DNA from: Bacteriovorax sp. Seq25_V | Lineage (GTDB): Bacteria > Bdellovibrionota > Bacteriovoracia > Bacteriovoracales > Bacteriovoracaceae | DNA: 64,000 nucleotides | Direction of reading: 5' to 3' | Assembly: GCF_000447795.1 (NCBI RefSeq) | Contig: NZ_AUNI01000009.1 | Location: forward strand, 62,001 to 126,000 | Part shown: piece after piece, positions 1 through 64,000 of the stretch | Layout: every line of letters starts with the position of its first letter | How positions within the stretch are numbered: position 1 is the stretch's first letter | Position numbers and translations under genes: made by a program | The notes under the pieces: model-generated | The model's input: only the letters and a program-made list of their open reading frames with translations | What the model was told of the DNA's origin: nothing | Database searches by the model: none

Positions 1-218
1 CCAAGCCCAAGCTTTCCTTTTCTTTCAATCATATTAAGGTTGCTATAAGTCGCTTGAAGCTTTTTAACAACTTCTGCTGTTCCATCTGGTGAGCCATCTT
101 CAATAATAAGAAGTGAGATCTCAGGATAAAGACCAAAAACAGTTGTGATCATTCTCTCAATATTATCAATTTCATTATAAGTTGGAATAATGATGAGTGT
201 TTTATTATATGGTAACAA
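1..218 (-). CDS. Glycosyltransferase family 2, N-terminal part (cut by window edge)
   Basis: This is the 5' end of a gene that runs off the left edge. The 72 visible residues contain the GT-A nucleotide-binding start of family 2: a hydrophobic strand into IIIPTYNE, then IEDGSPDGTAE and a KGKLGLG-like stretch. This pattern is typical of dolichol/polyprenol-phosphate mannosyl- or glucosyltransferases, which move a sugar from a nucleotide donor to a lipid carrier at the inner membrane face. No ATG fits; a TTG at 218 follows a GGAG ribosome site by a normal distance, so I use it. It lies 10 bases after the DCC gene and is probably in the same transcript. The acceptor cannot be deduced because the C-terminal part is missing. 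Family is sure, specificity is inference. Confidence 0.8.
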   Translation of the reverse strand, partial: MLPYNKTLIIIPTYNEIDNIERMITTVFGLYPEISLLIIEDGSPDGTAEVVKKLQATYSNLNMIERKGKLGL

Positions 219-227
219 GATATTCTC

Positions 228-608
228 CTATCTCATACATGACGGACATTTACGCTTAATGTTCTGGCGGTACTGATTGGTCATGTGGTGAAAATAATTA
301 ATAGCTTTTTTTCCCATATCACTCTCAATTAGCCAAGAAAATTTACTCACAAGTGGGTTGAGTTGCATGAGATAAGTGACAACTTCCTTGCCTGAAATAA
401 ACGTCCCATCTTCCTTAATCAGGTGAATTTCTTCATAACACTTATCTTTGTTTAGGAGCGGGAAAACTTCGTATATCGATTCATCCTGAATAGGAACCAT
501 CGTGATACTATCAGTTTTATTGATCTTCAGTAGTGAGTCTTTAAATCTGACGCAGAGTGAGCACTCTTGGTCAAATAGTAGAATTGGTAACTTTGGTTTA
601 TCTTCCAT
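228..608 (-). CDS. DCC-family (DUF393) thiol-disulfide oxidoreductase-like protein
   Basis: The 126-aa protein opens with a beta-strand and then the family-naming DxxCxxC motif (D13, C16, C19), as in the DCC family of small thioredoxin-fold proteins. A second CxxC lies at the extreme C-terminus (KCPSC), which is less usual and could pair with the first or bind a metal. There is no signal peptide, so it should act in the cytoplasm. Members are predicted to do thiol-disulfide exchange, but physiological partners are poorly known. It sits 21 bases after a secreted Cys-rich protein gene and before a glycosyltransferase; no functional link can be drawn from that. Confidence 0.78.
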   Translation of the reverse strand: MEDKPKLPILLFDQECSLCVRFKDSLLKINKTDSITMVPIQDESIYEVFPLLNKDKCYEEIHLIKEDGTFISGKEVVTYLMQLNPLVSKFSWLIESDMGKKAINYFHHMTNQYRQNIKRKCPSCMR

Positions 609-629
609 GACAACCCCTTTTGTTTAAAG

Positions 630-2411
630 TTATTCAGCGATATCGAGCCTCTTCCTCGCACTTACTTGGTAGCGGCGTGAGATGATATCAAATATTCCTG
701 TACTCTTGTCTCTCGTTATTTCTGCGGAGCGAGATGCTGTCTCTGCAAATTTGATAACACCAGAGTTTGTTCCATTATTAGTACCTTTCTTTCTTTTCAT
801 TTTATTTAACATACTTGCATAATCGTCGTTCTTCTTTGAGCTCTTAGATGAACCAGAAATTCCATCTCCTCCAGTAAACTTCATTGAAGGAGTTGTGCTT
901 CTTGCATTGTATTTATAAGGCTTATAGGCCGCATATCTTCTACTTGCACTTGCTTTAAACTTCTCTTCGTTCTTCTTTGATTCTGGAGTAGCTTTTTGTG
1001 AAAGAATCGCTGCTCCTAGTTCTTTTGATAGGCCAAGGGCCTCAAACTCTGCAAGGGTATTTTTTTGGTCATCGTTGAGAGGAGATTTTTCAAGATCAAT
1101 CTTATCTGCATTGTCTTTTAGAATCCCTTTTGCCATCGCAAATAATTTTCCTGAGTCTGTATTTACTTCGTATACGGTTTGGCCTGGCTTCATTGAGCCC
1201 TTAGCCATTTTTAGAAAAGGTGAGAGTGCCATGGCAGCGGGCTGTGGAATATGAATACCATCAAGATTACCTTTAATCGTCTTATCAAGACATGTATTCG
1301 TTTTTGCACAGGCACATGTTGCATCTGTTTTTAGCTGTTCAGTTAAACAAGAAACTTGGTAAGTCGTATCACCTGCAACACGTTGTCTGATCTCTGGCAT
1401 ACAGTAAGTAACATCATTCATTGTTTCAGGTTGAGAACAGTAACAATCACGTTCAGAAATAGGGTTACAAGCACCTGCTCCTTTAAGTTTTGAAGCTAGT
1501 TGCTCAACTGTTCTTTGAGCTTTTTCATGCTCTTTCTTTTCCCAGTCGTAGTAACGCCATAGAAGAGTAGAAGCTCCAAGTTTTAACCAGTTTTGCCAAG
1601 CGGTTGGACTAGCTGGACCCATCAGCATTGCTGTATAACAAGCTGTTGTTGCTCCCCAACCGATAACCTGAGTCTTTACAGATTTTGCACGACCCTCATG
1701 ACTCCTTGCTTGCTTATATAGCATATCCGCTTGGGTTTCCTGGGACTTCGAAGGTGTTTGCTCAATGAATTCTTGCTCAGTCTTTTGTTGAAATAAAGCT
1801 ATTGTTTCTGTTCCCATTGGAATGTAGCGACAGTAGTCTTCCATCTCATCTTTTTCTTGGCCGTTTTTTTTCTTGTCACCATCTAAGGCGTCTTCTGCGG
1901 TACTGGCGTCATCTTTTGCTGCTTTAGAAGCCTCATCTGTAAGACCTTCCTTTTCAGCTAGTTCCTGAGTGTTATCTCTTTTATTAATTAGATCCTTAGT
2001 TTTCTTACCTGAGTCCGAGCACATCGAGTCATCTACGTTACAAAGGTTAGAGACCCCACCTTCATTTTTTTTAAGAGTCGATCCAACTCCAGACATCCCA
2101 ATAATCATCGTATAGGCCTGGGCAACACCTTTCATCATAGTAGGTGACATACCCATGAATTTTCCACCTGAGGTAGCATCAGCGCCACTCACGATAGTGA
2201 GACATTCATCCTTATTATAACCCTTAGCCTCACACTCTTCGTTAAGATTGTCTTGGTAGTTTCTTTGCAAATATCCTTGGTGTTGATAATTCTCCATTGT
2301 CTGCTTTTGCTGATCAGTGAGATTTCCAGTGCGAATATCGCGAGCTGTAGGAGCTGTCTCTTGTGCAAGCAATGAGCAAGTAATAAAGAATGTGAGAAAT
2401 AATTTGTGCAT
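630..2411 (-). CDS. Secreted Cys-rich hypothetical protein, 593 aa
   Basis: I do not recognise this protein. It has a clear signal peptide (about residues 1-16, hydrophobic core followed by LLAQ-E), so it is exported. Visible parts are a hydrophilic N-terminal third rich in Lys, Asp, Glu and Ala (about 140-190), a hydrophobic stretch in the middle (about 250-285, GWGATTACYTAM and GASTLLW), a Cys-rich block (about 310-370, with CYC, CACAKTNTC and other cysteines likely to form disulfides), and a basic Ser/Gly/Lys-rich tail. An ATG at 2411 is used; the promoter should be in the gap shared with the metal repressor gene. It could be a lineage-specific envelope protein. No enzymatic motif is seen. 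Confidence 0.7.
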   Translation of the reverse strand: MHKLFLTFFITCSLLAQETAPTARDIRTGNLTDQQKQTMENYQHQGYLQRNYQDNLNEECEAKGYNKDECLTIVSGADATSGGKFMGMSPTMMKGVAQAYTMIIGMSGVGSTLKKNEGGVSNLCNVDDSMCSDSGKKTKDLINKRDNTQELAEKEGLTDEASKAAKDDASTAEDALDGDKKKNGQEKDEMEDYCRYIPMGTETIALFQQKTEQEFIEQTPSKSQETQADMLYKQARSHEGRAKSVKTQVIGWGATTACYTAMLMGPASPTAWQNWLKLGASTLLWRYYDWEKKEHEKAQRTVEQLASKLKGAGACNPISERDCYCSQPETMNDVTYCMPEIRQRVAGDTTYQVSCLTEQLKTDATCACAKTNTCLDKTIKGNLDGIHIPQPAAMALSPFLKMAKGSMKPGQTVYEVNTDSGKLFAMAKGILKDNADKIDLEKSPLNDDQKNTLAEFEALGLSKELGAAILSQKATPESKKNEEKFKASASRRYAAYKPYKYNARSTTPSMKFTGGDGISGSSKSSKKNDDYASMLNKMKRKKGTNNGTNSGVIKFAETASRSAEITRDKSTGIFDIISRRYQVSARKRLDIAE

Positions 2412-2552
2412 AAAAATAACCTGTCATTAGTGTTTTCAACATTTTAACACGTTCTTGCATTGATCTGCGTTATAAGCAAAATCTACCTTGATATATTTAC
2501 GTATTTTCAGTGCCTTATGCTCTCTTTGGGACTGTGATATTAAGATTTTGGC

Positions 2553-2582
2553 TGTCACAAATAATTGACATTAGTCAGTCAA
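2553..2582. promoter_or_regulatory. Cluster of TGAC/GTCA half-sites, candidate operator
   Basis: Thirty bases upstream of the metal-repressor gene contain four TGAC/GTCA half-sites: TGTCA (2553-2557) and TGACA (2566-2570) form a perfect inverted repeat with an 8-base spacer, and TTGAC (2565-2569) with GTCAA (2578-2582) forms a second, overlapping one. It lies 39-68 bases before the ATG of the repressor, where autoregulation would act. Binding by that protein or by a divergent regulator is inference. Confidence 0.4.
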
Positions 2583-2620
2583 ATATTGCTTTTAGCGCCT
2601 GAGCTTGATAAAGTTAGGCC

Positions 2621-3172
2621 ATGAATACTGATAAAAAAAATAAAGAAGCTGAATTATCGCACTCGATGGTGCACTACCTTTTGACTATCCATAAATTGAA
2701 AGAAGACAGGGGATATGCTCGTGTGACTGATATTGCTCGCGATCTTGGACTGACTAAAGGAAGTGTTTCAACAGCACTAAATAATTTAAAAAAGAAGAAC
2801 TTAGTAAAGGAAGAAGAGGATACAAAATTCTTACTTCTTACTAGTGAAGGTCATGATGAAGTTCACAGAATTTTATCATCAAGGACTTTACTATATTATT
2901 TCCTGAGAGATTTTGTCGGAGTTAGTGAAGAACTGGCCGAGAGGGATTCATGTCAGATGGAACATTTAATGAGTCCAGAGACGAGTGAAAAGTTCTTTGA
3001 GTTTATGAAAACTTTGGCCTGTTCTTGTGAGGATCTACAAAAGTCGGGTAAACTTCCTAAAGGTTTTAATTTTAAAACAACTCTTGATTTGTGTGATTTC
3101 ACGACAGCGGAAGAGTTTATGGAAGGACAAAAGGGTGACTCGTACTTATCAGACGACCACAAAGATTCTTAA
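2621..3172 (+). CDS. DtxR/MntR-type metal-dependent transcriptional repressor
   Basis: The 183-aa protein has the DtxR layout. A winged helix-turn-helix comes first (about 10-75, with VTDIARDLGLTKGSVSTALNNLKKKNLV as the DNA-reading part and an LTSEGH end). A helical dimerisation/metal region follows (about 80-140, with the family-like EHLMSPE). There is no C-terminal SH3-like domain, so it is the short, MntR-like form, and the Cys pair ACSC near residue 130 may contribute ligands. Such proteins bind operators when loaded with Fe(II) or Mn(II) and shut off metal uptake. The ribosome site is weak (AGG before ATG). A half-site cluster directly upstream suggests autoregulation. The siderophore genes at the right end of the window are possible but unproven targets. 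Confidence 0.85.
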   Translation: MNTDKKNKEAELSHSMVHYLLTIHKLKEDRGYARVTDIARDLGLTKGSVSTALNNLKKKNLVKEEEDTKFLLLTSEGHDEVHRILSSRTLLYYFLRDFVGVSEELAERDSCQMEHLMSPETSEKFFEFMKTLACSCEDLQKSGKLPKGFNFKTTLDLCDFTTAEEFMEGQKGDSYLSDDHKDS

Positions 3173-3839
3173 ACTAATATCTATTTTTATGATGTCCATA
3201 AATCTATGGGCATCTACTTATTGCTTCGAAAGATCTGAATCCTTATTCAAAGTCAAAACAGAATTAAAAAAAATCATGCTTAGTGATGAAGATGTCATTA
3301 TTGATACTAAATCTAATTGTATTGAAACAGCGGTCAGGCCTTACAGAGAAGGACTTATTAGTAAGTTCTTGCGCTTAAATTATAATACTAAGCCTGAACT
3401 CTCAAGGAAGTCGCAGATTTCTGGACAACTTTGTCGCTTTCATTTGAAAAAAACTGAAATGACAGAAAAGAAACTCGATAAGCTTGATATTGGAAAAAAT
3501 AATAGAGCTTCGACAACGACAACAAATGAGAAAGTTCTTTCTTCGCGTGAGATACTTGTCTCAGAAGGGCGTGTTGGTCTTCTAACGATTGATGATGAGA
3601 ATATCTATGTGAAGTGTGAAAAGTACTCGTCAAACTATGGTGTCGATTTTTCGCTTACAAGTGAATTTGCTCAGAGCTTAACAACATCAATAACAGTAGT
3701 AAAAGGTGAGTGGGTTAATATATCAACAATAAGAAATGACCTTTCTCAAAAATCTAATACTAAATCGCTTTCTCACGGAATTGAGTACAAGAAGCAAATA
3801 GGAGAGAAAACGATAAATTATTTCGTTTCAATACAATAA
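3135..3839 (+). CDS. Secreted hypothetical protein, 234 aa
   Basis: The frame is open from further upstream, but the best start is the GTG at 3135: it follows a GGAAGGA ribosome site and gives a normal signal peptide (Lys near the N-terminus, hydrophobic core LISIFMMSINLWAS, cleavage near ASTYC). The gene then overlaps the repressor gene by 38 bases. The mature part has a few cysteines (TYC, SNC, QLC, VKC) that may form disulfides, and strand-rich segments toward the C-terminus. I do not recognise the family. The stop overlaps the ATG of the next gene by one base (TAATG), so it is probably translated together with the membrane carrier that follows. Confidence 0.65.
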   Translation: MTRTYQTTTKILKLISIFMMSINLWASTYCFERSESLFKVKTELKKIMLSDEDVIIDTKSNCIETAVRPYREGLISKFLRLNYNTKPELSRKSQISGQLCRFHLKKTEMTEKKLDKLDIGKNNRASTTTTNEKVLSSREILVSEGRVGLLTIDDENIYVKCEKYSSNYGVDFSLTSEFAQSLTTSITVVKGEWVNISTIRNDLSQKSNTKSLSHGIEYKKQIGEKTINYFVSIQ

Positions 3840-5086
3840 TGATTTTCAGTACAATTAAAAATATTCATCAAGAATTTGTGAATATAGACAAGAAAGATAG
3901 AAGAAATATTTTAGCAGTCGCTTTTAATTTATTTCTCGTTCTTTTTTCTTATCCAATGATTCGTTCAGCATCAACAGCTATTTTCTTGGAGAAGTTTGGT
4001 GCGAAGAATACACCTCTCGTTTGGATTCTTTCAGTTATTGCCTTGTCTTTGTCCGTAACTTTGTTTAACCGTTTTCAAAAAAAGAAAGATGTTTTCTTCT
4101 TATATAATTTTGTAGTTTTTGTAACTGTAATCTTCTTTTTAATTTGTAATGGACTTTATTATTTAGATTTCAGTTACTCATCTTATTTTTATTATGTCTG
4201 GAAAGAAGTTTATATTATCTTGCTTGTTCACTTATCTCTTGGATATCTAAATGCAAGTGTTGAGTATAAAGTTGCAAAATTAACTTATGGACCGCTTGGA
4301 GCACTGGGGAGTCTTGGAGGAGTTCTAGGTGGTATTGCAACTAACAAGTTTATTCCATGGATGAATGCAATTAATGGCGGACATGGAGTATTCTTTGTCG
4401 GGCTTTTGGGAGTTACTGTCGTTGCGTTGACTCACTTTGTTTTTAGATCAACAGGAGAATCTGTTCATTTGAAACAAGATCAGAAAAAAGAATTATCTCC
4501 ATTAAGATCTGTCAGAGATGTAAAATCTTACGTTTTTTTAGTGGCATCGATTGTCGCCATATCACAATTTGTAATCAATTTAGCGAACTATAAATTTAAT
4601 CTTGGTATTGAAGGAAGTGTAAATGGCCTTGAGGAAAAGGCGACTTTCTTAGGCAACGTGTACTCAAATATCAACTTAATTAGTTTTCTATTTCAAATAT
4701 TTCTCATACCAATAATATTGAAGTTCATTAAAGTTAAGTGGGTTCACTTCTTTATTCCATTCATCTATATCCTTATTTTCTTTACTACTTTAGGACCAGT
4801 GGGTGGGTTTATTCCAGTGACAATACTATTTGTTACTTACAAGGGATTAGACTATTCACTTTTTTCAACTGCAAAGGAAATGTTATACTTCCCACTGTTG
4901 GATGTGCAGAAATATGGAGCCAAGTACATTGTTGATATGATCGTCTATAGAGCTTCTAAGATGGTGATTTCGGCGGTACTACTCATTTATAACACGGCAT
5001 TTTTTGTTGACTGTACTCTAGGAATTTGCTTAATTGTTTGGATAATATTAACGGCTTTTTTATTTACAAAGAAGCACGATAGATAA
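3839..5086 (+). CDS. NTT/Tlc-like nucleotide transporter homologue (MFS fold)
   Basis: The 415-aa protein is almost entirely hydrophobic with about 11-12 membrane helices. Its signature is near the C-terminus: a stretch reading AKEMLYFPLL followed by KYGAKYIVDMIVYR. This matches the conserved R/K-E-x-LY-x-P and K-x-KA-x-ID-x-x-VYR pattern of the ATP/ADP translocase (Npt/Tlc) family and its free-living bacterial relatives. In Rickettsia and Chlamydia, family members exchange host ATP for ADP or take up NTPs. Here the substrate is not known. It would fit a predator that takes nucleotides from its prey, but that is inference. The gene starts inside the stop of the secreted-protein gene. Confidence 0.6.
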   Translation: MIFSTIKNIHQEFVNIDKKDRRNILAVAFNLFLVLFSYPMIRSASTAIFLEKFGAKNTPLVWILSVIALSLSVTLFNRFQKKKDVFFLYNFVVFVTVIFFLICNGLYYLDFSYSSYFYYVWKEVYIILLVHLSLGYLNASVEYKVAKLTYGPLGALGSLGGVLGGIATNKFIPWMNAINGGHGVFFVGLLGVTVVALTHFVFRSTGESVHLKQDQKKELSPLRSVRDVKSYVFLVASIVAISQFVINLANYKFNLGIEGSVNGLEEKATFLGNVYSNINLISFLFQIFLIPIILKFIKVKWVHFFIPFIYILIFFTTLGPVGGFIPVTILFVTYKGLDYSLFSTAKEMLYFPLLDVQKYGAKYIVDMIVYRASKMVISAVLLIYNTAFFVDCTLGICLIVWIILTAFLFTKKHDR

Positions 5087-5099
5087 CATTGGAGATATT

Positions 5100-7133
5100 A
5101 TGTCTAATCCATTTTTTTCAGAATATAAAACACCATTTGGAGCAGTACCTTTTGATGAAATTAAAAATGAGCACTACTTGCCGGCCCTTGCTAAAGCAAT
5201 CGAAGAGTTAAATTCAGAGATCGAAGCAATTAAAACAAACTCAGAAGCTCCAACTTTCGAAAACACAATTGAAAAGTATGCTACTTCTGGAGAGATGCTT
5301 AATAAAGTTTCAGGAGTATTTTTTAATCTTCATTCAGCACATACTAATGATGAAATGACTGAGATTGCAAAAGAGTTTGCACCGAAGCTTACTGCTGCAA
5401 CTAATAATATCAGATTAGATGCAAAACTTTTTGAAAGAATCAAAGCAGTATATGAAACAAAAGAATCACTCGCATTAACAGCTGAGCAAATGACACTTCT
5501 TGAAAAATCTTATAAGGATTTTGCTAGAAATGGAGCATTACTTGCTGATGCTCAAAAAGATGAAGTTCGAAAAATTGATGAAGAGTTATCAACTCTAGGT
5601 TTAAAGTTTTCTGACAACGTTTTAAAAGAAACCAATGAATATAAACTAGTTATTGAAAATGAAGCTGATCTTAAAGGTCTTCCAGAAAGTATTGTTGAAG
5701 CTGCTGCGATAACAGCTACTGAAAAGGGACATGAAGGAAAGTGGGTGTTTACTCTTGATTACACAAGTTATGGTCCATTTGTAACATACTGTGAAAATAG
5801 AGCGCTTAGAGAAGAAATCGCTCGTGCCGCTTCTAAGAAAGCATGTAAAGGTGATGAGAGAGATAATCAAGAGATTATTAAAAGAATCGCGGTTTTAAGA
5901 CATAAGAGAGCAAATATTCTAGGATATGCTACACATGCTGATTTCGTCCTTGAAGAAAGAATGGCCCTAAAAGCATCAAATGTTTTTGGATTACTTAATG
6001 ATCTTAAAGATAAGGCTATGCCAGCTGCAAAAGAGCATATCGATGAGATCAAAGACTTTGCTAATAAGCTTGATGGTATTACTACTCTTATGCCATGGGA
6101 CTACTCTTACTATTTTGAAAAACTAAAGAAAGAAAAGTATTCAATTGATGATGAAATGCTTCGTCCATATTTTAAACTCGAAAATGTTATTGATGGTATT
6201 TTCCAAGTTGCTAAAAAACTATTCGGCCTAAACTTTACAATAAGAAATGATATTCCTAAGTATCATGAAGATGTTATCACATATGAAGTTACTGACGCTG
6301 CTGGAAACCACGTAGCTCTTTTTTATGGGGATTACTTCCCACGCGCAACTAAGAGAAGTGGTGCATGGATGACACTTTTTAGAGAGCAGCATATCGATGG
6401 AAATACTGATATTCGCCCACATGTGGCCAATGTTTGTAATTTTACAAAACCGACAAAAACTAAACCATCTCTATTAACTTTCAATGAAGTGACAACTCTT
6501 TTTCACGAGTTTGGACATGGTCTTCATGGAATGCTTTCAAAGTGTAAGTATGAAACACTCGCTGGTACAAATGTTTTCTGGGACTTTGTAGAGCTGCCTT
6601 CTCAAATCATGGAAAACTGGGCCTACGAAAAAGAATGTCTTGATTTATTTGCTAAGCACTATGAAACAGGTGAATTAATCCCTGCAGAGCTAGTTGAGAA
6701 AGTTAAAACAAGTGCTAATTTTGGCGAAGGTCAAGGAACTTTAAGACAACTTTCATTTGGACTTTTAGATATGTCATGGCATGCGGCTGATCCATCTTCA
6801 ATTGATAGTGTTGAAGATCATGAAGAGAAAGCTACTCGTGATGTTAGACTTCTTCCAAAAATCGATGGTGGACTAAGCAGTACTGCATTCGGACATATTT
6901 TTGCTGGTGGATATTCAGCTGGTTATTACAGCTATAAATGGGCCGAAGTTCTAGATGCTGATGCATTTGAGTTTTTTAAAGAGAAAGGAATATTTAATAC
7001 AGAGGTTGCTGATCTTTTTAGAGAAAATATCTTGGAGAAGGGTGGGTCTGAGCATCCTATGAAGCTCTATAAGCAATTCAGAGGGCATGAGCCAAAGGTT
7101 GATGCTTTACTTAGAAGAAGTGGTTTACTTTAA
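5100..7133 (+). CDS. dcp: Peptidyl-dipeptidase Dcp-type M3 zinc metallopeptidase
   Basis: The 677-aa protein matches family M3 over its whole length. The zinc site is HEFGH at residues 469-473, with the third ligand Glu498 in DFVELPSQ 25 residues later. The glycine/tyrosine-rich substrate loop FAGGYSAGYYSYKW is near residue 605. The N-terminus (NPFF, then hyxPA) and the block ALFYGDYFPR resemble E. coli Dcp more than thimet oligopeptidase. Dcp removes dipeptides from peptide C-termini. No signal peptide is seen, so it should act in the cytoplasm on peptides taken up or left over from proteolysis, useful for a protein-consuming lifestyle. A TTGGAG ribosome site precedes the ATG. Oligopeptidase A is the main alternative. 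Confidence 0.9.
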   Translation: MSNPFFSEYKTPFGAVPFDEIKNEHYLPALAKAIEELNSEIEAIKTNSEAPTFENTIEKYATSGEMLNKVSGVFFNLHSAHTNDEMTEIAKEFAPKLTAATNNIRLDAKLFERIKAVYETKESLALTAEQMTLLEKSYKDFARNGALLADAQKDEVRKIDEELSTLGLKFSDNVLKETNEYKLVIENEADLKGLPESIVEAAAITATEKGHEGKWVFTLDYTSYGPFVTYCENRALREEIARAASKKACKGDERDNQEIIKRIAVLRHKRANILGYATHADFVLEERMALKASNVFGLLNDLKDKAMPAAKEHIDEIKDFANKLDGITTLMPWDYSYYFEKLKKEKYSIDDEMLRPYFKLENVIDGIFQVAKKLFGLNFTIRNDIPKYHEDVITYEVTDAAGNHVALFYGDYFPRATKRSGAWMTLFREQHIDGNTDIRPHVANVCNFTKPTKTKPSLLTFNEVTTLFHEFGHGLHGMLSKCKYETLAGTNVFWDFVELPSQIMENWAYEKECLDLFAKHYETGELIPAELVEKVKTSANFGEGQGTLRQLSFGLLDMSWHAADPSSIDSVEDHEEKATRDVRLLPKIDGGLSSTAFGHIFAGGYSAGYYSYKWAEVLDADAFEFFKEKGIFNTEVADLFRENILEKGGSEHPMKLYKQFRGHEPKVDALLRRSGLL

Positions 7134-7141
7134 AAATAGAT

Positions 7142-7165
7142 GGGCACCTAGAGTGCCCTTTTTTT
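7142..7165. terminator. Rho-independent terminator between convergent genes
   Basis: GGGCAC (7142-7147), loop CTAGA, GTGCCC (7153-7158), then seven T. It follows the M3 peptidase gene directly and overlaps the last codons of the opposing dehydrogenase gene. Confidence 0.85.
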
Positions 7166-8200
7166 ATCAAATATTTCTTTAGCATGTCTCCATGTGTAGT
7201 TATTAAGACCTTCGTTGCAAAGATTTAAAAGGTGAGGAAATAACTGATCTGAGAAATCTTCTGAACTTTCTTTTGGTAAAGCTGAAGGGAGATTATCTAT
7301 TGCAATGATACTGATATCTGATTCGAAAGCATTGATTATTGGATCATCCCAAGTTGTATGACTAGAGTAAATTGGTATGGGATTTAGTTCACTATTTGGA
7401 TCACAGCTGACATCAGAAATAATTTTTAGTGTTGTATTTAACTTTATTATGTCTTGATCTAAAAATGGATTTATTTTATCTGTCATCAAGACAGTGTTAA
7501 CAAAAATATCGTGTTCAAGGATTTCTTTAAACGGGCCACCTTTACTTGTTTCTTCTACATCCCATTTTGTTGATGATAGACCAAGGTCTTCGAGTAGTTG
7601 ATTAGCACCAGTTCCACATCTTCCTAGAGCACCAATAATGAGAGATGTCGGTGGTTTTATACCGTCAAGCTTAGTCTTTAATAAACTTACCCATTCTGAC
7701 TTATTCTGATAGTGTTTTAGCCTTGCTGGAGGTTCATTTTTGAGATGATGACAGTAATTTTCGACGGCAAGAGCTGCTCCTACATATCCGGCCCAGAATC
7801 CGAAAGCAGCAACACGACGACCATTTTCTTGGAGTAAAAACTCAAGATCGAATAGAATGCCTTCTCCTTTGTTATATCTCTCAAAAACATCTTTCGCACC
7901 ATCTTGGCCCTTAAAAATATGAGCAAAATAAATGTGCTTATGAGTAAGATTGAATGTATCCTCTTTTAACTCTTTGAGACCTAAGATAAAAGCATCGAGT
8001 GGAGCGTTAGTTATCCAAGAATTTGAAGGTACAATTGTTGCACCAATTTTTTTATAATCATCTATTGGGAAAATTCGATCTATCGATTCTTCGACTATGA
8101 CCTGGTGGCCAGCATTGATCAATTTTCCAGCATTTTGTGGAGTAAGAGGTGTACGTTTTTCATTCTCTTTTACTTCGTCTCTGAGCCATATTGTAGTCAT
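7148..8200 (-). CDS. Saccharopine dehydrogenase (lysine-forming type) homologue
   Basis: The 350-aa protein resembles the single-domain, NAD-dependent, lysine-forming saccharopine dehydrogenase and its alanine-dehydrogenase-like relatives. The N-terminus reads IWLRDEVKENEKRTPLTPQNAGKL, and the catalytic-domain block contains HIYFAHIFKGQ, LFDLEFLL and GFWAGYVGAA. The nucleotide-binding part has IIGALGRCGTGA. The enzyme family interconverts saccharopine with lysine and 2-oxoglutarate. Whether it serves lysine breakdown or a related amino acid reaction here is not clear; no other pathway gene is adjacent. It is the last gene of a minus-strand operon, 1 base after the MFS gene, with an AAGGA ribosome site. 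Confidence 0.8.
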   Translation of the reverse strand: MTTIWLRDEVKENEKRTPLTPQNAGKLINAGHQVIVEESIDRIFPIDDYKKIGATIVPSNSWITNAPLDAFILGLKELKEDTFNLTHKHIYFAHIFKGQDGAKDVFERYNKGEGILFDLEFLLQENGRRVAAFGFWAGYVGAALAVENYCHHLKNEPPARLKHYQNKSEWVSLLKTKLDGIKPPTSLIIGALGRCGTGANQLLEDLGLSSTKWDVEETSKGGPFKEILEHDIFVNTVLMTDKINPFLDQDIIKLNTTLKIISDVSCDPNSELNPIPIYSSHTTWDDPIINAFESDISIIAIDNLPSALPKESSEDFSDQLFPHLLNLCNEGLNNYTWRHAKEIFDKKRAL

Positions 8201-8201
8201 A

Positions 8202-9452
8202 TCATCCTTCTATTTTATCTTGTATCGATGTATCTCTTTGCGCCGCTTCACTATTTGAATTGTAAAGTGACTTCATATCTTTAAAAAGCAATCTTGGAAA
8301 AACACAAACTGCAAAAATAATTGCGATCGTTTTTAAAATTGTTACTGTGTCAATTTTATCCCCAATAATAGAGATGATTATTCCACTGGCAATGTTTGGA
8401 AAAACAAAGGAGAGGTCAAGAAGAGCAAAAACACGAGAAAGGTATTTGGAATCAACTTTTATTGATACATAGTTTAATTGACTTGTTATGCGCACAAATA
8501 CTGCAATTCCCCATAAGAGAAAGATTATCAGTGAGCTGTAAAAACCCGGAATGTAGAGCCATAAAAGCATTAAAATTGGTTCGGTACAAAGTGACCAAAC
8601 AATCATTTTTCCAGGTAGATATTTTTCATGAAATTTCTGGCTAACCCAGCCTCCAATTACGCCACCAAGACCAAAGAATGAAAAAGTTATTCCATAGGCC
8701 TGCTCGTCAAGTTTCAGAACATCTAGGAAGTAAGGCAGCATAAGGGGAATAAGAAAACCAATACAAAATCCTGCAACAATAGCATTTGATACAACAGCTA
8801 CAAGGTCACGATTTTTTGAAATATAAGTGAAGCCTTCATATGATTCTCTTATAATTGACTTCCCACTCTCTTCTTTTTTAGGGGGAGTGTAGTGAATTGT
8901 ACCAATAAGATAAATTCCAATAAAGTAAGTGAATAGATCAAAACTTAGAACTTCGTGGATCCCTTTAAATGTTGAATAAAGAGTTGCCCCCAAAAAAGGA
9001 CCTAGCATGTGCAGAATTGCAAATGTTGATCCGAAAAGAGCATTTGCCTTTGGTATATCTTTTTGAGGAACTATATCATTGACGAGGGTTTGTCTTGTTG
9101 GATTATAGATCCCAGTAAATAGAGCAATTAGGCCATCAACCGCGATAATCCAATAAACATCTTTGATAAAAAATAAAGAAGCAACTAATGGAATTCTCCC
9201 ATAATTTGTAAAAAGTAAGAGGTTCCTTCGATTGAACTTTTCGCCAAGAGCTCCTCCAAGAATATTACCTAATGTTAAGAAAAAGAGAAACACTGCACGT
9301 GCAGCACCTAAGTAGGACTTGTTATTACTACTAAGCTCAAAAACCACGAGCATTAAGGCTGTCTCTGTAATGAATGAGCCTAACTCTGAAGTTAAGCCCG
9401 CAAGATATAGCTTCTTAAAATTTGGATATTTTAAAACTTTTGGCAGGGCCAC
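8202..9452 (-). CDS. MFS transporter
   Basis: The 416-aa protein has about 12 hydrophobic helices and MFS features: a first helix with NLASELGSF-like polarity, a loop GGALGEKFNRRN after helix 2 matching the family's loop 2-3 motif, and a duplicate-like GGWVSQKFHEKY in the second half. It most resembles the NRE/MdtG-like group that includes multidrug and enterobactin exporters, but substrate cannot be read from sequence. A GTG start at 9452 follows AGGGTAG at a good distance. It sits between the nitronate monooxygenase-like gene (5 bases) and the saccharopine dehydrogenase gene (1 base), so these three form one transcript. Confidence 0.8.
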   Translation of the reverse strand: MALPKVLKYPNFKKLYLAGLTSELGSFITETALMLVVFELSSNNKSYLGAARAVFLFFLTLGNILGGALGEKFNRRNLLLFTNYGRIPLVASLFFIKDVYWIIAVDGLIALFTGIYNPTRQTLVNDIVPQKDIPKANALFGSTFAILHMLGPFLGATLYSTFKGIHEVLSFDLFTYFIGIYLIGTIHYTPPKKEESGKSIIRESYEGFTYISKNRDLVAVVSNAIVAGFCIGFLIPLMLPYFLDVLKLDEQAYGITFSFFGLGGVIGGWVSQKFHEKYLPGKMIVWSLCTEPILMLLWLYIPGFYSSLIIFLLWGIAVFVRITSQLNYVSIKVDSKYLSRVFALLDLSFVFPNIASGIIISIIGDKIDTVTILKTIAIIFAVCVFPRLLFKDMKSLYNSNSEAAQRDTSIQDKIEG

Positions 9453-9457
9453 AATTA

Positions 9458-10444
9458 CTACCCTAATTTATTTTTGAAAGTCTCTAATGCTTCTTCGTAT
9501 TCACTAATTAGTCGTGAGATAACATCACTAACTTTTTCTTTCTTTGTAATAAACTCAATTGATGGGCCAGCCACCCAAACTGTTTTATAAGTTGCGGCAA
9601 ATGCTGCTTTCTCAACAGCTTTCATTCCTTTGTAGTAAGTTAGCATCTTTGCATACTTTTTAAACTGTCTATTAGAGTTTAGGAAAGCTTCAATAAAATT
9701 TTGATTTACACCAATTTTTTGAACATAAGGTGTATTGATTACTGTACATGCACTTCCCGATATTTTATTAGTCATAACAATATCTTTAGCACCATATTTA
9801 ACAACAGCATCTTTATATTCTTCAGATACAGGACTTTCATCAGTTGCGATGAATGGGCTGCCAATTGAAACACCTTCAGCACCAAGAGATAGAGAACTAA
9901 GGAGACCTGACCCTGTTCCAACACCTCCTGCAGAAATAACTGGAATTTTACAGTGTTTCTGTAGCATTGGAACTAGAATTGAAGTGGGAACTGGGCCAGC
10001 ATGTCCGCCAGCACCTGAGTTAACGGCAATAATTGCATCGGCTCCAAGGGATTCAACTTTTTGTGCGTAAGTAACATCAACTACGTCACAGAATATTTTT
10101 GTACCTTGTGGGCGACACTTCTTTATGACTTCCTCAGGACTTCCAAGGGAAGTGATAATGAAGTCTGGCACATATTTTTCGCAAATTTCTATTTGTTTTG
10201 CGAGATAGATATTTGACTTGTTTACTATGAGATTGATTCCAAATGGACCTGGGCATTCTTTTTTTAACTCTTGTATTCCTTCTTCAAATAACTCAGGTGT
10301 TCTCCAGTTTGCAGCAGGAATACAGCCCATGATACCAGCTTTAGCAGCTTCAATAAGCATTTCTTTACTTGAGGCAAGGAACATTGGAGCCATTATTATT
10401 GGATATTTAATTTTGAATGTTTCAGTTAGCCATGTATTGATCAT
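9458..10444 (-). CDS. NAD(P)H-dependent flavin oxidoreductase, nitronate monooxygenase family
   Basis: The 328-aa protein is a TIM-barrel flavoprotein of the 2-nitropropane dioxygenase/FabK-like family. Visible motifs are the N-terminal IIMAPMFLAS, GAGGHAGP in the middle, the FMN phosphate-binding ISAGGVGTGSGL and GAEGVSIGSPFIAT. The family includes nitronate monooxygenases, which detoxify propionate-3-nitronate and alkyl nitronates, and enoyl-ACP reductase FabK; I prefer a nitronate monooxygenase-like role but cannot decide from sequence. It is the first gene of the minus operon with an MFS carrier and a dehydrogenase. The ribosome site AAAGGAG is strong. Confidence 0.82.
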   Translation of the reverse strand: MINTWLTETFKIKYPIIMAPMFLASSKEMLIEAAKAGIMGCIPAANWRTPELFEEGIQELKKECPGPFGINLIVNKSNIYLAKQIEICEKYVPDFIITSLGSPEEVIKKCRPQGTKIFCDVVDVTYAQKVESLGADAIIAVNSGAGGHAGPVPTSILVPMLQKHCKIPVISAGGVGTGSGLLSSLSLGAEGVSIGSPFIATDESPVSEEYKDAVVKYGAKDIVMTNKISGSACTVINTPYVQKIGVNQNFIEAFLNSNRQFKKYAKMLTYYKGMKAVEKAAFAATYKTVWVAGPSIEFITKKEKVSDVISRLISEYEEALETFKNKLG

Positions 10445-10518
10445 GGGATCTCCTTTTGGGAATAAAATATTTGATTTATTATACTTTTATTAGCAAGGAT
10501 ATCAAAGAGGGAAAGCGC

Positions 10519-10547
10519 TTGCACAAACTGAAATACTCACGTAACTT
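10519..10547 (+). promoter_or_regulatory. Predicted sigma70-type promoter of the SUV3-like helicase gene
   Basis: TTGCAC (10519-10524), 17-base spacer, TAACTT (10542-10547). The expected transcription start is at about 10554, the A of the start codon, and no Shine-Dalgarno sequence precedes the ATG. The mRNA may therefore be leaderless. Confidence 0.45.
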
Positions 10548-10553
10548 TAAAGC

Positions 10554-13214
10554 ATGGCAATAAAAGAATTACTCCCTTTAGTGGATTTTGAAGAATTAAA
10601 AAGAAACTTAGAAACTGAACGAAAAACTGTTATTAAAGTGAACAATTTTTCAGAAGAAGATGGTTATGTTCGCTCTCTTGAAGATGCGGAAATAGTTCTG
10701 AACTTTCTGAAGGATTTGATTACACCAATTTGGAATGTTTTTGATGAGTATCCTTCATTGCTTAAGTTCTTCTCAACAGATTATACATCATTCAATTCGT
10801 TAATAACTCGAGAAAATATTCTTGATCTTACGTTCTTGGACGATTGCCTAATTCCAGAAAAAGAGATGTTTTTCTTCGGTCAAGATGGTGGAATTAATAC
10901 AAAAGTTCTAGACATTCATAGAGCTGGATTCCATAGATGGATTAACGATAAGAAAATTTCACATGAGCAAACTACGGAACTTATTAAATCTGGAGATATT
11001 AGTGATTTAAAAGTATCTGACCTTAAGTGCCAGTGTTTTAACTGTACGGGTTCTTTTCGTGCAAAAGTTAGAGACATTATCTTTGATGAGAGTTTAAGAA
11101 TCATCAACGATGGAGAAGAGGAAATAAGAAAAAATATTGATGTGGGTGTGGGATTTGTCTCAGATCTATTCAATAATATGCATAAGGAATTAGATAAGAA
11201 TTTTTATAAAGCACGTTTCAAATTAAAGAGATCTTCTTTAAATCGTCTAGAAACACAAGCGAAGGAAATTTTAAAGAGTAAGTTTAATTATCCTTCCCCT
11301 CTTTGTGCTGAACATAGGAAGAATCTAACATTTATTTTTGATGAATATTTATATAAGAATGAATATAGCTCAGATCTAATTACTGAAGAAGAATACGATA
11401 AGTTTTTCAGATCTCTTGGTGTTAACTTTTGGAAAAATGAAAAATTTATTGAGAGAGAGTTTCAAAAGTTTGTTAAGTCGATTGTAATTTTAAAGAAAAA
11501 AGATGTGTCATCAAAAATTCTTCAAGAGTATTTAGGAGAATTTTGGGTTCATTCTGCGGCCAGACAAATCAAAAGAAAAATTGTCTATCATATGGGACCA
11601 ACAAACTCAGGTAAGACATATCATGCAATTGAGAAGTTGGCTTCGGTTGAGAAGGGATGCTATCTGGCTCCTCTGAGACTTCTTGCTGCAGAACTTTATG
11701 ATACATTGAACTCTAAGGGAGCAATAACAACACTGCTAACAGGTGAAGAAGTTATTGAAAGAGAGGGAGCTACTCACTATTCATCAACAATTGAGATGGC
11801 GAGGCTTACTGAATATTTTGATGTCTGTGTTATTGATGAAATTCAAATGATCACAGATTCATCAAGAGGGTGGGCGTGGACAAGGGCACTTGTAAACGTT
11901 TTTGCTGAAGAAGTGCATTTGTGTGGAGATGCATCCGCACTTGATTTAATTAAGGTTATCACTGAATTATGTGGTGATGAACTTATTATTAAAAATTATA
12001 CAAGAATGACTGAACTCGAAGTTCAGAGAAGACCAATTGTTCTTGCTGACATGGAAAAGCATGATGCACTCATTGTTTTTTCAAGAAGAAATGCATTACG
12101 TTTTAAAAGAGACCTAGAAAGATTAGGGTTTAGAGTTTCAATTGTTTATGGACGACTCTCTCCTGAAGTAAGGCGAGAGCAGGCACGAAAATTTGATCAA
12201 GGTGAAACTGATATAATGGTTTCAACTGATGCAATTGCTATGGGAATGAATCTTCCAATACGAAGAGTTGTTTTTTCTACGCTAAATAAATATGTTGATT
12301 CTCAAGAGTTTCAAATTTCTAATTCAGAAATAAAACAAATTGCAGGTCGTGCCGGAAGATATCAACGCTTTCCTCGTGGTTTCGTAACTTGTCTCAACAA
12401 AGTAGATGATGGATTAGAAATAATCAATGAAGCTCTCGAAGGAACCCTTGGCCAATCCACTCAGTGTATGGTTGGACCCGATTTAGATATTTTTAATCAA
12501 GTCAATACTGCTTTAATTTCAAATAATTTACCAAAGTTAAAACTTTCTGAGTTTTTAAGACTTTTTAACACAATGACTTTTAAGCAACCATTCTTCTGTG
12601 TTGATATGAAGGAGATGATCGAGTTAGCTGAAGCCGTAGAGGAAGCAGATAAGAAAGAAATTTTAACTGATGCTGAGATCTTTGGTTTTGCTTGTGCTCC
12701 AGTTAATCTAGGGTTACTTGAGCATGTTCAGTACTACATGTGGATACTTAATAAGTATGTGGCCTCAGAAGCAATTATTAATGACTCGATTGATCCGACA
12801 TCAAATGATATTGACTATTTAGAGACATCGATTAAGTGTGTTGAGTTGTACCAATGGCTATCAAGGCATTTTAATAATAAACACTTTGATTACGATGAAA
12901 CAAATCTTCTCGATAATAAACAATTAGCGATTGATAAACTGAATAATCTTCTCTCTGAAAAGATTGTTCCAACGTGCTCGAGTTGTGGTTGTAAATTGCC
13001 AGAAGACTCTAAGTTCGCTATATGTGAAAGCTGCTTCGAAAGACGCCGCTCTCGTCGAAGTGGAGGAAGACCAAACTTTAGTCGCAATAGTGAGGGTAAA
13101 GGCAAACCTGGTAGTTCGAGCAGTGGAAATAGAGGCGGAAGTAGCAAAGGAAAAGGTGGATCTTTTTCTGGTAAGAAGAGACCAAGCCGAAAAAGAAAAT
13201 CTACTAAGAAGTAA
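10554..13214 (+). CDS. SUV3-like superfamily 2 RNA helicase with Cys clusters
   Basis: The 886-aa protein has a helicase core close to the mitochondrial/alphaproteobacterial SUV3 family. Walker A is GPTNSGKT (about 348-355), followed by LAPLRLLA; motif II is DEIQM (about 428), motif III-like LCGDAS, then STDAIAMGMNLPI and QIAGRAGRY (motifs V and VI). SUV3 helicases unwind RNA 3'-5' and work with PNPase or RNase in RNA decay. Before the core is about 345 aa of unknown sequence with a CQCFNC cluster near 160. After it is a zinc-ribbon-like CSSCGC...CESC (about 808-827) and a Gly/Ser/Lys/Arg tail for RNA binding. Function in RNA turnover is inference from the family. Its stop overlaps the next ATG by one base. 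Confidence 0.85.
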   Translation: MAIKELLPLVDFEELKRNLETERKTVIKVNNFSEEDGYVRSLEDAEIVLNFLKDLITPIWNVFDEYPSLLKFFSTDYTSFNSLITRENILDLTFLDDCLIPEKEMFFFGQDGGINTKVLDIHRAGFHRWINDKKISHEQTTELIKSGDISDLKVSDLKCQCFNCTGSFRAKVRDIIFDESLRIINDGEEEIRKNIDVGVGFVSDLFNNMHKELDKNFYKARFKLKRSSLNRLETQAKEILKSKFNYPSPLCAEHRKNLTFIFDEYLYKNEYSSDLITEEEYDKFFRSLGVNFWKNEKFIEREFQKFVKSIVILKKKDVSSKILQEYLGEFWVHSAARQIKRKIVYHMGPTNSGKTYHAIEKLASVEKGCYLAPLRLLAAELYDTLNSKGAITTLLTGEEVIEREGATHYSSTIEMARLTEYFDVCVIDEIQMITDSSRGWAWTRALVNVFAEEVHLCGDASALDLIKVITELCGDELIIKNYTRMTELEVQRRPIVLADMEKHDALIVFSRRNALRFKRDLERLGFRVSIVYGRLSPEVRREQARKFDQGETDIMVSTDAIAMGMNLPIRRVVFSTLNKYVDSQEFQISNSEIKQIAGRAGRYQRFPRGFVTCLNKVDDGLEIINEALEGTLGQSTQCMVGPDLDIFNQVNTALISNNLPKLKLSEFLRLFNTMTFKQPFFCVDMKEMIELAEAVEEADKKEILTDAEIFGFACAPVNLGLLEHVQYYMWILNKYVASEAIINDSIDPTSNDIDYLETSIKCVELYQWLSRHFNNKHFDYDETNLLDNKQLAIDKLNNLLSEKIVPTCSSCGCKLPEDSKFAICESCFERRRSRRSGGRPNFSRNSEGKGKPGSSSSGNRGGSSKGKGGSFSGKKRPSRKRKSTKK

Positions 13215-14047
13215 TGAATGTTATTGAATATGCAAAGCTGATTTTAAACTCTTCTAGTATTGAAGATAAGCTATTAGATCCATCTGTTGTAACTTCTCTT
13301 GATGGAAGCACTGCAGATTTTGAAAAGCTTAAAGACTTGATGCCGGCGCGAGAGCCGCGCATTTCTTTTAGTTCTACTCAAATTAAATTTCCAAGAAAGA
13401 ATACTTTACATTTAAATGACCGCAAGGCCCTTGCTCTTCATTTTTTTGCCAATCATGAATTGTTGGCAATTGAGATGATGGCTGCTGCTCTTTTATATCT
13501 CCCATTGAATGATAATTATTCAAAAAGAATTAGAATGGGAATTCTTCAAACGATAAAAGATGAGCAAAAGCATTTCAAACTCTATCGTCATCGTATGAAT
13601 GACTTCGGAATTGATTTTGGTGACTTCCCTGTTAATGACTTCTTTTGGCGCCAAATGCAAAAAATGAAATCAATTAATGAATATCTTGCAGTAATATCTT
13701 TAACCTTTGAAGCTGCAAATCTTGATTTTGCGAAAAATTATGGAAGTATTTTTGCTGCTGTAGATGATGATAAAACAGCTAAAATTATGGATATTGTCTA
13801 TCAAGATGAAATCTCGCATGTTGCTTTCGGAGTAACTTGGCTCAATAAATGGAAAGAAGATAAAAGTCTTTGGCAGTATTATGTTGATAGCCTACCAGAT
13901 CTTCTTACTCCTGCAAGATCAAAGGGAACAATCTTTGATTTTGAAGGGAGAGTAAAGAGCGGTATGGATGAGGACTTTGTTTCAAAGATTAGAGATTATC
14001 GTGACGAGTTTACTGTTACTAATCGTAAAGAGTGGAACGAGAAGTGA
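13214..14047 (+). CDS. Ferritin-like DUF455 family protein
   Basis: The 277-aa protein is mostly alpha-helical and has the carboxylate/His pattern of a di-iron four-helix bundle: NHELLAIE (about 80), DEQKHF (about 117), FEAANL (about 162) and DEISHVAF (about 198). This matches the DUF455 ferritin-like family. These proteins may be iron-dependent oxidases or hydroxylases, but the reaction is not established. The ATG overlaps the helicase stop (TAATG), and the ATP-grasp-like gene overlaps its 3' end, so the three genes are translationally linked. Working with the ATP-grasp protein in modifying a small molecule or peptide is possible but only inferred from the linkage. Confidence 0.8.
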   Translation: MNVIEYAKLILNSSSIEDKLLDPSVVTSLDGSTADFEKLKDLMPAREPRISFSSTQIKFPRKNTLHLNDRKALALHFFANHELLAIEMMAAALLYLPLNDNYSKRIRMGILQTIKDEQKHFKLYRHRMNDFGIDFGDFPVNDFFWRQMQKMKSINEYLAVISLTFEAANLDFAKNYGSIFAAVDDDKTAKIMDIVYQDEISHVAFGVTWLNKWKEDKSLWQYYVDSLPDLLTPARSKGTIFDFEGRVKSGMDEDFVSKIRDYRDEFTVTNRKEWNEK

Positions 14048-14958
14048 GCGACATTGTAAACTTTGATTTTGATGTCAATTTTCCAAATCGTACAATTGAT
14101 TTCTCTTACAAAAATAGATCACTTTTCGAGTGGGTCTATTTCTTTATTAATAAGGTAGAAAATTCGACATTATACACTACTGAAAATTATTCTAAATCAT
14201 ATCTTGAAAAACTTAAAAGTTTTGGTTGTGTAATTCCTAAGATTTCTAATGACAGAGAAGGGATTTCTCCTTGGTGGGGAAACTTTGATGAATATGAAAG
14301 AAAGGAAAAATTCATATCTAAGATCAATATATTAAAAACTCTAAATGGAACAAATCTTATTCCTGATTTTGTAACAGATGTGAGATCTCAAGAAAAACTT
14401 GATAGAGTACTTAAAAATCAGGGAAGTTACTTCTTTAGAGAAGAATATAATTTTTCTGGAATTGGTAGTTGTATATATGAATCAGGAAAATTTTATAATT
14501 TTAAGAAAGGGGTGATTGCTCCTCTTCTTAATGTAAAGCAAACTTTCGGAGTTACCGTAGATTTAGATAATGATACTTATTTCATATGCACAAATACAAT
14601 TGGGGCGAATGGAACCTTTCGCGGTGGGCATCTTGTTGGAGTAAATTCATTTTCAAAGTATTTAAATAGTCGTGAGGATTCAATTAAAGAAGAATTTAAA
14701 GATATATTTGCTAAACTCAGAGCTTGTGGTGCGAAAGGTGTCATTCAATTTGATTCATTGATCTATGATGTAGATGGGAAAAGTCATTGGTACAAAATCG
14801 TTGAAGTTAACTATCGCAAAACGATGGGGTTGTTGATTAAGTCTCTAACAGAAATGTTTGGAGAGGGTGAGTTTGTTATCTCTACAAAGCCAATTAATGG
14901 AATTCAAATCTCACCAGATAATCTAAAGCTTAAATCTTACTATATTCCTAAGGTGTAA
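14032..14958 (+). CDS. ATP-grasp-like protein, 308 aa
   Basis: The fold is inferred from motif order. FFREEYNFSGIGS (about 140-152) resembles the glycine-rich B-strand loop of ATP-grasp ligases. VIQFDSLIYDVDGK (about 240) and KIVEVNYRKTMG (about 260) match the acidic metal-binding strand and the final E-x-N-x-R catalytic motif. ATP-grasp enzymes join a carboxylate to an amine or thiol via an acylphosphate; the substrate is unknown. Two starts are possible: ATG at 14032, used here, and GTG at 14044, which overlaps the stop of the ferritin-like gene as GTGA. Neither has a strong ribosome site. Its 3' end overlaps the opposing aldolase-family gene by 11 bases. Confidence 0.65.
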   Translation: MEREVSDIVNFDFDVNFPNRTIDFSYKNRSLFEWVYFFINKVENSTLYTTENYSKSYLEKLKSFGCVIPKISNDREGISPWWGNFDEYERKEKFISKINILKTLNGTNLIPDFVTDVRSQEKLDRVLKNQGSYFFREEYNFSGIGSCIYESGKFYNFKKGVIAPLLNVKQTFGVTVDLDNDTYFICTNTIGANGTFRGGHLVGVNSFSKYLNSREDSIKEEFKDIFAKLRACGAKGVIQFDSLIYDVDGKSHWYKIVEVNYRKTMGLLIKSLTEMFGEGEFVISTKPINGIQISPDNLKLKSYYIPKV

Positions 14959-15583
14959 TATACTTATTGTAGAGAGTAAGGCAACGGTTGTACGCCTCGT
15001 TAAGATCTTTACCATAAGTCACAATACCATCATCGTGTCCTGCCATTGCAAATCCAGCACCAGGATATTTTTTAGCGAGTTCTTGAACAGCATTTGCCAT
15101 TTGCTTAGTTCCGTAGGGAACATCCTTTGCTGTAAATGGTTCATTTGCTAAAATCATTTTCTTCCATAAATCTTCGTGATGAATATGGACAACCGCTCCA
15201 ATATTATCGTCAACTTCATAGATGGCTGCATGAGTTAAAGACTCACTTGAGGGAAGAATTGCTCCACGCGATGCTATTTTATTTCTATCAAGGTCATAAT
15301 CTAATACTAGTGTGTAATGTGTATTGTCGAGATCTGGAAGGTGTCCTGTCTGAGTCCCCGAAATGACAAATTGTGGTTTCTTTGTCTGACGAAACTCTTG
15401 GAGATTAAAACGCTCAGAGATGTTTCCATAGCCTACTTGATGCATTTCATAGAAGCCAATGAGCTTCAGATCGAAAAGCATTTTACGATATTTTTCAATG
15501 TTAGTTACGAATTTATTGTTGATCGATTCAGTCTTGTAATAGTCACTAAAATCGAACTTAATAACACCTTCATCTAAAGTCAT
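14948..15583 (-). CDS. Class II aldolase/adducin family protein
   Basis: The 211-aa protein has the zinc site of class II aldolases: HIHH (H133, H135, H136) and a later AGHDDG histidine. GYGNISER near 51-58 is the usual phosphate-binding GNxS-type turn, and SESLTHAAIY also fits. The family includes L-fuculose-1-phosphate and rhamnulose-1-phosphate aldolases, ribulose-5-phosphate 4-epimerases and methylthioribulose-1-phosphate dehydratase. The catalytic acid position is not decisive, so the substrate remains open. It is convergent with the ATP-grasp gene and stands alone on the minus strand. Confidence 0.72.
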   Translation of the reverse strand: MTLDEGVIKFDFSDYYKTESINNKFVTNIEKYRKMLFDLKLIGFYEMHQVGYGNISERFNLQEFRQTKKPQFVISGTQTGHLPDLDNTHYTLVLDYDLDRNKIASRGAILPSSESLTHAAIYEVDDNIGAVVHIHHEDLWKKMILANEPFTAKDVPYGTKQMANAVQELAKKYPGAGFAMAGHDDGIVTYGKDLNEAYNRCLTLYNKYITP

Positions 15584-15654
15584 TTAAGCACTCCAAAAAA
15601 AATACGATAAGATAGATATACCTACTTGAAATCACAGTGTAAAGGGAGGGCCTG

Positions 15655-16782
15655 GTGGCCGAAAGTTTTTTAGACAAACTTAAAGATAAAATAGCACCGA
15701 TAAAAGAAAAGATTCCGTTTCTGGCTAAAACTAATGATGATGATTATGAAGATGAAGATGAAGATGAAGATGAAGAAACTGAATTTGATGGGTCATCTGA
15801 GGATGCAACCGGGCAATTCGAAATAAATAAAGAACTTCTTGAAGAAGCTACAAATCCTCAATATAAGCCCGAAGACTCTGAGGCTTCTGAAGAAGACGAA
15901 GAAGACGAAGAGGACGAAGAGGACGAAGAGGACGAAGAGGATGACGAAGACGAAGATGAGGATGATGAAGAAGTAGAAAATGCAAAAAAGAAAAAGAAAA
16001 TCATTTATGGCATCGTGATTCTTGCATTAGTCTACATGGCCGCTGATGAATTTATGAAAGCTGGTGAAGAACCCATTCCTGAACCTGTGCCAATTGTACG
16101 TAAGAATAAAAAAAATAAAGTAAAGCAAAAGCCAGCTGTTGATCAAGCTACAAATCAAAATGAAGCCGCAGTTGTTGAAACTAGAGTAAAAACTCCTGTT
16201 CAAGAGGAGCAGGCTAAAACAGAAGTCGTTGAAGCAAAAAACGAGATATCTGAACAAGTCGCTGTAGCACCCACAGTTTCTGATGAGCCTGAAGCTAATG
16301 AAGAGATTAAAGTTCCTGAAGAACCTAAAGAAGAAGCTCCAATTCAGGTTGTTGAAGAACCTAATTTAGGTGAGCTTAACTTTGATAGCACAGCAGAAGT
16401 TCAAGAAGTAAAAGATGATAAAAATCAGCTTAATAATGAACTTGATGAAAATAGTGGAGCAAATAACTTAGACAGTCAATTAACTGCCATTATTCAAAAG
16501 GTCGAAGATGATAGTCAAAAAGAACAAGAAAAGCTTGAGTATGTAGAACCACCAAACTATGAAAACTTTGGTGAATCTTTAGTTTACAATTGTAAAGGGC
16601 GTCACTGGGCTTGTGTGAATAAAGAAGCTCATTTTCAATGTATGAAAAACTATAAGTGGGCAAAGAGTACGGGGAAGACACCAGAGTGTTCGAACTTTAA
16701 AGTTCTTGCGACTGCGAAAGATTGTCGACTGCTTCAGTTGTATAATATTAATATGGTTGTTGAGATACCTGACTGTAAATAA
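15655..16782 (+). CDS. Single-span membrane protein with poly-acidic region and Cys-rich C-terminus
   Basis: The start is GTG at 15655, supported by GGGAGG five bases upstream. Residues 1-105 are cytoplasmic by prediction and dominated by Asp/Glu runs. A Lys-rich patch (AKKKKK) then leads into one membrane helix (about 117-135, IIYGIVILALVYMA). A long Pro/Glu/Val/Lys linker follows, ending in a small C-terminal domain (about 315-375) with five or six cysteines (NCKGRHWACVN, QCMKN, ECSN, DCRLL, DC). Topology is therefore acidic inside, Cys domain in the periplasm. I know no family for it. The linker looks like an extended periplasm-spanning arm as in TonB-like proteins, but no TonB domain is recognisable. 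Confidence 0.65.
   Translation: MAESFLDKLKDKIAPIKEKIPFLAKTNDDDYEDEDEDEDEETEFDGSSEDATGQFEINKELLEEATNPQYKPEDSEASEEDEEDEEDEEDEEDEEDDEDEDEDDEEVENAKKKKKIIYGIVILALVYMAADEFMKAGEEPIPEPVPIVRKNKKNKVKQKPAVDQATNQNEAAVVETRVKTPVQEEQAKTEVVEAKNEISEQVAVAPTVSDEPEANEEIKVPEEPKEEAPIQVVEEPNLGELNFDSTAEVQEVKDDKNQLNNELDENSGANNLDSQLTAIIQKVEDDSQKEQEKLEYVEPPNYENFGESLVYNCKGRHWACVNKEAHFQCMKNYKWAKSTGKTPECSNFKVLATAKDCRLLQLYNINMVVEIPDCK
15895..15939 (+). repeat. 9-bp tandem repeat (GACGAAGAG)x5 in coding sequence
   Basis: Five head-to-tail 9-base units (GACGAAGAA once, then GACGAAGAG four times) encode Asp-Glu-Glu. A GATGAA hexamer tract lies near 15746-15774. Changes in unit number would keep the frame and change only the length of the acidic arm. 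Confidence 0.85.
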
Positions 16783-16872
16783 TAGGGAAATAAGTTCATT
16801 GTTTAAAAACTTCTTTGACGTGATAAAATTAAGCGAACCAAATCAAATTAGTTTATAAACAATGGATTAGAA

Positions 16873-19659
16873 ATGCATGATAAATCGTCTCCTATAGTAA
16901 AAGAATTTTTACTGGAGTCTTTTGAAAATCTCTCAAATATCAATGAGGAGTTAACACATTTTGAAAAAAATAGTGGTGACTCTGAATTACTCAATTCAAT
17001 TTATCGTAAAGTTCACACATTGAAGGGAAGTGCTAGCTTTCTCGGCCTTAAAGTTCTTCAGCACATTACGCATCTAAGTGAAAATATTTTAGATAAAATT
17101 CGTGAGCAACAACTAAGTGCAGACAGTACTACAGTAGATGTTCTGCTAGAGAGTTTTGATGCGTGCATTGTAATTTTAAATTCAATTGAAAGTACAGGTG
17201 ATGAAGGAAGTGAAACTTTTGATAAGTTACTCGAAAAGTTAGAGCGATTGGATTCGGGCGAAGCTGTTGAAATTGAAGATGATATAATAATTAATGATGA
17301 AGATAATCATGAAATCGATCTTAGTTTTAAAGAGAAGAAATTTGATGAAGATTTGATGTCATCATTAAATGAATTAGAAGATAAGATATTTGCAAAGCCC
17401 GTAAATGCAAAAAACGATATCGAAGAGAAAAAATCATCAGATGTTTTAAAGCTTAGAGAGGAAAAAGTACCAGTAGAAGATACTGTTAAAAATATTGATG
17501 AAGTAGCACCTGGGAAAAATTCAAAATTAAGGGATAAAATTGAATTGCTAAAGAATGAACTATTCAAGAAAAATGAAGTGGAAGTTCAAGACGTAGAAGG
17601 GGCCAAGGTAGAAATTTCAGAGTCTAAAGGAAATCTTGTCGATTCAGTTGTGAGAGTAAATGTTGCTCTTCTTGACAAGATTATGAATGTTGTTGGTGAA
17701 CTTGTCCTAAATCGAAATCAAATCCTACAGTGTGCAAATCAAGATACATCGCCAGAATTAAGCCGTCTTGCTCATCAGTTAAATGCAATCACGACTGAAC
17801 TTCAAACTGATATCATGACAACTCGTATGCAACCTGTAGGATCTGTACTCAGTAAATTTGAGCGCGTTGTACGTGATATATCAAGACAACAAGAAAAGTC
17901 GATTAAGCTAAATATAACGGGTAAAGAAACTGAACTTGATAAAACACTTCTCGAAGCAATACGTGATCCACTTACTCACTTAGTGAGAAATGCTGTGGAT
18001 CACGGAATAGAAAAGCCTGAAAGTCGAGTCGCGAATGGTAAGCCAGAAATTGGTACAATAAATATTCGCGCCTATCATGAAGGAGGACAGGTTACTATTG
18101 AAATTAGTGATGATGGAAATGGTATTGATCCTGAGAAAATTCTCAATAAAGCAATAGCGAAGGGTATATTGAGTAAAGAAAAAGCAGAGCGATTAAGTAA
18201 AAAACAAATTCTAAATATCATATTCTCTCCAGGTTTCTCGACAGCGGAAGCAGTAACTAACATTTCTGGTCGTGGTGTTGGGATGGATGTCGTAAAATCG
18301 AATATTGAAAAGATTGGTGGGTCTGTTGATATTCACTCTAATGTTGGAGAAGGAACTATTTTCAAGTTGAAAATTCCTCTAACTTTGGCAATCGTCCCTG
18401 CTTTAGTTGTAGAAAGTGCCAATGAAACATTTGCTATTCCTCAAATCAGTTTAGTTGAATTAGTGAGAATTGAAGAAGGTGAAGATAAAAAAATTGAACT
18501 TATCCATGAAAGTGAATTTTTTAGACTAAGAGGTGATTTAATACCTGTGTTTAGATTAAATCATTGTCTAAATCTTGAAAGTGATAAAGAGCTTTCGGGA
18601 GATATTAATATTGTTATATTAAATGCTGAAGGACACACATACGGCCTAATTGTTGATCAAGTACTTGATACTGAAGAGATCGTTGTAAAGCCATTAAGTA
18701 AAGAATTGAAAGAACTTTCAATCTATGGTGGTGCTACAATAATGGGGGATGGATCAGTTTCATTGATTATTGATGCTCTAGGATTCTTCAATACTGTTGG
18801 CCGTGTTTCGAATCAAAAGAAAATTGATGGAACTGAAAAAGCTGGTGAAAAACTAGTCGTTTATAATGATGAAATCTTGCTTTGTACGCTTGAAGATCGA
18901 AGAGAATATGGCATCCCATTAATGCTCGTTAATCGTTTGGAGGAATTTAAGCGAGAACAGGTAGAGTGGAGTGGAAACAGTCCATTAGTGAGATATCGAA
19001 ATAAAGCAATGCCTCTAATCTCTTTAGAGAAAATATTAGGCATAAAGACTCCATCTATTCTCGATGGTACCACTGAAACTATTCCTGCAGTCGTAGTATC
19101 TGTAAGAGGGCATCAGATTGCTTTTGCAGTTTCTGAAATTAAAGATATTGCAATCAATCAAGGGCCAATATCCACTGAGACTGCAGATCGTGATGAATTT
19201 GTTGGTACAGCTTTCATTAATGAGAAAACAATAACAATCCTTGATCTCTTTAACATAATTGATTCTTTACCGCTGAAACAAGTTAAAAAAGAAAAAACCC
19301 ATGGGAATATCTTAGTTGTTGAAGATTCACAATTGTATTTAAGAGTTCAAAAAGAGCTATATACAGAGGCTGGATATGCTGTATGTACAGCAATGAATGG
19401 AAGTGAAGCTCTCTCGATATTAGACACAGAAAAGATAGATGTCATTGTTACTGACATTGATATGCCTATAATGACAGGGTGGGAAATGATCAGGAAGCTT
19501 AAAGGTAATACTAAGTACGTAGATATCCCCGTGATCGCTGTTTCATCGATTGTAAGCAAGAAGCGAGAGGAGATTACTAGAGCAGGTTTTGATTTCTGTT
19601 TTGATAAGCAACAGAATGGGGAAGCGTTAAAAATTGTAAATAAATTAATGGAGTTATAA
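16873..19659 (+). CDS. cheA: Hybrid CheA: HPt - kinase - CheW - CheW - receiver
   Basis: The 928-aa histidine kinase starts the chemosensory operon. HPt domain: about 1-105 with phospho-acceptor H48 in KVHTLKGSAS. An acidic linker replaces a clear P2 domain. Dimerisation helices begin near 258. The ATPase domain has the N box HLVRNAVDHG (about 369), DDGNGID (about 413) and GRGVGMD (about 466). Two CheW-like domains follow (about 510-650 and 665-790). A receiver domain ends the protein (about 810-928, phospho-Asp D861 in IVTDIDMP). Signals from the soluble receptor should control transfer from H48 to CheY, CheB or its own receiver, which may act as a phosphate sink. The ATG has only a weak ribosome site. 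Its stop overlaps the cheW ATG. Confidence 0.93.
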   Translation: MHDKSSPIVKEFLLESFENLSNINEELTHFEKNSGDSELLNSIYRKVHTLKGSASFLGLKVLQHITHLSENILDKIREQQLSADSTTVDVLLESFDACIVILNSIESTGDEGSETFDKLLEKLERLDSGEAVEIEDDIIINDEDNHEIDLSFKEKKFDEDLMSSLNELEDKIFAKPVNAKNDIEEKKSSDVLKLREEKVPVEDTVKNIDEVAPGKNSKLRDKIELLKNELFKKNEVEVQDVEGAKVEISESKGNLVDSVVRVNVALLDKIMNVVGELVLNRNQILQCANQDTSPELSRLAHQLNAITTELQTDIMTTRMQPVGSVLSKFERVVRDISRQQEKSIKLNITGKETELDKTLLEAIRDPLTHLVRNAVDHGIEKPESRVANGKPEIGTINIRAYHEGGQVTIEISDDGNGIDPEKILNKAIAKGILSKEKAERLSKKQILNIIFSPGFSTAEAVTNISGRGVGMDVVKSNIEKIGGSVDIHSNVGEGTIFKLKIPLTLAIVPALVVESANETFAIPQISLVELVRIEEGEDKKIELIHESEFFRLRGDLIPVFRLNHCLNLESDKELSGDINIVILNAEGHTYGLIVDQVLDTEEIVVKPLSKELKELSIYGGATIMGDGSVSLIIDALGFFNTVGRVSNQKKIDGTEKAGEKLVVYNDEILLCTLEDRREYGIPLMLVNRLEEFKREQVEWSGNSPLVRYRNKAMPLISLEKILGIKTPSILDGTTETIPAVVVSVRGHQIAFAVSEIKDIAINQGPISTETADRDEFVGTAFINEKTITILDLFNIIDSLPLKQVKKEKTHGNILVVEDSQLYLRVQKELYTEAGYAVCTAMNGSEALSILDTEKIDVIVTDIDMPIMTGWEMIRKLKGNTKYVDIPVIAVSSIVSKKREEITRAGFDFCFDKQQNGEALKIVNKLMEL

Positions 19660-20120
19660 TGAGTGATAGTATCAGTATGGTAATTAATGAGGATATTGTA
19701 CAGCTTTGCGGGTTTAAAGTTCGCGGTGGACAATACGCGATCTCGGTACTTGATGTGCAAGAAGTTATTAAGCCTCAGCCTTTAACACCTGTACCTTTGT
19801 CTCCGGACTTTGTTACGGGATTGATTAATCTTAGGGGACAGATAGTTACTTCAATAAATTTGAGAAAATTATTTCAGATTGAAGATCGTGAATCAGAAGA
19901 GCATATGAACATCATTGTTCGTAGTGGAGACTCTTTGTACGCACTTATGGTTGATGAAATCTTAGATGTGATTGATGTAGAACAAAGCACATTTGAAACA
20001 ATTCCGGAAACAATTAATGAGAACATTAGAAAGTATATTTCGGGAGTGTATAAACTAGAAGAAACTTTATTAATTTTATTAGATTTAAAGAAAATATTTT
20101 CAATAGATATAAAGGGGTAA
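19659..20120 (+). CDS. cheW: CheW coupling protein
   Basis: The 153-aa protein is a single CheW domain: [18 protein letters not shown] at the start, [22 protein letters not shown] in the middle (the family's GxxNLRGxxxxxxDLR-like block) and [15 protein letters not shown]. CheW bridges receptors and CheA in the array. It is translationally coupled to the upstream CheA (TAATG) and lies 2 bases before the receptor gene. Since both CheA proteins already carry two CheW-like domains each, this free copy probably docks the receptor or links kinase units. Confidence 0.93.
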
Positions 20121-20122
20121 AA

Positions 20123-21661
20123 ATGACGAACGAAAATTTAGGCACAGATTTAAAAATTGATTTTCAACAAATGATTGAAATGTCTCCAATTAACACGATG
20201 GTAGCCAACAAAGAAGGAATTCTTCTTTACATGAACTCTAAGTCTAAAGAGACGCTCAGAGAACTTGAACAGTATCTACCTGATAAGGTAGACAATCTTT
20301 TTAATAAAAGTATTGACTGGTTTCATAAAAACCCTGCCGTGCAGAAAAAAATTATTTCAAGTGCCAGTAATTTACCTCACAGAGCAATCATCTCTGTTGG
20401 ACCTGAGAAATTAGACCTTCTTGTATCACCTCTTAGAGACTCTGATGGAGAATATCTTGGGCCGATGGTAACGTGGGAAGTTGTTACTGAAAAGTTAAAA
20501 ATAGAAGAGGAAGTCGCAAGAACAAAGCAGATGGTTGATAAATCACCAATTAACACAATGATGGCGACACCTGAAGGGAAATTGATTTATATCAATGAGG
20601 CAGCTATTAACACGTTAAGAAAGCTTCAATCTCTTCTGCCTGATAAGGTCGAAAAACTTCAAGGTCAAAGTATTGATATTTTTCATAAGAACCCTGAGTT
20701 TCAAAGGAAAATTATTGGTGATCCTTCAAACCTTCCGCATAATGCAATCATTGGGCTAGGGCCTGAGAAGTTAGATCTTCTTATATCACCGATTTTCGAT
20801 TTAGACGGAAAATACCTCGGACCGATGGTAACGTGGAATGTTGTAACGACTAAGTTTGAGCTTATTAACGATCTTTCAAAAAGTGCAGATGACCTACAAA
20901 ACTCTGCGGAAAGTCTTTTAACACTATCTTCATCTCTAAGTGCTGGAGCTGAAGAAACTTCTGCTCAGGCCAATACCGCGAGTTCTGCTTCAGAAGAAAT
21001 TAATGCTGGTGTTCAAACTGTTGCAAGTAATATGGAAGAAATGGTTGCAGCAATTAAAGAAATTACGAAAACGACAAATGAAGCATCTTCACTTTCTAAC
21101 GATGCGATGAAGATGGCTAAGTCTACAAATCAAATCATCGGACAGTTAGGTGATAGTAGTATGGATATCGGAAATGTTATTAAAGTTATTTCTTCTATTG
21201 CTCAACAGACTAACCTTCTTGCCTTGAATGCTACGATTGAAGCGGCAAGAGCTGGTGAAGCTGGAAAAGGTTTCGCAGTTGTTGCAAACGAAGTAAAAGA
21301 ACTAGCAAAGCAAACCGCTAAAGCAACAAATGATATTACGAAGAAAATTGAAACAATTCAGAATGACTCTAAAAATGCCGTTTCTGCAATTGGTGAAATT
21401 TCTGAAGCAATTGAAAAGATCAATGGATATGCCGGTAATATCGCAGCATCTGTTGAAGAGCAGGCAGCAACAACAAATGAAGTAACGAGAATTGTTACTG
21501 AAGCTGCAGAGGGTGTAAAACAAATTAATGAAAATATTGGCCAGGTATCAGAAGCGGCTTCAGTTACTGGTAAAGATGCATCGAATACTCAAGATGCAGC
21601 TAAAAACTTAGGTAGCATTGCAGCTGGATTGAAAGCTCATGTTGCCAAGTTAAATGTATAG
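20123..21661 (+). CDS. Soluble methyl-accepting chemotaxis protein with twin PAS domains
   Basis: The 512-aa receptor has no membrane helix. Two PAS-like domains repeat almost exactly (about 10-125 and 135-245): both contain SPINTM, LPDKV, the FHKNP block, NLPH-AI and GPEKLDLL, ending GPMVTW-VVT. The rest (about 255-512) is a coiled-coil signalling domain with the conserved hairpin tip around [26 protein letters not shown]. The sensor would read a cytoplasmic or redox cue; no heme- or flavin-binding residue can be assigned with confidence. No HAMP domain is seen. It is the only receptor in the cluster and should organise a cytoplasmic array with CheW and the CheA hybrids. An AAAGGGG ribosome site precedes the ATG. 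Confidence 0.92.
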
Positions 21662-21667
21662 GTTAGT

Positions 21668-22711
21668 ATGAATATTTTAGTCGTTGATGACTCAGTAGTA
21701 TTTAGAACAGCGATAAGCCAGGCCCTAAGTGAGGTGCCTGGTTTTCTCGTTTCAAAGACATGTAGTAATGGTAAAATTGCTATCGATTTTTTACAAAGAG
21801 AGAGTGGGATTGATCTTGTTATCTTAGATCTGGAAATGCCTGTAATGGATGGTATCGAAACGATTAAGGAAATAAGGAAATTCAATAAAAAAATCCCTAT
21901 AATTGTTTTTTCTTCGTTTACAACACAAGGTGCAGAGAAAACAATAACAGCACTTCAGACTGGCGCAAATGACTTTGTTGGAAAAGTGAGTGGCAATGGG
22001 ACAATAGAAGGATCTTTAAAAATGATTCGAGCTGAGCTGGTGCCGCGCATTGAAGCTCTATGTAGTAAAGGTAAGGCAAGCAATGTTTCACAAACAAAAG
22101 AAGTAGTTTGTGAAATATCTAAAGCTGTAGATAAAATGCAAATAAAACCCAAGTTAATTTGTATCGGATCCTCGACTGGTGGTCCAGAAGCATTAATGTC
22201 AATTTTTAAAACTCTTGAAGTACCATCGAGTGTACCAATGTTACTTGTTCAGCATATGCCTCCTATGTTTACACAGAAGTTGGCTGAAATGTTAGATAAG
22301 AATTCATGCATGAGCTTTTCTGAAGCAAAAAATGGAGACGTTTTAAAACCAGGGCATTGTTATATTGCACCTGGAGATTATCATATGACTATCACGAAAG
22401 ATTTAAAAATAATCTTAAATCAGGATGATAAAGTTTGTTTTGTCCGACCTTCTGTAGATGTTTTATTAAACTCTGTTGCTGATAATTTTTCGGGACAAGT
22501 TCTTTCAATTATATTAACTGGAATGGGTGAAGATGGCGCAAATGGTTCACGTGCTTTGAAAGAAAAGAATGCATATCAGTTTACACAAGATAAAGAATCG
22601 TGTGTTGTTTGGGGGATGCCTGGAGCTGTTATGAAAGCAGATGTTGGAGCTTCTGTGATTAAGCTTGCTGATATACCTAAATTATTAACAATGGTTTCAA
22701 AAAGAATATGA
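21668..22711 (+). CDS. cheB: CheB protein-glutamate methylesterase
   Basis: The 347-aa protein has an N-terminal receiver domain with acidic residues VVDDS and phospho-Asp D54 in ILDLEMPVMDG. After a linker comes the methylesterase domain with the catalytic Ser169 in GSSTGGPEA, the His in QHMPP and the Asp in LTGMGEDGA, forming the usual Ser-His-Asp triad. It removes methyl groups from, and can deamidate, receptor glutamates when phosphorylated by CheA. It pairs with the CheR three genes downstream. Its stop overlaps the ATG of the next gene (ATGA). Confidence 0.93.
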   Translation: MNILVVDDSVVFRTAISQALSEVPGFLVSKTCSNGKIAIDFLQRESGIDLVILDLEMPVMDGIETIKEIRKFNKKIPIIVFSSFTTQGAEKTITALQTGANDFVGKVSGNGTIEGSLKMIRAELVPRIEALCSKGKASNVSQTKEVVCEISKAVDKMQIKPKLICIGSSTGGPEALMSIFKTLEVPSSVPMLLVQHMPPMFTQKLAEMLDKNSCMSFSEAKNGDVLKPGHCYIAPGDYHMTITKDLKIILNQDDKVCFVRPSVDVLLNSVADNFSGQVLSIILTGMGEDGANGSRALKEKNAYQFTQDKESCVVWGMPGAVMKADVGASVIKLADIPKLLTMVSKRI

Positions 22712-23886
22712 GTAAAAATATTTTAAAGAATATAATTGAACACAAATTACTTGATAGAACATTTATTGCGAAGGCAATCAGTATGCAAGTACGTGAAAGC
22801 GTTTCACTTGCACAAGTAGCTGTAGAGAATAATCTGTTAGGAGATGACGAATTGATTAAGTTGTCTATTGTGTCTATGGATAAAGGAACAGATTTATCAA
22901 GTTGTTTGAAAAATAACTTTCCGGACATTTATAAGAGGGCAGTCGAAATAAAAAGAACTGGTACTAGAGGACTATTCACAATTATGCAGGACGAAGGTTT
23001 TGTCTCAACTGCAGATATTAAGAATGCGATTGAAAAAGCCTCTACGCTACAAGAAAACTCTGATTCGAATCATGAAAAAAATGACGATGAGATTGAACTA
23101 AGCCCTGCTGCCCTTGAATCTCTTCGTGAGCTTCAAGGAGATAATTTTAGTCTCGATGAACCAGAGTCTCGTGAGGTTGAACTTAGTCCTGCGGCGCTCG
23201 AATCATTACGCGAACTTCAAGGTGAAAATTTTTCTTTTGATGCCAAGAGTGATTCAGATACTGACAAAGTCGAAATTAGTGAAGCAGCACTTGATTCGCT
23301 TCGTGAACTTCAGGGGGATCGTGCTGTAGATGTCTTTGTGCAAGATGAAGAGCTCGACGTTACCGTAGAAATAAACGAAGCAGCTCTTGAGTCATTAAGA
23401 GAGTTAGGCGGCATGAGTGAGGAGGATATTTCTTCTCTTATACCACAGCCTAAGATTCAAAGTAAGTCTAACGATCTCGTAGATCTATTTGATGAAAAAA
23501 AACGAAATAAAATTCTCAAAATAATGAAAATGATAGATGAAGCTTGTGACAAAAAAGATGACGCTACTAATTACCTCAATTCCCTATATCGAGAAATTCA
23601 TGTTGTTTCAACAGCGGCTAAAAATGTCGAGGCAAAATTTTTATATAGATTATTAGATTTGTGGGAACACGTAATTGATCGTCTGTTTAATTCAACACCA
23701 GAGAAAGTTTATAATGTATGTGAGTCAGATTTTAAAAATCTGTATGATGCTATAGATCTTTGTTGGGAAGTTAGAGAGAACGAACTGAGTTCTAATGAAA
23801 TAGAATTCTTCAAGAATGAGGGCGTTAGAGCTAATTATCTCAACCAAATAAATATTTTAAAGAAAATACTAGGCAATATAAATTAG
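22708..23886 (+). CDS. Novel chemotaxis-cluster protein: four-fold repeat motif and cryptic HPt-like domain
   Basis: I know no named family for the full protein (392 aa). Residues 1-115 are helical and loosely resemble MshEN/GspE N-terminal modules. Residues 128-235 carry four copies of a 17-residue acidic helix motif, E-[IV]-E-[LI]-S-x-A-A-L-[ED]-S-L-R-E-L-[QG]-G, at 28-32-residue spacing, starting at 128, 156, 187 and 219. The C-terminal part (about 280-390) aligns with the HPt of the first CheA in this operon: LNSLYREIH against LNSIYRKVH, with His298 at the phospho-acceptor position. The usual TLKGSA after the His is replaced by VVSTAA. It overlaps cheB by 4 bases. Likely a scaffold or adaptor of the chemosensory complex; phosphorylation of His298 is uncertain. 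Confidence 0.75.
   Translation: MSKNILKNIIEHKLLDRTFIAKAISMQVRESVSLAQVAVENNLLGDDELIKLSIVSMDKGTDLSSCLKNNFPDIYKRAVEIKRTGTRGLFTIMQDEGFVSTADIKNAIEKASTLQENSDSNHEKNDDEIELSPAALESLRELQGDNFSLDEPESREVELSPAALESLRELQGENFSFDAKSDSDTDKVEISEAALDSLRELQGDRAVDVFVQDEELDVTVEINEAALESLRELGGMSEEDISSLIPQPKIQSKSNDLVDLFDEKKRNKILKIMKMIDEACDKKDDATNYLNSLYREIHVVSTAAKNVEAKFLYRLLDLWEHVIDRLFNSTPEKVYNVCESDFKNLYDAIDLCWEVRENELSSNEIEFFKNEGVRANYLNQINILKKILGNIN
23089..23412 (+). repeat. Four copies of a 17-aa coding repeat
   Basis: Copies begin at 23089, 23173, 23266 and 23362. They agree strongly as protein (S-x-A-A-L-E-S-L-R-E-L-Q-G) but differ at many synonymous positions. That is the mark of an old duplication held by selection on the peptide rather than a recent tandem expansion. 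Confidence 0.85.
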
Positions 23887-23895
23887 AGGTTTTTA

Positions 23896-24258
23896 ATGAA
23901 AATTATGATCGTAGATGATTCAAAAGCAATTTACATGATGGTTTCTGGTATGCTGACAGAGCGCGGGCATCAGGCTGTTTGGGCCGAAGATGGAGTTGAT
24001 GCTTGTGAGAAACTTAAGACAGAGAAAGTTGACCTTATCTTACTCGATTGGAATATGCCAAATATGTCTGGTCCAGAGTTTCTAGAAAAGAACCAGGCTG
24101 AGAATATTACTGAAGTTCCGATAGTTATGATGACTACAGAAAATAAGCCTGACTTCATTAAGAAGGCTCTTCAGCTTGGAGCAGTGGAATATATCATGAA
24201 GCCTTTTACTAGTGATATTTTGTTCAACAAAATAGAGCTGGTGTTTGATCTTGAATAA
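23896..24258 (+). CDS. cheY: CheY-like single-domain response regulator
   Basis: The 120-aa protein is a lone receiver domain: IVDDS acidic pocket at the N-terminus, phospho-Asp D51 in LLDWNMPNMSG, the Thr in MMTTE and Lys in MKPF. It should take phosphate from the CheA hybrids and signal to the flagellar or another motility motor, although a role as phosphate sink is also possible. An AGAGG ribosome site sits before the ATG. The following cheR starts inside its 3' end. Confidence 0.92.
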   Translation: MKIMIVDDSKAIYMMVSGMLTERGHQAVWAEDGVDACEKLKTEKVDLILLDWNMPNMSGPEFLEKNQAENITEVPIVMMTTENKPDFIKKALQLGAVEYIMKPFTSDILFNKIELVFDLE

Positions 24259-25021
24259 TTTTATTTTTTTCAAAAAAATAGTTCATAAGTATTTAGGTGT
24301 TGATTTAGAAATGTCTGATGAGACACGAAATATTGGAAAAATGAATAATTTTTTAAAAAGTTTGAATATAACAAACAACCTTGAAGAATATTATCGGGCA
24401 CTGACAACAGACGAAGAAAAAGAAGAATTTAAAAAAAATCTCATTGATATAGTTACAATTAATGAGACTTCCTTTTTTAGAGATAAAATTCCATTTGAAT
24501 ATATAAGATCTCTCCTAGATGGTAAAACGAAACTAGATGTTTTATCTATTCCTTGCAGTTTTGGGCAAGAGGTTTATTCCTTGGCAATTCTCTTTGAAGA
24601 AAATAATTTTAAGAGTTACCAGATTTATGGAGTAGATATTAGCTCTGAAGTTGTTGATTATGCTCGACGTGGTCAATATAATACTTTTGAAATTTCGCGT
24701 GGGATTTCTGAAGACATGCAAAATAAATACTTCATCAAGGATGAGAAGAAGTTCGATGTTTCACCAAAGATTCGCAGTAAGGTCAGCTTTTCTGTTGGGA
24801 GTGTACTAGATAGAAACGTGTTCATAAACTCAGTAGACTTAATACTGTGTCGAAATCTTCTTATATATTTTAATGATAAAACTCGAGAAACTGTCATTTT
24901 AAACCTTCTTAACTCCTTGAAAAAAGGTGGGAAGCTAATCTTAGGTGGAGGAGAGCGCGTGAGCCACCCAAGTCTTCTGGTAGAATACTATTCAGGTATG
25001 CCTGTCTACACAAAAATTTAA
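24245..25021 (+). CDS. cheR: CheR protein-glutamate O-methyltransferase
   Basis: The protein (258 aa from TTG at 24245) has the CheR order. A small N-terminal helical part is followed by NETSFFRD (about 77-84), then the SAM-binding loop PCSFGQEVYSLAI, the acidic YGVDISSEV, and LILCRNLLIYF near 205. It uses S-adenosylmethionine to methylate receptor glutamates, opposing CheB. The usual GEEPYS loop reads GQEVYS here, an unusual but conservative variant. Two TTG starts (24245 and 24251) are possible; both overlap cheY by 8-14 bases, so translation is coupled. No ATG is in place. Confidence 0.88.
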   Translation: MILNNFIFFKKIVHKYLGVDLEMSDETRNIGKMNNFLKSLNITNNLEEYYRALTTDEEKEEFKKNLIDIVTINETSFFRDKIPFEYIRSLLDGKTKLDVLSIPCSFGQEVYSLAILFEENNFKSYQIYGVDISSEVVDYARRGQYNTFEISRGISEDMQNKYFIKDEKKFDVSPKIRSKVSFSVGSVLDRNVFINSVDLILCRNLLIYFNDKTRETVILNLLNSLKKGGKLILGGGERVSHPSLLVEYYSGMPVYTKI

Positions 25022-25071
25022 ATTAATAATAAGAATATAAATAAAAAATCCGAAAAGCCTAGAGAGTAGAG

Positions 25072-26001
25072 GTGTATGTGGATTTAGCAGAATTAAAAGA
25101 AAATTTTATACTAGAAGCAGAAGACTTACTAGAAGATGCTGAAGATGCATTACTAAGTGTCGGAAAATCTGAATATTCAGGATTATTTAATCGAATCTTT
25201 CGTTCTTTTCATAGTTTAAAAGGCGCTGCTGGTATGTTTGGTTTTGTAGATCTACAAGAGCATGTGCATAAGCTTGAGAACTCTCTCGATTCATGTCGTG
25301 AAGCAATGAACGAAGAACGTGTTGATTACTACTTACGTGGGATCGATGCGGTACGTGAATATTTCAGAGATGGGACAATATCTTTCAAAGAGCAAGTTAC
25401 AAGAGAAGAAGTTAAAGTTGATATAAAAGAAAAGAGACAAGTCCAGGAAGAAAAAAAAGTATCTACTCCTCACAAAAGTAGCGGCTATATTTATGTTGTC
25501 GATGATGAAAAAATAATTGTCGAACTAATCTCTTCACAGCTTATAAGTTCAGGCTTCACTGTTAAGTCATTTTATGATGGGGCAGAGTTACTTGAGGAAA
25601 TCTCAAGTGAACATCTCCCTGATGTTATTGTTTCAGATATTAATATGCCAAAAGTAAATGGTATAGAGATGGCCAAGAAACTTGCAGAGAGAGGAATCGC
25701 AATTCCAATTGTATATGTATCTGCTTATGTAACACTTGATATTGTTCTATCAGGTCTTAAGAGTAGAATGTGCTACTTCATTGAGAAACCATATGACGAA
25801 AAGGTTTTAATTTCTATTGTTACCTCTCTTGCCGATAATTCTAAATTAAAAAAATCGTTAATGAAAACATGTGATCGTATTATGTTCATGTTCTCAAATC
25901 ATGAAAACTTCTTATTAGAGTCTGGTCATGAGAAAGAAGCAAGTGCACTAAGATATGAGATTGAAAATTTACTTGATCTAAAAAAGTCTATTACAAAATA
26001 G
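25072..26001 (+). CDS. HPt-receiver signalling protein
   Basis: The 309-aa protein joins an HPt domain (about 1-105, phospho-acceptor H47 in SFHSLKGAAG) by a charged linker to a receiver domain (about 140-260, VVDDEK pocket, phospho-Asp D189 in VSDINMP, EKPYDE at the end) and a short helical tail. It has no kinase domain, so it probably relays phosphate between the two CheA hybrids or their receivers and CheY. Starts GTG 25072 and GTG 25078 both fit AGAG/GAGG ribosome sites. It lies 9 bases before the second cheA. Confidence 0.88.
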   Translation: MYVDLAELKENFILEAEDLLEDAEDALLSVGKSEYSGLFNRIFRSFHSLKGAAGMFGFVDLQEHVHKLENSLDSCREAMNEERVDYYLRGIDAVREYFRDGTISFKEQVTREEVKVDIKEKRQVQEEKKVSTPHKSSGYIYVVDDEKIIVELISSQLISSGFTVKSFYDGAELLEEISSEHLPDVIVSDINMPKVNGIEMAKKLAERGIAIPIVYVSAYVTLDIVLSGLKSRMCYFIEKPYDEKVLISIVTSLADNSKLKKSLMKTCDRIMFMFSNHENFLLESGHEKEASALRYEIENLLDLKKSITK

Positions 26002-26010
26002 AGGATACCA

Positions 26011-28572
26011 ATGAAAGAATTTGAAATTATTTGCATTGATGATGAAAAAGAGATTCTCGATATTTATGAGCTAGAGCTTGCTAAGTGTGGCTGTACCATT
26101 AAGTCATTTGTAAAGCCTGATCTTGCTTATGAATACATTATTGAAAATGCGAAGAAAATTGTTCTTATCGTAAGTGACTATAAAATGCCTGAGATGACAG
26201 GGCTTGAACTGCGTAAAATGTTAAATGCAAATGACGTCATGATTCCTTTTTTGATGGTGACTGGTTTCTATAGTAAAGAAATGGCCCTGGAGGGGATGGA
26301 ACTTAAGATATCAAAGTTTATTAATAAGCCCTTTCGCTCCGACGAACTAAGTGCTGTTGCCTCAGCAGAGCTTGATCAATATCTACGAGTTCTTAATGAA
26401 GAGCGTGAGATGATTAAATCTTTTGTTGAAGAATCATCTCCAATGCTTGAGGAAATCGAAGATTTAATTCTAGTTTTAGAAGAAGAACCTCATAATTTAA
26501 ATGCTCTTAATACATATTTTAGATTGCTCCACACAATTAAGGGAACAGCCTCTTGTGTTGGTTTAAAAACATTACCCGAATTTGCCCATAAATATGAAGA
26601 CCTAATTGGTTCTTTGAAGAATGGAGATATTCAAGTAAATGATCTTGTTATAAATACATTTTTAAAAGGACTAGATGTCTTAAAAAGAATGTATTCAAGC
26701 ATTGCAAATGATGGTGCTTTCGAATTTGACATTCAGGAAGACTTAAAAATATTCAACACTGATTTTAAAAATTTAGAACAAAGTAAAAATCAATCTCAGA
26801 CAGAGGTTAAAGAAGTCGAAGTTGTCGATAATAAGGCACAAAGTACTTCAAAAGATACAAATGAAAAAATAAATGTTCAGGTCTCAATTCTTGACAACTT
26901 CATGGAACTATCAGGGGAAATGACAGTTCTTAGAAATATGATCGTTAAAAGTGTCTCTAAAATTGAGCAGAGATATCAAAATGACAAAGATGTAGATGTC
27001 CTTTCTGACTCATTGGATGAAATGCACAAGGTATCATCAATTTTACAAAATCAGATTTCCGAAATGAGAAAAATTTCAGTTGAAAGTATTTATCGCCCAT
27101 TGAAAAGAATTGTAAGAGATGCTTCTAAAAAGCTTAAGAAAGAAGTTAATATTGAATTTGAGGGAGAAGAACTTAAAGTCGACACTTCAATCGCTAAAAT
27201 ACTAAATGGTGTGCTAATTCATCTTCTACGAAATGGGGTAGATCATGGTATTGAATTACCCGAGACAAGGACGACAGCAGGTAAGCAAGCAGAAGGTAAT
27301 ATCTTACTCTCGACGGTCATAGACGGTGAAAATATTCTTGTTACAATTTCTGATGATGGTAACGGAATGAATCCTGATAAATTAAAAGCTAAAGCAATTG
27401 AAAATGGTCTTTTTACAAAAGAGCAGCTTGATAAAATGTCGGAACAACGAATTTTCTCTCTGATTTTTGAGTCTGGATTTAGTACAGCTGGTGAGGTTAC
27501 AGACATCTCTGGTCGTGGTGTTGGAATGGATATGGTTCGAAGCTCTGTCGAGGCAATTGGCGGAAAAATTGTCGTTGAATCAAAGTATGGCGAAGGATCG
27601 AAGTTTATTCTTGTTCTTCCTGTTCCAAGATCTGTACTAATTATTAAATCTTTAATGGTTGGAGTATCTGGAAATCAATTTGCGGTACCACTACAAGATA
27701 TTGATGAAGTCGTAAGCTTAGATGATGACAAGATTTTATCTGAACTCAGAGAAATCGATGGGGCACAAGTGCTTTGCCATCACGGCCGTTTGATACCGTT
27801 AATAAATCTTCATGACAGATTTCACCCAGGGGCTATGTCTGATAGATCTTTGCAAAATGTGATCGTTATAGATACCGAAGGTATGCATTTTGGATTACTT
27901 GTTGATGAAGTATTTGATATCGAGGAAGTTGTACTTAAAAAGTTTTCAGGACATTTGCAGTCGGACACATCTCTTTTTCAAGGAGCAACCCTAATAGGTG
28001 ACGGAGATATCGCACTGATACTTGATCTTGAGAATATCGCTCATTCTAGTAATATCGTGAATAGTGTTGAGGAAGATTATATTACTACAACTAAAAATAA
28101 TATTGAGCCTGTCGAATATCTTCAATTCTCACTTGAAGATCAAAGATCATCATATGCAGTTAGTTTGAGTATGGTTGACAGACTTGAAGAGTTTGCAATG
28201 AGTGATATAGAGTATACTGGTAATAATATGATTATTAGATATCGTGACAGTTTTCTACCTCTAGTGAATTTAGAATCAGTTCTTTATCAAAAAGAAGCAA
28301 TACTCGCTGAAGACTGTGACATTGTTTGTATTGTTGTCAACTTAGAAGGGCAGAAACTGGGATTACTTGTTAATCGCATTGGTGATATTGCTAATGTATA
28401 TGAGACTCTTGATGATACCTTTTATAATGGCTCGGGAATTTTAGGAACTGTGTTCATTAATGAGAAGACAGTAAATGTATTGGATTTAGAGTTTGTAGTG
28501 AAATCTAGAGCTAAGTCTAGGCATCAAGTTAAGGATGATTCTCATCATGAAGATTTTGAAACCGCTGCATAA
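26011..28572 (+). CDS. cheA: Second hybrid CheA: receiver - HPt - kinase - CheW - CheW
   Basis: The 853-aa kinase has the parts of the first CheA, with the receiver moved to the front: receiver about 1-125 (phospho-Asp D56 in IVSDYKMPEMTG), HPt about 130-245 (H174 in LLHTIKGTAS), dimerisation about 285-360, ATPase domain with HLLRNGVDHG (about 403), DDGNGMN and GRGVGMD, then two CheW-like domains (about 535-680 and 690-835). A GAGGAT ribosome site precedes the ATG, and the operon ends at a strong terminator. The second CheW-like domain parallels that of the first CheA (SxxDRLEEF and VNRLEEF). Having two kinases suggests either two outputs or a mixed-array kinase. Confidence 0.93.
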   Translation: MKEFEIICIDDEKEILDIYELELAKCGCTIKSFVKPDLAYEYIIENAKKIVLIVSDYKMPEMTGLELRKMLNANDVMIPFLMVTGFYSKEMALEGMELKISKFINKPFRSDELSAVASAELDQYLRVLNEEREMIKSFVEESSPMLEEIEDLILVLEEEPHNLNALNTYFRLLHTIKGTASCVGLKTLPEFAHKYEDLIGSLKNGDIQVNDLVINTFLKGLDVLKRMYSSIANDGAFEFDIQEDLKIFNTDFKNLEQSKNQSQTEVKEVEVVDNKAQSTSKDTNEKINVQVSILDNFMELSGEMTVLRNMIVKSVSKIEQRYQNDKDVDVLSDSLDEMHKVSSILQNQISEMRKISVESIYRPLKRIVRDASKKLKKEVNIEFEGEELKVDTSIAKILNGVLIHLLRNGVDHGIELPETRTTAGKQAEGNILLSTVIDGENILVTISDDGNGMNPDKLKAKAIENGLFTKEQLDKMSEQRIFSLIFESGFSTAGEVTDISGRGVGMDMVRSSVEAIGGKIVVESKYGEGSKFILVLPVPRSVLIIKSLMVGVSGNQFAVPLQDIDEVVSLDDDKILSELREIDGAQVLCHHGRLIPLINLHDRFHPGAMSDRSLQNVIVIDTEGMHFGLLVDEVFDIEEVVLKKFSGHLQSDTSLFQGATLIGDGDIALILDLENIAHSSNIVNSVEEDYITTTKNNIEPVEYLQFSLEDQRSSYAVSLSMVDRLEEFAMSDIEYTGNNMIIRYRDSFLPLVNLESVLYQKEAILAEDCDIVCIVVNLEGQKLGLLVNRIGDIANVYETLDDTFYNGSGILGTVFINEKTVNVLDLEFVVKSRAKSRHQVKDDSHHEDFETAA

Positions 28573-28600
28573 AAGTTTAAGTTTAGTGATTTAGACAAAA

Positions 28601-28629
28601 AAAAGACTATCTTACGATAGTCTTTTTTT
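28601..28629. terminator. Bidirectional terminator at end of chemosensory operon
   Basis: An 11-bp stem, AAAAGACTATC (28601-28611) with GATAGTCTTTT (28616-28626), has a TTAC loop, A-rich on the left and T-rich on the right. It serves the chemosensory operon (plus) and the HD-GYP gene (minus), which ends inside it. Confidence 0.9.
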
Positions 28630-29374
28630 ATGCTGCATTTTTCAGAAATTTACCTTCGACGATAGAGAGCTCGAATGTCTCTTCTTTTTGATTGGCATCT
28701 CTTCTCATGGCAGTGATGAATGCCTTCGCTAGTTCTGGATCAAACTGAGAACCTGAAAATTCTTCAAGTTCTGCAAATGCGACTTCATAATCTAAACCTT
28801 TTCTATATGGTCTAGACGATGTCATTGCATCGAATGTATCTGCAATTAAGATAATTCTCGAGAAAAGAGGTATGTCTTCACCTTTAAGGCCCTCTGGATA
28901 ACCACGACCATCCCATCTTTCATGGTGATGTTTGGCATATTTTGCAACTTTCTCAAAATGAGAAAAACCTCTTAAAATCTCAGCTGATTTTTCCGGGTGA
29001 CTTTTCATTTGAAGAAACTCATCTTCAGTTAGTCTTGCTGGTTTTAAAAGTACAGAATCAGGAACACCGATTTTCCCGATATCGTGAAATAGAGCAGATA
29101 ATTCCAGATCATATAATTCTTCTTCATTTAATCCAATTTCTTTTCCGAGGGTTAAGCTAAGGAAGGCAACTCTCATTGAATGCCCATACGTGTATGAGTC
29201 TTTACAGTCCAGCGCATGTAGAATTGTTCTTGCGGCCATTTCACATATCTTTTTTTGCTCAAGTGCAAGCTTCTTATTTTCTTTAACTAGATTTAAAAGA
29301 GCAACATTAGTCACAGCATCTGGCAAAGAGATTACATTATTCGTCGTTGTCGTTGGCTTTTTCTTTATACTCAT
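28628..29374 (-). CDS. HD-GYP domain cyclic-di-GMP phosphodiesterase
   Basis: The 248-aa protein is an HD-GYP domain with a short N-terminal helix. The HD pair is H97-D98 in LFHDIGKIGVPD; the HHERWDGRGYPEG block holds the second-half metal ligands and the GYP motif; IADTFDAMTSSRPYR follows. All catalytic residues of active c-di-GMP (or cGAMP) hydrolases in the family appear present. There is no receiver or membrane domain, so activity would be set by expression or partner binding. It converges on the chemosensory operon. Lowering c-di-GMP usually favours motility, which fits the neighbours but is inference. Confidence 0.9.
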   Translation of the reverse strand: MSIKKKPTTTTNNVISLPDAVTNVALLNLVKENKKLALEQKKICEMAARTILHALDCKDSYTYGHSMRVAFLSLTLGKEIGLNEEELYDLELSALFHDIGKIGVPDSVLLKPARLTEDEFLQMKSHPEKSAEILRGFSHFEKVAKYAKHHHERWDGRGYPEGLKGEDIPLFSRIILIADTFDAMTSSRPYRKGLDYEVAFAELEEFSGSQFDPELAKAFITAMRRDANQKEETFELSIVEGKFLKNAA

Positions 29375-29539
29375 TTCCTACTCTTTTACTCTGTTAATAA
29401 CCCATATATTAACAACTGTTCGGTCCTAAGCGCTCAATTCTTTAATCTTTGAGGGATTTTGTTGTGATTTTGATCAGTTAATATGTTAAAATATTTGGGT
29501 CTAGAGCCAATAATAGTTGTCATATACTAAGGAATTTAC

Positions 29540-30640
29540 ATGGAAGTTGAAATTCTGACCCAGGATGGAACAGAATCTAATATAGCGTATTTTGAATCAT
29601 TATTTTTTAATCTTCACGGTCGTGATGTTGAGTTTGTTAAGGTGGATAGCTTTAGTGCAGATAAAATAAAATTAATAAGTTTAGAATCTTTTAATGAGTT
29701 AAGTGACAAGCGTAAGATTTCTCGCTTCTTCATTTTCTATTATTCTTCAAAAATTAGTAGTAAGCAAGTTGATGAGCTTAATACTCTTGGAAAGACAACT
29801 CCAGAATGTCTTGGTATTTTTGATCTTGATCTCGATTATGGCCTTTATGCTCCATTTGTAGATAATTTTTTATCTCAAATGAGCTTATTAGATTCCCAGA
29901 AATCAATTTTGAAAAAGCTTAATGGAGTTATACAAACAATTCTTGGGCAACTACAAAGAGTAAAAGGAATACATGATAAGATGGTTCCTGTTCGCAGTGA
30001 AGTGATTAGGGGAGTGAGTATAAACTCTCGCTTCTGTGCAGGTACCTCATCTGGTGGTGAGTTTTTCGATTTCTTTAAGTCGGGATCAAAAATTTGGCTT
30101 TTTTCTTTGAATGCTAGCTCTTACATTACTATCGCTTCATTTCTGAGTTTGATTGATACTTGGAAAAGTCAAAGTGAGCTTACTTCTGAATTTGTAAGAC
30201 AGAGTCTTGAGTCAGCAAGAAAAGAATTTGAAGGCTTAGGGGATGTATCACTTCTTGTTCTGTCTGTTGATCTTGGTACATTTAAGATGACAAGTTTTAA
30301 TCTTGGACAGCATGATATTATTTCAAAAGATAAGGTCGTTATCGCTCGTAATGATAATACTTTTCCTTCTAAGTGTGCTGAGTACAAAGAGAGTTCTTAT
30401 CAACTTACTAGAGGAGAGCAGATTGTAATTCTTTCACCAGGTTTTTATAAAAACACAGCTGATTCGATTGACTCTCAAACAAGTTTTAATTTTTTAAAAA
30501 ATAATTGGTCAACAGGAACAGACCTTATTCAAGAACTAACTTTTCAGACAAAGAAAAAGTATAATGATCTTGATTTTCTTCCTTATGATCAAACAATTTT
30601 TACAATTGGAGTTGATAAAAATGTCATTACTAAAGTTTAG
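29540..30640 (+). CDS. SpoIIE/RsbU-like PP2C domain protein, probably inactive
   Basis: Residues 1-125 are of unknown type with some receiver-like alternation. Residues about 150-366 follow the SpoIIE/RsbU phosphatase order: GTSSGGEFFDFF in place of AGGDFYDFF, IWLFSLNASSYITIAS in place of the D-x-S-G-H-G helix start, LLVLSVDLGTFKMTSFNLGQHDII in place of the strand leading to AGHNP, and IVILSPGFYK in place of LYTDGV. The metal-binding Asp residues expected at three of these places are absent, so it is likely a pseudophosphatase acting by binding. The assignment rests on motif spacing only. It diverges from the HD-GYP gene. Confidence 0.5.
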   Translation: MEVEILTQDGTESNIAYFESLFFNLHGRDVEFVKVDSFSADKIKLISLESFNELSDKRKISRFFIFYYSSKISSKQVDELNTLGKTTPECLGIFDLDLDYGLYAPFVDNFLSQMSLLDSQKSILKKLNGVIQTILGQLQRVKGIHDKMVPVRSEVIRGVSINSRFCAGTSSGGEFFDFFKSGSKIWLFSLNASSYITIASFLSLIDTWKSQSELTSEFVRQSLESARKEFEGLGDVSLLVLSVDLGTFKMTSFNLGQHDIISKDKVVIARNDNTFPSKCAEYKESSYQLTRGEQIVILSPGFYKNTADSIDSQTSFNFLKNNWSTGTDLIQELTFQTKKKYNDLDFLPYDQTIFTIGVDKNVITKV

Positions 30641-31190
30641 TGTTGTCCTTTTTTCATTATCAAGTTTCGCATTCTCGGGGAATGAATGTTTCAATACTAA
30701 CTTTAGTGTTGAAGTAACACATAAGTCATTTCCATTTGGATTACTTAATAAAACACTAAAAATTGTGAAAAAAGAGTGTGAGATTGAAATTTCTCATAAT
30801 GAATTTAAGTACAGAAATCGTAAGTGGATTATCGACACCTGTAGAGAGCCTGTTCACATAAAAATTGATACTGGTAGTGTTGATGTAATAAGAAGAGGTG
30901 TTGATTGTCAGATGTCCACTGATAAATTTTGCAAAGAATACAGTCTTATTAAAAAGATTATTCAAGATGATGGATTAATATTTGCTGAAGGATCTAAGAC
31001 TGAACTTGAAAGTGACCATGGTAAAACATACTGTTCTTACGTTTTAGTTGATCAATATCTAGGAAAAAGTCTAGTAATGACTAAAGGTTTCGACTACGAC
31101 TACTTAATGGCGGATAAAACTAGTACAGGAAAAAAAGAAGGGGCCAGTAATGTTTCAATTGACCCGAATTCTGGAAAAGCCGATTTTTAA
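30621..31190 (+). CDS. Small secreted hypothetical protein, 189 aa
   Basis: A longer reading frame exists, but the ATG at 30621 has a GGAG ribosome site and starts a normal signal peptide (K near the N-terminus, then SVVLFSLSSFAFSG). The mature protein has six or more cysteines (ECFN, KKECEI, DTCREP, VDCQMS, KFCKEY, TYCSY) and is probably disulfide-bonded in the periplasm or outside. I do not recognise it. It overlaps the SpoIIE-like gene by 20 bases and the convergent PLP-enzyme gene by 4 bases. No terminator is visible between them. Confidence 0.65.
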   Translation: MSLLKFSVVLFSLSSFAFSGNECFNTNFSVEVTHKSFPFGLLNKTLKIVKKECEIEISHNEFKYRNRKWIIDTCREPVHIKIDTGSVDVIRRGVDCQMSTDKFCKEYSLIKKIIQDDGLIFAEGSKTELESDHGKTYCSYVLVDQYLGKSLVMTKGFDYDYLMADKTSTGKKEGASNVSIDPNSGKADF

Positions 31191-32329
31191 ACTTTAGCAA
31201 AGGCCTTATCTAAATCAGCGATAAGGTCTTCAATATCTTCAATTCCAACCGAAAGTCTTATTAGATTATCTGTTAAACCTATGCTTTCTCTAACTGCCTT
31301 AGGTACAGATGCGTGGGTCATGATTGCAGGATGCTCTATTAAACTTTCTACTCCGCCTAAACTTTCCGCCAGAGAGAATGTTTTTACTGTTGATAAGAAC
31401 TTATTACATTTTTTGATATCGCCTCTTAAGAAGAAGGTAATCATACCACCAAAGCCACTCATTTGCTTCTTTGCAATTTTGTGTTGTGGGTGAGAAGAGA
31501 GGCCTGGATAAATCACCCTTTCTACTTTAGGATGTTTTTCAAGGTATTTTGCAATCTTCAGGGCATTCTTTGCATGCGCTTCCATTCTAACAGCTAAAGT
31601 CTTAACACCTCTAAGAACTAACCAAGAATCAAATGGTGATTGCGTTGGTCCAATTGAGTTTTGTAGTGTCCAAAGTTTTTTGTGCATGACTTTGTCATTT
31701 AACATCACACAACCACCAATGACATCAGAATGACCATTGATATACTTTGTCATTGAGTGCATGACCATATCAGCACCAAGATCGAGAGGGTTTTGGAAAT
31801 ATGGAGACATGAATGTATTATCAACAATTGTCTTTGTTTTATATTTTTTTGCTAAAACACTTATTGCTTTGATATCGGAAATTTTAAGAAGTGGGTTAGT
31901 TGGAGTTTCTACCCAAATAAGAGCTGGCTTATGTTCTTTTAAAGCTGCTTCAACTTTTTTGAGATCAGTTGTATCAATGAAAAGAAAGTTGTGAATTGTG
32001 TTGAAGACAGTCGTAAACAGTCTATATGTTCCTCCGTAGACATCATCTCCACAAATAATCGTCGACCCAGATGGTAGAGCATGCATAATTAGCATTTCAA
32101 TTGAAAGTCCACTTGAAGTTACAAGTGCATGTTTAGCATTTTCAAGGCCCGCGAGGCACTCTTCAAGTCTCGTTCTCGTTGGATTGTGAGATCTTGTATA
32201 CTCATAACCTTTGTGAACTCCTGGACTTGATTGTACGTATGTTGAAGTCTGATAAATCGGAGGCATAATTGCCCCCGTTTCCTTATCTGGCTCACCACCA
32301 ACATGAATGACTTTCGTAGCCTTCTTCAC
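31187..32329 (-). CDS. Cystathionine gamma-lyase/gamma-synthase family PLP enzyme
   Basis: The 380-aa protein is a Cys/Met-metabolism PLP enzyme. It has PPIYQTSTYV, YEYTRSHNPTR, SSGLSIEML, DDVYGGTYRLF, VETPTNPLLKI, DNTFMSP, and the PLP-lysine in SMTKYINGHSDVIGG. Gamma-lyase, gamma-synthase and beta-lyase share these motifs. Because the gene directly follows a cystathionine beta-synthase gene and gshA, I favour gamma-lyase, which splits cystathionine into cysteine, 2-oxobutyrate and ammonia and thereby feeds glutathione synthesis. The GTG start overlaps the stop of the preceding gene by one base and has a GGGAAG ribosome site. Confidence 0.88.
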   Translation of the reverse strand: MKKATKVIHVGGEPDKETGAIMPPIYQTSTYVQSSPGVHKGYEYTRSHNPTRTRLEECLAGLENAKHALVTSSGLSIEMLIMHALPSGSTIICGDDVYGGTYRLFTTVFNTIHNFLFIDTTDLKKVEAALKEHKPALIWVETPTNPLLKISDIKAISVLAKKYKTKTIVDNTFMSPYFQNPLDLGADMVMHSMTKYINGHSDVIGGCVMLNDKVMHKKLWTLQNSIGPTQSPFDSWLVLRGVKTLAVRMEAHAKNALKIAKYLEKHPKVERVIYPGLSSHPQHKIAKKQMSGFGGMITFFLRGDIKKCNKFLSTVKTFSLAESLGGVESLIEHPAIMTHASVPKAVRESIGLTDNLIRLSVGIEDIEDLIADLDKAFAKV

Positions 32330-33711
32330 TAGATGCTTCCCTTAGAAGACATATATTGAAGAATATCAATCTCAGTTAGAATATCTGAAAGTTTTCCATC
32401 TTTCGTAATGATTGCAACTTCTTTCTTTAAAAGAGCATCAGCTACTGTTTCAAGTAATTCATTTCTATCTACGATTCTAAATTTATTTGTATAAGCAAGT
32501 GAGATATTATCATCTTTTTGGAATTCACCCATAACAACAGGCTTTACAAGATTTTTCTCTGCACAAAGACCAACAACTTCTCCTGCCTTATTAACAACTG
32601 GAAGTTGAGACATTCCCTTCTCTTCCATGATTGTAATCGCTTCGCCTATTGTTGCACTGTCATTAATTGTGATAATACTTCCATTTTTTCCAAGATCAGA
32701 AAGTACATCTTTTATTTGTACATTAAATGATGAGTCTAGGTAACCGTTGTCACTCATCCAGTCATCATTGTAGATTTTAGAAGCATAACGGTTTCCTGAA
32801 TCGTGAAGAAGAACTAGAATTTTCTTCGGTTCTTTTTGCTTCTTCGCATAATTGATCGCACCTACAATTGCAGCTCCTGCAGAACCACCTGCGTAAATAC
32901 CTTCATATTTAAGAAGCTTTCTCGTCATTAGAAAACTTTCTTTGTCACCAACAACTTCAAAGTCATCAATAACTGAGAAATCATAATTTTCAGGAATAAA
33001 ATCTTCTCCAATCCCTTCGATTACATATGAATGAGCTTCACACATTTCACCAGTTTTTGCATAGTGAGCGATGATAGATCCAACACAGTCGATACCAACG
33101 ATTTGAACATTAGGCATTTTTTCTTTGAAGTACTTTCCGCAACCCGTAATTGTTCCACCTGTACCAACTCCGGCCATAAATACATCGAAGTCACCTGAAG
33201 TTTGCTCATACATTTCTGGAGCAGTCCAAGTGTAGTGTGTATCTCTATTGTGTAAGTTATCGTACTGATTTACATAGAACGAATTTGGTATTGTTTCAGA
33301 AAGTCTTTTTGATACCGAGTAGTATGAACGTGGATCTTCTGGTTGAACGTTAGTTGGACAAACTACAACCTTGGCACCGAAAGCTCTTAAATTATCAATT
33401 TTCTCTTTGGACTGTTTATCCGCAAGAACAAAAATACATTTGTAACCATGAATTGCAGCCCACATCGCTAGACCAACACCAGTGTTCCCTGAGGTTCCCT
33501 CGATAATTGTTCCACCAGGTTTTAGCTTTCCTTCTTTGACCGCCTGGTCAAGCATATATGATCCGATACGATCTTTAGTTGAACCACCTGGATTCATGTA
33601 CTCAAGTTTTACATAAATTTCTGACTCGATGTCTTTTGTTACGTAGTTTAGTTTTACAATTGGCGTTCCACCGATTGCTTCAAGTACATTTGCTTTAGCG
33701 CCTTTCATCAT
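32329..33711 (-). CDS. Cystathionine beta-synthase with C-terminal CBS-domain pair
   Basis: The 460-aa protein has a fold-type II PLP domain (about 1-330). The PLP-lysine lies in PGGSTKDRIG, the substrate loop is EGTSGNTGVGLA, the phosphate-binding loop is AGVGTGGTITG and GGSAGAAI follows. Two CBS motifs (about 335-455) come next, as in eukaryotic and some bacterial cystathionine beta-synthases. It joins serine and homocysteine to make cystathionine. The CBS pair may bind an adenosyl ligand such as S-adenosylmethionine; that is inference from the family. Cysteine synthase is less likely because of the CBS pair and the neighbouring gamma-lyase. It lies between gshA and the lyase gene in one operon, with an AAGGA ribosome site. 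Confidence 0.9.
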   Translation of the reverse strand: MMKGAKANVLEAIGGTPIVKLNYVTKDIESEIYVKLEYMNPGGSTKDRIGSYMLDQAVKEGKLKPGGTIIEGTSGNTGVGLAMWAAIHGYKCIFVLADKQSKEKIDNLRAFGAKVVVCPTNVQPEDPRSYYSVSKRLSETIPNSFYVNQYDNLHNRDTHYTWTAPEMYEQTSGDFDVFMAGVGTGGTITGCGKYFKEKMPNVQIVGIDCVGSIIAHYAKTGEMCEAHSYVIEGIGEDFIPENYDFSVIDDFEVVGDKESFLMTRKLLKYEGIYAGGSAGAAIVGAINYAKKQKEPKKILVLLHDSGNRYASKIYNDDWMSDNGYLDSSFNVQIKDVLSDLGKNGSIITINDSATIGEAITIMEEKGMSQLPVVNKAGEVVGLCAEKNLVKPVVMGEFQKDDNISLAYTNKFRIVDRNELLETVADALLKKEVAIITKDGKLSDILTEIDILQYMSSKGSI

Positions 33712-33712
33712 T

Positions 33713-34930
33713 TTATATTCCTTGTTTGTTTTTTAATTCAATTGCACCGGCCAGTGTCGATACTCTCGCAATAATAGAGTAGAGCGCTTCTTTAGCCTGA
33801 TAGTCTTGGTTTTGTCTGATCTCACTGATGCAAAATCTTCTAAACACCATACCTCGAGCATTTAAATTGTCATGAGTACCTTTTTCAGTATTTGCTCTCA
33901 TGAAACCCCCAACACTCTTTCCGCCAATAAGATAAATTGTAACTTCCGCTGGCATATTATCATATTTTATGATCGTCTCAACACCTTCTTGGACAATTAC
34001 TGAGGTAAATTTAATTTTGTTTTTACCAATATCCATTTTGTTTCTATCTTTTCTATTGAAATTAAGAACTTCTTCACCACTACCAACAACACTGATACCC
34101 ATTCCGTAAGTACCTTGGTCGCCTTTAATGAAAACTTTCATATCTTCATTTGAGCCTTTTATTTCATCAACTGAAGTTGCTACTTTTTCCAGTCCTTCTT
34201 TCGAAGAAAAATCAATTCCATCAACGAGTTTGAAGCTCGCTTCTATAAGTGAAGGGTCAATATTAAATTCTTTGCAGAAAATTTCAGCAGCTTCGCGGTA
34301 AGCAACAAAGTGCCCTGACTTTGAACGATTAAACCATCCAATATAAGGACTTGGGTGAATTGGAGTTGTAATGCTTTTCCATTCAATATTCATTGGATTA
34401 GACTGATCATTGTTCAAAACAGCATAGTCAATCTTGTCTTCACCAGCATAGATGTGACCATCTTTCACAGTTGCTTTCACAATTTGAAGATCGAATTTTG
34501 AAGCCGAAATAAGATTAAGTTCGTTACCTTCAACAAATAATTCCTCATCAAAACTTGCAACAAAAGTTGTGAAACCTGCATCTGTTAATGCTTTTTTCAA
34601 GTAAGCAAGATGATCAAGATAGAATGTATTCTTTGTATGTGACTCTGGAATAATTGCCACTGTCTTAGTTGCGGGAAAATCTTTTGTGATAAACTTTTTA
34701 AAAGTATCCGACGCGCAATCAAGATCTAGGGCGCAGATATTATTAAATCCTGCTGGATACATATTATTATCAACAGGAGCAATTTTATTTTTACTTTCTC
34801 TAATATCTACAGATGAATAGAGTGGAATAGGTAAACTTTCAAATTGCTTATCAAGGAATTCATTAATTTGATTCCAGTTATGTGTTACGAAACTTTCTAG
34901 TTCCTCTTTTGTGTTTATTTGATAGCTCAT
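33713..34930 (-). CDS. gshA: Glutamate-cysteine ligase, Acidithiobacillus-type GshA family
   Basis: This 405-aa protein matches the proteobacterial GshA family first defined in Acidithiobacillus, not the E. coli or plant types. Visible conserved parts are DIRESKNKIAPVDNNMYPAGFNNI (in pieces), AIIPESHT, DQSNPM, IHPSPYIGWFNRSKS, FIKGDQGTYGMGI and GFMRANTE. It makes gamma-glutamylcysteine, the first and limiting step of glutathione synthesis; no gshB is in the window. I use the ATG at 34930, not the one at 34942, because it overlaps the stop of the ArsA-like gene as ATGA and has GGGA at proper distance. Downstream cystathionine genes would supply its cysteine. Confidence 0.88.
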   Translation of the reverse strand: MSYQINTKEELESFVTHNWNQINEFLDKQFESLPIPLYSSVDIRESKNKIAPVDNNMYPAGFNNICALDLDCASDTFKKFITKDFPATKTVAIIPESHTKNTFYLDHLAYLKKALTDAGFTTFVASFDEELFVEGNELNLISASKFDLQIVKATVKDGHIYAGEDKIDYAVLNNDQSNPMNIEWKSITTPIHPSPYIGWFNRSKSGHFVAYREAAEIFCKEFNIDPSLIEASFKLVDGIDFSSKEGLEKVATSVDEIKGSNEDMKVFIKGDQGTYGMGISVVGSGEEVLNFNRKDRNKMDIGKNKIKFTSVIVQEGVETIIKYDNMPAEVTIYLIGGKSVGGFMRANTEKGTHDNLNARGMVFRRFCISEIRQNQDYQAKEALYSIIARVSTLAGAIELKNKQGI

Positions 34931-35940
34931 ATTTTTTCCCATGTTTCCAAAAGTTTTTCGACTTGAAGTGAAGGTTGATTCTCGAACACTTCAGGAAATT
35001 CAATTGTTTGTATATTATAATTACTAATATTGTCTTTAATTTGTTTAAGCTGATGTGTGAAGTTCTCTTTTAATGCTACCTGGTTATTATTTTGAGGTTC
35101 CCAGTTCTTAATGAACTCAGACCAGCTTTTATTAATAATGATATAATTATCACTCTGATTAAACTTACTAGAAGATTCAAAGAGATGGTTAGCCTCCTGG
35201 CCCTTTACTTGATCAGCAGAAGTTACAAGGAACCAATTTGTAAGTTCTGGATTAATAAGTTCGTCTTCAAGTTTTAATCCATCTATAAAGGTATTCCTAC
35301 TTCCGTATAAAATTCTAATCGCCTGTGTAAATTCAGCAACAAAAGTTTTACCTGTTACCTTTTCAAGATAAGTTAAAAGTTTATCAACACCACTTGCTAC
35401 AATCTTAGTGAGAAACTTCTTCGTTTTGTTACGGTCATCGATAACATTAAAAATTTCAGCAAAAGTTTTATCAAAAAATTGTTTAATTTTTCTCGAAGCT
35501 TCAAGGAAATCGATAAAGTGTTGTCCTGGGGGGGTATCAAGTACTATCGTGTCATAAACGCGACTATTAAAGTGATGTTGTACTTCAAGAACTGCCATTA
35601 TTTCATTGAGTCCACCATGTGGACGGGCCAGTGTTCTTAAAATATCATTCTCTAGCTTTTCTCCTACAATTCTTTCAAGAGTTGAACTTGGATCTAAAAG
35701 TAGGGCATCTAGTTTAACATTTTCTGGAATTGAGAAACTATCCTTGCTGACAGGTACAACATGTCCTTGTTCTTCTTCATCAATTCCGAGAACTTGTTTT
35801 AGCCGTTTTGCTGGATCAATAGTGATTAGAAGTGTATTGCGACCCTGTTTAGCAAGATGAAGAGCTCGTGATGTTGAAATTGTCGTCTTCCCAACACCAC
35901 CTGTTCCGCAAAATATTTCAATCCTCTTATTTTTTAGCAT
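34927..35940 (-). CDS. ArsA/GET3-like ATPase (second of pair)
   Basis: The 337-aa protein has the deviant Walker A of the ArsA/GET3/MinD group, GTGGVGKTT (about 12-20), then ITIDPAKRL (switch I-like, with the family D-P-A) and VLDTPPGQHF (Walker B/switch II). ArsA drives arsenite export, whereas GET3 inserts tail-anchored membrane proteins; bacterial solo members are mostly uncharacterised. No arsenite channel gene is adjacent, and no metal-binding Cys triad is apparent, so arsenite export is unlikely. It starts with ATG directly after the stop of the sister ATPase and overlaps gshA by 4 bases. Confidence 0.82.
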   Translation of the reverse strand: MLKNKRIEIFCGTGGVGKTTISTSRALHLAKQGRNTLLITIDPAKRLKQVLGIDEEEQGHVVPVSKDSFSIPENVKLDALLLDPSSTLERIVGEKLENDILRTLARPHGGLNEIMAVLEVQHHFNSRVYDTIVLDTPPGQHFIDFLEASRKIKQFFDKTFAEIFNVIDDRNKTKKFLTKIVASGVDKLLTYLEKVTGKTFVAEFTQAIRILYGSRNTFIDGLKLEDELINPELTNWFLVTSADQVKGQEANHLFESSSKFNQSDNYIIINKSWSEFIKNWEPQNNNQVALKENFTHQLKQIKDNISNYNIQTIEFPEVFENQPSLQVEKLLETWEKI

Positions 35941-36753
35941 CTAAGTTTCTCCTTCGTTAAACAAAGGAGCTAAGCTTTCTTCGATATTTGATACCAGTGT
36001 TTTTGTATCTTTATTGATAAACATTGGGACAATAAGATCATAATTTTTTGATCGCTCTTTAAGAATATCTTTTTCACTTTTTATTTTACTTTCCAAGAAT
36101 GATGGTAGTTCTCCGAACTCTTCTTGGATGGCCATTGAAAAGACATTATTAAGAATCATCTTTTGAGATGTCACTTTTAAGTCTGTAAGTTTCTGTGTTA
36201 GCTCTAAGCCTTCTGTGACAGCAAGCTCTGTTGGAATACTAACAACAACCGCTTCAAATAGCTCTTTATTAGAAATAAAGTTTGTCATTCTATGGATGTC
36301 ACTGACAAGTGGACCAGATTTAAAAATCTTCTCAAAGTTAATAGGGGATTCAAGAACAGTGAGAATATGTCCACTCGACGGGGCATCAACCACAATGATT
36401 AGCTCCGGATCTTTCTCTAGAATATCAATAAGGTGTCCAAGTAAAATCATATTCCCAAGGCTTGGAACAATATTAAAGAGTGCCTTGAAAAATGGAGCTT
36501 TCATAATCCATTTTGCAATGGTCTCACTCCCAAGTTTTCTTCCGATATATTCTGTTGCTGAAGACTCCATCTTTAATTGGATTGGAGTTACCCCAAGATC
36601 ATGGCAAAGCTCATGATTGATATCAGCATCAAAGGAATTGAATAGGACTTTTTTACTAGAATTTTTAGCGATTAATTTAGAGAGTGAAAGGGCCGTCAGT
36701 GATTTTCCAACGCCACCCTTTCCTGTGACTATATATAGCCTTTTGAAGCTCAT
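35941..36753 (-). CDS. ArsA/GET3-like ATPase (first of pair)
   Basis: The 270-aa protein has GKGGVGKSL as Walker A, SFDADINHELC after the first strand and IIVVDAPSSGH as Walker B/switch II. It is shorter than its neighbour. The two look like the two halves of eukaryotic/bacterial double-domain ArsA encoded separately, so a heterodimer is likely (inference). It shares a one-base overlap (TAATG) with the upstream beta-barrel gene, and its stop adjoins the next ATG. The function of such pairs in this kind of organism is not known to me. Confidence 0.8.
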   Translation of the reverse strand: MSFKRLYIVTGKGGVGKSLTALSLSKLIAKNSSKKVLFNSFDADINHELCHDLGVTPIQLKMESSATEYIGRKLGSETIAKWIMKAPFFKALFNIVPSLGNMILLGHLIDILEKDPELIIVVDAPSSGHILTVLESPINFEKIFKSGPLVSDIHRMTNFISNKELFEAVVVSIPTELAVTEGLELTQKLTDLKVTSQKMILNNVFSMAIQEEFGELPSFLESKIKSEKDILKERSKNYDLIVPMFINKDTKTLVSNIEESLAPLFNEGET

Positions 36754-37409
36754 TAGAACTTATAGTAGGCAGTAACTTGTAGCTTGTAGTATGAGCCTTC
36801 AACCTCTGGCTGATCATCTTGTTTAATATCGAATGGGTTGTGAATCATGCCGATGATTCCAACTTTAACTCGAGAATTTAGATCAAGGTCAGCTCCTGCA
36901 CCAAGGTTATAACCAAAAGTTAATTTGCTTCTAGAAGTTTTGAATTCACCTTCAATTTCTCGAGTCATTTTTGGAGAGTAGAAACCTAGTCCACCAACAA
37001 GAAATGGGGAGAAGTTATCAAAGTTAAAAAGCTTTGCCTTAATTCCTAAAGCAAGACCAGAGATCGTTGTCTTTCTACTTTTGTACTTATGTGATGACCA
37101 GTGAAAATTGGCCATGAAATCAAATGAGTGACTAGCAGAGTAGTTGTAGTATAAATCTGGTGTAATTCTATCTTCACCGTTTGAAGCGAAGTCCCCAGAA
37201 AGGAAAGTCTGGCCTAGCCCAACTCCAATCGCGTGGACGTGCAATCCAGATGTCGAAATTGATGCAACTTTCGCAACTTCTGATTCAACTTTCTCAGAAC
37301 TTTTAGATGAAGTTAATTCTTTAATAGATTTTGCTTGAGTAGAAAAAGAAAAGCCTGTGATTAGGATCACAGGCATTATTTTTAAGCTTTTTGCAAATGT
37401 AGATAGCAT
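36753..37409 (-). CDS. Outer-membrane beta-barrel protein, 218 aa
   Basis: It has a signal peptide (about 1-27, VILITGFSFSTQA) and then alternating hydrophobic strands with aromatic ends (YYNYSASHSFDFMANFHWSSH, FSPFLVGGLGFYSP, KLTFGYNLGAGADLDLNSRVKVGIIG). It ends in YYKF, the C-terminal aromatic typical of proteins folded by the BAM complex. The likely form is an 8-stranded OmpA/OmpW-like barrel. An AAAGGG ribosome site precedes the ATG. It leads the ATPase-gshA-cystathionine operon; why a barrel protein is there is not clear. Confidence 0.72.
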   Translation of the reverse strand: MLSTFAKSLKIMPVILITGFSFSTQAKSIKELTSSKSSEKVESEVAKVASISTSGLHVHAIGVGLGQTFLSGDFASNGEDRITPDLYYNYSASHSFDFMANFHWSSHKYKSRKTTISGLALGIKAKLFNFDNFSPFLVGGLGFYSPKMTREIEGEFKTSRSKLTFGYNLGAGADLDLNSRVKVGIIGMIHNPFDIKQDDQPEVEGSYYKLQVTAYYKF

Positions 37410-37449
37410 TGAAAAACCCTTTGAAACATATATTAGACTTGCGTCTATA

Positions 37450-37830
37450 TTAGTTCAAAGTGCTTGTTGTTTCAACTGCTGAGTTAAGCTCAGATGCGTT
37501 AAATGCATTTAAAGTTGCAGCTGGTGCTTCAACTGGAGCTTCGATACCTTCAAGAGATCTAATATATCCTGTGAAAGTTCCTTCTTCTGCTCTGATTACT
37601 CTTTTTAGTAATTCAACATCACCAGCTCTTGTTGATTTTTTCTCTTGATCAAAAAGAAGTTGGATTTGAGTCATATATGTAATATCGTTTTTAGTCTTGT
37701 TATCAATAACTTGAATCTCATGACCTTCTCTGATAATTTGTGCAATCTCTTCAAGAGTTACATAACAGCTTTGGTGAGTGTCGTAGAGCTTTCTGTTTTG
37801 GTACCTTTTGATAATTCTAACGTCATTCAT
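37450..37830 (-). CDS. phaR: PhaR-type polyhydroxyalkanoate synthesis regulator
   Basis: The 126-aa protein opens with IIKRYQNRKLYDTHQSCYVTLEEI (read in pieces), the hallmark of the PHA/PHB accumulation regulator DNA-binding domain (about 4-64), followed by a short accumulation-associated segment (MTQIQLLFDQE) and a variable Ala/Thr tail. In PHB producers such proteins repress phasin and synthase genes and bind the polymer. No PHA synthase or phasin is in the window, so the regulon here is unknown. An AGGGGAT ribosome site precedes the ATG, and a good promoter lies about 240 bases upstream. Confidence 0.85.
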   Translation of the reverse strand: MNDVRIIKRYQNRKLYDTHQSCYVTLEEIAQIIREGHEIQVIDNKTKNDITYMTQIQLLFDQEKKSTRAGDVELLKRVIRAEEGTFTGYIRSLEGIEAPVEAPAATLNAFNASELNSAVETTSTLN

Positions 37831-38071
37831 TTAACATCCCCTATTTGGTTTTCGTGAGATATAACTCCCACACTTTCTTTATTTATATTAAGATTTAGCT
37901 TTCTAAGTAACTAAACTCGCTACCTTGTAACACGTTGCATCTGAAACCGTAACCCATGATGAACATTTTTCAGTCTCCATGAAGGCCTAAAAAAAGCTCA
38001 GTTATTTCAATGCTTTACAAGCGTGTTGAAACGAGAATGGGCTTTAGTGCTTAGCGTTTTGGACAAGGCAT

Positions 38072-38101
38072 TTAATAGCAGTGTGCTGTTTTGACTGTCA
38101 A
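38072..38101 (-). promoter_or_regulatory. Sigma70-type promoter toward phaR, with palindrome over the -35 box
   Basis: On the minus strand TTGACA (38096-38101), 18-base spacer, TATTAA (38072-38077). The -35 box lies within a perfect TTGAC-T-GTCAA palindrome (38091-38101), a possible operator where a bound dimer would block polymerase. Confidence 0.55.
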
Positions 38102-38191
38102 GGTCAAATAATAAAAAAATAGCACCGTGCCAAAGATTTTTAGCAAAATAACAAATTATCAATAAGTTGAGTTTAAGCAAGAGCTTGTAAT

Positions 38192-38219
38192 TTGGTAAGA
38201 CCGAGCAAAATAGTACAAT
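38192..38219 (+). promoter_or_regulatory. Predicted promoter of the TPR-lipoprotein gene
   Basis: TTGGTA (38192-38197), 16-base spacer, TACAAT (38214-38219). A start near 38226 would give a leader of about 110 bases that begins at the first stem of the structured element. Confidence 0.45.
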
Positions 38220-38226
38220 TACAGGA

Positions 38227-38315
38227 CTATGGGAAAACTATTCGAGTCTGAATAAAGACTTAAAGTTGCTGGCTCCATAGACGATGAGCTATTGAGGTCA
38301 AGGCCTAAAGCCTTG
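38227..38315 (+). promoter_or_regulatory. Structured mRNA leader (three stems) before TPR-lipoprotein gene
   Basis: CTATGG (38227-38232) pairs with CCATAG (38275-38280) and encloses a hairpin AGTCT/AGACT (38245-38260). A second hairpin, CAAGGC/GCCTTG with a CTAAA loop (38299-38315), stands 21 bases before the ATG. No known riboswitch consensus is matched. It may be a regulatory leader; this rests on hand-found pairing only. Confidence 0.4.
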
Positions 38316-38336
38316 GTTATAAAATAAGGTTTATTA

Positions 38337-40202
38337 ATGAAAATCTCACCAAAAATTCTATTACTTCTCTTGTTGATTATTACGTCATGTGCGCAAAAGC
38401 AGATAGAGAAACCTGTATCAGTTGAGACAGTTGTGAAGTCGAGTCCAAGTGAAGAAGTAAAGAATATGGAGTCCGCTGTTCTTGCGAAAGAAAAAATAGA
38501 GCAACACTTAAGCTCGATTGTAGAGGAAGCACTTAGAACAGGTGATGAGGCCGTTAATTATTTGTCGAGTGATCTTTTCTTAAAAGCAAATGATGCTTCA
38601 CTTAAGGGTGATGCATTCTCTGCATCAATTATATTTAAAGCGATTGTAAGATTAAAACCAGAGGATCTTTACTTGCGTAAAAGATTTGCTGTCGAGTTAA
38701 TTAAATCAAATCAATTGGAAGATGCAAAAGAACATCTCGATTATCTTATTGGTCACGGCGATGCTGAGCTTGCTATTAAAGCAAAACTTCTTCTTGCTGG
38801 AATTTATTCAGCGATGAATAACACAGATAAATCAATTGCTCTCTATAAAGAAATTGTTGCAAAAAAAGGTGGAGAACTCCCAGAAGCTTGTGCGTTCTTA
38901 TCTAAAGCCTATTCTCGCGATGGGAAATTTAAAAGAGCTTTCTCTGTCCTTGATTACTGTGCGAGTAAGTCATCAGAGAACAAGGCATCTTTTCTTTACT
39001 ATAAGGCAAGGATTGAATTTGAAAGAGATCGTATGAAGTCTGCAATTAAACTTCTTGAGAGATCGATTGCAAGTGATGAAAACTTTTTTCAAAGTGTTTT
39101 ACTACTTGGACATATCCATGAAATGAGTTCAAAGAAAGATAAAGCAGCTAAGGTTTATGAAAAGTTCCTTACGAATAATCCAACAAATTATTCTGTTTTA
39201 ACAAAGTATGTTGATATTCTTTTTTCTGAAGGACAATACGTAGAAGTTATTCCGTATTTAGAAAAACTTGTTTCAATTGATGAGTCAAATTTAAATCTTA
39301 AGGTCAGACTTGGAGTCCTTTATACTGAAGTTAGCCGTGTTGAAGAGGCAAAGAGTATCTTTCAGGAGATTTTAAAAGATGTTCCTGAATCAGATAAAGT
39401 TCTTTATTATTTAGCGTCTCTTTATCAACAGACATCTGAAAACGATAAGGCTATTGAGTATTTTTCAAGAATTCCAGAAGGGTCAGCTTTATTTCATGAA
39501 AGTCATATTCAGATTGCGCAGATCTTAAATGCTGTTGCTTTAGAAAATACTAAGTCATCAGATAAACTATTTGAGTTTGTTTCAAAGAATGCAAAAAAGA
39601 GTAATGTCCTTAATGTTGAACTAAACGTAATTCTAGCGGGATTCCTTGAAGCTTCAAAAGATTATACACAAGCCATTTCTGTGCTTGAAAACATAAGATC
39701 ATTGAGTGAATTCAGTGATGGTCATGAGTATTATCTAGCCGCACTCTATGAGAGAGTACAGGACTTTTCAAAAGCAGATAAGCTTATTAATTCGATGCTA
39801 AAGAAAAATCCTAATAATGCCCATGCTCTAAATTTCTTAGGCTATTCGATCCTTGAAAGAGGTGGGGATATGAAAAAGGCATATGATTATATCTCAAAAG
39901 CAGTGAAGCTTAGACCACAGGATGGTTATATTAGAGATTCGTTAAGCTGGTACTATTATAAAATGGGGAAATACACAGAAGCCTACGAAGAATCAAAGAA
40001 AGCGATGAAGCTTGTTGGCAATGATGTTGTAATAACTAAACATTTAGCCTTGATTTATAAGGCGATGAACAATTATGATAAAGCTAAAGAATACTATGTC
40101 GAGGCTTTAAAAAATTGCAAAATATCAGCGGAAAGAGAAGATGTTATAAAAGAATTAGAAGACTTGGAATCTGTGCGATTGCCAGCATCAGTGTCCAAAT
40201 AA
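38337..40202 (+). CDS. TPR-repeat lipoprotein, 621 aa
   Basis: The N-terminus is a lipoprotein signal (LLLLLLIITSC, lipid on Cys18). No Asp follows the Cys, so sorting to the outer membrane is probable. From about residue 75 to 610 the protein is made of helical TPR-like pairs; clear units include AIRLLERSIASDENFFQS, ALNFLGYSILERGGDMKKAYDYISKAVKLRPQDG and AYEESKKAMKL. TPR lipoproteins scaffold envelope complexes or cell-wall machinery; the partner is unknown. An AAGG ribosome site precedes the ATG. The next gene overlaps its 3' end by 88 bases, so the two may be coupled. Confidence 0.82.
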   Translation: MKISPKILLLLLLIITSCAQKQIEKPVSVETVVKSSPSEEVKNMESAVLAKEKIEQHLSSIVEEALRTGDEAVNYLSSDLFLKANDASLKGDAFSASIIFKAIVRLKPEDLYLRKRFAVELIKSNQLEDAKEHLDYLIGHGDAELAIKAKLLLAGIYSAMNNTDKSIALYKEIVAKKGGELPEACAFLSKAYSRDGKFKRAFSVLDYCASKSSENKASFLYYKARIEFERDRMKSAIKLLERSIASDENFFQSVLLLGHIHEMSSKKDKAAKVYEKFLTNNPTNYSVLTKYVDILFSEGQYVEVIPYLEKLVSIDESNLNLKVRLGVLYTEVSRVEEAKSIFQEILKDVPESDKVLYYLASLYQQTSENDKAIEYFSRIPEGSALFHESHIQIAQILNAVALENTKSSDKLFEFVSKNAKKSNVLNVELNVILAGFLEASKDYTQAISVLENIRSLSEFSDGHEYYLAALYERVQDFSKADKLINSMLKKNPNNAHALNFLGYSILERGGDMKKAYDYISKAVKLRPQDGYIRDSLSWYYYKMGKYTEAYEESKKAMKLVGNDVVITKHLALIYKAMNNYDKAKEYYVEALKNCKISAEREDVIKELEDLESVRLPASVSK

Positions 40203-40792
40203 TCCTTTCCTCTTGTTCATTAAATTCTAAACAATCTACAAATAAACCTTCTAATGACCAGCTTAAACAAGAAATAAAAGCTGGTCTTTGTCTATCGGCA
40301 AGTGGTCGAGGACGAATCACAATGGGTGAAGAGAAGAATCGATTCACTTACCAGTCTGAAATAAAAAATGGCTTTTTTGAGTTAGCAATTGATATTCCAT
40401 TTAAGGGGCAGGAGACACTCAAGTTACCTCTAACTAAACCTTTTAAATTCAGTGGGACTATTTACAAAAAAACTAAAGACGAACTTTCTAAATCAACTCA
40501 TAAGAACTTAACAAAAATTTTTGATGCCTTCCTTTTTCGTTCAGCAAAGTTTTTTGCTTTTGCGTCAGGGGAGAAGTCATGTGAAGAAGTATCATGTCTG
40601 AGTGGTACAATTGAAAGGATAGATAATGCGGTGATCTATCAGGCTCCAATCTCTAAGAGATTTATGTTTGATTTTGAATTAAAAAATAAAATTTCAAGCT
40701 ACTATAGAAATCTTTCTATACGCACAATCGATGCGGCCAATAGCGAAAAGCCTTTACTAGCTTTAGACTTGATTGTTGACACGTGTCAGTAG
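40115..40792 (+). CDS. Lipoprotein of unknown function overlapping the TPR gene
   Basis: The frame gives a good lipoprotein signal: basic KRIRR, hydrophobic LGICAIASISVQIILSSC, lipid Cys about 34. The mature part (about 190 aa) is rich in beta-strand-like alternation with GRGRITMGEEKNRFTYQSEIKNGFFELAIDIPF (in pieces), which recalls the LolB/LolA-like barrel-and-lid fold, but this is a guess. There is no ATG in place; TTG at 40115 with GAGG ten bases upstream is used, and the n-region is long, so a later non-standard start is possible. The 88-base overlap with the TPR gene suggests translational coupling. Confidence 0.55.
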   Translation: MQNISGKRRCYKRIRRLGICAIASISVQIILSSCSLNSKQSTNKPSNDQLKQEIKAGLCLSASGRGRITMGEEKNRFTYQSEIKNGFFELAIDIPFKGQETLKLPLTKPFKFSGTIYKKTKDELSKSTHKNLTKIFDAFLFRSAKFFAFASGEKSCEEVSCLSGTIERIDNAVIYQAPISKRFMFDFELKNKISSYYRNLSIRTIDAANSEKPLLALDLIVDTCQ

Positions 40793-40908
40793 TGCGGTGA
40801 GTCTCAAGCAAAAGCTTTTTAATCTGGAAAATCCATCTTAATTTGGGTATAAGCTCTATCTAACCGTTTTTAAAGAACGATTTAACTTTCAAACATCGAG
40901 AGGAAGAC

Positions 40909-42702
40909 ATGGGAATTATGAAGATTAAAAACACTAAAAACGTGGTGAATTTAATTTCTTTAGCGTCACTTCTTTTTGGAACATTACTTTTAAGTGCATG
41001 TTCAAAAAAAGAACAAACAACGGAGAAAGTTTTAAACATCGCTGTTACTGCAGAAGTTAAAGGAATGGATCCAATTTTTGCAAACGATAAATATTCTGCA
41101 AATGAAGTTGCAAGAGTATATGAAGGACTTTTGGAGTACGATTACTTAAAGAGACCATATACTTTAGTTCCAAATCTTGCAGAAGCTCTTCCAACTGTTT
41201 CTGAAGACGGTCTAACTTATACATTTAAAATCAAGCAAGGCGTAGTTTTCCAAGACGATGCTGCATTTCCTGGTGGAAAAGGTAGAGAACTAGAAGCTGA
41301 AGACTTTGTATACTCAATTAAAAGACTTGCGGATCCAAAGCTACAAGGACTTGGATGGTGGCTACTTGATGAAAAAATCAAAGGTCTTAATGAGTGGAGA
41401 AATAAGTACGCTGAGAAAGACACTGTTGATTACAGCGAGAAGATTGAAGGTCTATATGCTGCTGATAAATACACTCTTGTATTTAAGCTAAGTAAGCCAT
41501 TTCCACAATTCTTATACTCTTTAGCAATGCCATTTACATTTGTTGTTGCAAAAGAAGTTGTTGAAAAATACGGAAAAGAATTCATCAACCACCCAGTTGG
41601 TACAGGTGCATTCTACCTAGGTAAATTCAATCCATCTTCAAAAAGAATTGAGTACGTAAAGAACCCAACTTTTAGAAAGAAACTTTTCCCAAGTGAAGCA
41701 AGTGATGAATTCAAGCATATGCTAGCTGATGCAGGAAAAGAGCTTCCTCTTGTTGAAAAAGTTGTAGTAAACGTAATTTCTGAATCTCAACCAAGATGGT
41801 TAAACTTTCAAAAAGGAAAGATTGATTACTCTGCAGTTGATAAAGATAACTTTGACTCAGTAATTTCTGAAGGTAAAAACCTTTCTAAGAAGTTAACAGA
41901 TAAGGGAATCTCGCTAGAAATTTCAGCATCACTAGATGTTACTTATACTGCTTTTAATCATGACCTTAAACTTTTTGATAACGTCGACCTAAGAAGAGCA
42001 CTAGCTCTAGGGGTTGACATTCATGAAAACAATAAACTTTTCTATAACAATACTGCGCTTCCTGCTCAGTCTGTAGTTCCTCCAGGGATCGCTGGTTATA
42101 TGAAAGATTACAAGTCTCCATATAGAGAAAGAGATCTTGCTAAAGCAAAAGAACTTCTTGCGAAAGCTGGTTACCCAGATGGTAAGGGTCTTCCAGAAAT
42201 TACTTACGATTGTCCAAGTTCTTCAACTTCGAGACAAATTGGAGAGTTATTTAAGAAGCAAATGTCTGATATTGGTGTAAACATCAAAGTTGTACAAAAT
42301 ACATGGCCAGAACTACAAAAGAAAATTACTACTCGTCAGGTAATGCTTTACGGAATTGCTTGGGGAGCGGATTACCCAGATGCAGAAAACTTCTTACAAC
42401 TTCTTTACGGACCAAACAAAGCTCCAGGAGCTAACGGTTCAGGGTATAATAACCCAGAGTTTAACAAGCTTTTCGCTACAGCTTCAGTAATGCAAGATTC
42501 TCCTGAAAGAACAGCTCTTTATGAGAAACTAAATAGAATCGCTGCTGAGCAAGCTCCATGGATTTACGGTGTGCATAGACAAAACTATACACTTCAACAT
42601 TCATGGTTAAAAAATTACATGTCTACAGACTTTGAGTCAGGACAAGCACAGTATTTAAATATTGATCTTGAGCAGAAGAAAAAAGCTTTAGACAAGCTAT
42701 AA
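40909..42702 (+). CDS. Oligopeptide-type ABC transporter substrate-binding lipoprotein
   Basis: The 597-aa protein has a lipoprotein signal (LLFGTLLLSAC) and is a family 5 solute-binding protein (OppA/DppA/heme-binding group). Visible parts are KGMDPIF, LVPNLAEALPTVSEDGLTYTFKI, the VYSIKRL helix, FINHPVGTGAFYLG and NTALPAQSVVPP. The protein would catch peptides in the periplasm and hand them to the two permeases encoded just downstream. AGAGGAAG is the ribosome site. Members bind peptides most often but also sugars or nickel; the ligand is not readable from sequence. Confidence 0.9.
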   Translation: MGIMKIKNTKNVVNLISLASLLFGTLLLSACSKKEQTTEKVLNIAVTAEVKGMDPIFANDKYSANEVARVYEGLLEYDYLKRPYTLVPNLAEALPTVSEDGLTYTFKIKQGVVFQDDAAFPGGKGRELEAEDFVYSIKRLADPKLQGLGWWLLDEKIKGLNEWRNKYAEKDTVDYSEKIEGLYAADKYTLVFKLSKPFPQFLYSLAMPFTFVVAKEVVEKYGKEFINHPVGTGAFYLGKFNPSSKRIEYVKNPTFRKKLFPSEASDEFKHMLADAGKELPLVEKVVVNVISESQPRWLNFQKGKIDYSAVDKDNFDSVISEGKNLSKKLTDKGISLEISASLDVTYTAFNHDLKLFDNVDLRRALALGVDIHENNKLFYNNTALPAQSVVPPGIAGYMKDYKSPYRERDLAKAKELLAKAGYPDGKGLPEITYDCPSSSTSRQIGELFKKQMSDIGVNIKVVQNTWPELQKKITTRQVMLYGIAWGADYPDAENFLQLLYGPNKAPGANGSGYNNPEFNKLFATASVMQDSPERTALYEKLNRIAAEQAPWIYGVHRQNYTLQHSWLKNYMSTDFESGQAQYLNIDLEQKKKALDKL

Positions 42703-42723
42703 GTTAAATAATTAGGAGTTCGA

Positions 42724-43665
42724 GTGAACCTTTGGTCATACATTATTAGAAGACTTTTATATACGATCCCCATCATCTTGGGGGTCTGTCTTATTATTTT
42801 CGCAATCTTTAATCTTACAGGTTACGATCCAGCAGCACAGCTACTAGGAAAGCACGCTACAGCAAAACAAGTTGCTGAAGTAAGAAGAGAGTTAGGACTT
42901 GATAAACCACTTGCTGAACAATATTTTGATATTGTGAAGACTGCATTTACTTTTGACTTTGGTAGATCATGGACAACGAAGCAGAAAATATCTGATATGA
43001 TCAGAGAGGGAGCAGGCCCTTCTTTAACTGTTACACTTCCTTCATTTGCAATTTCAACGGTGATGGCTATTTTAATTTCCATTGTCGTTGCATTTTACCG
43101 AGGGAAGTTCATCGATCGTTTTTTAGTTGTAAAATTTGTTGGGATGATGAGTATTCCATCTCTCGCTTATATTTTATTCTTTCAGTGGTTCTTCGCTTAC
43201 AAACTTGGTTGGTTTGAAATTTCAGGTTTTGAAAGATCATTCCCTGAGTTTCTACCTTATGTAACACTCCCAATTATTATCATGGTTGTTCTTAGTATTG
43301 GACCAGATGTTAGATACTTTAGAACAGTTATTCTTGATGATATTTACCAAGATTATGTAAGAACAGCGAGAGCGAAAGGTTTAAGTGAAACAGTTGTTCT
43401 ACTTAAGCACGTGTTAAAGAACTCGATGATTCCAATTCTTACTTATGTTGTAATCCAAATTCCTTTCTTAATCCTTGGGGCGCTACTTATTGAAAGTTTC
43501 TTCTCAATTCCTGGTTTAGGTGGGATGACTGTAAAAGCCGTTTTCGATAACGACTTCCCAGTAATTAAGGCCATGACAATTTTATCTGCATTAGCATTTA
43601 TCTTGTTTCAGCTTTTAACAGATGTGCTCTACACAGTTGTAGATCCAAGAGTAAGACTTAAATAG
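42724..43665 (+). CDS. OppB/DppB-like ABC permease
   Basis: The 313-aa membrane protein starts with the family sequence YIIRRLLYTIPIILGVCLIIF, continues with an extracellular loop (VRRELGLDKPLAEQY) and has the EAA-type loop DYVRTARAKGLSETVVLLKHVLKNSMIP that contacts the ATPase. GTG start with AGGAG six bases upstream. It pairs with the next permease to form the membrane channel of the importer. Confidence 0.92.
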   Translation: MNLWSYIIRRLLYTIPIILGVCLIIFAIFNLTGYDPAAQLLGKHATAKQVAEVRRELGLDKPLAEQYFDIVKTAFTFDFGRSWTTKQKISDMIREGAGPSLTVTLPSFAISTVMAILISIVVAFYRGKFIDRFLVVKFVGMMSIPSLAYILFFQWFFAYKLGWFEISGFERSFPEFLPYVTLPIIIMVVLSIGPDVRYFRTVILDDIYQDYVRTARAKGLSETVVLLKHVLKNSMIPILTYVVIQIPFLILGALLIESFFSIPGLGGMTVKAVFDNDFPVIKAMTILSALAFILFQLLTDVLYTVVDPRVRLK

Positions 43666-43677
43666 GAAAGTAATATA

Positions 43678-44538
43678 ATGGAAAAAAAATCAAAATCACT
43701 TTGGTATCACGCATGGGAAGGTTTAAGGAGAGATAAGGTCGCTGTAATTTCGATGTCAGTAATCTCTATTTATTTCTTACTCGCGATACTTACATTCACT
43801 GGATTAATTGGTTCAGAATGGTCACAAGCAGTTGGTGATTCATATCTAGCGCCTGGTTCTGATGCACTATTTGGAACTGATATCTTCGGAAGGAGTGTTG
43901 CCCTTAAAACTTTAAAAGGTGTTGAGATGGCAATTGCTATTGGTTTAATGACTGCGATAATCTCAACTGTTATTGGAGTAATCTTAGGTCTTGCGGCTGG
44001 TTACTTTGGTGGGAAAACAGACGAAATTCTAATGTGGTTTACAACTTCATTTTCTTCGATTCCTTACATTATGCTTTTGTTTGCAGTAATGATGGTACTT
44101 GGAAAAGGAACTCAAACTCTTTTTATTGCTCTTGGTGTAACAAGTTGGCCGCCTCTATTTAGACTAATTAGAGGGGAAGTTATGAGACACAAAGAAAGAG
44201 AATATGTTCAGGCTGCTTCTGCTCTTGGTGCTGGTCACGTGAGAAAGATGCTAAAGCATATCCTACCAAACGTATTTCATATTGTTATCATCCAGTTCTC
44301 TCTTCGTTTTCAAACTGCGATTAAGTCAGAAGTTATTCTTTCTTATTTAGGGATGGGAGTACAGGGAACTCCTTCTTGGGGAACAATGATTGATGACTCA
44401 AAACTTGAGTTGGCTCGTGGGGTATACTGGCAATTAACTGCAGCAACAATTGCAATGTTTGTTCTAGTACTATCTTTGAACTTGTTTGGTGACTCTTTAA
44501 GAGATGCTCTTGATCCAAAACTGAAGGGGAAAGCTTAA
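43678..44538 (+). CDS. OppC/DppC-like ABC permease
   Basis: The 286-aa protein has the OppC pattern: HAWEGLRRDKVAVISM at the front, GTDIFGRSVALKTLKG, and the ATPase-contact loop REYVQAASALGAGHVRKMLKHILPN. It ends with SLNLFGDSLRDALDPKLKGKA. It is the last gene of the importer operon in view. No OppD/OppF-type ATPase gene follows, so the ATP-binding subunits must come from elsewhere in the genome. Confidence 0.92.
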   Translation: MEKKSKSLWYHAWEGLRRDKVAVISMSVISIYFLLAILTFTGLIGSEWSQAVGDSYLAPGSDALFGTDIFGRSVALKTLKGVEMAIAIGLMTAIISTVIGVILGLAAGYFGGKTDEILMWFTTSFSSIPYIMLLFAVMMVLGKGTQTLFIALGVTSWPPLFRLIRGEVMRHKEREYVQAASALGAGHVRKMLKHILPNVFHIVIIQFSLRFQTAIKSEVILSYLGMGVQGTPSWGTMIDDSKLELARGVYWQLTAATIAMFVLVLSLNLFGDSLRDALDPKLKGKA

Positions 44539-44603
44539 GCGTTTTCCTCGGTTTCTTTAAAACCATTCTTTATTTAATTTTCAATGAAAATAACCGATTA
44601 GAA

Positions 44604-44636
44604 CTACAGAAAGCGAGATTAACAAGCTTTCTGTAG
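44604..44636 (+). promoter_or_regulatory. 11-bp perfect hairpin upstream of gene at 44648
   Basis: CTACAGAAAGC (44604-44614) pairs perfectly with GCTTTCTGTAG (44626-44636), with an 11-base loop. No T-run follows, so it is a weak terminator for the permease operon. Its right arm runs into the GTAGGG that is the best ribosome-site candidate of the next gene, so it might instead control translation. Confidence 0.55.
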
Positions 44637-44647
44637 GGCTGATATTT

Positions 44648-45547
44648 GTGAAAAATTTCGAATTAAGTTTACAAAATTTGGAACAGAATAAATTTCTAAG
44701 TGGGGATTTATTTTGGAATAAAAAATCTGGAAAGAAAGTTTTAATTTCTTCGGCCGGAACTTTTATTGATGAAAATTTTGTTAAAAAATTACTCGAGAAA
44801 AATGAAGTTTTAGAAATTGTTCCATTTGGGAATCTAGAATTTCAAAGCGAAATGAAAATCATTCTAGAAAATCTTAAATCTGCTGAACATGAAGTGAATC
44901 GAGTCGAGGTGCGAGAAAATCTTCAGGCCCTATTGAAAAATTATATTGATGATTCATATTCCCTTGCTGGTATTGATCTTGTTATTCCATTCATGGAGAA
45001 GATGTATGCAGCAAATAAAGAGGTCGAGACAATCTTCTTAGAGAGAAATTCAGAGCTATTCATAAGAGAAGTTTTCATAGCTTCTACTCTTATATGTTTG
45101 GCCATTGAAGAAGGTTATCTTGATTTTAATTTTTTAAGAGAAACTTTCAATACTGAGTTAACTGATAGTTATTTTTTGGCAGAAGCAAGGATTGGTGTAT
45201 TCCATCTCAAAGAACTGGAAAGGTTAAGAGTTGGTGAGATTGAGCAGTTTTCAAAAGAGTCTCTAATGTTTAGATTATCAAATTATGGAGAGAGAGCTAG
45301 CTTATTAATTTCAACAGATGAATTATATAAAGATTCACTCATTCAGCTTTGCTCATCGAGTGGGAGAAGTATTGATCATACTGTTACAAGTGATCTTATT
45401 GTACTGAAAGGCTTAATTGAAGAAGAAGTTTCTTATTTAAATATAGATATAAAACAAATTGATTTTAAGAAATTTAGAAAATCAATTTCGAGGAAAGAGA
45501 AAATTTCAAAATATAGCAAAGTTATTAATTTTGAAGAGGTAAGCTAA
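44648..45547 (+). CDS. Hypothetical cytoplasmic protein, 299 aa
   Basis: I do not recognise the family. There is no signal peptide or membrane helix. The N-terminal 60 aa (GDLFWNKKSGKKVLISSAGTFIDENFVKKL) look like a small strand-rich cap resembling the front of some HD/HDOD-type signalling proteins, and the rest is mainly helical (about 90-240) with several Glu/Lys pairs. No HD metal-binding pair is apparent. GTG start at 44648 with AGGG upstream. The next gene starts directly after its stop, so the two products probably work together. Confidence 0.6.
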   Translation: MKNFELSLQNLEQNKFLSGDLFWNKKSGKKVLISSAGTFIDENFVKKLLEKNEVLEIVPFGNLEFQSEMKIILENLKSAEHEVNRVEVRENLQALLKNYIDDSYSLAGIDLVIPFMEKMYAANKEVETIFLERNSELFIREVFIASTLICLAIEEGYLDFNFLRETFNTELTDSYFLAEARIGVFHLKELERLRVGEIEQFSKESLMFRLSNYGERASLLISTDELYKDSLIQLCSSSGRSIDHTVTSDLIVLKGLIEEEVSYLNIDIKQIDFKKFRKSISRKEKISKYSKVINFEEVS

Positions 45548-48055
45548 TTGAGTGATGAGGAATTAAAACACATTCTCATAGACGTATCTGATAGTGTATC
45601 AGAAGTCCTCGATGATGTTCTTAGTGAACTTCATATAGAAGTGTATGCGGATGAACTCGCTCGTGATGACTTTGATATTATTTTTACTGAAAATGTATCA
45701 TACCCAGCAGAGGATGGTGTTCAGGTTATTGTGATTTCCAACGAGGAATATAATGGCCCATTTCTTGTGATAAGTAAGGAGCATCTTAGCTCTCCAGTTG
45801 TTCAAAAAGCAATTCGTCGTTACTTAGGTGAAAAGACATCTCTACAATTAGAAGGAATAGATTCTGTTATAGAGATGAAGAGTTATAAAATTACAAATAA
45901 GTTTTCACGTGGCTATTATTATGACTTGGTGTCATCACTTGCGAGTGAAAATAATTTCTTATTTGATGTAATTTCAGAAAATTTCTTAAAAGTTGTTAAT
46001 TCTATATTTAATGATTTTAAATCGCTGCCAATTGAATTTGAAGTGGTTATTTCTGATAGTTTTTATGCTATCCAAATTCACTTTGGACAGGAAAAGTTTA
46101 GTTCGAAAAAAGTTGAGCAGATCGGAAGAACTGTGAATGGTTGCTTTTTTGATGGGTACTATCTCGAAGAGGCGAAAACGACTGTTGTTGGGTTGTATTT
46201 CGATAAAGAGTGTTCTGGAAAATCTGTCTTGGTTTCTGAAACGCCAATAGTTAGTTCAGGTCATTACGAAAGCGATGTTTATAACAAGTTAGCTCAAATA
46301 ACTGATTATAAAATAATTGAAGCCCCTGGTAGTGTGAAAAAAACTTCAACCTTATCAAAAGTTAAAAAGGTTATAGACTTTATAAAAAAGACAGAATTCC
46401 AAGACGACTATAGTTTTGAACAGAAACTTTCAATGTTTCCAGACCAAGATATTATAGAGGCTCTAGGACAGGATGATTTAGATTTTATTAGAGCCGTTAT
46501 TTCAGATGGTAAAGTATATGAAGCAATATCTGCTTCAATTTTAGGTCACACAGAAGATCTATTCAAGAATGATGATTTTCCTGAAAAAATTGCTGGAGCT
46601 TTAGAAGAGATGGAATTCTATGAGTTCTCTAGTTTTTTTGATTCTGAAGAAGATGCTATAAAACGAATTTCAGGCGTCACTGAAGATTTGACTGAAGAAA
46701 CGACTTTAGTTTCTGGGAGAATTGATGAGGATGAATCAAATCAGATTGTGAAGGGGTCCAGAGAAGATCTAACTCCAGAGAACTTTTTAGTTAAAGGCTC
46801 TCGTGAGAATTTATCTAAAGAAAAATGGAGAGTAAAACGACTTGAGATAGCAACCAAGGTTAAGGAAGAGTTAAAGAATATCGCTGAATCAGGTGTCTTT
46901 GATTCTGAAATAATCAAAGATAGAGTGAAGTCAACTATTAGAGAAGGCTTAATGCTTTCTGAAAACGAAGACAACATTACCACTAGTCTTAACAATTCTG
47001 TTATTAACGGAGCATCGACTAAGAGTATTGAATCAGAAATATCAACAGATCGTAGTGCTGATGAGATATTTTTAAAACTAGAAAATGATCGTTATAAAGG
47101 GCAAATCAATAAAAAGAATGATCAGATAATAAGAATGAAGCGAATTATTGATTCAATGAAGTCTGATTTTGTTGCCAATAAAAAAGCTGAGAAAAGCCTA
47201 AAAGACTCACTAAGTTCAGGTGAAGATGTGTCTGCGGAACAGAGGTTAAAGGCGGCAGCTCTTCAAGTTGAAGCTTTGATGAGAGAAGTTAAAAATAAAG
47301 AAGTTCTAGTTGAGCAGATGGAAAGAGCTCACGCTCACACACTCAAAAATCGTGATCACCGTATTTCTTTACTCGAAGAAAAGCTTGCTGACTCTGCCGA
47401 GGCGGCCAGTGCGGTGACAAGTATCGAGTTTGAAGCCAAGAGTCGTATTAAAGAGCTAGAGCTAAAGAATAAGCAATTTGAAAATCAGTTAAATGTTGCT
47501 GAATCACGAATTAAGTCACTATCTAAGAAGTATGACGATGAAATGAAAAATCGTGTTCAAGTAGAAATGAATGGATCGGGAATGACAAAACTTCTAGAGG
47601 ACGAAAAGCGACGCGTGGTACAGTTATTAGAAAAGATAGCTGCTCTGGAAGGTGAAGCGTCGAGTTCGAAAGAAAGTGATATTGCGATAGAGTTAGATAG
47701 TTCTAAAGAGAAAATTAGAGAGCTAGAAACACATTTAAAAGAGTCTCAGATTGAAAGTAAAAAGTATGAACAGAAAATGAAGTTTATGACGTCGCAAATG
47801 ACAGAGCTTGAAAAGAAACTTAAAAAAGCAGCCGGCCGAACTGGTGGATCTAGCGCTGGTGGGGTTAATGATAAGCGCTTGAAGCAGCTTGAGGGGAATA
47901 TGGAAAAAATTAATGTCCTCAAGGCAAAAGCGGAAGAAGAATTAGCTAAAAAGCGCGAGGAAGCACATCGCTATAAACAAGAAAATGGTATTTTGAACAA
48001 TAAGATTGATGAACTTGAGAGAAAACTCGCAAAATATGAAAAAAATGTTGCATAA
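45548..48055 (+). CDS. Coiled-coil protein with receiver-like N-terminus, 835 aa
   Basis: The TTG start at 45548 touches the stop of the previous gene and has AGAGG eight bases upstream. Residues 1-95 alternate strands and helices like a receiver domain (HILIDVSD, IEVYAD, FDIIFTE, VQVIVIS, FLVIS), but the Asp pocket is incomplete, so it would be a pseudo-receiver. Residues about 100-280 form a globular part of unknown type, followed by Asp/Glu-rich linkers with VKGSREDL/VKGSRENL repeats (about 399-425). From about 515 to the end it is a long coiled coil with heptads. This layout resembles Myxococcus AglZ/FrzS, cytoplasmic polarity and gliding proteins, but homology is unproven. Confidence 0.7.
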   Translation: MSDEELKHILIDVSDSVSEVLDDVLSELHIEVYADELARDDFDIIFTENVSYPAEDGVQVIVISNEEYNGPFLVISKEHLSSPVVQKAIRRYLGEKTSLQLEGIDSVIEMKSYKITNKFSRGYYYDLVSSLASENNFLFDVISENFLKVVNSIFNDFKSLPIEFEVVISDSFYAIQIHFGQEKFSSKKVEQIGRTVNGCFFDGYYLEEAKTTVVGLYFDKECSGKSVLVSETPIVSSGHYESDVYNKLAQITDYKIIEAPGSVKKTSTLSKVKKVIDFIKKTEFQDDYSFEQKLSMFPDQDIIEALGQDDLDFIRAVISDGKVYEAISASILGHTEDLFKNDDFPEKIAGALEEMEFYEFSSFFDSEEDAIKRISGVTEDLTEETTLVSGRIDEDESNQIVKGSREDLTPENFLVKGSRENLSKEKWRVKRLEIATKVKEELKNIAESGVFDSEIIKDRVKSTIREGLMLSENEDNITTSLNNSVINGASTKSIESEISTDRSADEIFLKLENDRYKGQINKKNDQIIRMKRIIDSMKSDFVANKKAEKSLKDSLSSGEDVSAEQRLKAAALQVEALMREVKNKEVLVEQMERAHAHTLKNRDHRISLLEEKLADSAEAASAVTSIEFEAKSRIKELELKNKQFENQLNVAESRIKSLSKKYDDEMKNRVQVEMNGSGMTKLLEDEKRRVVQLLEKIAALEGEASSSKESDIAIELDSSKEKIRELETHLKESQIESKKYEQKMKFMTSQMTELEKKLKKAAGRTGGSSAGGVNDKRLKQLEGNMEKINVLKAKAEEELAKKREEAHRYKQENGILNNKIDELERKLAKYEKNVA

Positions 48056-48117
48056 ACTATTGCCAAACTTATAAAAATTCTATAAAAATATCTCACGCTT
48101 ATGCATACCGAATCTAT

Positions 48118-48201
48118 GCCCAGATGGTGAAATTGGTAGACACGCTAGACTTAGGATCTAGTGCCTTTGGCGTGGAGGTTCAAGTCCTCTTCTGGGCACC
48201 A
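48118..48201 (+). tRNA. tRNA-Leu (anticodon UAG)
   Basis: The acceptor stem GCCCAGA pairs with TCTGGGC. The D-arm has TGGTGAAATTGGTAGACACG, the anticodon stem CTAGA/TCTAG holds loop CTTAGGA with TAG as anticodon, a short variable arm TGCCTTTGGCGT marks a class II (leucine) tRNA, and GTTCAAG is the T-loop. Discriminator A and CCA are encoded. It reads CUA codons. A terminator follows after 9 bases. Confidence 0.97.
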
Positions 48202-48210
48202 TGAAAAAAA

Positions 48211-48239
48211 GCTCTTCTTAACGGAAGAGCTTTTTTTTT
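48211..48239. terminator. Terminator after tRNA-Leu, bidirectional
   Basis: GCTCTTC (48211-48217), loop TTAACG, GAAGAGC (48224-48230), nine T after and seven A before, so it can end both the tRNA transcript and the opposing binding-protein gene. Confidence 0.9.
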
Positions 48240-48241
48240 GC

Positions 48242-49021
48242 CTAATTTTTAAGTTCACTTATTAGTTTTGAATATGATCCATTTTTTCTCATTTCTAATA
48301 GCTCAGAATTGATGATGTGGACTAATTCCTTGGTGTATTTATAATTCTTGTTAACTAACCAGTAGAAGTTTTCTACTTCCACGTCAGCAATGGTTTGAGA
48401 TTGAATCTCATCTGCATCCTTAAAATTCTTTAATTCAATATCAAGAACTTCACGACGAGTTAGTCCTATTGTACAACGTCCTTTAGAGACAAGATCCAGT
48501 ACACTTGCCAAATCTTTTGAAACCATTTTTATTTTATTATTATCGAGACCAAAGTTTGTGTATGTATATCCAGATTGGCCACAGATGTCGCCTTTTGTAT
48601 AAAGTGTAGATGCTTTAATATTTGCACTAAAGCTATCTTTGTTTTTTTTATTGAAAAAATATATCGGGGTGAGAGTGTAGATTGTATTTGTGAGTATATA
48701 GTCTTTCTCTCTTTGGGGATTTGTAGCTGCATCTACTACGATATTAATGTCTCCATGAATTGCCTCATAAAGACAGCGGCTCCATGGTTTTATAATAAAT
48801 TTAAAATTTATATGATGCTTGTTAAAAATTTTGGATATGAGTTCTTTATTGAAACCAGATACATTGCCTGTTTCTCCATTTTCGCTGATTTCTGGAATAC
48901 TGAAAGGCGGCCATCCTGCATCCTCTGCGCAAATAGAAATTAACTCGCCATTAGGAAATGAGTTTGCGCTAACACTTAGAGCAAAAGAAATAGAAATGAG
49001 AGTTCGTAAAATAAGTAACAT
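48242..49021 (-). CDS. Family 3 extracellular solute-binding protein
   Basis: The 259-aa protein has a signal peptide (about 1-20, LISISFALSVSANS) and the family 3 order: ISICAEDAGWPPFSI, GFNKELISKIFNKH, WSRCLYEAIHGDINIVVDA, then KNFKDADEIQSQ and a C-terminal helix. Family 3 proteins bind amino acids for ABC import, or act as free sensors; the lack of a permease or ATPase nearby leaves the role open. The two Cys in mature sequence may bond. No Shine-Dalgarno sequence is seen before the ATG. It ends at the shared terminator with tRNA-Leu. Confidence 0.8.
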   Translation of the reverse strand: MLLILRTLISISFALSVSANSFPNGELISICAEDAGWPPFSIPEISENGETGNVSGFNKELISKIFNKHHINFKFIIKPWSRCLYEAIHGDINIVVDAATNPQREKDYILTNTIYTLTPIYFFNKKNKDSFSANIKASTLYTKGDICGQSGYTYTNFGLDNNKIKMVSKDLASVLDLVSKGRCTIGLTRREVLDIELKNFKDADEIQSQTIADVEVENFYWLVNKNYKYTKELVHIINSELLEMRKNGSYSKLISELKN

Positions 49022-49159
49022 CTTAAAATATTAAAACATTACGGCTCTTAAGTAAATAAATCTTATGTTTTATAATAAAACCCTGAATCTTTTATAAAAG
49101 TAGTAAAAAATAATGGCGCTTTACGCTGTTCTGCGTTATGACGGGGCCAGGGGGATTTT

Positions 49160-49903
49160 ATGAAAAGAGTTTTATTCGTAATTAGTTTATTAGCTAGTGT
49201 TAGCTCATTTGCATCTATAAGTGAGCGAAATTTCTGTTCTCAAGCAAATATGCAACTAAAGCTAAGTAAAGCAAAAAATAGATTGTCGTTCACAAATCGC
49301 GGCGGACTATTTAATGCAGGTGTATGCTGGTGGCATTCGAGATTTACGAGAAATGCAAATTACCTAGCGGTATTTAATCCAAGTAAGCCTGCTTTAGAGG
49401 ATCCAACAGCCTTAATTAAAAAAATTCGTAAAGGTAAGGAAGTTGTGGAGATTCCTGGTTTTTCTAGTCTTGAACAGTTTTCAAGATATTATGAAGAAGA
49501 AATTCAGAAAGTTCTTGAAAGTTGGCAACTTATTGATGGGGCCGTAAATCAGCAGTGGATTGTAGGGCTTTGGGGAAAGAGTGAAGTTTCTCCTGAGAAC
49601 ATGGAAAAAAGAATGAATAAGCTCTATGCCCGTGTTTCTCAAGGTGAAGTTGTATATCAAAAACTTCAAATTGATGGAATTGATGCCCATGCCTGGTTAG
49701 TAATTGATATGGCAAAAACAGCTAATGGTTATAAGTTATTGGTTGTAGATAGTAATTATAGATCAACAGATGTTTATACCTTTGAAAAAGGTGACCGTTC
49801 TTTTGAGCACCCTTACTATGGTAAGTTTGTTCCTTACACAGGTAGAATGGCAGAAGAAAGAAGACTTAAAAAGACTAGAGCTGAGTTCTGTAACGGGCTT
49901 TAG
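49160..49903 (+). CDS. Secreted protein with possible papain-like Cys-His-Asp site
   Basis: Signal peptide about 1-18 (VISLLASVSSFAS). The mature protein has a Cys in FNAGVCWWHSRF (C56), a His in DAHAWLVIDM (H177) and Asp/Asn in LLVVDSNYRS (D197/N199). Cys on a helix start followed, much later, by His and Asp/Asn on adjacent strands is the order of papain-fold cysteine peptidases and amidases. No family name can be given and activity is inference. A CAGGGGG ribosome site precedes the ATG. It would act in the periplasm or outside the cell, perhaps on peptide or peptidoglycan bonds. Confidence 0.6.
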   Translation: MKRVLFVISLLASVSSFASISERNFCSQANMQLKLSKAKNRLSFTNRGGLFNAGVCWWHSRFTRNANYLAVFNPSKPALEDPTALIKKIRKGKEVVEIPGFSSLEQFSRYYEEEIQKVLESWQLIDGAVNQQWIVGLWGKSEVSPENMEKRMNKLYARVSQGEVVYQKLQIDGIDAHAWLVIDMAKTANGYKLLVVDSNYRSTDVYTFEKGDRSFEHPYYGKFVPYTGRMAEERRLKKTRAEFCNGL

Positions 49904-49927
49904 GTAAAGTATAAATAAGAGGTAAGA

Positions 49928-49958
49928 ATTACATCAGCACTTGAAATGCTGATGTAAT
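49928..49958. repeat. 12-bp perfect inverted repeat
   Basis: ATTACATCAGCA (49928-49939) and TGCTGATGTAAT (49947-49958) with a 7-base loop, 25 bases after the secreted-protein gene. No T-run follows, so it is either a weak terminator or a protein-binding or RNA-stabilising element. Confidence 0.75.
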
Positions 49959-50121
49959 CGGAGTATTAAGAAGTTAATTATATATTGTTCAATACATTGT
50001 GGTCGTTATTTCCGTTAGTCTAAATAAGTTGTTTAGACACTTTATTTCGCAAATATCAATCTTTCTATTTTAAGGACACAATTTATTGCTCAATAAAACC
50101 GATGCGTTAAAGGAGCAAATT

Positions 50122-51969
50122 TTGAATTTCAGTGAATTTCCATTGAGAGACACGTTATTACGTGCAATTGAAGAAAGAGGATTTACAGAACCAACAGAGA
50201 TCCAACAAGAGGCGATACCATTTCTTTGCCTTAATGATTCAGATTTCGTAGGTCAAGCACAAACAGGTACAGGTAAAACTGCCGCGTTTGCACTTCCACT
50301 TTTAAATAAACTTAAGAAGGATACTAAAGCAGTACAAGCGATTATCCTTGCGCCAACGAGAGAGTTAGCGAATCAAATCTGTGAAGAGATTAGAAAATTT
50401 TCTGTTCACGAGAGAATTCGTGTTGAGTCTGTTTATGGTGGTGTTTCTATCGATAACCAAGTTAGAAATATTAGAAAGTTTCACCCACAAATTATTGTTG
50501 GTACACCAGGTCGTGTTCTAGATCTTATTAACAGAAAAGTTCTTAAGCTAGAAGATGCAACATTTGCTTGTCTTGATGAAGCAGATGAAATGTTAGACAT
50601 GGGATTCTTGGATGACGTTAAGACAATTCTTTCTGAATTAGGTACAGAAAGAAATATCTGGATGTTCTCTGCAACGATGCCACCAGCAATTTTAGATCTT
50701 ATTAAGAACTATCTTAATGATCCAAAAGTAATCAAGATTAAAAAGAGTACTCTAAGTAACGAAAATATTACTCAGAAATGTTATGTAGTAAAAGAAATGC
50801 ATATGAGAGAAGCTGTTTGTCGTCTTCTTGACTCTGTTGAAGATTACTACGGAATTATCTTCACAAAAACTAAGCTTGAAGCAAAAAGTGTTTGTGATGA
50901 ATTAAATTTTAGAGGTTTCCCTACAGATTCACTTCATGGTGATATGGACCAAAAGCAACGTGACTTCACAATGAAGAAGTTCAAAGAGAAGAGAGTTAAG
51001 CTTTTAGTTTGTACAGACGTTGCAGCTCGTGGGATTGACGTAGATCACCTTACTCACGTGTTTAATTTTGGTCTTCCACAAGACCTTGAAAGTTATGTTC
51101 ATAGAATTGGTAGAACAGGTCGTGCAGGTCAAAAAGGGATGGCGCTTTCAGTAATTACTCCAAGTGAAATGAGAAAGCTTGGTGCTCTTGAAAGGCTTAC
51201 TAAAGCTAAAATTTTAAGAGAGAAAATTCCAACTCTTGAGCTTTTAAAAGATGCAATGGTTAGAAGAACGATTAATCAATTTGAAGACATTTTTACAGCT
51301 ATCCAAACTGACGATTCTGTAGATGCTTCATTTGATCTATTTAAAGATGAGTTCGAAGATCTTGATAAAGAACAAGTTCTTAAAGTTCTTTTTAAGCATA
51401 CATTCCAAGATGCAATGGAAAGACTTGATCGTGAGCCAGTAATTGATGCGAACACAGAAAGAAGAGCTTCAGCTGGACCAAATCAAGCAGGTGTTCCAGA
51501 TAGAAATGGAAACGTAAGATTCTTCGTAAATGCTGGTCGTGACGATGGATTAACATTAAAAGATCTTTTAATGGGTGTTTCTGACGGTCTAAGAATTGAT
51601 CAAAGAAAAATTAGAAATGTACAACTTAGAGAGAAGTTCTCATTCATGGATATTCCAGCTACTCACACTGAGCAACTGGTAAATGACGTAAATCTTGAAG
51701 TTAACAATAAACGTGTACGTTTTGAACCAACGAAAGAAAACCGTGGCGGTGGAGACCGTGGTGGTCGTTCATACGGTGGACGCGATAGCCGTGGTGGCGG
51801 ACGTTCATACGGAAACCGTGAAGGCGGTGGACGTGATAGCCGTGGTGGCGGACGTTCATACGGAAACCGTGAAGGTGGTGCTCCTAGAAGTGGCGGTTCA
51901 CGTGGTTTCGGTGGTAACCGTTCTGGTGGTGGAAACCGCGAGGGTGGAGAAAAGAATTTCAACAGATAA
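50122..51969 (+). CDS. deaD: DEAD-box RNA helicase DeaD/CsdA-like, with RGG tail
   Basis: The protein (615 aa from TTG at 50122) has the Q motif (EPTEIQQEAIP), Walker A AQTGTGKTAA, PTRELA, TPGR, DEAD as DEADEMLD, SAT, and HRIGRTGRAG in the C-terminal RecA domain. A DbpA-like RNA-binding domain follows (about 485-560, VRFFVNAGRDDGLTLKDLL) and a Gly/Arg tail. Such helicases remodel structured RNA in ribosome assembly and cold response. I use TTG 50122 because AAAGGAG precedes it by 6 bases, and it aligns with the usual start; TTG 50086 with AAGGA is the alternative, adding 12 residues. A strong terminator follows. Confidence 0.9.
   Translation: MNFSEFPLRDTLLRAIEERGFTEPTEIQQEAIPFLCLNDSDFVGQAQTGTGKTAAFALPLLNKLKKDTKAVQAIILAPTRELANQICEEIRKFSVHERIRVESVYGGVSIDNQVRNIRKFHPQIIVGTPGRVLDLINRKVLKLEDATFACLDEADEMLDMGFLDDVKTILSELGTERNIWMFSATMPPAILDLIKNYLNDPKVIKIKKSTLSNENITQKCYVVKEMHMREAVCRLLDSVEDYYGIIFTKTKLEAKSVCDELNFRGFPTDSLHGDMDQKQRDFTMKKFKEKRVKLLVCTDVAARGIDVDHLTHVFNFGLPQDLESYVHRIGRTGRAGQKGMALSVITPSEMRKLGALERLTKAKILREKIPTLELLKDAMVRRTINQFEDIFTAIQTDDSVDASFDLFKDEFEDLDKEQVLKVLFKHTFQDAMERLDREPVIDANTERRASAGPNQAGVPDRNGNVRFFVNAGRDDGLTLKDLLMGVSDGLRIDQRKIRNVQLREKFSFMDIPATHTEQLVNDVNLEVNNKRVRFEPTKENRGGGDRGGRSYGGRDSRGGGRSYGNREGGGRDSRGGGRSYGNREGGAPRSGGSRGFGGNRSGGGNREGGEKNFNR
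51775..51876 (+). repeat. Two tandem 51-bp repeats in the deaD tail
   Basis: Units at 51775-51825 and 51826-51876 differ at only two positions. Each encodes GGRDSRGGGRSYGNREG. Near-identity at the DNA level suggests recent duplication, so copy number may vary between strains. Confidence 0.9.
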
Positions 51970-51975
51970 TGATAT

Positions 51976-52001
51976 AAAGGGGAGGCTTCGGTCTCCCTTT
52001 T
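51976..52001 (+). terminator. Terminator after deaD with UUCG tetraloop
   Basis: An 11-bp stem (two G-U pairs), AAAGGGGAGGC (51976-51986) with GTCTCCCTTTT (51991-52001), is capped by the very stable C(UUCG)G loop. The T-rich right arm serves as U-tract. Confidence 0.88.
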
Positions 52002-52138
52002 ATTATCCCGTAATCATAAGTCATCTAAACTACAAGAAGTGTCCAATTCGTTTACACCAATGTAAAGATTCTGTATTCATCTATTAAAAAGCCAATTTTG
52101 CTTTATCCTAGTAGAAATAATTAAATTTAGGAGAGAGT

Positions 52139-52810
52139 ATGAAAAAGGTTTTGATCCCAGCTTTAGTGTTATTAAATTTAGCAACATTTGCACAAACGAA
52201 TACTACAGAGACAAATACTGTAGGCTTAGCTAATTCAGAAAAAACCTTGGATCTCAATATTTCTTTAAATACAAATTCAATGAAAATTGATGGTGAGAAT
52301 ATTGATGGAAATGCCATCGAAGCATCTTTTGGTAAGGAGTTTATCCTATCAGATACACTAGTTACTAAAACTTCACTGAATCTTGGTTTAAATAGTCTTG
52401 ATAAAAATATTGATGGTTCAAAACTCGATGTAAATCGCATGACAGAGACTGGGCTTTCGCAAAATTTGATATACGTAACAGAAATTAATGGCACAATCGT
52501 TAAGCCTTTTCTCGGTGCAGGAGTTGCAATAGGACAATGGAATATTGAAGTAAAGGATCAAGATGAAGAGATTCTAACTGCTGAACTTGAGACTGATTAT
52601 ACAAAGCTTTCTTTAAATGCAGGTGTTGAAATACTTCTAGATAGTGGAATTAAAGGTATCGTCAAGGTTTCACAATCAAAAATCAAATTTGATAATACAA
52701 GCGATGTTTCAATATCTGGAACTGAATTTAACGGAACAGCTTCTTTTGATAATGAATTGAGTGACACAAATAGTACTTCAATCTCACTTGGTGTTGGATA
52801 TCAATTCTAA
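52139..52810 (+). CDS. Outer-membrane beta-barrel-like protein, 223 aa
   Basis: It has a signal peptide (about 1-18, VLIPALVLLNLATFAQ) and then amphipathic strands (TLDLNISLNTNSMKI, SLNLGLNSLD, PFLGAGVAIGQWNIEV, KLSLNAGVEILLDSGIKGIVKVSQSKIKF), ending in SISLGVGYQF. The terminal aromatic is the usual mark of an outer-membrane barrel. It resembles small OmpA/OmpX-like barrels. AGGAG is the ribosome site. Its 3' end overlaps the convergent esterase gene by 27 bases. Confidence 0.7.
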   Translation: MKKVLIPALVLLNLATFAQTNTTETNTVGLANSEKTLDLNISLNTNSMKIDGENIDGNAIEASFGKEFILSDTLVTKTSLNLGLNSLDKNIDGSKLDVNRMTETGLSQNLIYVTEINGTIVKPFLGAGVAIGQWNIEVKDQDEEILTAELETDYTKLSLNAGVEILLDSGIKGIVKVSQSKIKFDNTSDVSISGTEFNGTASFDNELSDTNSTSISLGVGYQF

Positions 52811-53746
52811 TACAAGATTATAAACACTCTTGATTTGTGGGCCTAATTTATTATGAAAGTTAGGTCCTGAATATCCCCACCAATCCCAGCAGCCATTAGG
52901 GTTTGAAAGACCAATGAAGTTTGGGAGAGTCTGTGGGAAAAGTACGACAATATTATTTTTTTCTGCCCACTCTGCTAAACCGACTTCTTTGAAAAATTGA
53001 TCACCAATATCAAGTCTTGTCTGTTTACACCCATGAAAACTTACATGGAGGTTACAGCTTTTGGTTTCACAAGCTTTTGGTACATAAGCTGTCGCATGTC
53101 TTGCCATAAAGTAAAAAGAGCTTGGTGTTAAAGCCCATTGATCCATTTGAAAAAAGCGATCCATTTGGGCTTCACTTCGACCACTTTTCAAATTATAAAA
53201 TTTTTTTAAGGCCATCTTTGCACCATCAATATTACACGCGCTAATAAATGGAGAAGAGGAATCACTCTGACATTCATTTCCTTTTGAAAGAGTTGGAAAT
53301 GTGTGAGCGATATCGAGCTTATTATTAAATTCGACTTTCTTTACCCCAAGCATTTTATAAAGATTGGCGGCACTATGAGAGACGCGTTCTCTTACTGTAT
53401 GATCTCTTTTTCCATTGATAATAAGAACTTTGTCATTGTTTAGGTTTGAGATCGGATCAATAAGGCCTCTATCTTCGAGATCTTTAATTTCTCCAAGAAG
53501 ATCGTCTGTATCTATTGTGAGATTCTGTTCTTCCATGCAAAGCTTCATCGCCTTCATGACATTATTTTGAGAACAATAGTATGGACCACCTGCGAATAGC
53601 GCAGCACCTGAAACAAGATTTGAATGACTGAGGTGAAATTGTCCCGCCATATAGGCACCAGAAGAGATTCCAGAGACAGTGACCGTCTTGTTAATGTGAT
53701 GAAGCTTTTGAATATCTAACGTCTGGTAATGGTCTATTGTTATCAT
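52784..53746 (-). CDS. PHB depolymerase-like esterase
   Basis: The 320-aa protein resembles the alpha/beta-hydrolase poly(3-hydroxybutyrate) depolymerase family: nucleophile Ser28 in GISSGAYMAGQ, oxyanion strand LHVSFHGCKQT, and a later IVVLFPQTLPN with NGCWDWWGYSG. DHTVRERVS may carry the Asp/His pair. Unlike secreted depolymerases it has no signal peptide, and no ribosome site is seen before the ATG; a stop lies four codons upstream, so the start is not further up. An intracellular role, or a different ester substrate, is possible. PhaR elsewhere in the window hints at polymer metabolism, but no synthase is present. Confidence 0.72.
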   Translation of the reverse strand: MITIDHYQTLDIQKLHHINKTVTVSGISSGAYMAGQFHLSHSNLVSGAALFAGGPYYCSQNNVMKAMKLCMEEQNLTIDTDDLLGEIKDLEDRGLIDPISNLNNDKVLIINGKRDHTVRERVSHSAANLYKMLGVKKVEFNNKLDIAHTFPTLSKGNECQSDSSSPFISACNIDGAKMALKKFYNLKSGRSEAQMDRFFQMDQWALTPSSFYFMARHATAYVPKACETKSCNLHVSFHGCKQTRLDIGDQFFKEVGLAEWAEKNNIVVLFPQTLPNFIGLSNPNGCWDWWGYSGPNFHNKLGPQIKSVYNLVLELISNTK

Positions 53747-53774
53747 AAGGTTTATTTACCGTTACAATCGCCTG

Positions 53775-53803
53775 TTGGCACGCTACTTTTTTGAAAGTAT
53801 AAT
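53775..53803 (+). promoter_or_regulatory. Strong sigma70-type promoter of murG
   Basis: TTGGCA (53775-53780), exact 17-base spacer, perfect TATAAT (53798-53803). Transcription is expected at about 53810, the A of the murG ATG, and no ribosome site lies before the ATG, so the mRNA is probably leaderless. Confidence 0.75.
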
Positions 53804-53809
53804 ATTTAT

Positions 53810-54874
53810 ATGAGAAAAGTAATTGTTTTTACTGGCGGTGGAAGTGGTGGGCACGTCGTTCCTGGCCTAACATTAATAGCCAAACTTAGAAATGAAGGTT
53901 TCGAAGTTCACTATATTGGTTCAGAGCATGGTATCGAATCCAAGCTAACTCAAGGGCATGTCGATAAGTACTACGCCATTCAGACTGGAAAGTTAAGACG
54001 ATATATCGATTTTCAAAATGTGAAGGATATATTCAAGGTCTTTGTCGGACTACTTCAGAGTATTAAAATTATTTTGAGTCTTAGGGCGCGTAACCTCGTT
54101 GTGGTATCAATGGGGGGATTTGTATCAGTTCCAGTAGTAATTGCAGCTAAGTTCCTTTTTAAGAAGGCTGTGATTCATGAACAAACGACGAGAGTTGGAT
54201 TGGCCAATAAAATTTGTTCTTATTTTGCAGATAAGGTTTTTGTTAGCTTTGAAGATTCACTCCAATTCTTTCCGAGTAAAAAAACTGTTTTAAGTGGTTA
54301 TCCAGTGAAAGAGGAATATGAGACGGTTGATCTAACTATCGATATGTATGAAGGGATCAAGCTTTCTGAAATTAAAAAAGATATTCTCTTTATTACTGGA
54401 GGTGGAAATGGTTCAAAGCTTCTTAATGACCAGGTTTACAAATCTCTTGAGGTTTTAAAACAGAAATACTTCATCATTCATCAAGTCGGACAAGCTTTTA
54501 TGCCTGAGTATGTAAATCTTAGAGATGATAATTACATTCCGTGTGCTTTTATTGGTGAAGAAATGCCAGATATCTTTAAGGTCGCTAAGGTTGTTATCTC
54601 GCGTTCAGGTGCCGGTACGGTCGCAGAATTAATGGCCCTTGGAAAAAAGTCTATTTTTGTTCCTCTGAAAATTGCACAGAAAAATGAGCAGTATCATAAT
54701 GCTATGGCCGCCAATAAAAAGCTCGGATCAATTGTAATTAAAGAAGATGATTTTAGAGAAGTTAATTTTGTTGATTTACTAGAAGGTTTTGTGTCAAGTT
54801 CTGAAGTTGTTGTACAGACTAATGGAGCAAGGGACTTTCTAGTTCGTGAGATTCAGAAGTTATATCTCAGTTAG
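53810..54874 (+). CDS. murG: MurG: lipid I N-acetylglucosaminyltransferase
   Basis: The 354-aa protein has the GT28 MurG motifs. GGGSGGHVVPGL (about 9-20) is the N-terminal glycine loop. LVVVSMGGFVSVP and VIHEQTTRVGLANKI (H-E-Q acceptor-side motif) follow. In the second half are ILFITGGGNGSKLLN and SRSGAGTVAELMALGKKSIFVPL (the UDP-binding block). It transfers GlcNAc from UDP-GlcNAc to lipid I to make lipid II for peptidoglycan, at the inner face of the membrane. It stands alone here, outside any dcw-type cluster. Its 3' end overlaps the convergent CBS-domain gene. Confidence 0.88.
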   Translation: MRKVIVFTGGGSGGHVVPGLTLIAKLRNEGFEVHYIGSEHGIESKLTQGHVDKYYAIQTGKLRRYIDFQNVKDIFKVFVGLLQSIKIILSLRARNLVVVSMGGFVSVPVVIAAKFLFKKAVIHEQTTRVGLANKICSYFADKVFVSFEDSLQFFPSKKTVLSGYPVKEEYETVDLTIDMYEGIKLSEIKKDILFITGGGNGSKLLNDQVYKSLEVLKQKYFIIHQVGQAFMPEYVNLRDDNYIPCAFIGEEMPDIFKVAKVVISRSGAGTVAELMALGKKSIFVPLKIAQKNEQYHNAMAANKKLGSIVIKEDDFREVNFVDLLEGFVSSSEVVVQTNGARDFLVREIQKLYLS

Positions 54875-55285
54875 TTCCTTTAGAAGGTCAATTCGAGAAA
54901 TCATTCCAACTAGAACACCTCTTGATGTTATGACAGGAATAATCTTTAGTTTGTTTTTAAGAATTTTTAGTAAGACTTCTTTTAAGTTGTCAGATTCGTT
55001 AACAGTAATAACATTCTTTGTGTAGCTAACTTCTTTATTAATGTCTTTGGATGCAGATTGTATTAAAAGATCATACTCTGAGACAATACCTAAAATAGTG
55101 TTCGCGTTATTAACAACACAGATTGAACTAAGTCTTTGGACTGAGAGGGTCGTAATAGCGCTCTTGATGGAAGTTGTACCAGATATGGTGACAGGATATT
55201 TTTGCATAATATCTTTAGCACACATCTTGAGAAATTTATCAGCATTTGATGCTTCAGTTATTAAATCAATTGGTAATTTAGCCAT
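54860..55285 (-). CDS. CBS-domain pair protein
   Basis: The 141-aa protein consists of two CBS motifs. The first (about 27-75) includes TTSIKSAITTLSVQRLSSICVVNNANTILGIVSEYDLL; the second (about 90-140) includes ESDNLKEVLLKILKNKLKIIPVITSRGVLVGMISRIDLL. CBS pairs bind adenosine nucleotides and related ligands to regulate partners. It begins 1 base after the response-regulator stop on the minus strand, so they form an operon and may act together. Confidence 0.85.
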   Translation of the reverse strand: MAKLPIDLITEASNADKFLKMCAKDIMQKYPVTISGTTSIKSAITTLSVQRLSSICVVNNANTILGIVSEYDLLIQSASKDINKEVSYTKNVITVNESDNLKEVLLKILKNKLKIIPVITSRGVLVGMISRIDLLKELTEI

Positions 55286-55286
55286 T

Positions 55287-55964
55287 TCACACTCTTAGTA
55301 ATACACCCCGAGACTTAATAGTTTTAATATACTTCGAAAATGGTTTCAGTTTCTTTCTTAAGTTAGAAAGGTGAGTATCAATATTTTGAGATGATGTATT
55401 TGTACTCGCCCAAATAATCTCAGCGAGGTGTTCGCGTGGAAAAATCTTGTTTGGATTTGTCACGAGAAGGTGAATGATTTTATATTCAATTGGAGTAAGA
55501 GTGACATTAGTATTTGCTACTACAGCAGATTGCAGGTCAGGGTTTAGTGCAAATTCATATCCATCAAGTTTTAAAAGCCCAACGTCCTTTTTTCTTCTGT
55601 GTTTTGCTTTTTTTGCTTCAACTTTATTTTTGATACGTGCAATAAGCTCATTGATTGAGACGGGCTTAACAATAAAATCTTGAGCCCCTAGATCAAGGCC
55701 TTTAATTAGTGCATCTTCCGATGGATCACCAGTTAAAAAAATCGCAGGAAGTTGAGGATGAGTTTGTCTCATCTTTTCATATAATTCAAATCCATTGATA
55801 TTTGGCATATGAAGATCAAGAACAACAAGATCAGTCTTACTTGTGTTGAGATAGCCTAATAGTTCAAGAGGGTTTTGAATGAGTTCCATTTCAAACTCAG
55901 ATCCAAGTAGGTCTCTATAGTTGTTTAGGTTGTCTTTAACATCGTCAACGATAGTAATGTGCAT
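55287..55964 (-). CDS. OmpR/PhoB-family response regulator
   Basis: The 225-aa protein has a receiver domain (about 1-118; D7-D8, phospho-Asp D50 in VVLDLHMPNINGF; Thr in FLTGD; Lys in VKPVS) and a winged-helix DNA-binding domain (about 130-225; LTPIEYKIIHLL, PNKIFPREHLAEIIW, NIDTHLSNLRKKL). No histidine kinase gene is adjacent, so it is an orphan regulator. A CBS-domain gene follows directly. Targets are unknown. Confidence 0.9.
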   Translation of the reverse strand: MHITIVDDVKDNLNNYRDLLGSEFEMELIQNPLELLGYLNTSKTDLVVLDLHMPNINGFELYEKMRQTHPQLPAIFLTGDPSEDALIKGLDLGAQDFIVKPVSINELIARIKNKVEAKKAKHRRKKDVGLLKLDGYEFALNPDLQSAVVANTNVTLTPIEYKIIHLLVTNPNKIFPREHLAEIIWASTNTSSQNIDTHLSNLRKKLKPFSKYIKTIKSRGVLLRV

Positions 55965-56084
55965 ACAAAATCCTATTTTAAAATCTTAAGAAATGCCTTG
56001 TAAGTAGTTATATTAGTATTATCTAGTATTTTAAGTCAAAGAAAAGGATTTGGGAAAGTAAATAATTATAATGTAGTAGAGAAA

Positions 56085-56100
56085 AGGGCCCTAAGGCCCT
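56085..56100 (-). terminator. Short terminator hairpin after typA
   Basis: AGGGCC/GGCCCT with a 4-base loop, followed on the minus strand by TTTTC, 23 bases after the typA stop. The T-run is short, so strength is uncertain. Confidence 0.55.
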
Positions 56101-56122
56101 AATTATATTGAGAATTTTAAGA

Positions 56123-57952
56123 CTATTTACGTTTTACAGAACGCTTGTTGGACTCAAGGATTTTCTTACGAATGCGGATATTTTGTGGCGTTACTTCAAC
56201 CCACTCATCGTTATCAATCCAATCTAGTGCCCACTCAAGAGTTCTTGGTCTTACTGGAGGTAGGATGATGTTTTCGTCTTTACCAGCAGTACGAACACTT
56301 GTAAGTTGTTTCGCACGACATACGTTTGCAATTGTGTCGTTTTCTTTCTTAGCTTCACCAACAACCATACCTTCATAAACAGTGTCACCCGGTTCAATGA
56401 AGAATTCACCGTTGTTAAGCAGGTTGAAAACAGCATAACCTGTTACTTTTCCAGCTCTATCAGAAATAATTGCTCCATTTTGTCTTGCTAGTAGGTCTCC
56501 CGCGTAAGGGCGGTATCCAAGGAATTCAGATGAAAGAATCCCTTCTCCGCGAGTGTCAGTTAGGAATGTTGATCTGTATCCAATAAGTCCACGTGATGGA
56601 ATTTCGAATTCAATTCTTGTTCTGCCTTCACCAACTGGAAGCATTGAAGTCATAAGACCTTTTCTTTGAGAAAGTTTTTCTGTAACTGCACCAGTGTAAT
56701 CATCTGGAACATCAAGAACAGCTTTTTCGTAAGGTTCAAGTCTTTCACCATTTTCTTCTTTGAAAAGAACTTCTGGTCTTGAAACCATTAGCTCGAAACC
56801 TTTTCTTCTTAGTTCTTCGAAAACGATTGCAAGTTGAAGCTCTCCACGACCTTTTAACTTGTAGATTTTCGCATCATCAGTTTGCTCATACTGAAGAGCT
56901 ACGTTAAGACGACAAGCATCTAGTAAGAATTCTTCAAGCTTTCTTGAAGTAAGATATTCACCTTCTTGTCCAGAAAGTGGAGAAGTTGAAACTGAAACGT
57001 TAACAGAAACTGTCGGTGGCTCAACTTCAATTCTTGTCATTGGGTCAATATTATCTGTGTTACAGATAGTATCACCAATAGAAACTTCTTCAATACCTGA
57101 ACAAATTACGATCTCTCCAGCAACTGCTTCAGTAACTTCTGTTGTTGCAAGACCAGCGTAAATTTGAATATTTGATACTTTGAAGTTCTTTGTTTTTCCA
57201 TTTTTCATTACGCACGCAAAGTTTTGGTTCTTTACGATTTTACCTTGGTGAATACGTCCAACAAAAAGTTGCCCAAGGAATTTAGAGTAAGAAAGGTTAG
57301 ATACTAAAAGTTGTAGGTGAGTATCGATATTTCTTACAGGTTCTGGGAAGTAGTCACTTACCATGAAGTCAAGAACTGGAATCATGTCTTCTCTTACTTC
57401 TCCTTGGTTTAGTGATGCCCAACCATTTTTTGCTGAAGCAAAAATAAATGGAATATCAATATCAAAGTCTTCAAGATCAAGTTCAGTTGCAAGTTCAAGA
57501 AGTAGATCTTCTACTTCACCCTTAACCTCATCGATTCTTTGGTCAGGTCTATCAACTTTATTGATAATAACCCCAACTTTAAGACCTCTATCTAAAGCTT
57601 TTCTAAGTACGAATCTTGTTTGTGGAAGTGGACCTTCTGAAGCATCAACTAAAAGTAGGATACCATCAACCATCATAAGAGATCTTTCAACTTCTCCACC
57701 AAAGTCCGCGTGGCCTGGAGTATCGAGAAGGTTGATCTTTGTATCATTCCATACAAATGAACAGTTTTTAGCTGTAATCGTAATCCCTCTTTCTTTTTCA
57801 ATTTCACCAGAGTCCATAACTCTTTCTTCGATTTCTGCTCTTGCATCAAAAGTGTTTGATTGTTTTAGTAACTCATCAACCATTGTAGTTTTTCCGTGGT
57901 CAACGTGTGCCACGACGGCAATGTTTTTTAATTTGCTAAATGAAGCAGTCAT
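56123..57952 (-). CDS. typA: TypA/BipA ribosome-associated GTPase
   Basis: The 609-aa protein has the translational GTPase G motifs AHVDHGKTT (about 15-23), DTPGHADFGGEV and NKVDRPD, followed by the domain II, III and V blocks of BipA and the C-terminal RGLIGYRSTFLTDTRGEGI. It binds the 70S ribosome at the EF-G site and helps ribosome assembly and stress response. An AGAGGAAG ribosome site precedes the ATG, and a promoter is found upstream. It is a single-gene unit. Confidence 0.96.
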   Translation of the reverse strand: MTASFSKLKNIAVVAHVDHGKTTMVDELLKQSNTFDARAEIEERVMDSGEIEKERGITITAKNCSFVWNDTKINLLDTPGHADFGGEVERSLMMVDGILLLVDASEGPLPQTRFVLRKALDRGLKVGVIINKVDRPDQRIDEVKGEVEDLLLELATELDLEDFDIDIPFIFASAKNGWASLNQGEVREDMIPVLDFMVSDYFPEPVRNIDTHLQLLVSNLSYSKFLGQLFVGRIHQGKIVKNQNFACVMKNGKTKNFKVSNIQIYAGLATTEVTEAVAGEIVICSGIEEVSIGDTICNTDNIDPMTRIEVEPPTVSVNVSVSTSPLSGQEGEYLTSRKLEEFLLDACRLNVALQYEQTDDAKIYKLKGRGELQLAIVFEELRRKGFELMVSRPEVLFKEENGERLEPYEKAVLDVPDDYTGAVTEKLSQRKGLMTSMLPVGEGRTRIEFEIPSRGLIGYRSTFLTDTRGEGILSSEFLGYRPYAGDLLARQNGAIISDRAGKVTGYAVFNLLNNGEFFIEPGDTVYEGMVVGEAKKENDTIANVCRAKQLTSVRTAGKDENIILPPVRPRTLEWALDWIDNDEWVEVTPQNIRIRKKILESNKRSVKRK

Positions 57953-57983
57953 AGTTCTTCCTCTGTAATGTAAATTTTGTGAG

Positions 57984-58011
57984 AGTATAGTTTTAATGGC
58001 GCAATATGTAA
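57984..58011 (-). promoter_or_regulatory. Predicted promoter of typA
   Basis: Minus strand TTACAT (58006-58011), 16-base spacer, TATACT (57984-57989), about 30 bases before the ATG. Confidence 0.45.
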
Positions 58012-58060
58012 CTATTAATATTTAATCTTTTTAGAAAAATAACATTAAATATGCTATTAA

Positions 58061-58090
58061 TTGCGTCATAAACTGATGAAAATCTAACAT
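58061..58090 (+). promoter_or_regulatory. Predicted promoter of the ABC-F gene
   Basis: TTGCGT (58061-58066), 18-base spacer, TAACAT (58085-58090), 22 bases before the GTG start. Confidence 0.4.
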
Positions 58091-58112
58091 AAATAAAAAA
58101 AATGGAAATAAA

Positions 58113-59876
58113 GTGATTCAAGTATTCGGATTATCGAAAAGTTATGGGGAACGTGTCTTATTTAGCGATGTGACATTTTCAATAAATAAAGGCGAGAGGG
58201 TTGGCCTTGTGGGAAGAAATGGGGCAGGTAAGTCGACCTTGTTCAAAATTCTTCTTGGGGAGCTCTCATTTGATACTGGTGATTTGAACATTCCAAAGGC
58301 CTATAAACTTGGAACATTAAAGCAGCACATTGAATTTACGCAGGCAACTGTTATCGCTGAATGTATGTCAGCTCTTCCAAAAGAATTTGAATACGAAACA
58401 TATCGTGCTGAAAAACTACTTTTTGGTTTAGGTTTTACGCAAAAAGATATGGAGAGAAGTCCGAGTGATTTTTCTGGTGGGTACCAAATTCGTATTAATC
58501 TTGTGAAGACGCTTTTACAAAAACCTGACTGCTTGTTACTTGATGAGCCTACCAACTATCTTGATATTGTTTCTCTTCGTTGGCTTAGAGATTTTCTAAA
58601 GTCATTCCCTGGTGAAGTGGTCCTGATTACCCACGATAAAGATTTCATGAATTCAGTAGTTACTCATACTATGGGAATATCGAGAAAGACTGTTCGGAAG
58701 TTCAAGGGTGATACAAATAAATTCTACGAGAGAATTATCGAGGAAGAGGAAATATACGAGCAGACTCGAATTAATCAGGAAAAGAAAATTCAGCATATGA
58801 TGGATTATGTTGATAAGTTTAGGGCGAAGGCTAGAGGAGCTTCTCAAGCACAGTCAAAGCTTAAGATGATTGAAAAGATGGAGCGTTTTGATGCTTTAGC
58901 TAGTGAGAAGAGTTTGGATTTTGCATTTAATTATCAGCCATGCCCGGCAAAAGTTATTATGCGAATAGATGCCCTGACTTTTGGATTTAATGATAAGAAT
59001 CTTTTTGAAAATATTACTTTTGCAGTTGAGTCGAATGATCGAATTGGAATCATTGGAAAGAACGGTAAAGGGAAGTCAACTTTCTTGAATTGCTTAGGAG
59101 AGTTTCTTACCCCTAAGTCCGGTGAAGTCTGGAGGCATTCGAGTTTAAGCCTAGGACACTTTGGCCAGACCAATGTTGACAGGCTCTATGCTGACAATAC
59201 GATTTATCAAGAAATTCAAAGTGAAAATGAAGATATGACAATCTCCAAGGCACGTAGTGTATGTGGGACAATGCTTTTCTCAGGTGATGATGCGGACAAG
59301 AAGATCAAAGTATTGTCTGGGGGAGAGAGAGCGAGGGTTCTACTTGGAAAAATTTTAGCTCGTAAGACAAATCTTCTCTTCCTCGATGAGCCTACAAACC
59401 ATTTAGACATGGAGTCGGTCGAATCATTAATTGATGCCATCAAAGATTATGAGGGCGCATGTCTCGTTGTAACCCACTCGGAAGAACTGCTTAGAAAGTG
59501 TGTTAACAAACTTGTTGTTTTCCGTGAAGATCACGCTGAAGTCTTCGAAGGAACATATGATGAGTTTCTTGAAAAGATTGGATGGGACTCGGAGGAGGAA
59601 AAAGTTTCAACTCAAAAAATTGTTGAAGCTGCTCCTGTTGTGAAAAAGAAAAAAGGTAACTCTCAAAAACTTGAAGCAGAGGAAGAAGAGATTACATCTA
59701 AGATTGAAGTACTTGAAAACTACTTGAATGTCATAAATCAAAATATCATTAAGCACTCAGAGTCTGGTGATCATGAAAAAATAATGGCCTCTACCGCTGA
59801 GGCCGAAAGCGTAAATCAGAAAATCGAGGAATTATTTCTTCGCCTAGAAGAGATTCACGATTTACTTGCTGATTAG
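58113..59876 (+). CDS. ABC-F family ATPase
   Basis: The 587-aa protein has two ABC domains in one chain and no membrane part. Walker A GRNGAGKST (about 36-44) and GKNGKGKST; signatures FSGGYQIRI and LSGGERARV; Walker B LLLDEPTNYLDI and LFLDEPTNHLDM. A helical linker (about 205-275) and a C-terminal coiled coil (about 515-585) follow. ABC-F proteins act on the ribosome E-site (EttA, Uup, YheS, YbiT groups) or protect it from antibiotics. The linker is of moderate length and the C-terminal coil suggests a housekeeping Uup/YdiF-type factor; resistance is not implied. GTG start, weak GGA ribosome site. Confidence 0.9.
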   Translation: MIQVFGLSKSYGERVLFSDVTFSINKGERVGLVGRNGAGKSTLFKILLGELSFDTGDLNIPKAYKLGTLKQHIEFTQATVIAECMSALPKEFEYETYRAEKLLFGLGFTQKDMERSPSDFSGGYQIRINLVKTLLQKPDCLLLDEPTNYLDIVSLRWLRDFLKSFPGEVVLITHDKDFMNSVVTHTMGISRKTVRKFKGDTNKFYERIIEEEEIYEQTRINQEKKIQHMMDYVDKFRAKARGASQAQSKLKMIEKMERFDALASEKSLDFAFNYQPCPAKVIMRIDALTFGFNDKNLFENITFAVESNDRIGIIGKNGKGKSTFLNCLGEFLTPKSGEVWRHSSLSLGHFGQTNVDRLYADNTIYQEIQSENEDMTISKARSVCGTMLFSGDDADKKIKVLSGGERARVLLGKILARKTNLLFLDEPTNHLDMESVESLIDAIKDYEGACLVVTHSEELLRKCVNKLVVFREDHAEVFEGTYDEFLEKIGWDSEEEKVSTQKIVEAAPVVKKKKGNSQKLEAEEEEITSKIEVLENYLNVINQNIIKHSESGDHEKIMASTAEAESVNQKIEELFLRLEEIHDLLAD

Positions 59877-61064
59877 ATTAATTATCTGGTTTGGTTTGGC
59901 GTAGATTTCTTTCTCTGCGCCAGATCGATTACGTACTCTGAAATGCATATAGTTTTCGTTTTTAACTTTCCTTGTCATCAGCATGATATTGCAGTCACCA
60001 ACTTCTTCTCCCCAAATATAAGTCACATCTTTTTGATTTTTAGAACTGTCTTGGCGCTCAAGTTGCCAAATAATATGGGATATATCACAGCCGTTAAAAA
60101 TGCTTTTAATACTGAGATCGTTTGGAATCGATATGCATGGGGCTTCTTCCTCAACTATAGGATAATGAATCTCAATATCGGAAACTTTAAATTCTTCTGA
60201 CTCGGTTATTACTTGGTTTATAGTCCTACCATCTGTGCAAGTATGATCTGGGGAAAAACCAAGATCTGAAAAAGCAGTAATCGTTTCGGCTAATTTTTGT
60301 GAATTGTATCGATAGTTATCGAGCATGGATTCTTCAAAGAAGTCATCTTCTTTTGCGTACTCAATACTCGAAAGTGTTCCAGGCTCCTCGTCTTCGGCAA
60401 AATAACTTATTAATTGGTCAACATAATCGCAGGCGATAGCCGGAATATTGAACCCTGCAGCGGAAATAGCTGGAGAGAGCTGTCTCGTGTCGTAATCATA
60501 TCTTATATAGATTGAAATAAGTTCCTGCAGCATAAAGTCTTTAGCTTCTGGAGGAAGGGAACTAGAGCTTAAAGCAATTTCGTAGAGACTATCTTGATCT
60601 ACTTTGTGGAGATAATTATAAACATAAGTTCTAAAAGCATCATCCGATAATTGTGAGATTGCAGAGGCATCTGTTCCCGCTCTGAAAATTTGTATCTTAT
60701 CTTCATTTCCTTGTTCTCTGGAAATATATTCTATAGCTTCAGCTCTGTAGGATAGATCCTTGTCAATAATGTTTTCATCGATCCCATAGTTAATATTTCT
60801 TCTGATATCATTTAAATTGAGATTGGAATTATTTGCTAATAATGCTTGTTCAATTTCTTCATAGCTATAATTGATTTTACCATCGAGCTTGTCTTTTACA
60901 GCATCTCGAGCTACTTCATATAACCTATAAATAGATTCTTTCTGTCCTGTAAAGGGATTTGTAAAAGTTGTCTCTGGAGACTGGGACATGTCGTCGATGA
61001 CAGATTCGATATCCATTGCATGAATAGTAAGAGATAGAATTAAAGTAAAACAAAACAATTTCAT
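59862..61064 (-). CDS. Secreted hypothetical protein, 400 aa
   Basis: It begins with a signal peptide (about 1-16, LFCFTLILSLTIHA) and continues as an acidic, mostly helical protein with few Cys. A short strand-rich C-terminal part follows (VTYIWGEEVGDCNIMLMTRKVKNENYMHFRVRNRS, in pieces). I see no named domain. It converges on the ABC-F gene with a 15-base overlap and is upstream of an unusual hairpin region. A lineage-specific periplasmic role is likely but unknown. Confidence 0.65.
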   Translation of the reverse strand: MKLFCFTLILSLTIHAMDIESVIDDMSQSPETTFTNPFTGQKESIYRLYEVARDAVKDKLDGKINYSYEEIEQALLANNSNLNLNDIRRNINYGIDENIIDKDLSYRAEAIEYISREQGNEDKIQIFRAGTDASAISQLSDDAFRTYVYNYLHKVDQDSLYEIALSSSSLPPEAKDFMLQELISIYIRYDYDTRQLSPAISAAGFNIPAIACDYVDQLISYFAEDEEPGTLSSIEYAKEDDFFEESMLDNYRYNSQKLAETITAFSDLGFSPDHTCTDGRTINQVITESEEFKVSDIEIHYPIVEEEAPCISIPNDLSIKSIFNGCDISHIIWQLERQDSSKNQKDVTYIWGEEVGDCNIMLMTRKVKNENYMHFRVRNRSGAEKEIYAKPNQIINLISK

Positions 61065-61109
61065 TGGTTCTCTATTTTAAGATATTTTTACGCAATAGAG
61101 AGTAGGTAT

Positions 61110-61148
61110 AACTCTCATCTGCTATCTATCGGAAAGTAGATGAGAGTT
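61110..61148. repeat. 11-bp perfect inverted repeat in gap between two minus-strand genes
   Basis: AACTCTCATCT (61110-61120) and AGATGAGAGTT (61138-61148) with a 17-base loop, 29 bases after the stop of the barrel gene. No T-run is seen on either strand. It may end that transcript or act as an operator for the next gene. Confidence 0.65.
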
Positions 61149-61177
61149 CTTGAATAGTTGATTGCTGGAATCGGGTA

Positions 61178-62131
61178 CTATAGGTTGAAATAAGCAGTTA
61201 GTCCAAGATTTGTTTTATCTGCTCTGATATCATCATAGATAAACGTCGCGCTTGGAGCAATTGAGATATCTCTTGTGAAGAAATAAGTCATAGCAATAAG
61301 CTGTTGATTTTCTTTTCTATCAACATCGCTGAAGCCTTTATTTCTTAATTGCTCATAGTTACCAAGGTCTGTTTGAGCGCGAAGAGCAATATTTTGCCTT
61401 ATATAGTACTCCATTGAAATACTAGCTTTGTATGCCCTTTGAATTTGATATGAGTATAGGGAGATGTCTCTTTTGTAGGTTGGTATATAGATTGTATCTT
61501 TATCGAAAAAAGCCTGCTGATATGAAAAAGTACCTGCAACATAAAATGCCCTTGTTATAGGAAGAGCTAGTGCATGCTGAAAGCTTAGGTTGTAATTATA
61601 ACCATAATCTCTATAGAGCTTTTGAGTATATTTTTCGAATGCTAAGAAAGAAACATTTTGAAGATATCCAAGACGGTAAGTTTTAAAATAAGAAAGCTTT
61701 GGATTATCAAATTCTAGATTTTGGTGGTTATCATCAAATTCCTTTTGAAGAGAAGAATCATTAGATTCAAAACTTGAGTGGAAAGGAGTTGTCATATAAG
61801 TTCCAACCTGAAGTGAAAGGTTATCACTTTTTGAAATCCTATACTTCATCCCAAGTTGTCCAGAGAGAGATTGAAGGCTTGGCTTTTTTGCTGAATTTGT
61901 AATATTTGGTCTTTCGGCATTCATTGGATCACTTAAAGCTCCACCCTTATATGTAAATCTTGAATAAAAACTAAATGATGAAAGTGCTCCTGATAAGTTT
62001 TTTAACGTAGGGTTCTCAAGAACTTCTTCTTTTGATTTTGTTACTGCTTCTGGAGCTTTTTTTTCTACTGTATTTTCTTCCGCTGTATACACAGTCAGAG
62101 AAGTAAGCATAATTAAAAGAATTTTAAGCAT
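61178..62131 (-). CDS. Outer-membrane barrel-like protein in siderophore operon
   Basis: The 317-aa protein has a signal peptide (about 1-16), a Glu/Lys-rich segment, then many aromatic-rich amphipathic strands (FSFYSRFTYKGG, LSLQVGTYMTTPF, YYIRQNIALRAQTDLG, ISIAPSATFIYDD). It ends TNLGLTAYFNL. It looks like a beta-barrel of 10 or more strands but not a TonB-dependent receptor (too short, no plug). Its ATG lies 8 bases inside the N-hydroxylase gene, so it is co-translated with siderophore enzymes; a role in siderophore passage is possible but unproven. Confidence 0.65.
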   Translation of the reverse strand: MLKILLIMLTSLTVYTAEENTVEKKAPEAVTKSKEEVLENPTLKNLSGALSSFSFYSRFTYKGGALSDPMNAERPNITNSAKKPSLQSLSGQLGMKYRISKSDNLSLQVGTYMTTPFHSSFESNDSSLQKEFDDNHQNLEFDNPKLSYFKTYRLGYLQNVSFLAFEKYTQKLYRDYGYNYNLSFQHALALPITRAFYVAGTFSYQQAFFDKDTIYIPTYKRDISLYSYQIQRAYKASISMEYYIRQNIALRAQTDLGNYEQLRNKGFSDVDRKENQQLIAMTYFFTRDISIAPSATFIYDDIRADKTNLGLTAYFNL

Positions 62132-63416
62132 TGTTCTCTCCTTTTAGTGAGTAATCACAAAAAATATTTTCATAATTACTAGTTTGATATGTTGTTTTTT
62201 TTGTTAGCGTATTAATTACTGTCGCTGACCTCCATGCCATTAAGCTTGTTTGAGGGTCAGCAATGCCGTGGCAGTGGCGACTGAAATTCATTGCGAAGAT
62301 TCTATTCTCCGTTGGTAAATTAGCTCGAAGGGAATAGTCTTTCTCTAAAACTGGGCGATTGTTGTTATCAAAATGAATATTAGAAAATAGACTCTCAAGA
62401 CAGTTTGGGATTCTTGTCTCAAACCCTGTGGCAAGAATAACAATATCGTAAGAAGCGACTTCGTCTTGATCATGCATTGTGTTCCTAGCTGTTACATTAA
62501 AATCTCCCTTAGGAGTTTCTGTCATCGCAGTGACCCATCTCATTGGAAGGATTTCATATCTTGTAAATTTCTTTAGGTAGAAACGATCGAGATACAGCTC
62601 ATTATAAAAATCATCTAAGTAAACAGGTGTATTTCCATCACTCATGAATTTTTGATTGTTTACAATTTCTTCCTTGATCTCACTCTTTACATCGAAGAAA
62701 CTATTGATAAAATCTGGAGTAAAGAAATCATTTGAAAAAGAAGCCTCATCTAGCGGTTGAAAAGTTTGTCTGTCTGAAATAATTGAAATCTTGTCTGCTC
62801 GTCCCCAGTTTTCTTGAAGTCCGTTTCTAAAAATCTCAAGACCTGTCTGTCCACCACCAACGATAAGAACTCTCTTGGCCGTGAAATCTACATCCTTAAG
62901 GTTTTTAGACTTCGCGTGGAAAACATTTTTGCCGATATGTGAAGTTGCAAAATTAGGAATTCTTGGAACTGGACCAGTTCCGATACAGATATTCTTTGCA
63001 ACATATTCACCATTGCTTGTGGCTAAGTGGAAGTTACCATCTTTAAATGTTACATTCTCAACACTTGTATCAAAGAGAAGTCGATCAGCAAGATTTCTTG
63101 ACACCCATTGGCAGTAATCTTGAAATTCTATTCTGGTAATAGACTTTCTTCCCGTATTCATGAACTGGTAGAAAATACCTTTTTCTACTAGGTAGTTTAG
63201 AAAAGACTGTGGATTCGTCGGATCAACAGGAGTGACGAGATCTTTCAAGTATGATGTTTGCATAATTGCATCATTGAAATGTAGCTCCTTGTGCCAAGTA
63301 AACTCTTTTTGTAGGTCAAAGAACTTCGATGACAGGTTGGTTTTACTAAGCAGTGAGGCTAAACTTAAATTGAATGGGCCTATCCCAATTCCGATTAGAT
63401 CTAAAGTGTTACTCAT
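62124..63416 (-). CDS. Lysine/ornithine N-monooxygenase (siderophore hydroxylase)
   Basis: The 430-aa flavoprotein belongs to the IucD/PvdA/SidA family: LIGIGIGPFNLSLASLL at the start (FAD-binding GxGxxN), LKDLVTPVDPTNPQSFLNYL, NADPH-binding VLIVGGGQTGLEIF (about 180), and ILATGFETRIPN near the C-terminus. These enzymes hydroxylate the side-chain amine of lysine or ornithine with NADPH and O2 to make the hydroxamate precursor of siderophores. With the adjoining IucA/IucC-like synthetase, an aerobactin-type or related hydroxamate siderophore is likely. Which amino acid is used is not readable. It overlaps the synthetase gene by 4 bases (ATGA). Confidence 0.88.
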   Translation of the reverse strand: MSNTLDLIGIGIGPFNLSLASLLSKTNLSSKFFDLQKEFTWHKELHFNDAIMQTSYLKDLVTPVDPTNPQSFLNYLVEKGIFYQFMNTGRKSITRIEFQDYCQWVSRNLADRLLFDTSVENVTFKDGNFHLATSNGEYVAKNICIGTGPVPRIPNFATSHIGKNVFHAKSKNLKDVDFTAKRVLIVGGGQTGLEIFRNGLQENWGRADKISIISDRQTFQPLDEASFSNDFFTPDFINSFFDVKSEIKEEIVNNQKFMSDGNTPVYLDDFYNELYLDRFYLKKFTRYEILPMRWVTAMTETPKGDFNVTARNTMHDQDEVASYDIVILATGFETRIPNCLESLFSNIHFDNNNRPVLEKDYSLRANLPTENRIFAMNFSRHCHGIADPQTSLMAWRSATVINTLTKKTTYQTSNYENIFCDYSLKGENNA

Positions 63417-64000
63417 ATTTTTTCCTCGATATTTAATGATAATTGCCTCTTTCCTAGGACTGGCTTGAGCCTCTCTCTTGTGTCTCCGTAGCCACGTATA
63501 AATCTGACCTTGTTGACTAGAACTTTTTCAAATTTATGAGATGTGAGATCAAGGCTTTCAGAAGGAAGGGGATTTTGATTGATATATTTTCTTAACTCGT
63601 TGTTAAGAATTTTTAGAATGTTCTCTTCTGTTTGATTAAATGCTGCAGTGAAAGCACGAGCAACATATCTAAAAACAGTGACGAGATGCCCAGTGAAGAG
63701 ATCATGGATTAAATAATTTGCAGGTAACTTATCGAGATGTTCGAAAAATGAGAATTCTCTTAGTGCACTGTCTGGAGTAACTCTCAGGTCTCCGTGGAAG
63801 TCTTTAATTATTAGACCTGCTGGAGAATGATTTTTCAGAACAATAATAGTATTTTGGCCATGAGCAACTAAACCTATCCCATACTTCATTTGTAGGTGAT
63901 AAAGCGGAACAATCACTGTATTTACATATCTGGCAAGCCAGTCGTCTTCTGACAAACCACTAAGTTTTACATATTCTGCAATTAAAAAATTATCATTGTG
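63413..64000 (-). CDS. IucA/IucC-family siderophore synthetase, C-terminal part (cut by window edge)
   Basis: The C-terminal 195 residues are in view; the reading frame continues past the right edge. The recognisable block is GIGLVAHGQNTIIVLKNHSPAGLIIKDFHGDLR (in pieces), which matches the E-x-H-x-Q-N and R-D-x-x-G region of NRPS-independent siderophore (NIS) synthetases, with a FhuF-like tail. These enzymes join citrate or dicarboxylates to amines or hydroxamates using ATP. The first Glu of E-x-H-x-Q-N is replaced (V-A-H-G-Q-N). The gene overlaps the N-hydroxylase by 4 bases. No Fur or DtxR box can be checked because the promoter is outside. Confidence 0.82.
   Translation of the reverse strand, partial: HNDNFLIAEYVKLSGLSEDDWLARYVNTVIVPLYHLQMKYGIGLVAHGQNTIIVLKNHSPAGLIIKDFHGDLRVTPDSALREFSFFEHLDKLPANYLIHDLFTGHLVTVFRYVARAFTAAFNQTEENILKILNNELRKYINQNPLPSESLDLTSHKFEKVLVNKVRFIRGYGDTRERLKPVLGKRQLSLNIEEKI

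Follow-up and report, generated by a model that had tools for sequence, protein, structure and literature searches.

A candidate trans-acting docking scaffold for a chemosensory kinase, encoded between cheB and cheY in Bacteriovorax

Introduction

How does a chemosensory kinase that lacks a P2 domain find its response regulators? More than half of CheAs have no P2, the domain to which CheY and CheB dock, and in AlphaFold models a disordered linker takes its place (PMC10782961). This question is raised by a chemosensory operon in a 64,000-nucleotide stretch of the genome of Bacteriovorax sp. Seq25_V (contig NZ_AUNI01000009.1, positions 62,001 to 126,000), the whole of which is referred to here as the window. 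The linker between P1 and P3 in the operon's first kinase, CheA1, gave no P2 match in Pfam, and a gene for a 392-aa protein lies between cheB and cheY. An initial annotation, made by reading the sequence, proposed that this protein derives from a CheA P1 domain and binds four copies of a partner (CheW, CheY or a receiver) through repeated helices. Here we describe the domains of the protein, its conservation, and the occurrence of its repeats in other proteins of the order.

Results

The 392-aa protein is a conserved component of the chemosensory operon

The coordinates and strand of the open reading frame were as initially annotated (Table 1). Its ATG overlaps the stop codon of cheB by 4 bp, and 9 bp separate its own stop codon from the start of cheY. 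In most family members the operon is arranged cheA1-cheW-(MCP)-cheB-X-cheY-cheR-HPt/receiver-cheA2, where X is the family gene; most relatives preserve the cheB-X-cheY order. Searches of the order and the phylum found the family in Bacteriovorax/Halobacteriovorax and their relatives as well as in further Bdellovibrionota families. Sequence identity to the window protein is 17-31% among the homologues of an 18-row alignment; the contig scan that named family records used a seven-row alignment. Homologues lying outside che loci and lacking both the repeats and the histidine did not turn up in the homologue search. A distant HPt protein that adjoins type II secretion genes in one genome (L125, genome G239) is probably not an orthologue.

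Table 1. Positions in the window of the chemosensory genes and of the parts of the 392-aa protein.
Feature	Position	Strand	Description or basis
cheA1 of the operon	16873..19659	+	HPt, kinase core, CheW domains, receiver
MCP	20123-21661		two PAS-like repeats
cheB, upstream neighbour	21668..22711	+	Pfam CheB_methylest and Response_reg
Candidate docking scaffold, ORF of 392 aa	22708..23886	+	acidic linker bearing four copies of the motif, flanked by an MshEN-like (N-terminal) and a CheA-P1-like (C-terminal) domain
N-terminal MshEN/GSPII-B-like domain, residues 1-121	22708..23070	+	AlphaFold pLDDT 93.6
Motif copy 1, EIELSPAALESLRELQGDNFSL	23089..23154	+	profile match; helix 133-143
Motif copy 2, EVELSPAALESLRELQGENFSF	23173..23238	+	profile match; helix 161-171
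Motif copy 3, KVEISEAALDSLRELQGDRAVD	23266..23331	+	profile match; helix 192-202
Motif copy 4, TVEINEAALESLRELGGMSEEDI	23362..23430	+	profile match; helix 224-232
C-terminal CheA-P1-like (HPt) domain, residues 250-392	23455..23883	+	hhalign against CheA P1; fold match
His298 codon	23599..23601	+	aligns with the CheA P1 phospho-His
cheY, downstream neighbour	23896..24258	+	Pfam Response_reg
Conserved remainder of the operon (cheR, HPt-receiver protein, cheA2)	24245..28572	+	same order in relatives
HPt-receiver protein	25072-26001		
cheA2, second CheA	26011-28572		N-terminal receiver

The protein had been described as unlike any standard Che protein, and our searches agree with this. Pfam and NCBIfam gave nothing convincing for it, and scattered weak matches to PriA-like_WH and FliX were disregarded. 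No Pfam match to H-kinase_dim, HATPase_c or CheW was found that would indicate a kinase core, and a test for a CheV/CheW adaptor likewise gave no CheW or Response_reg match in Pfam. Profiles for CheZ, CheX and CheC from Pfam and NCBIfam did not match the protein either, a result that allows for distant likeness beyond the reach of such profiles. The constituent parts described below (P1, MshEN and a linear docking motif) are known kinds; their architecture and the motif are undescribed, as we found no account of either in our searches of open-access papers or in Pfam/NCBIfam.

The surroundings of the gene have further features. The operon holds four HPt-type domains (in CheA1, the 392-aa protein, CheA2 and the HPt-receiver protein) and several receivers, so that a multi-step phosphorelay is likely. 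Immediately upstream of cheA1, window positions 15655-16782 encode a very acidic 375-aa protein with long Asp/Glu runs and one membrane-like segment, and similar acidic proteins occupy the equivalent place in relatives (e.g. L033:14222-15259). After the operon, positions 29540-30640 encode a 366-aa protein that has no Pfam match at E ≤ 0.01.

The C-terminal domain is predicted to have a CheA P1 fold

AlphaFold modelled residues 250-392 mostly at pLDDT 77-95, and the C-terminal helix bundle for which a structure check had been suggested was predicted, with the fold of CheA P1. The model superposed on P1 of Salmonella CheA (1i5n_D) with Z 16.1 and rmsd 2.2 over 127 aligned residues. Six of the top seven structure matches were CheA P1 entries and one was a designed helical repeat protein (Z 15.7). 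The likeness to P1 lies in the five-helix fold (best matches 1i5n, 2lp4 and 3kyi/3kyj), in the segment LNS-x-YR-x-x-H and in the sequence profile, which hhalign matched to 31 CheA P1 sequences with a probability of 97.4% (E 1.5e-11); each of eight column-shuffled control profiles stayed below 0.5%. The family profile also matched P1 of the operon's own CheA1 (E 4.3e-8). By sequence profile and predicted fold, the C-terminal part is a CheA-P1-type HPt domain, but unlike P1 of CheA it is detached from the kinase core and stands at the C-terminus.

The alignment with the HPt domain of the operon's CheA around LNS-[IL]-YR-x-[VI]-H that had been read from the sequence proved real, and it places His298 on the phospho-His. 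The rest of the active site is partly kept: the equivalent of E70 is present, while K51 is replaced by S, G52 by T and the second catalytic histidine, H67, by D. Across the family the phospho-His is variable. It is present in 14 of 27 homologues and His-Lys-Gly in 9 of 27, and nearly all have lost the second catalytic His. Several relatives (L031, L032, L033, L034, L036, L038 and L041) retain H-x-x-K-G-A-A, and one, which is fused to a receiver, has Arg where P1 has His. Because so few homologues keep the His or the His-Lys-Gly, the HPt looks decaying or pseudo, and with an active site only partly kept, phosphotransfer through H298 appears unlikely.

The N-terminal domain resembles MshEN

In the AlphaFold model, residues 1-121 form four short-long helix pairs. 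The seven best PDB matches were all GSPII-B domains of MshE or PilF (Z 6.5-8.0), and the next, unrelated match scored Z 4.0. In addition, the family profile matched the N-terminus of a real GspE whose gene adjoins a secretin-like gene. Judged by its predicted tandem repeat of helical hairpins, this domain has the MshEN/GSPII-B (GspE N-terminal) fold and belongs with the GspE/MshE N-domain family. The initial proposal that the protein derives from a CheA P1 domain thus stands for its C-terminal third and falls for its N-terminal domain. Six relatives matched DUF4388 (best E 4e-4), probably because of their MshEN-like helices.

Unlike MshEN/T2SSE_N (GSPII-B), the domain occurs in a che operon and not on an ATPase. 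It also departs from the 24-residue c-di-GMP motif of MshEN, RLGxx(L/V/I)(L/V/I)xxG...LxxxLxxQ (PMC5013675): no unit of the window protein fits even a relaxed form of this signature, and a single relative (L042) fits one relaxed unit. Binding of c-di-GMP through the N-terminal domain is therefore unsupported in the window protein.

The linker carries four copies of a conserved helical motif

Between the two domains, residues 122-250 form a linker in which Asp and Glu make up 28% of the residues. AlphaFold gave it low confidence (pLDDT of 27-66 in blocks of ten residues) and placed an isolated helix at each of four repeats. These repeats are copies of a 23-residue helical motif (EIELSPAALESLRELQG and variants) beginning at residues 128, 156, 187 and 219, in exact agreement with the initial claim. 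A motif profile of 23 columns was built from 37 copies, and when the entire genome of the strain was searched with it, each of the four copies matched at E 1e-10 to 5e-9, values that lean favourable because the same rows sit in the alignment behind the profile. A copy with at least 8 of 13 matches arose in 1 of 5000 shuffles of the protein, versus four copies in the real protein. The core A-A-L-E-S-L-x-E is near-invariant over 37-49 copies in two protein contexts, within linkers whose remaining sequence is difficult to align. Conserved and standing alone in an acidic linker, the helices look as docking motifs should, and the earlier suggestion of docking helices is in keeping with this prediction.

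Most relatives have one to three copies within a family range of zero to four, and four are special to the window protein. In some relatives the motif is unrecognisable yet the gene is kept (e.g. G102, G084, G211 and G270); docking through the motif therefore cannot be the sole role of the family. The motif also exists in a longer form, for example xSxAALDSIREQVEAGVLDxSVLxxLE, in which a second short helix-like segment follows the core (L132:7769-9085 in G021, L071:1501-2460 in G056 and L133:5512-8556 in G029).

The same motif occupies the P2 position of CheA kinases

We searched 126 genomes of the order with the profile. Among the loci that were opened, which are part of all matches, convincing matches fell either in the window family or in a CheA, between its HPt domain (with the His near residue 50) and its kinase core; a few genomes also gave weak matches with E above 0.01. 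No third kind of motif-bearing protein was found among the 696 ORFs of the fetched loci. Across 369 genomes of the phylum, matches at E ≤ 1e-5 were restricted to the taxonomic family of the window. The genome of the window itself has the four copies in the 392-aa protein and one in another kinase, CheA3 (P0002, 685 aa, residues 203-225, DVEISESALESLRELG). Because the operon of CheA3 (cheA3-cheW-cheR/receiver-cheB) has no neighbouring cheY, the ligand of the motif may be CheB or another receiver.

The motif-bearing CheAs that were scanned contain HPt, H-kinase_dim, HATPase and CheW domains by Pfam. Neither CheA3 nor CheA1 of G029 and G025 matched the Pfam P2 or CheY-binding models, and the window protein did not match them either. 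In CheA3 and in a clade of CheA1s the motif sits between P1 and P3, which is the position of P2. It may do the equivalent job of the P2/CheY-binding domain from this equivalent place, but it is a linear helical motif of 23 residues rather than a folded domain, is present in one to four copies, and is also supplied in trans.

Our first mechanistic guess was that the motif mimics the N-terminal CheY-binding peptide of FliM (LSQxEVDALL; LSQDEVDALLNAV in this genome). When the motif profile was compared with all windows of the proteins of the region, 272 of 17280 background windows equalled or exceeded the score of this genome's FliM peptide (p about 0.2). As this similarity is no better than chance, mimicry was rejected; both are short N-capped amphipathic helices, a likeness that amounts to a mechanistic analogy only. 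The operon's MCP supplied the best motif-like windows nearby outside the family; they are helices of its PAS segments, and we judged them to be a chance likeness to a folded PAS helix.

In one clade that lacks the family gene, CheA1 carries the motif

In operons with the family gene, the motif was found in 0 of about 22 CheA1 linkers, and the motif scan was likewise negative for CheA1 of the window. In contrast, CheA1 carries the motif in three complete operons that lack the family gene (G029, G025 and G057). It does so too in two operons ended by contig edges (G027 and G125), with one or two copies per CheA1 across the five. A further operon (G024) has neither the gene nor a motif in CheA1. 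Fisher's test of this distribution (0/22 versus 3/4) gave p 0.0015, which overstates independence because the exchange is one evolutionary event. A CheA tree groups the five motif-bearing CheA1s into a single clade (100/99). In G119, the sister of this clade, the family gene is truncated (L189:6796-7299), and its 167-aa product comprises the N-terminal domain and one motif and has lost P1. The motif was thus swapped once, with G119 as a plausible intermediate.

Adjacent genes can fuse without direct binding of their products, and one fusion was found in the family. In G060 (L130:7735-8913, G060:C45), a motif-less family protein is fused to a CheY-type receiver (E 2.5e-21), and this receiver stands between CheB and CheR, replacing the operon's separate cheY. 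It is this relative that has Arg in place of the phospho-His.

Discussion

We consider it about as probable as not (roughly 0.5) that the 392-aa protein acts in trans as a docking scaffold for the operon's chemosensory kinase, with motifs that dock the receiver of CheY and/or CheB. The protein would consist of a P1-type domain detached from CheA and an MshEN-type helical domain on either side of a flexible, acidic, motif-bearing linker. The most likely ligand of the motif is the receiver domain of CheY and/or CheB, because in other CheAs of these bacteria the motif lies between P1 and P3, the place that model CheAs fill with P2, the dock for both. The scaffold would then supply in trans, for a CheA1 with neither a P2 match nor the motif, the docking sites that P2 supplies within other CheAs. 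Several copies may concentrate CheY locally around the kinase or act as a CheY buffer. The P1-like domain would anchor the protein in the complex by binding a receiver or the kinase, a role that we favour in this genome over that of a phosphate carrier because the active site is half kept. Receiver docking is the simplest account of the P2 position, of a motif supplied by either CheA or the scaffold, and of the fusion to a CheY-type receiver in one lineage. Among the partners proposed in the initial annotation, CheY or another receiver fits this pattern best, and nothing specific speaks for CheW.

The most serious alternative, which we think unlikely, is that the motif serves as a tag for localisation or assembly. 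It would bind a hub other than a receiver (a CheW/P5-type coupling surface, a polar landmark or the MshEN-like domain) and keep CheA and the 392-aa protein in the array. Presence of the motif in just two kinds of array-associated protein would suit such a tag, as would the second folded helical domain of the family and the lack of a cheY in the operon of CheA3. However, the motif lies where P2 would be, a relative without the motif is fused to a CheY-type receiver, which suggests a receiver as the partner, and P5/CheW already keep CheA in arrays, which makes an additional tag less necessary.

Two further alternatives start from the C-terminal domain. It is improbable that the protein is a working phosphorelay element or phosphate sink, in which H298 would be phosphorylated by CheA1 or CheA2 (or by back-transfer from a receiver) and the phosphate passed to CheY or drained. 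The P1 fold, the aligned His, the retained E70 equivalent and the intact H-x-x-K-G-A-A of several relatives are consistent with this, but the Lys, Gly and second His are gone from the window protein, the phosphosite has eroded across the family, and the receiver-fused relative has Arg for His. We regard it as still less probable that the protein is a CheY-P phosphatase or decoy, whose helical bundle would bind CheY-P like a pseudo-HPt and speed or block its turnover. A fold kept while its phosphosite decays, a gene adjoining cheY and the fusion in G060 would fit such a role; on the other hand, Pfam gave no link to CheZ, CheX or CheC, a conserved acidic/amide pair was not identified, and the motif in CheA would be left unexplained. 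That the repeats mean nothing specific and arose by chance or recombination in an acidic, helix-prone linker is barely credible: their low-pLDDT, Asp/Glu-rich setting would permit it, but the near-invariant core in two protein contexts already disfavours it.

As a tentative generalisation that we hold at somewhat less than even odds, short linear helical motifs may have replaced the folded P2 as the dock for response regulators in P2-less CheAs, with the dock placed either in CheA or on a separate P1-derived scaffold. There is a real chance that this protein reveals a general substitute for P2, and the same principle may hold elsewhere among the CheAs without that domain. A portable, conserved motif that stands at the P2 spot, is also carried by a detached P1-like scaffold and was exchanged in evolution offers a testable answer to how P2-less kinases find their response regulators. 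With this protein, the chemosensory systems of predators of the Bacteriovorax/Halobacteriovorax type also gain an undescribed component.
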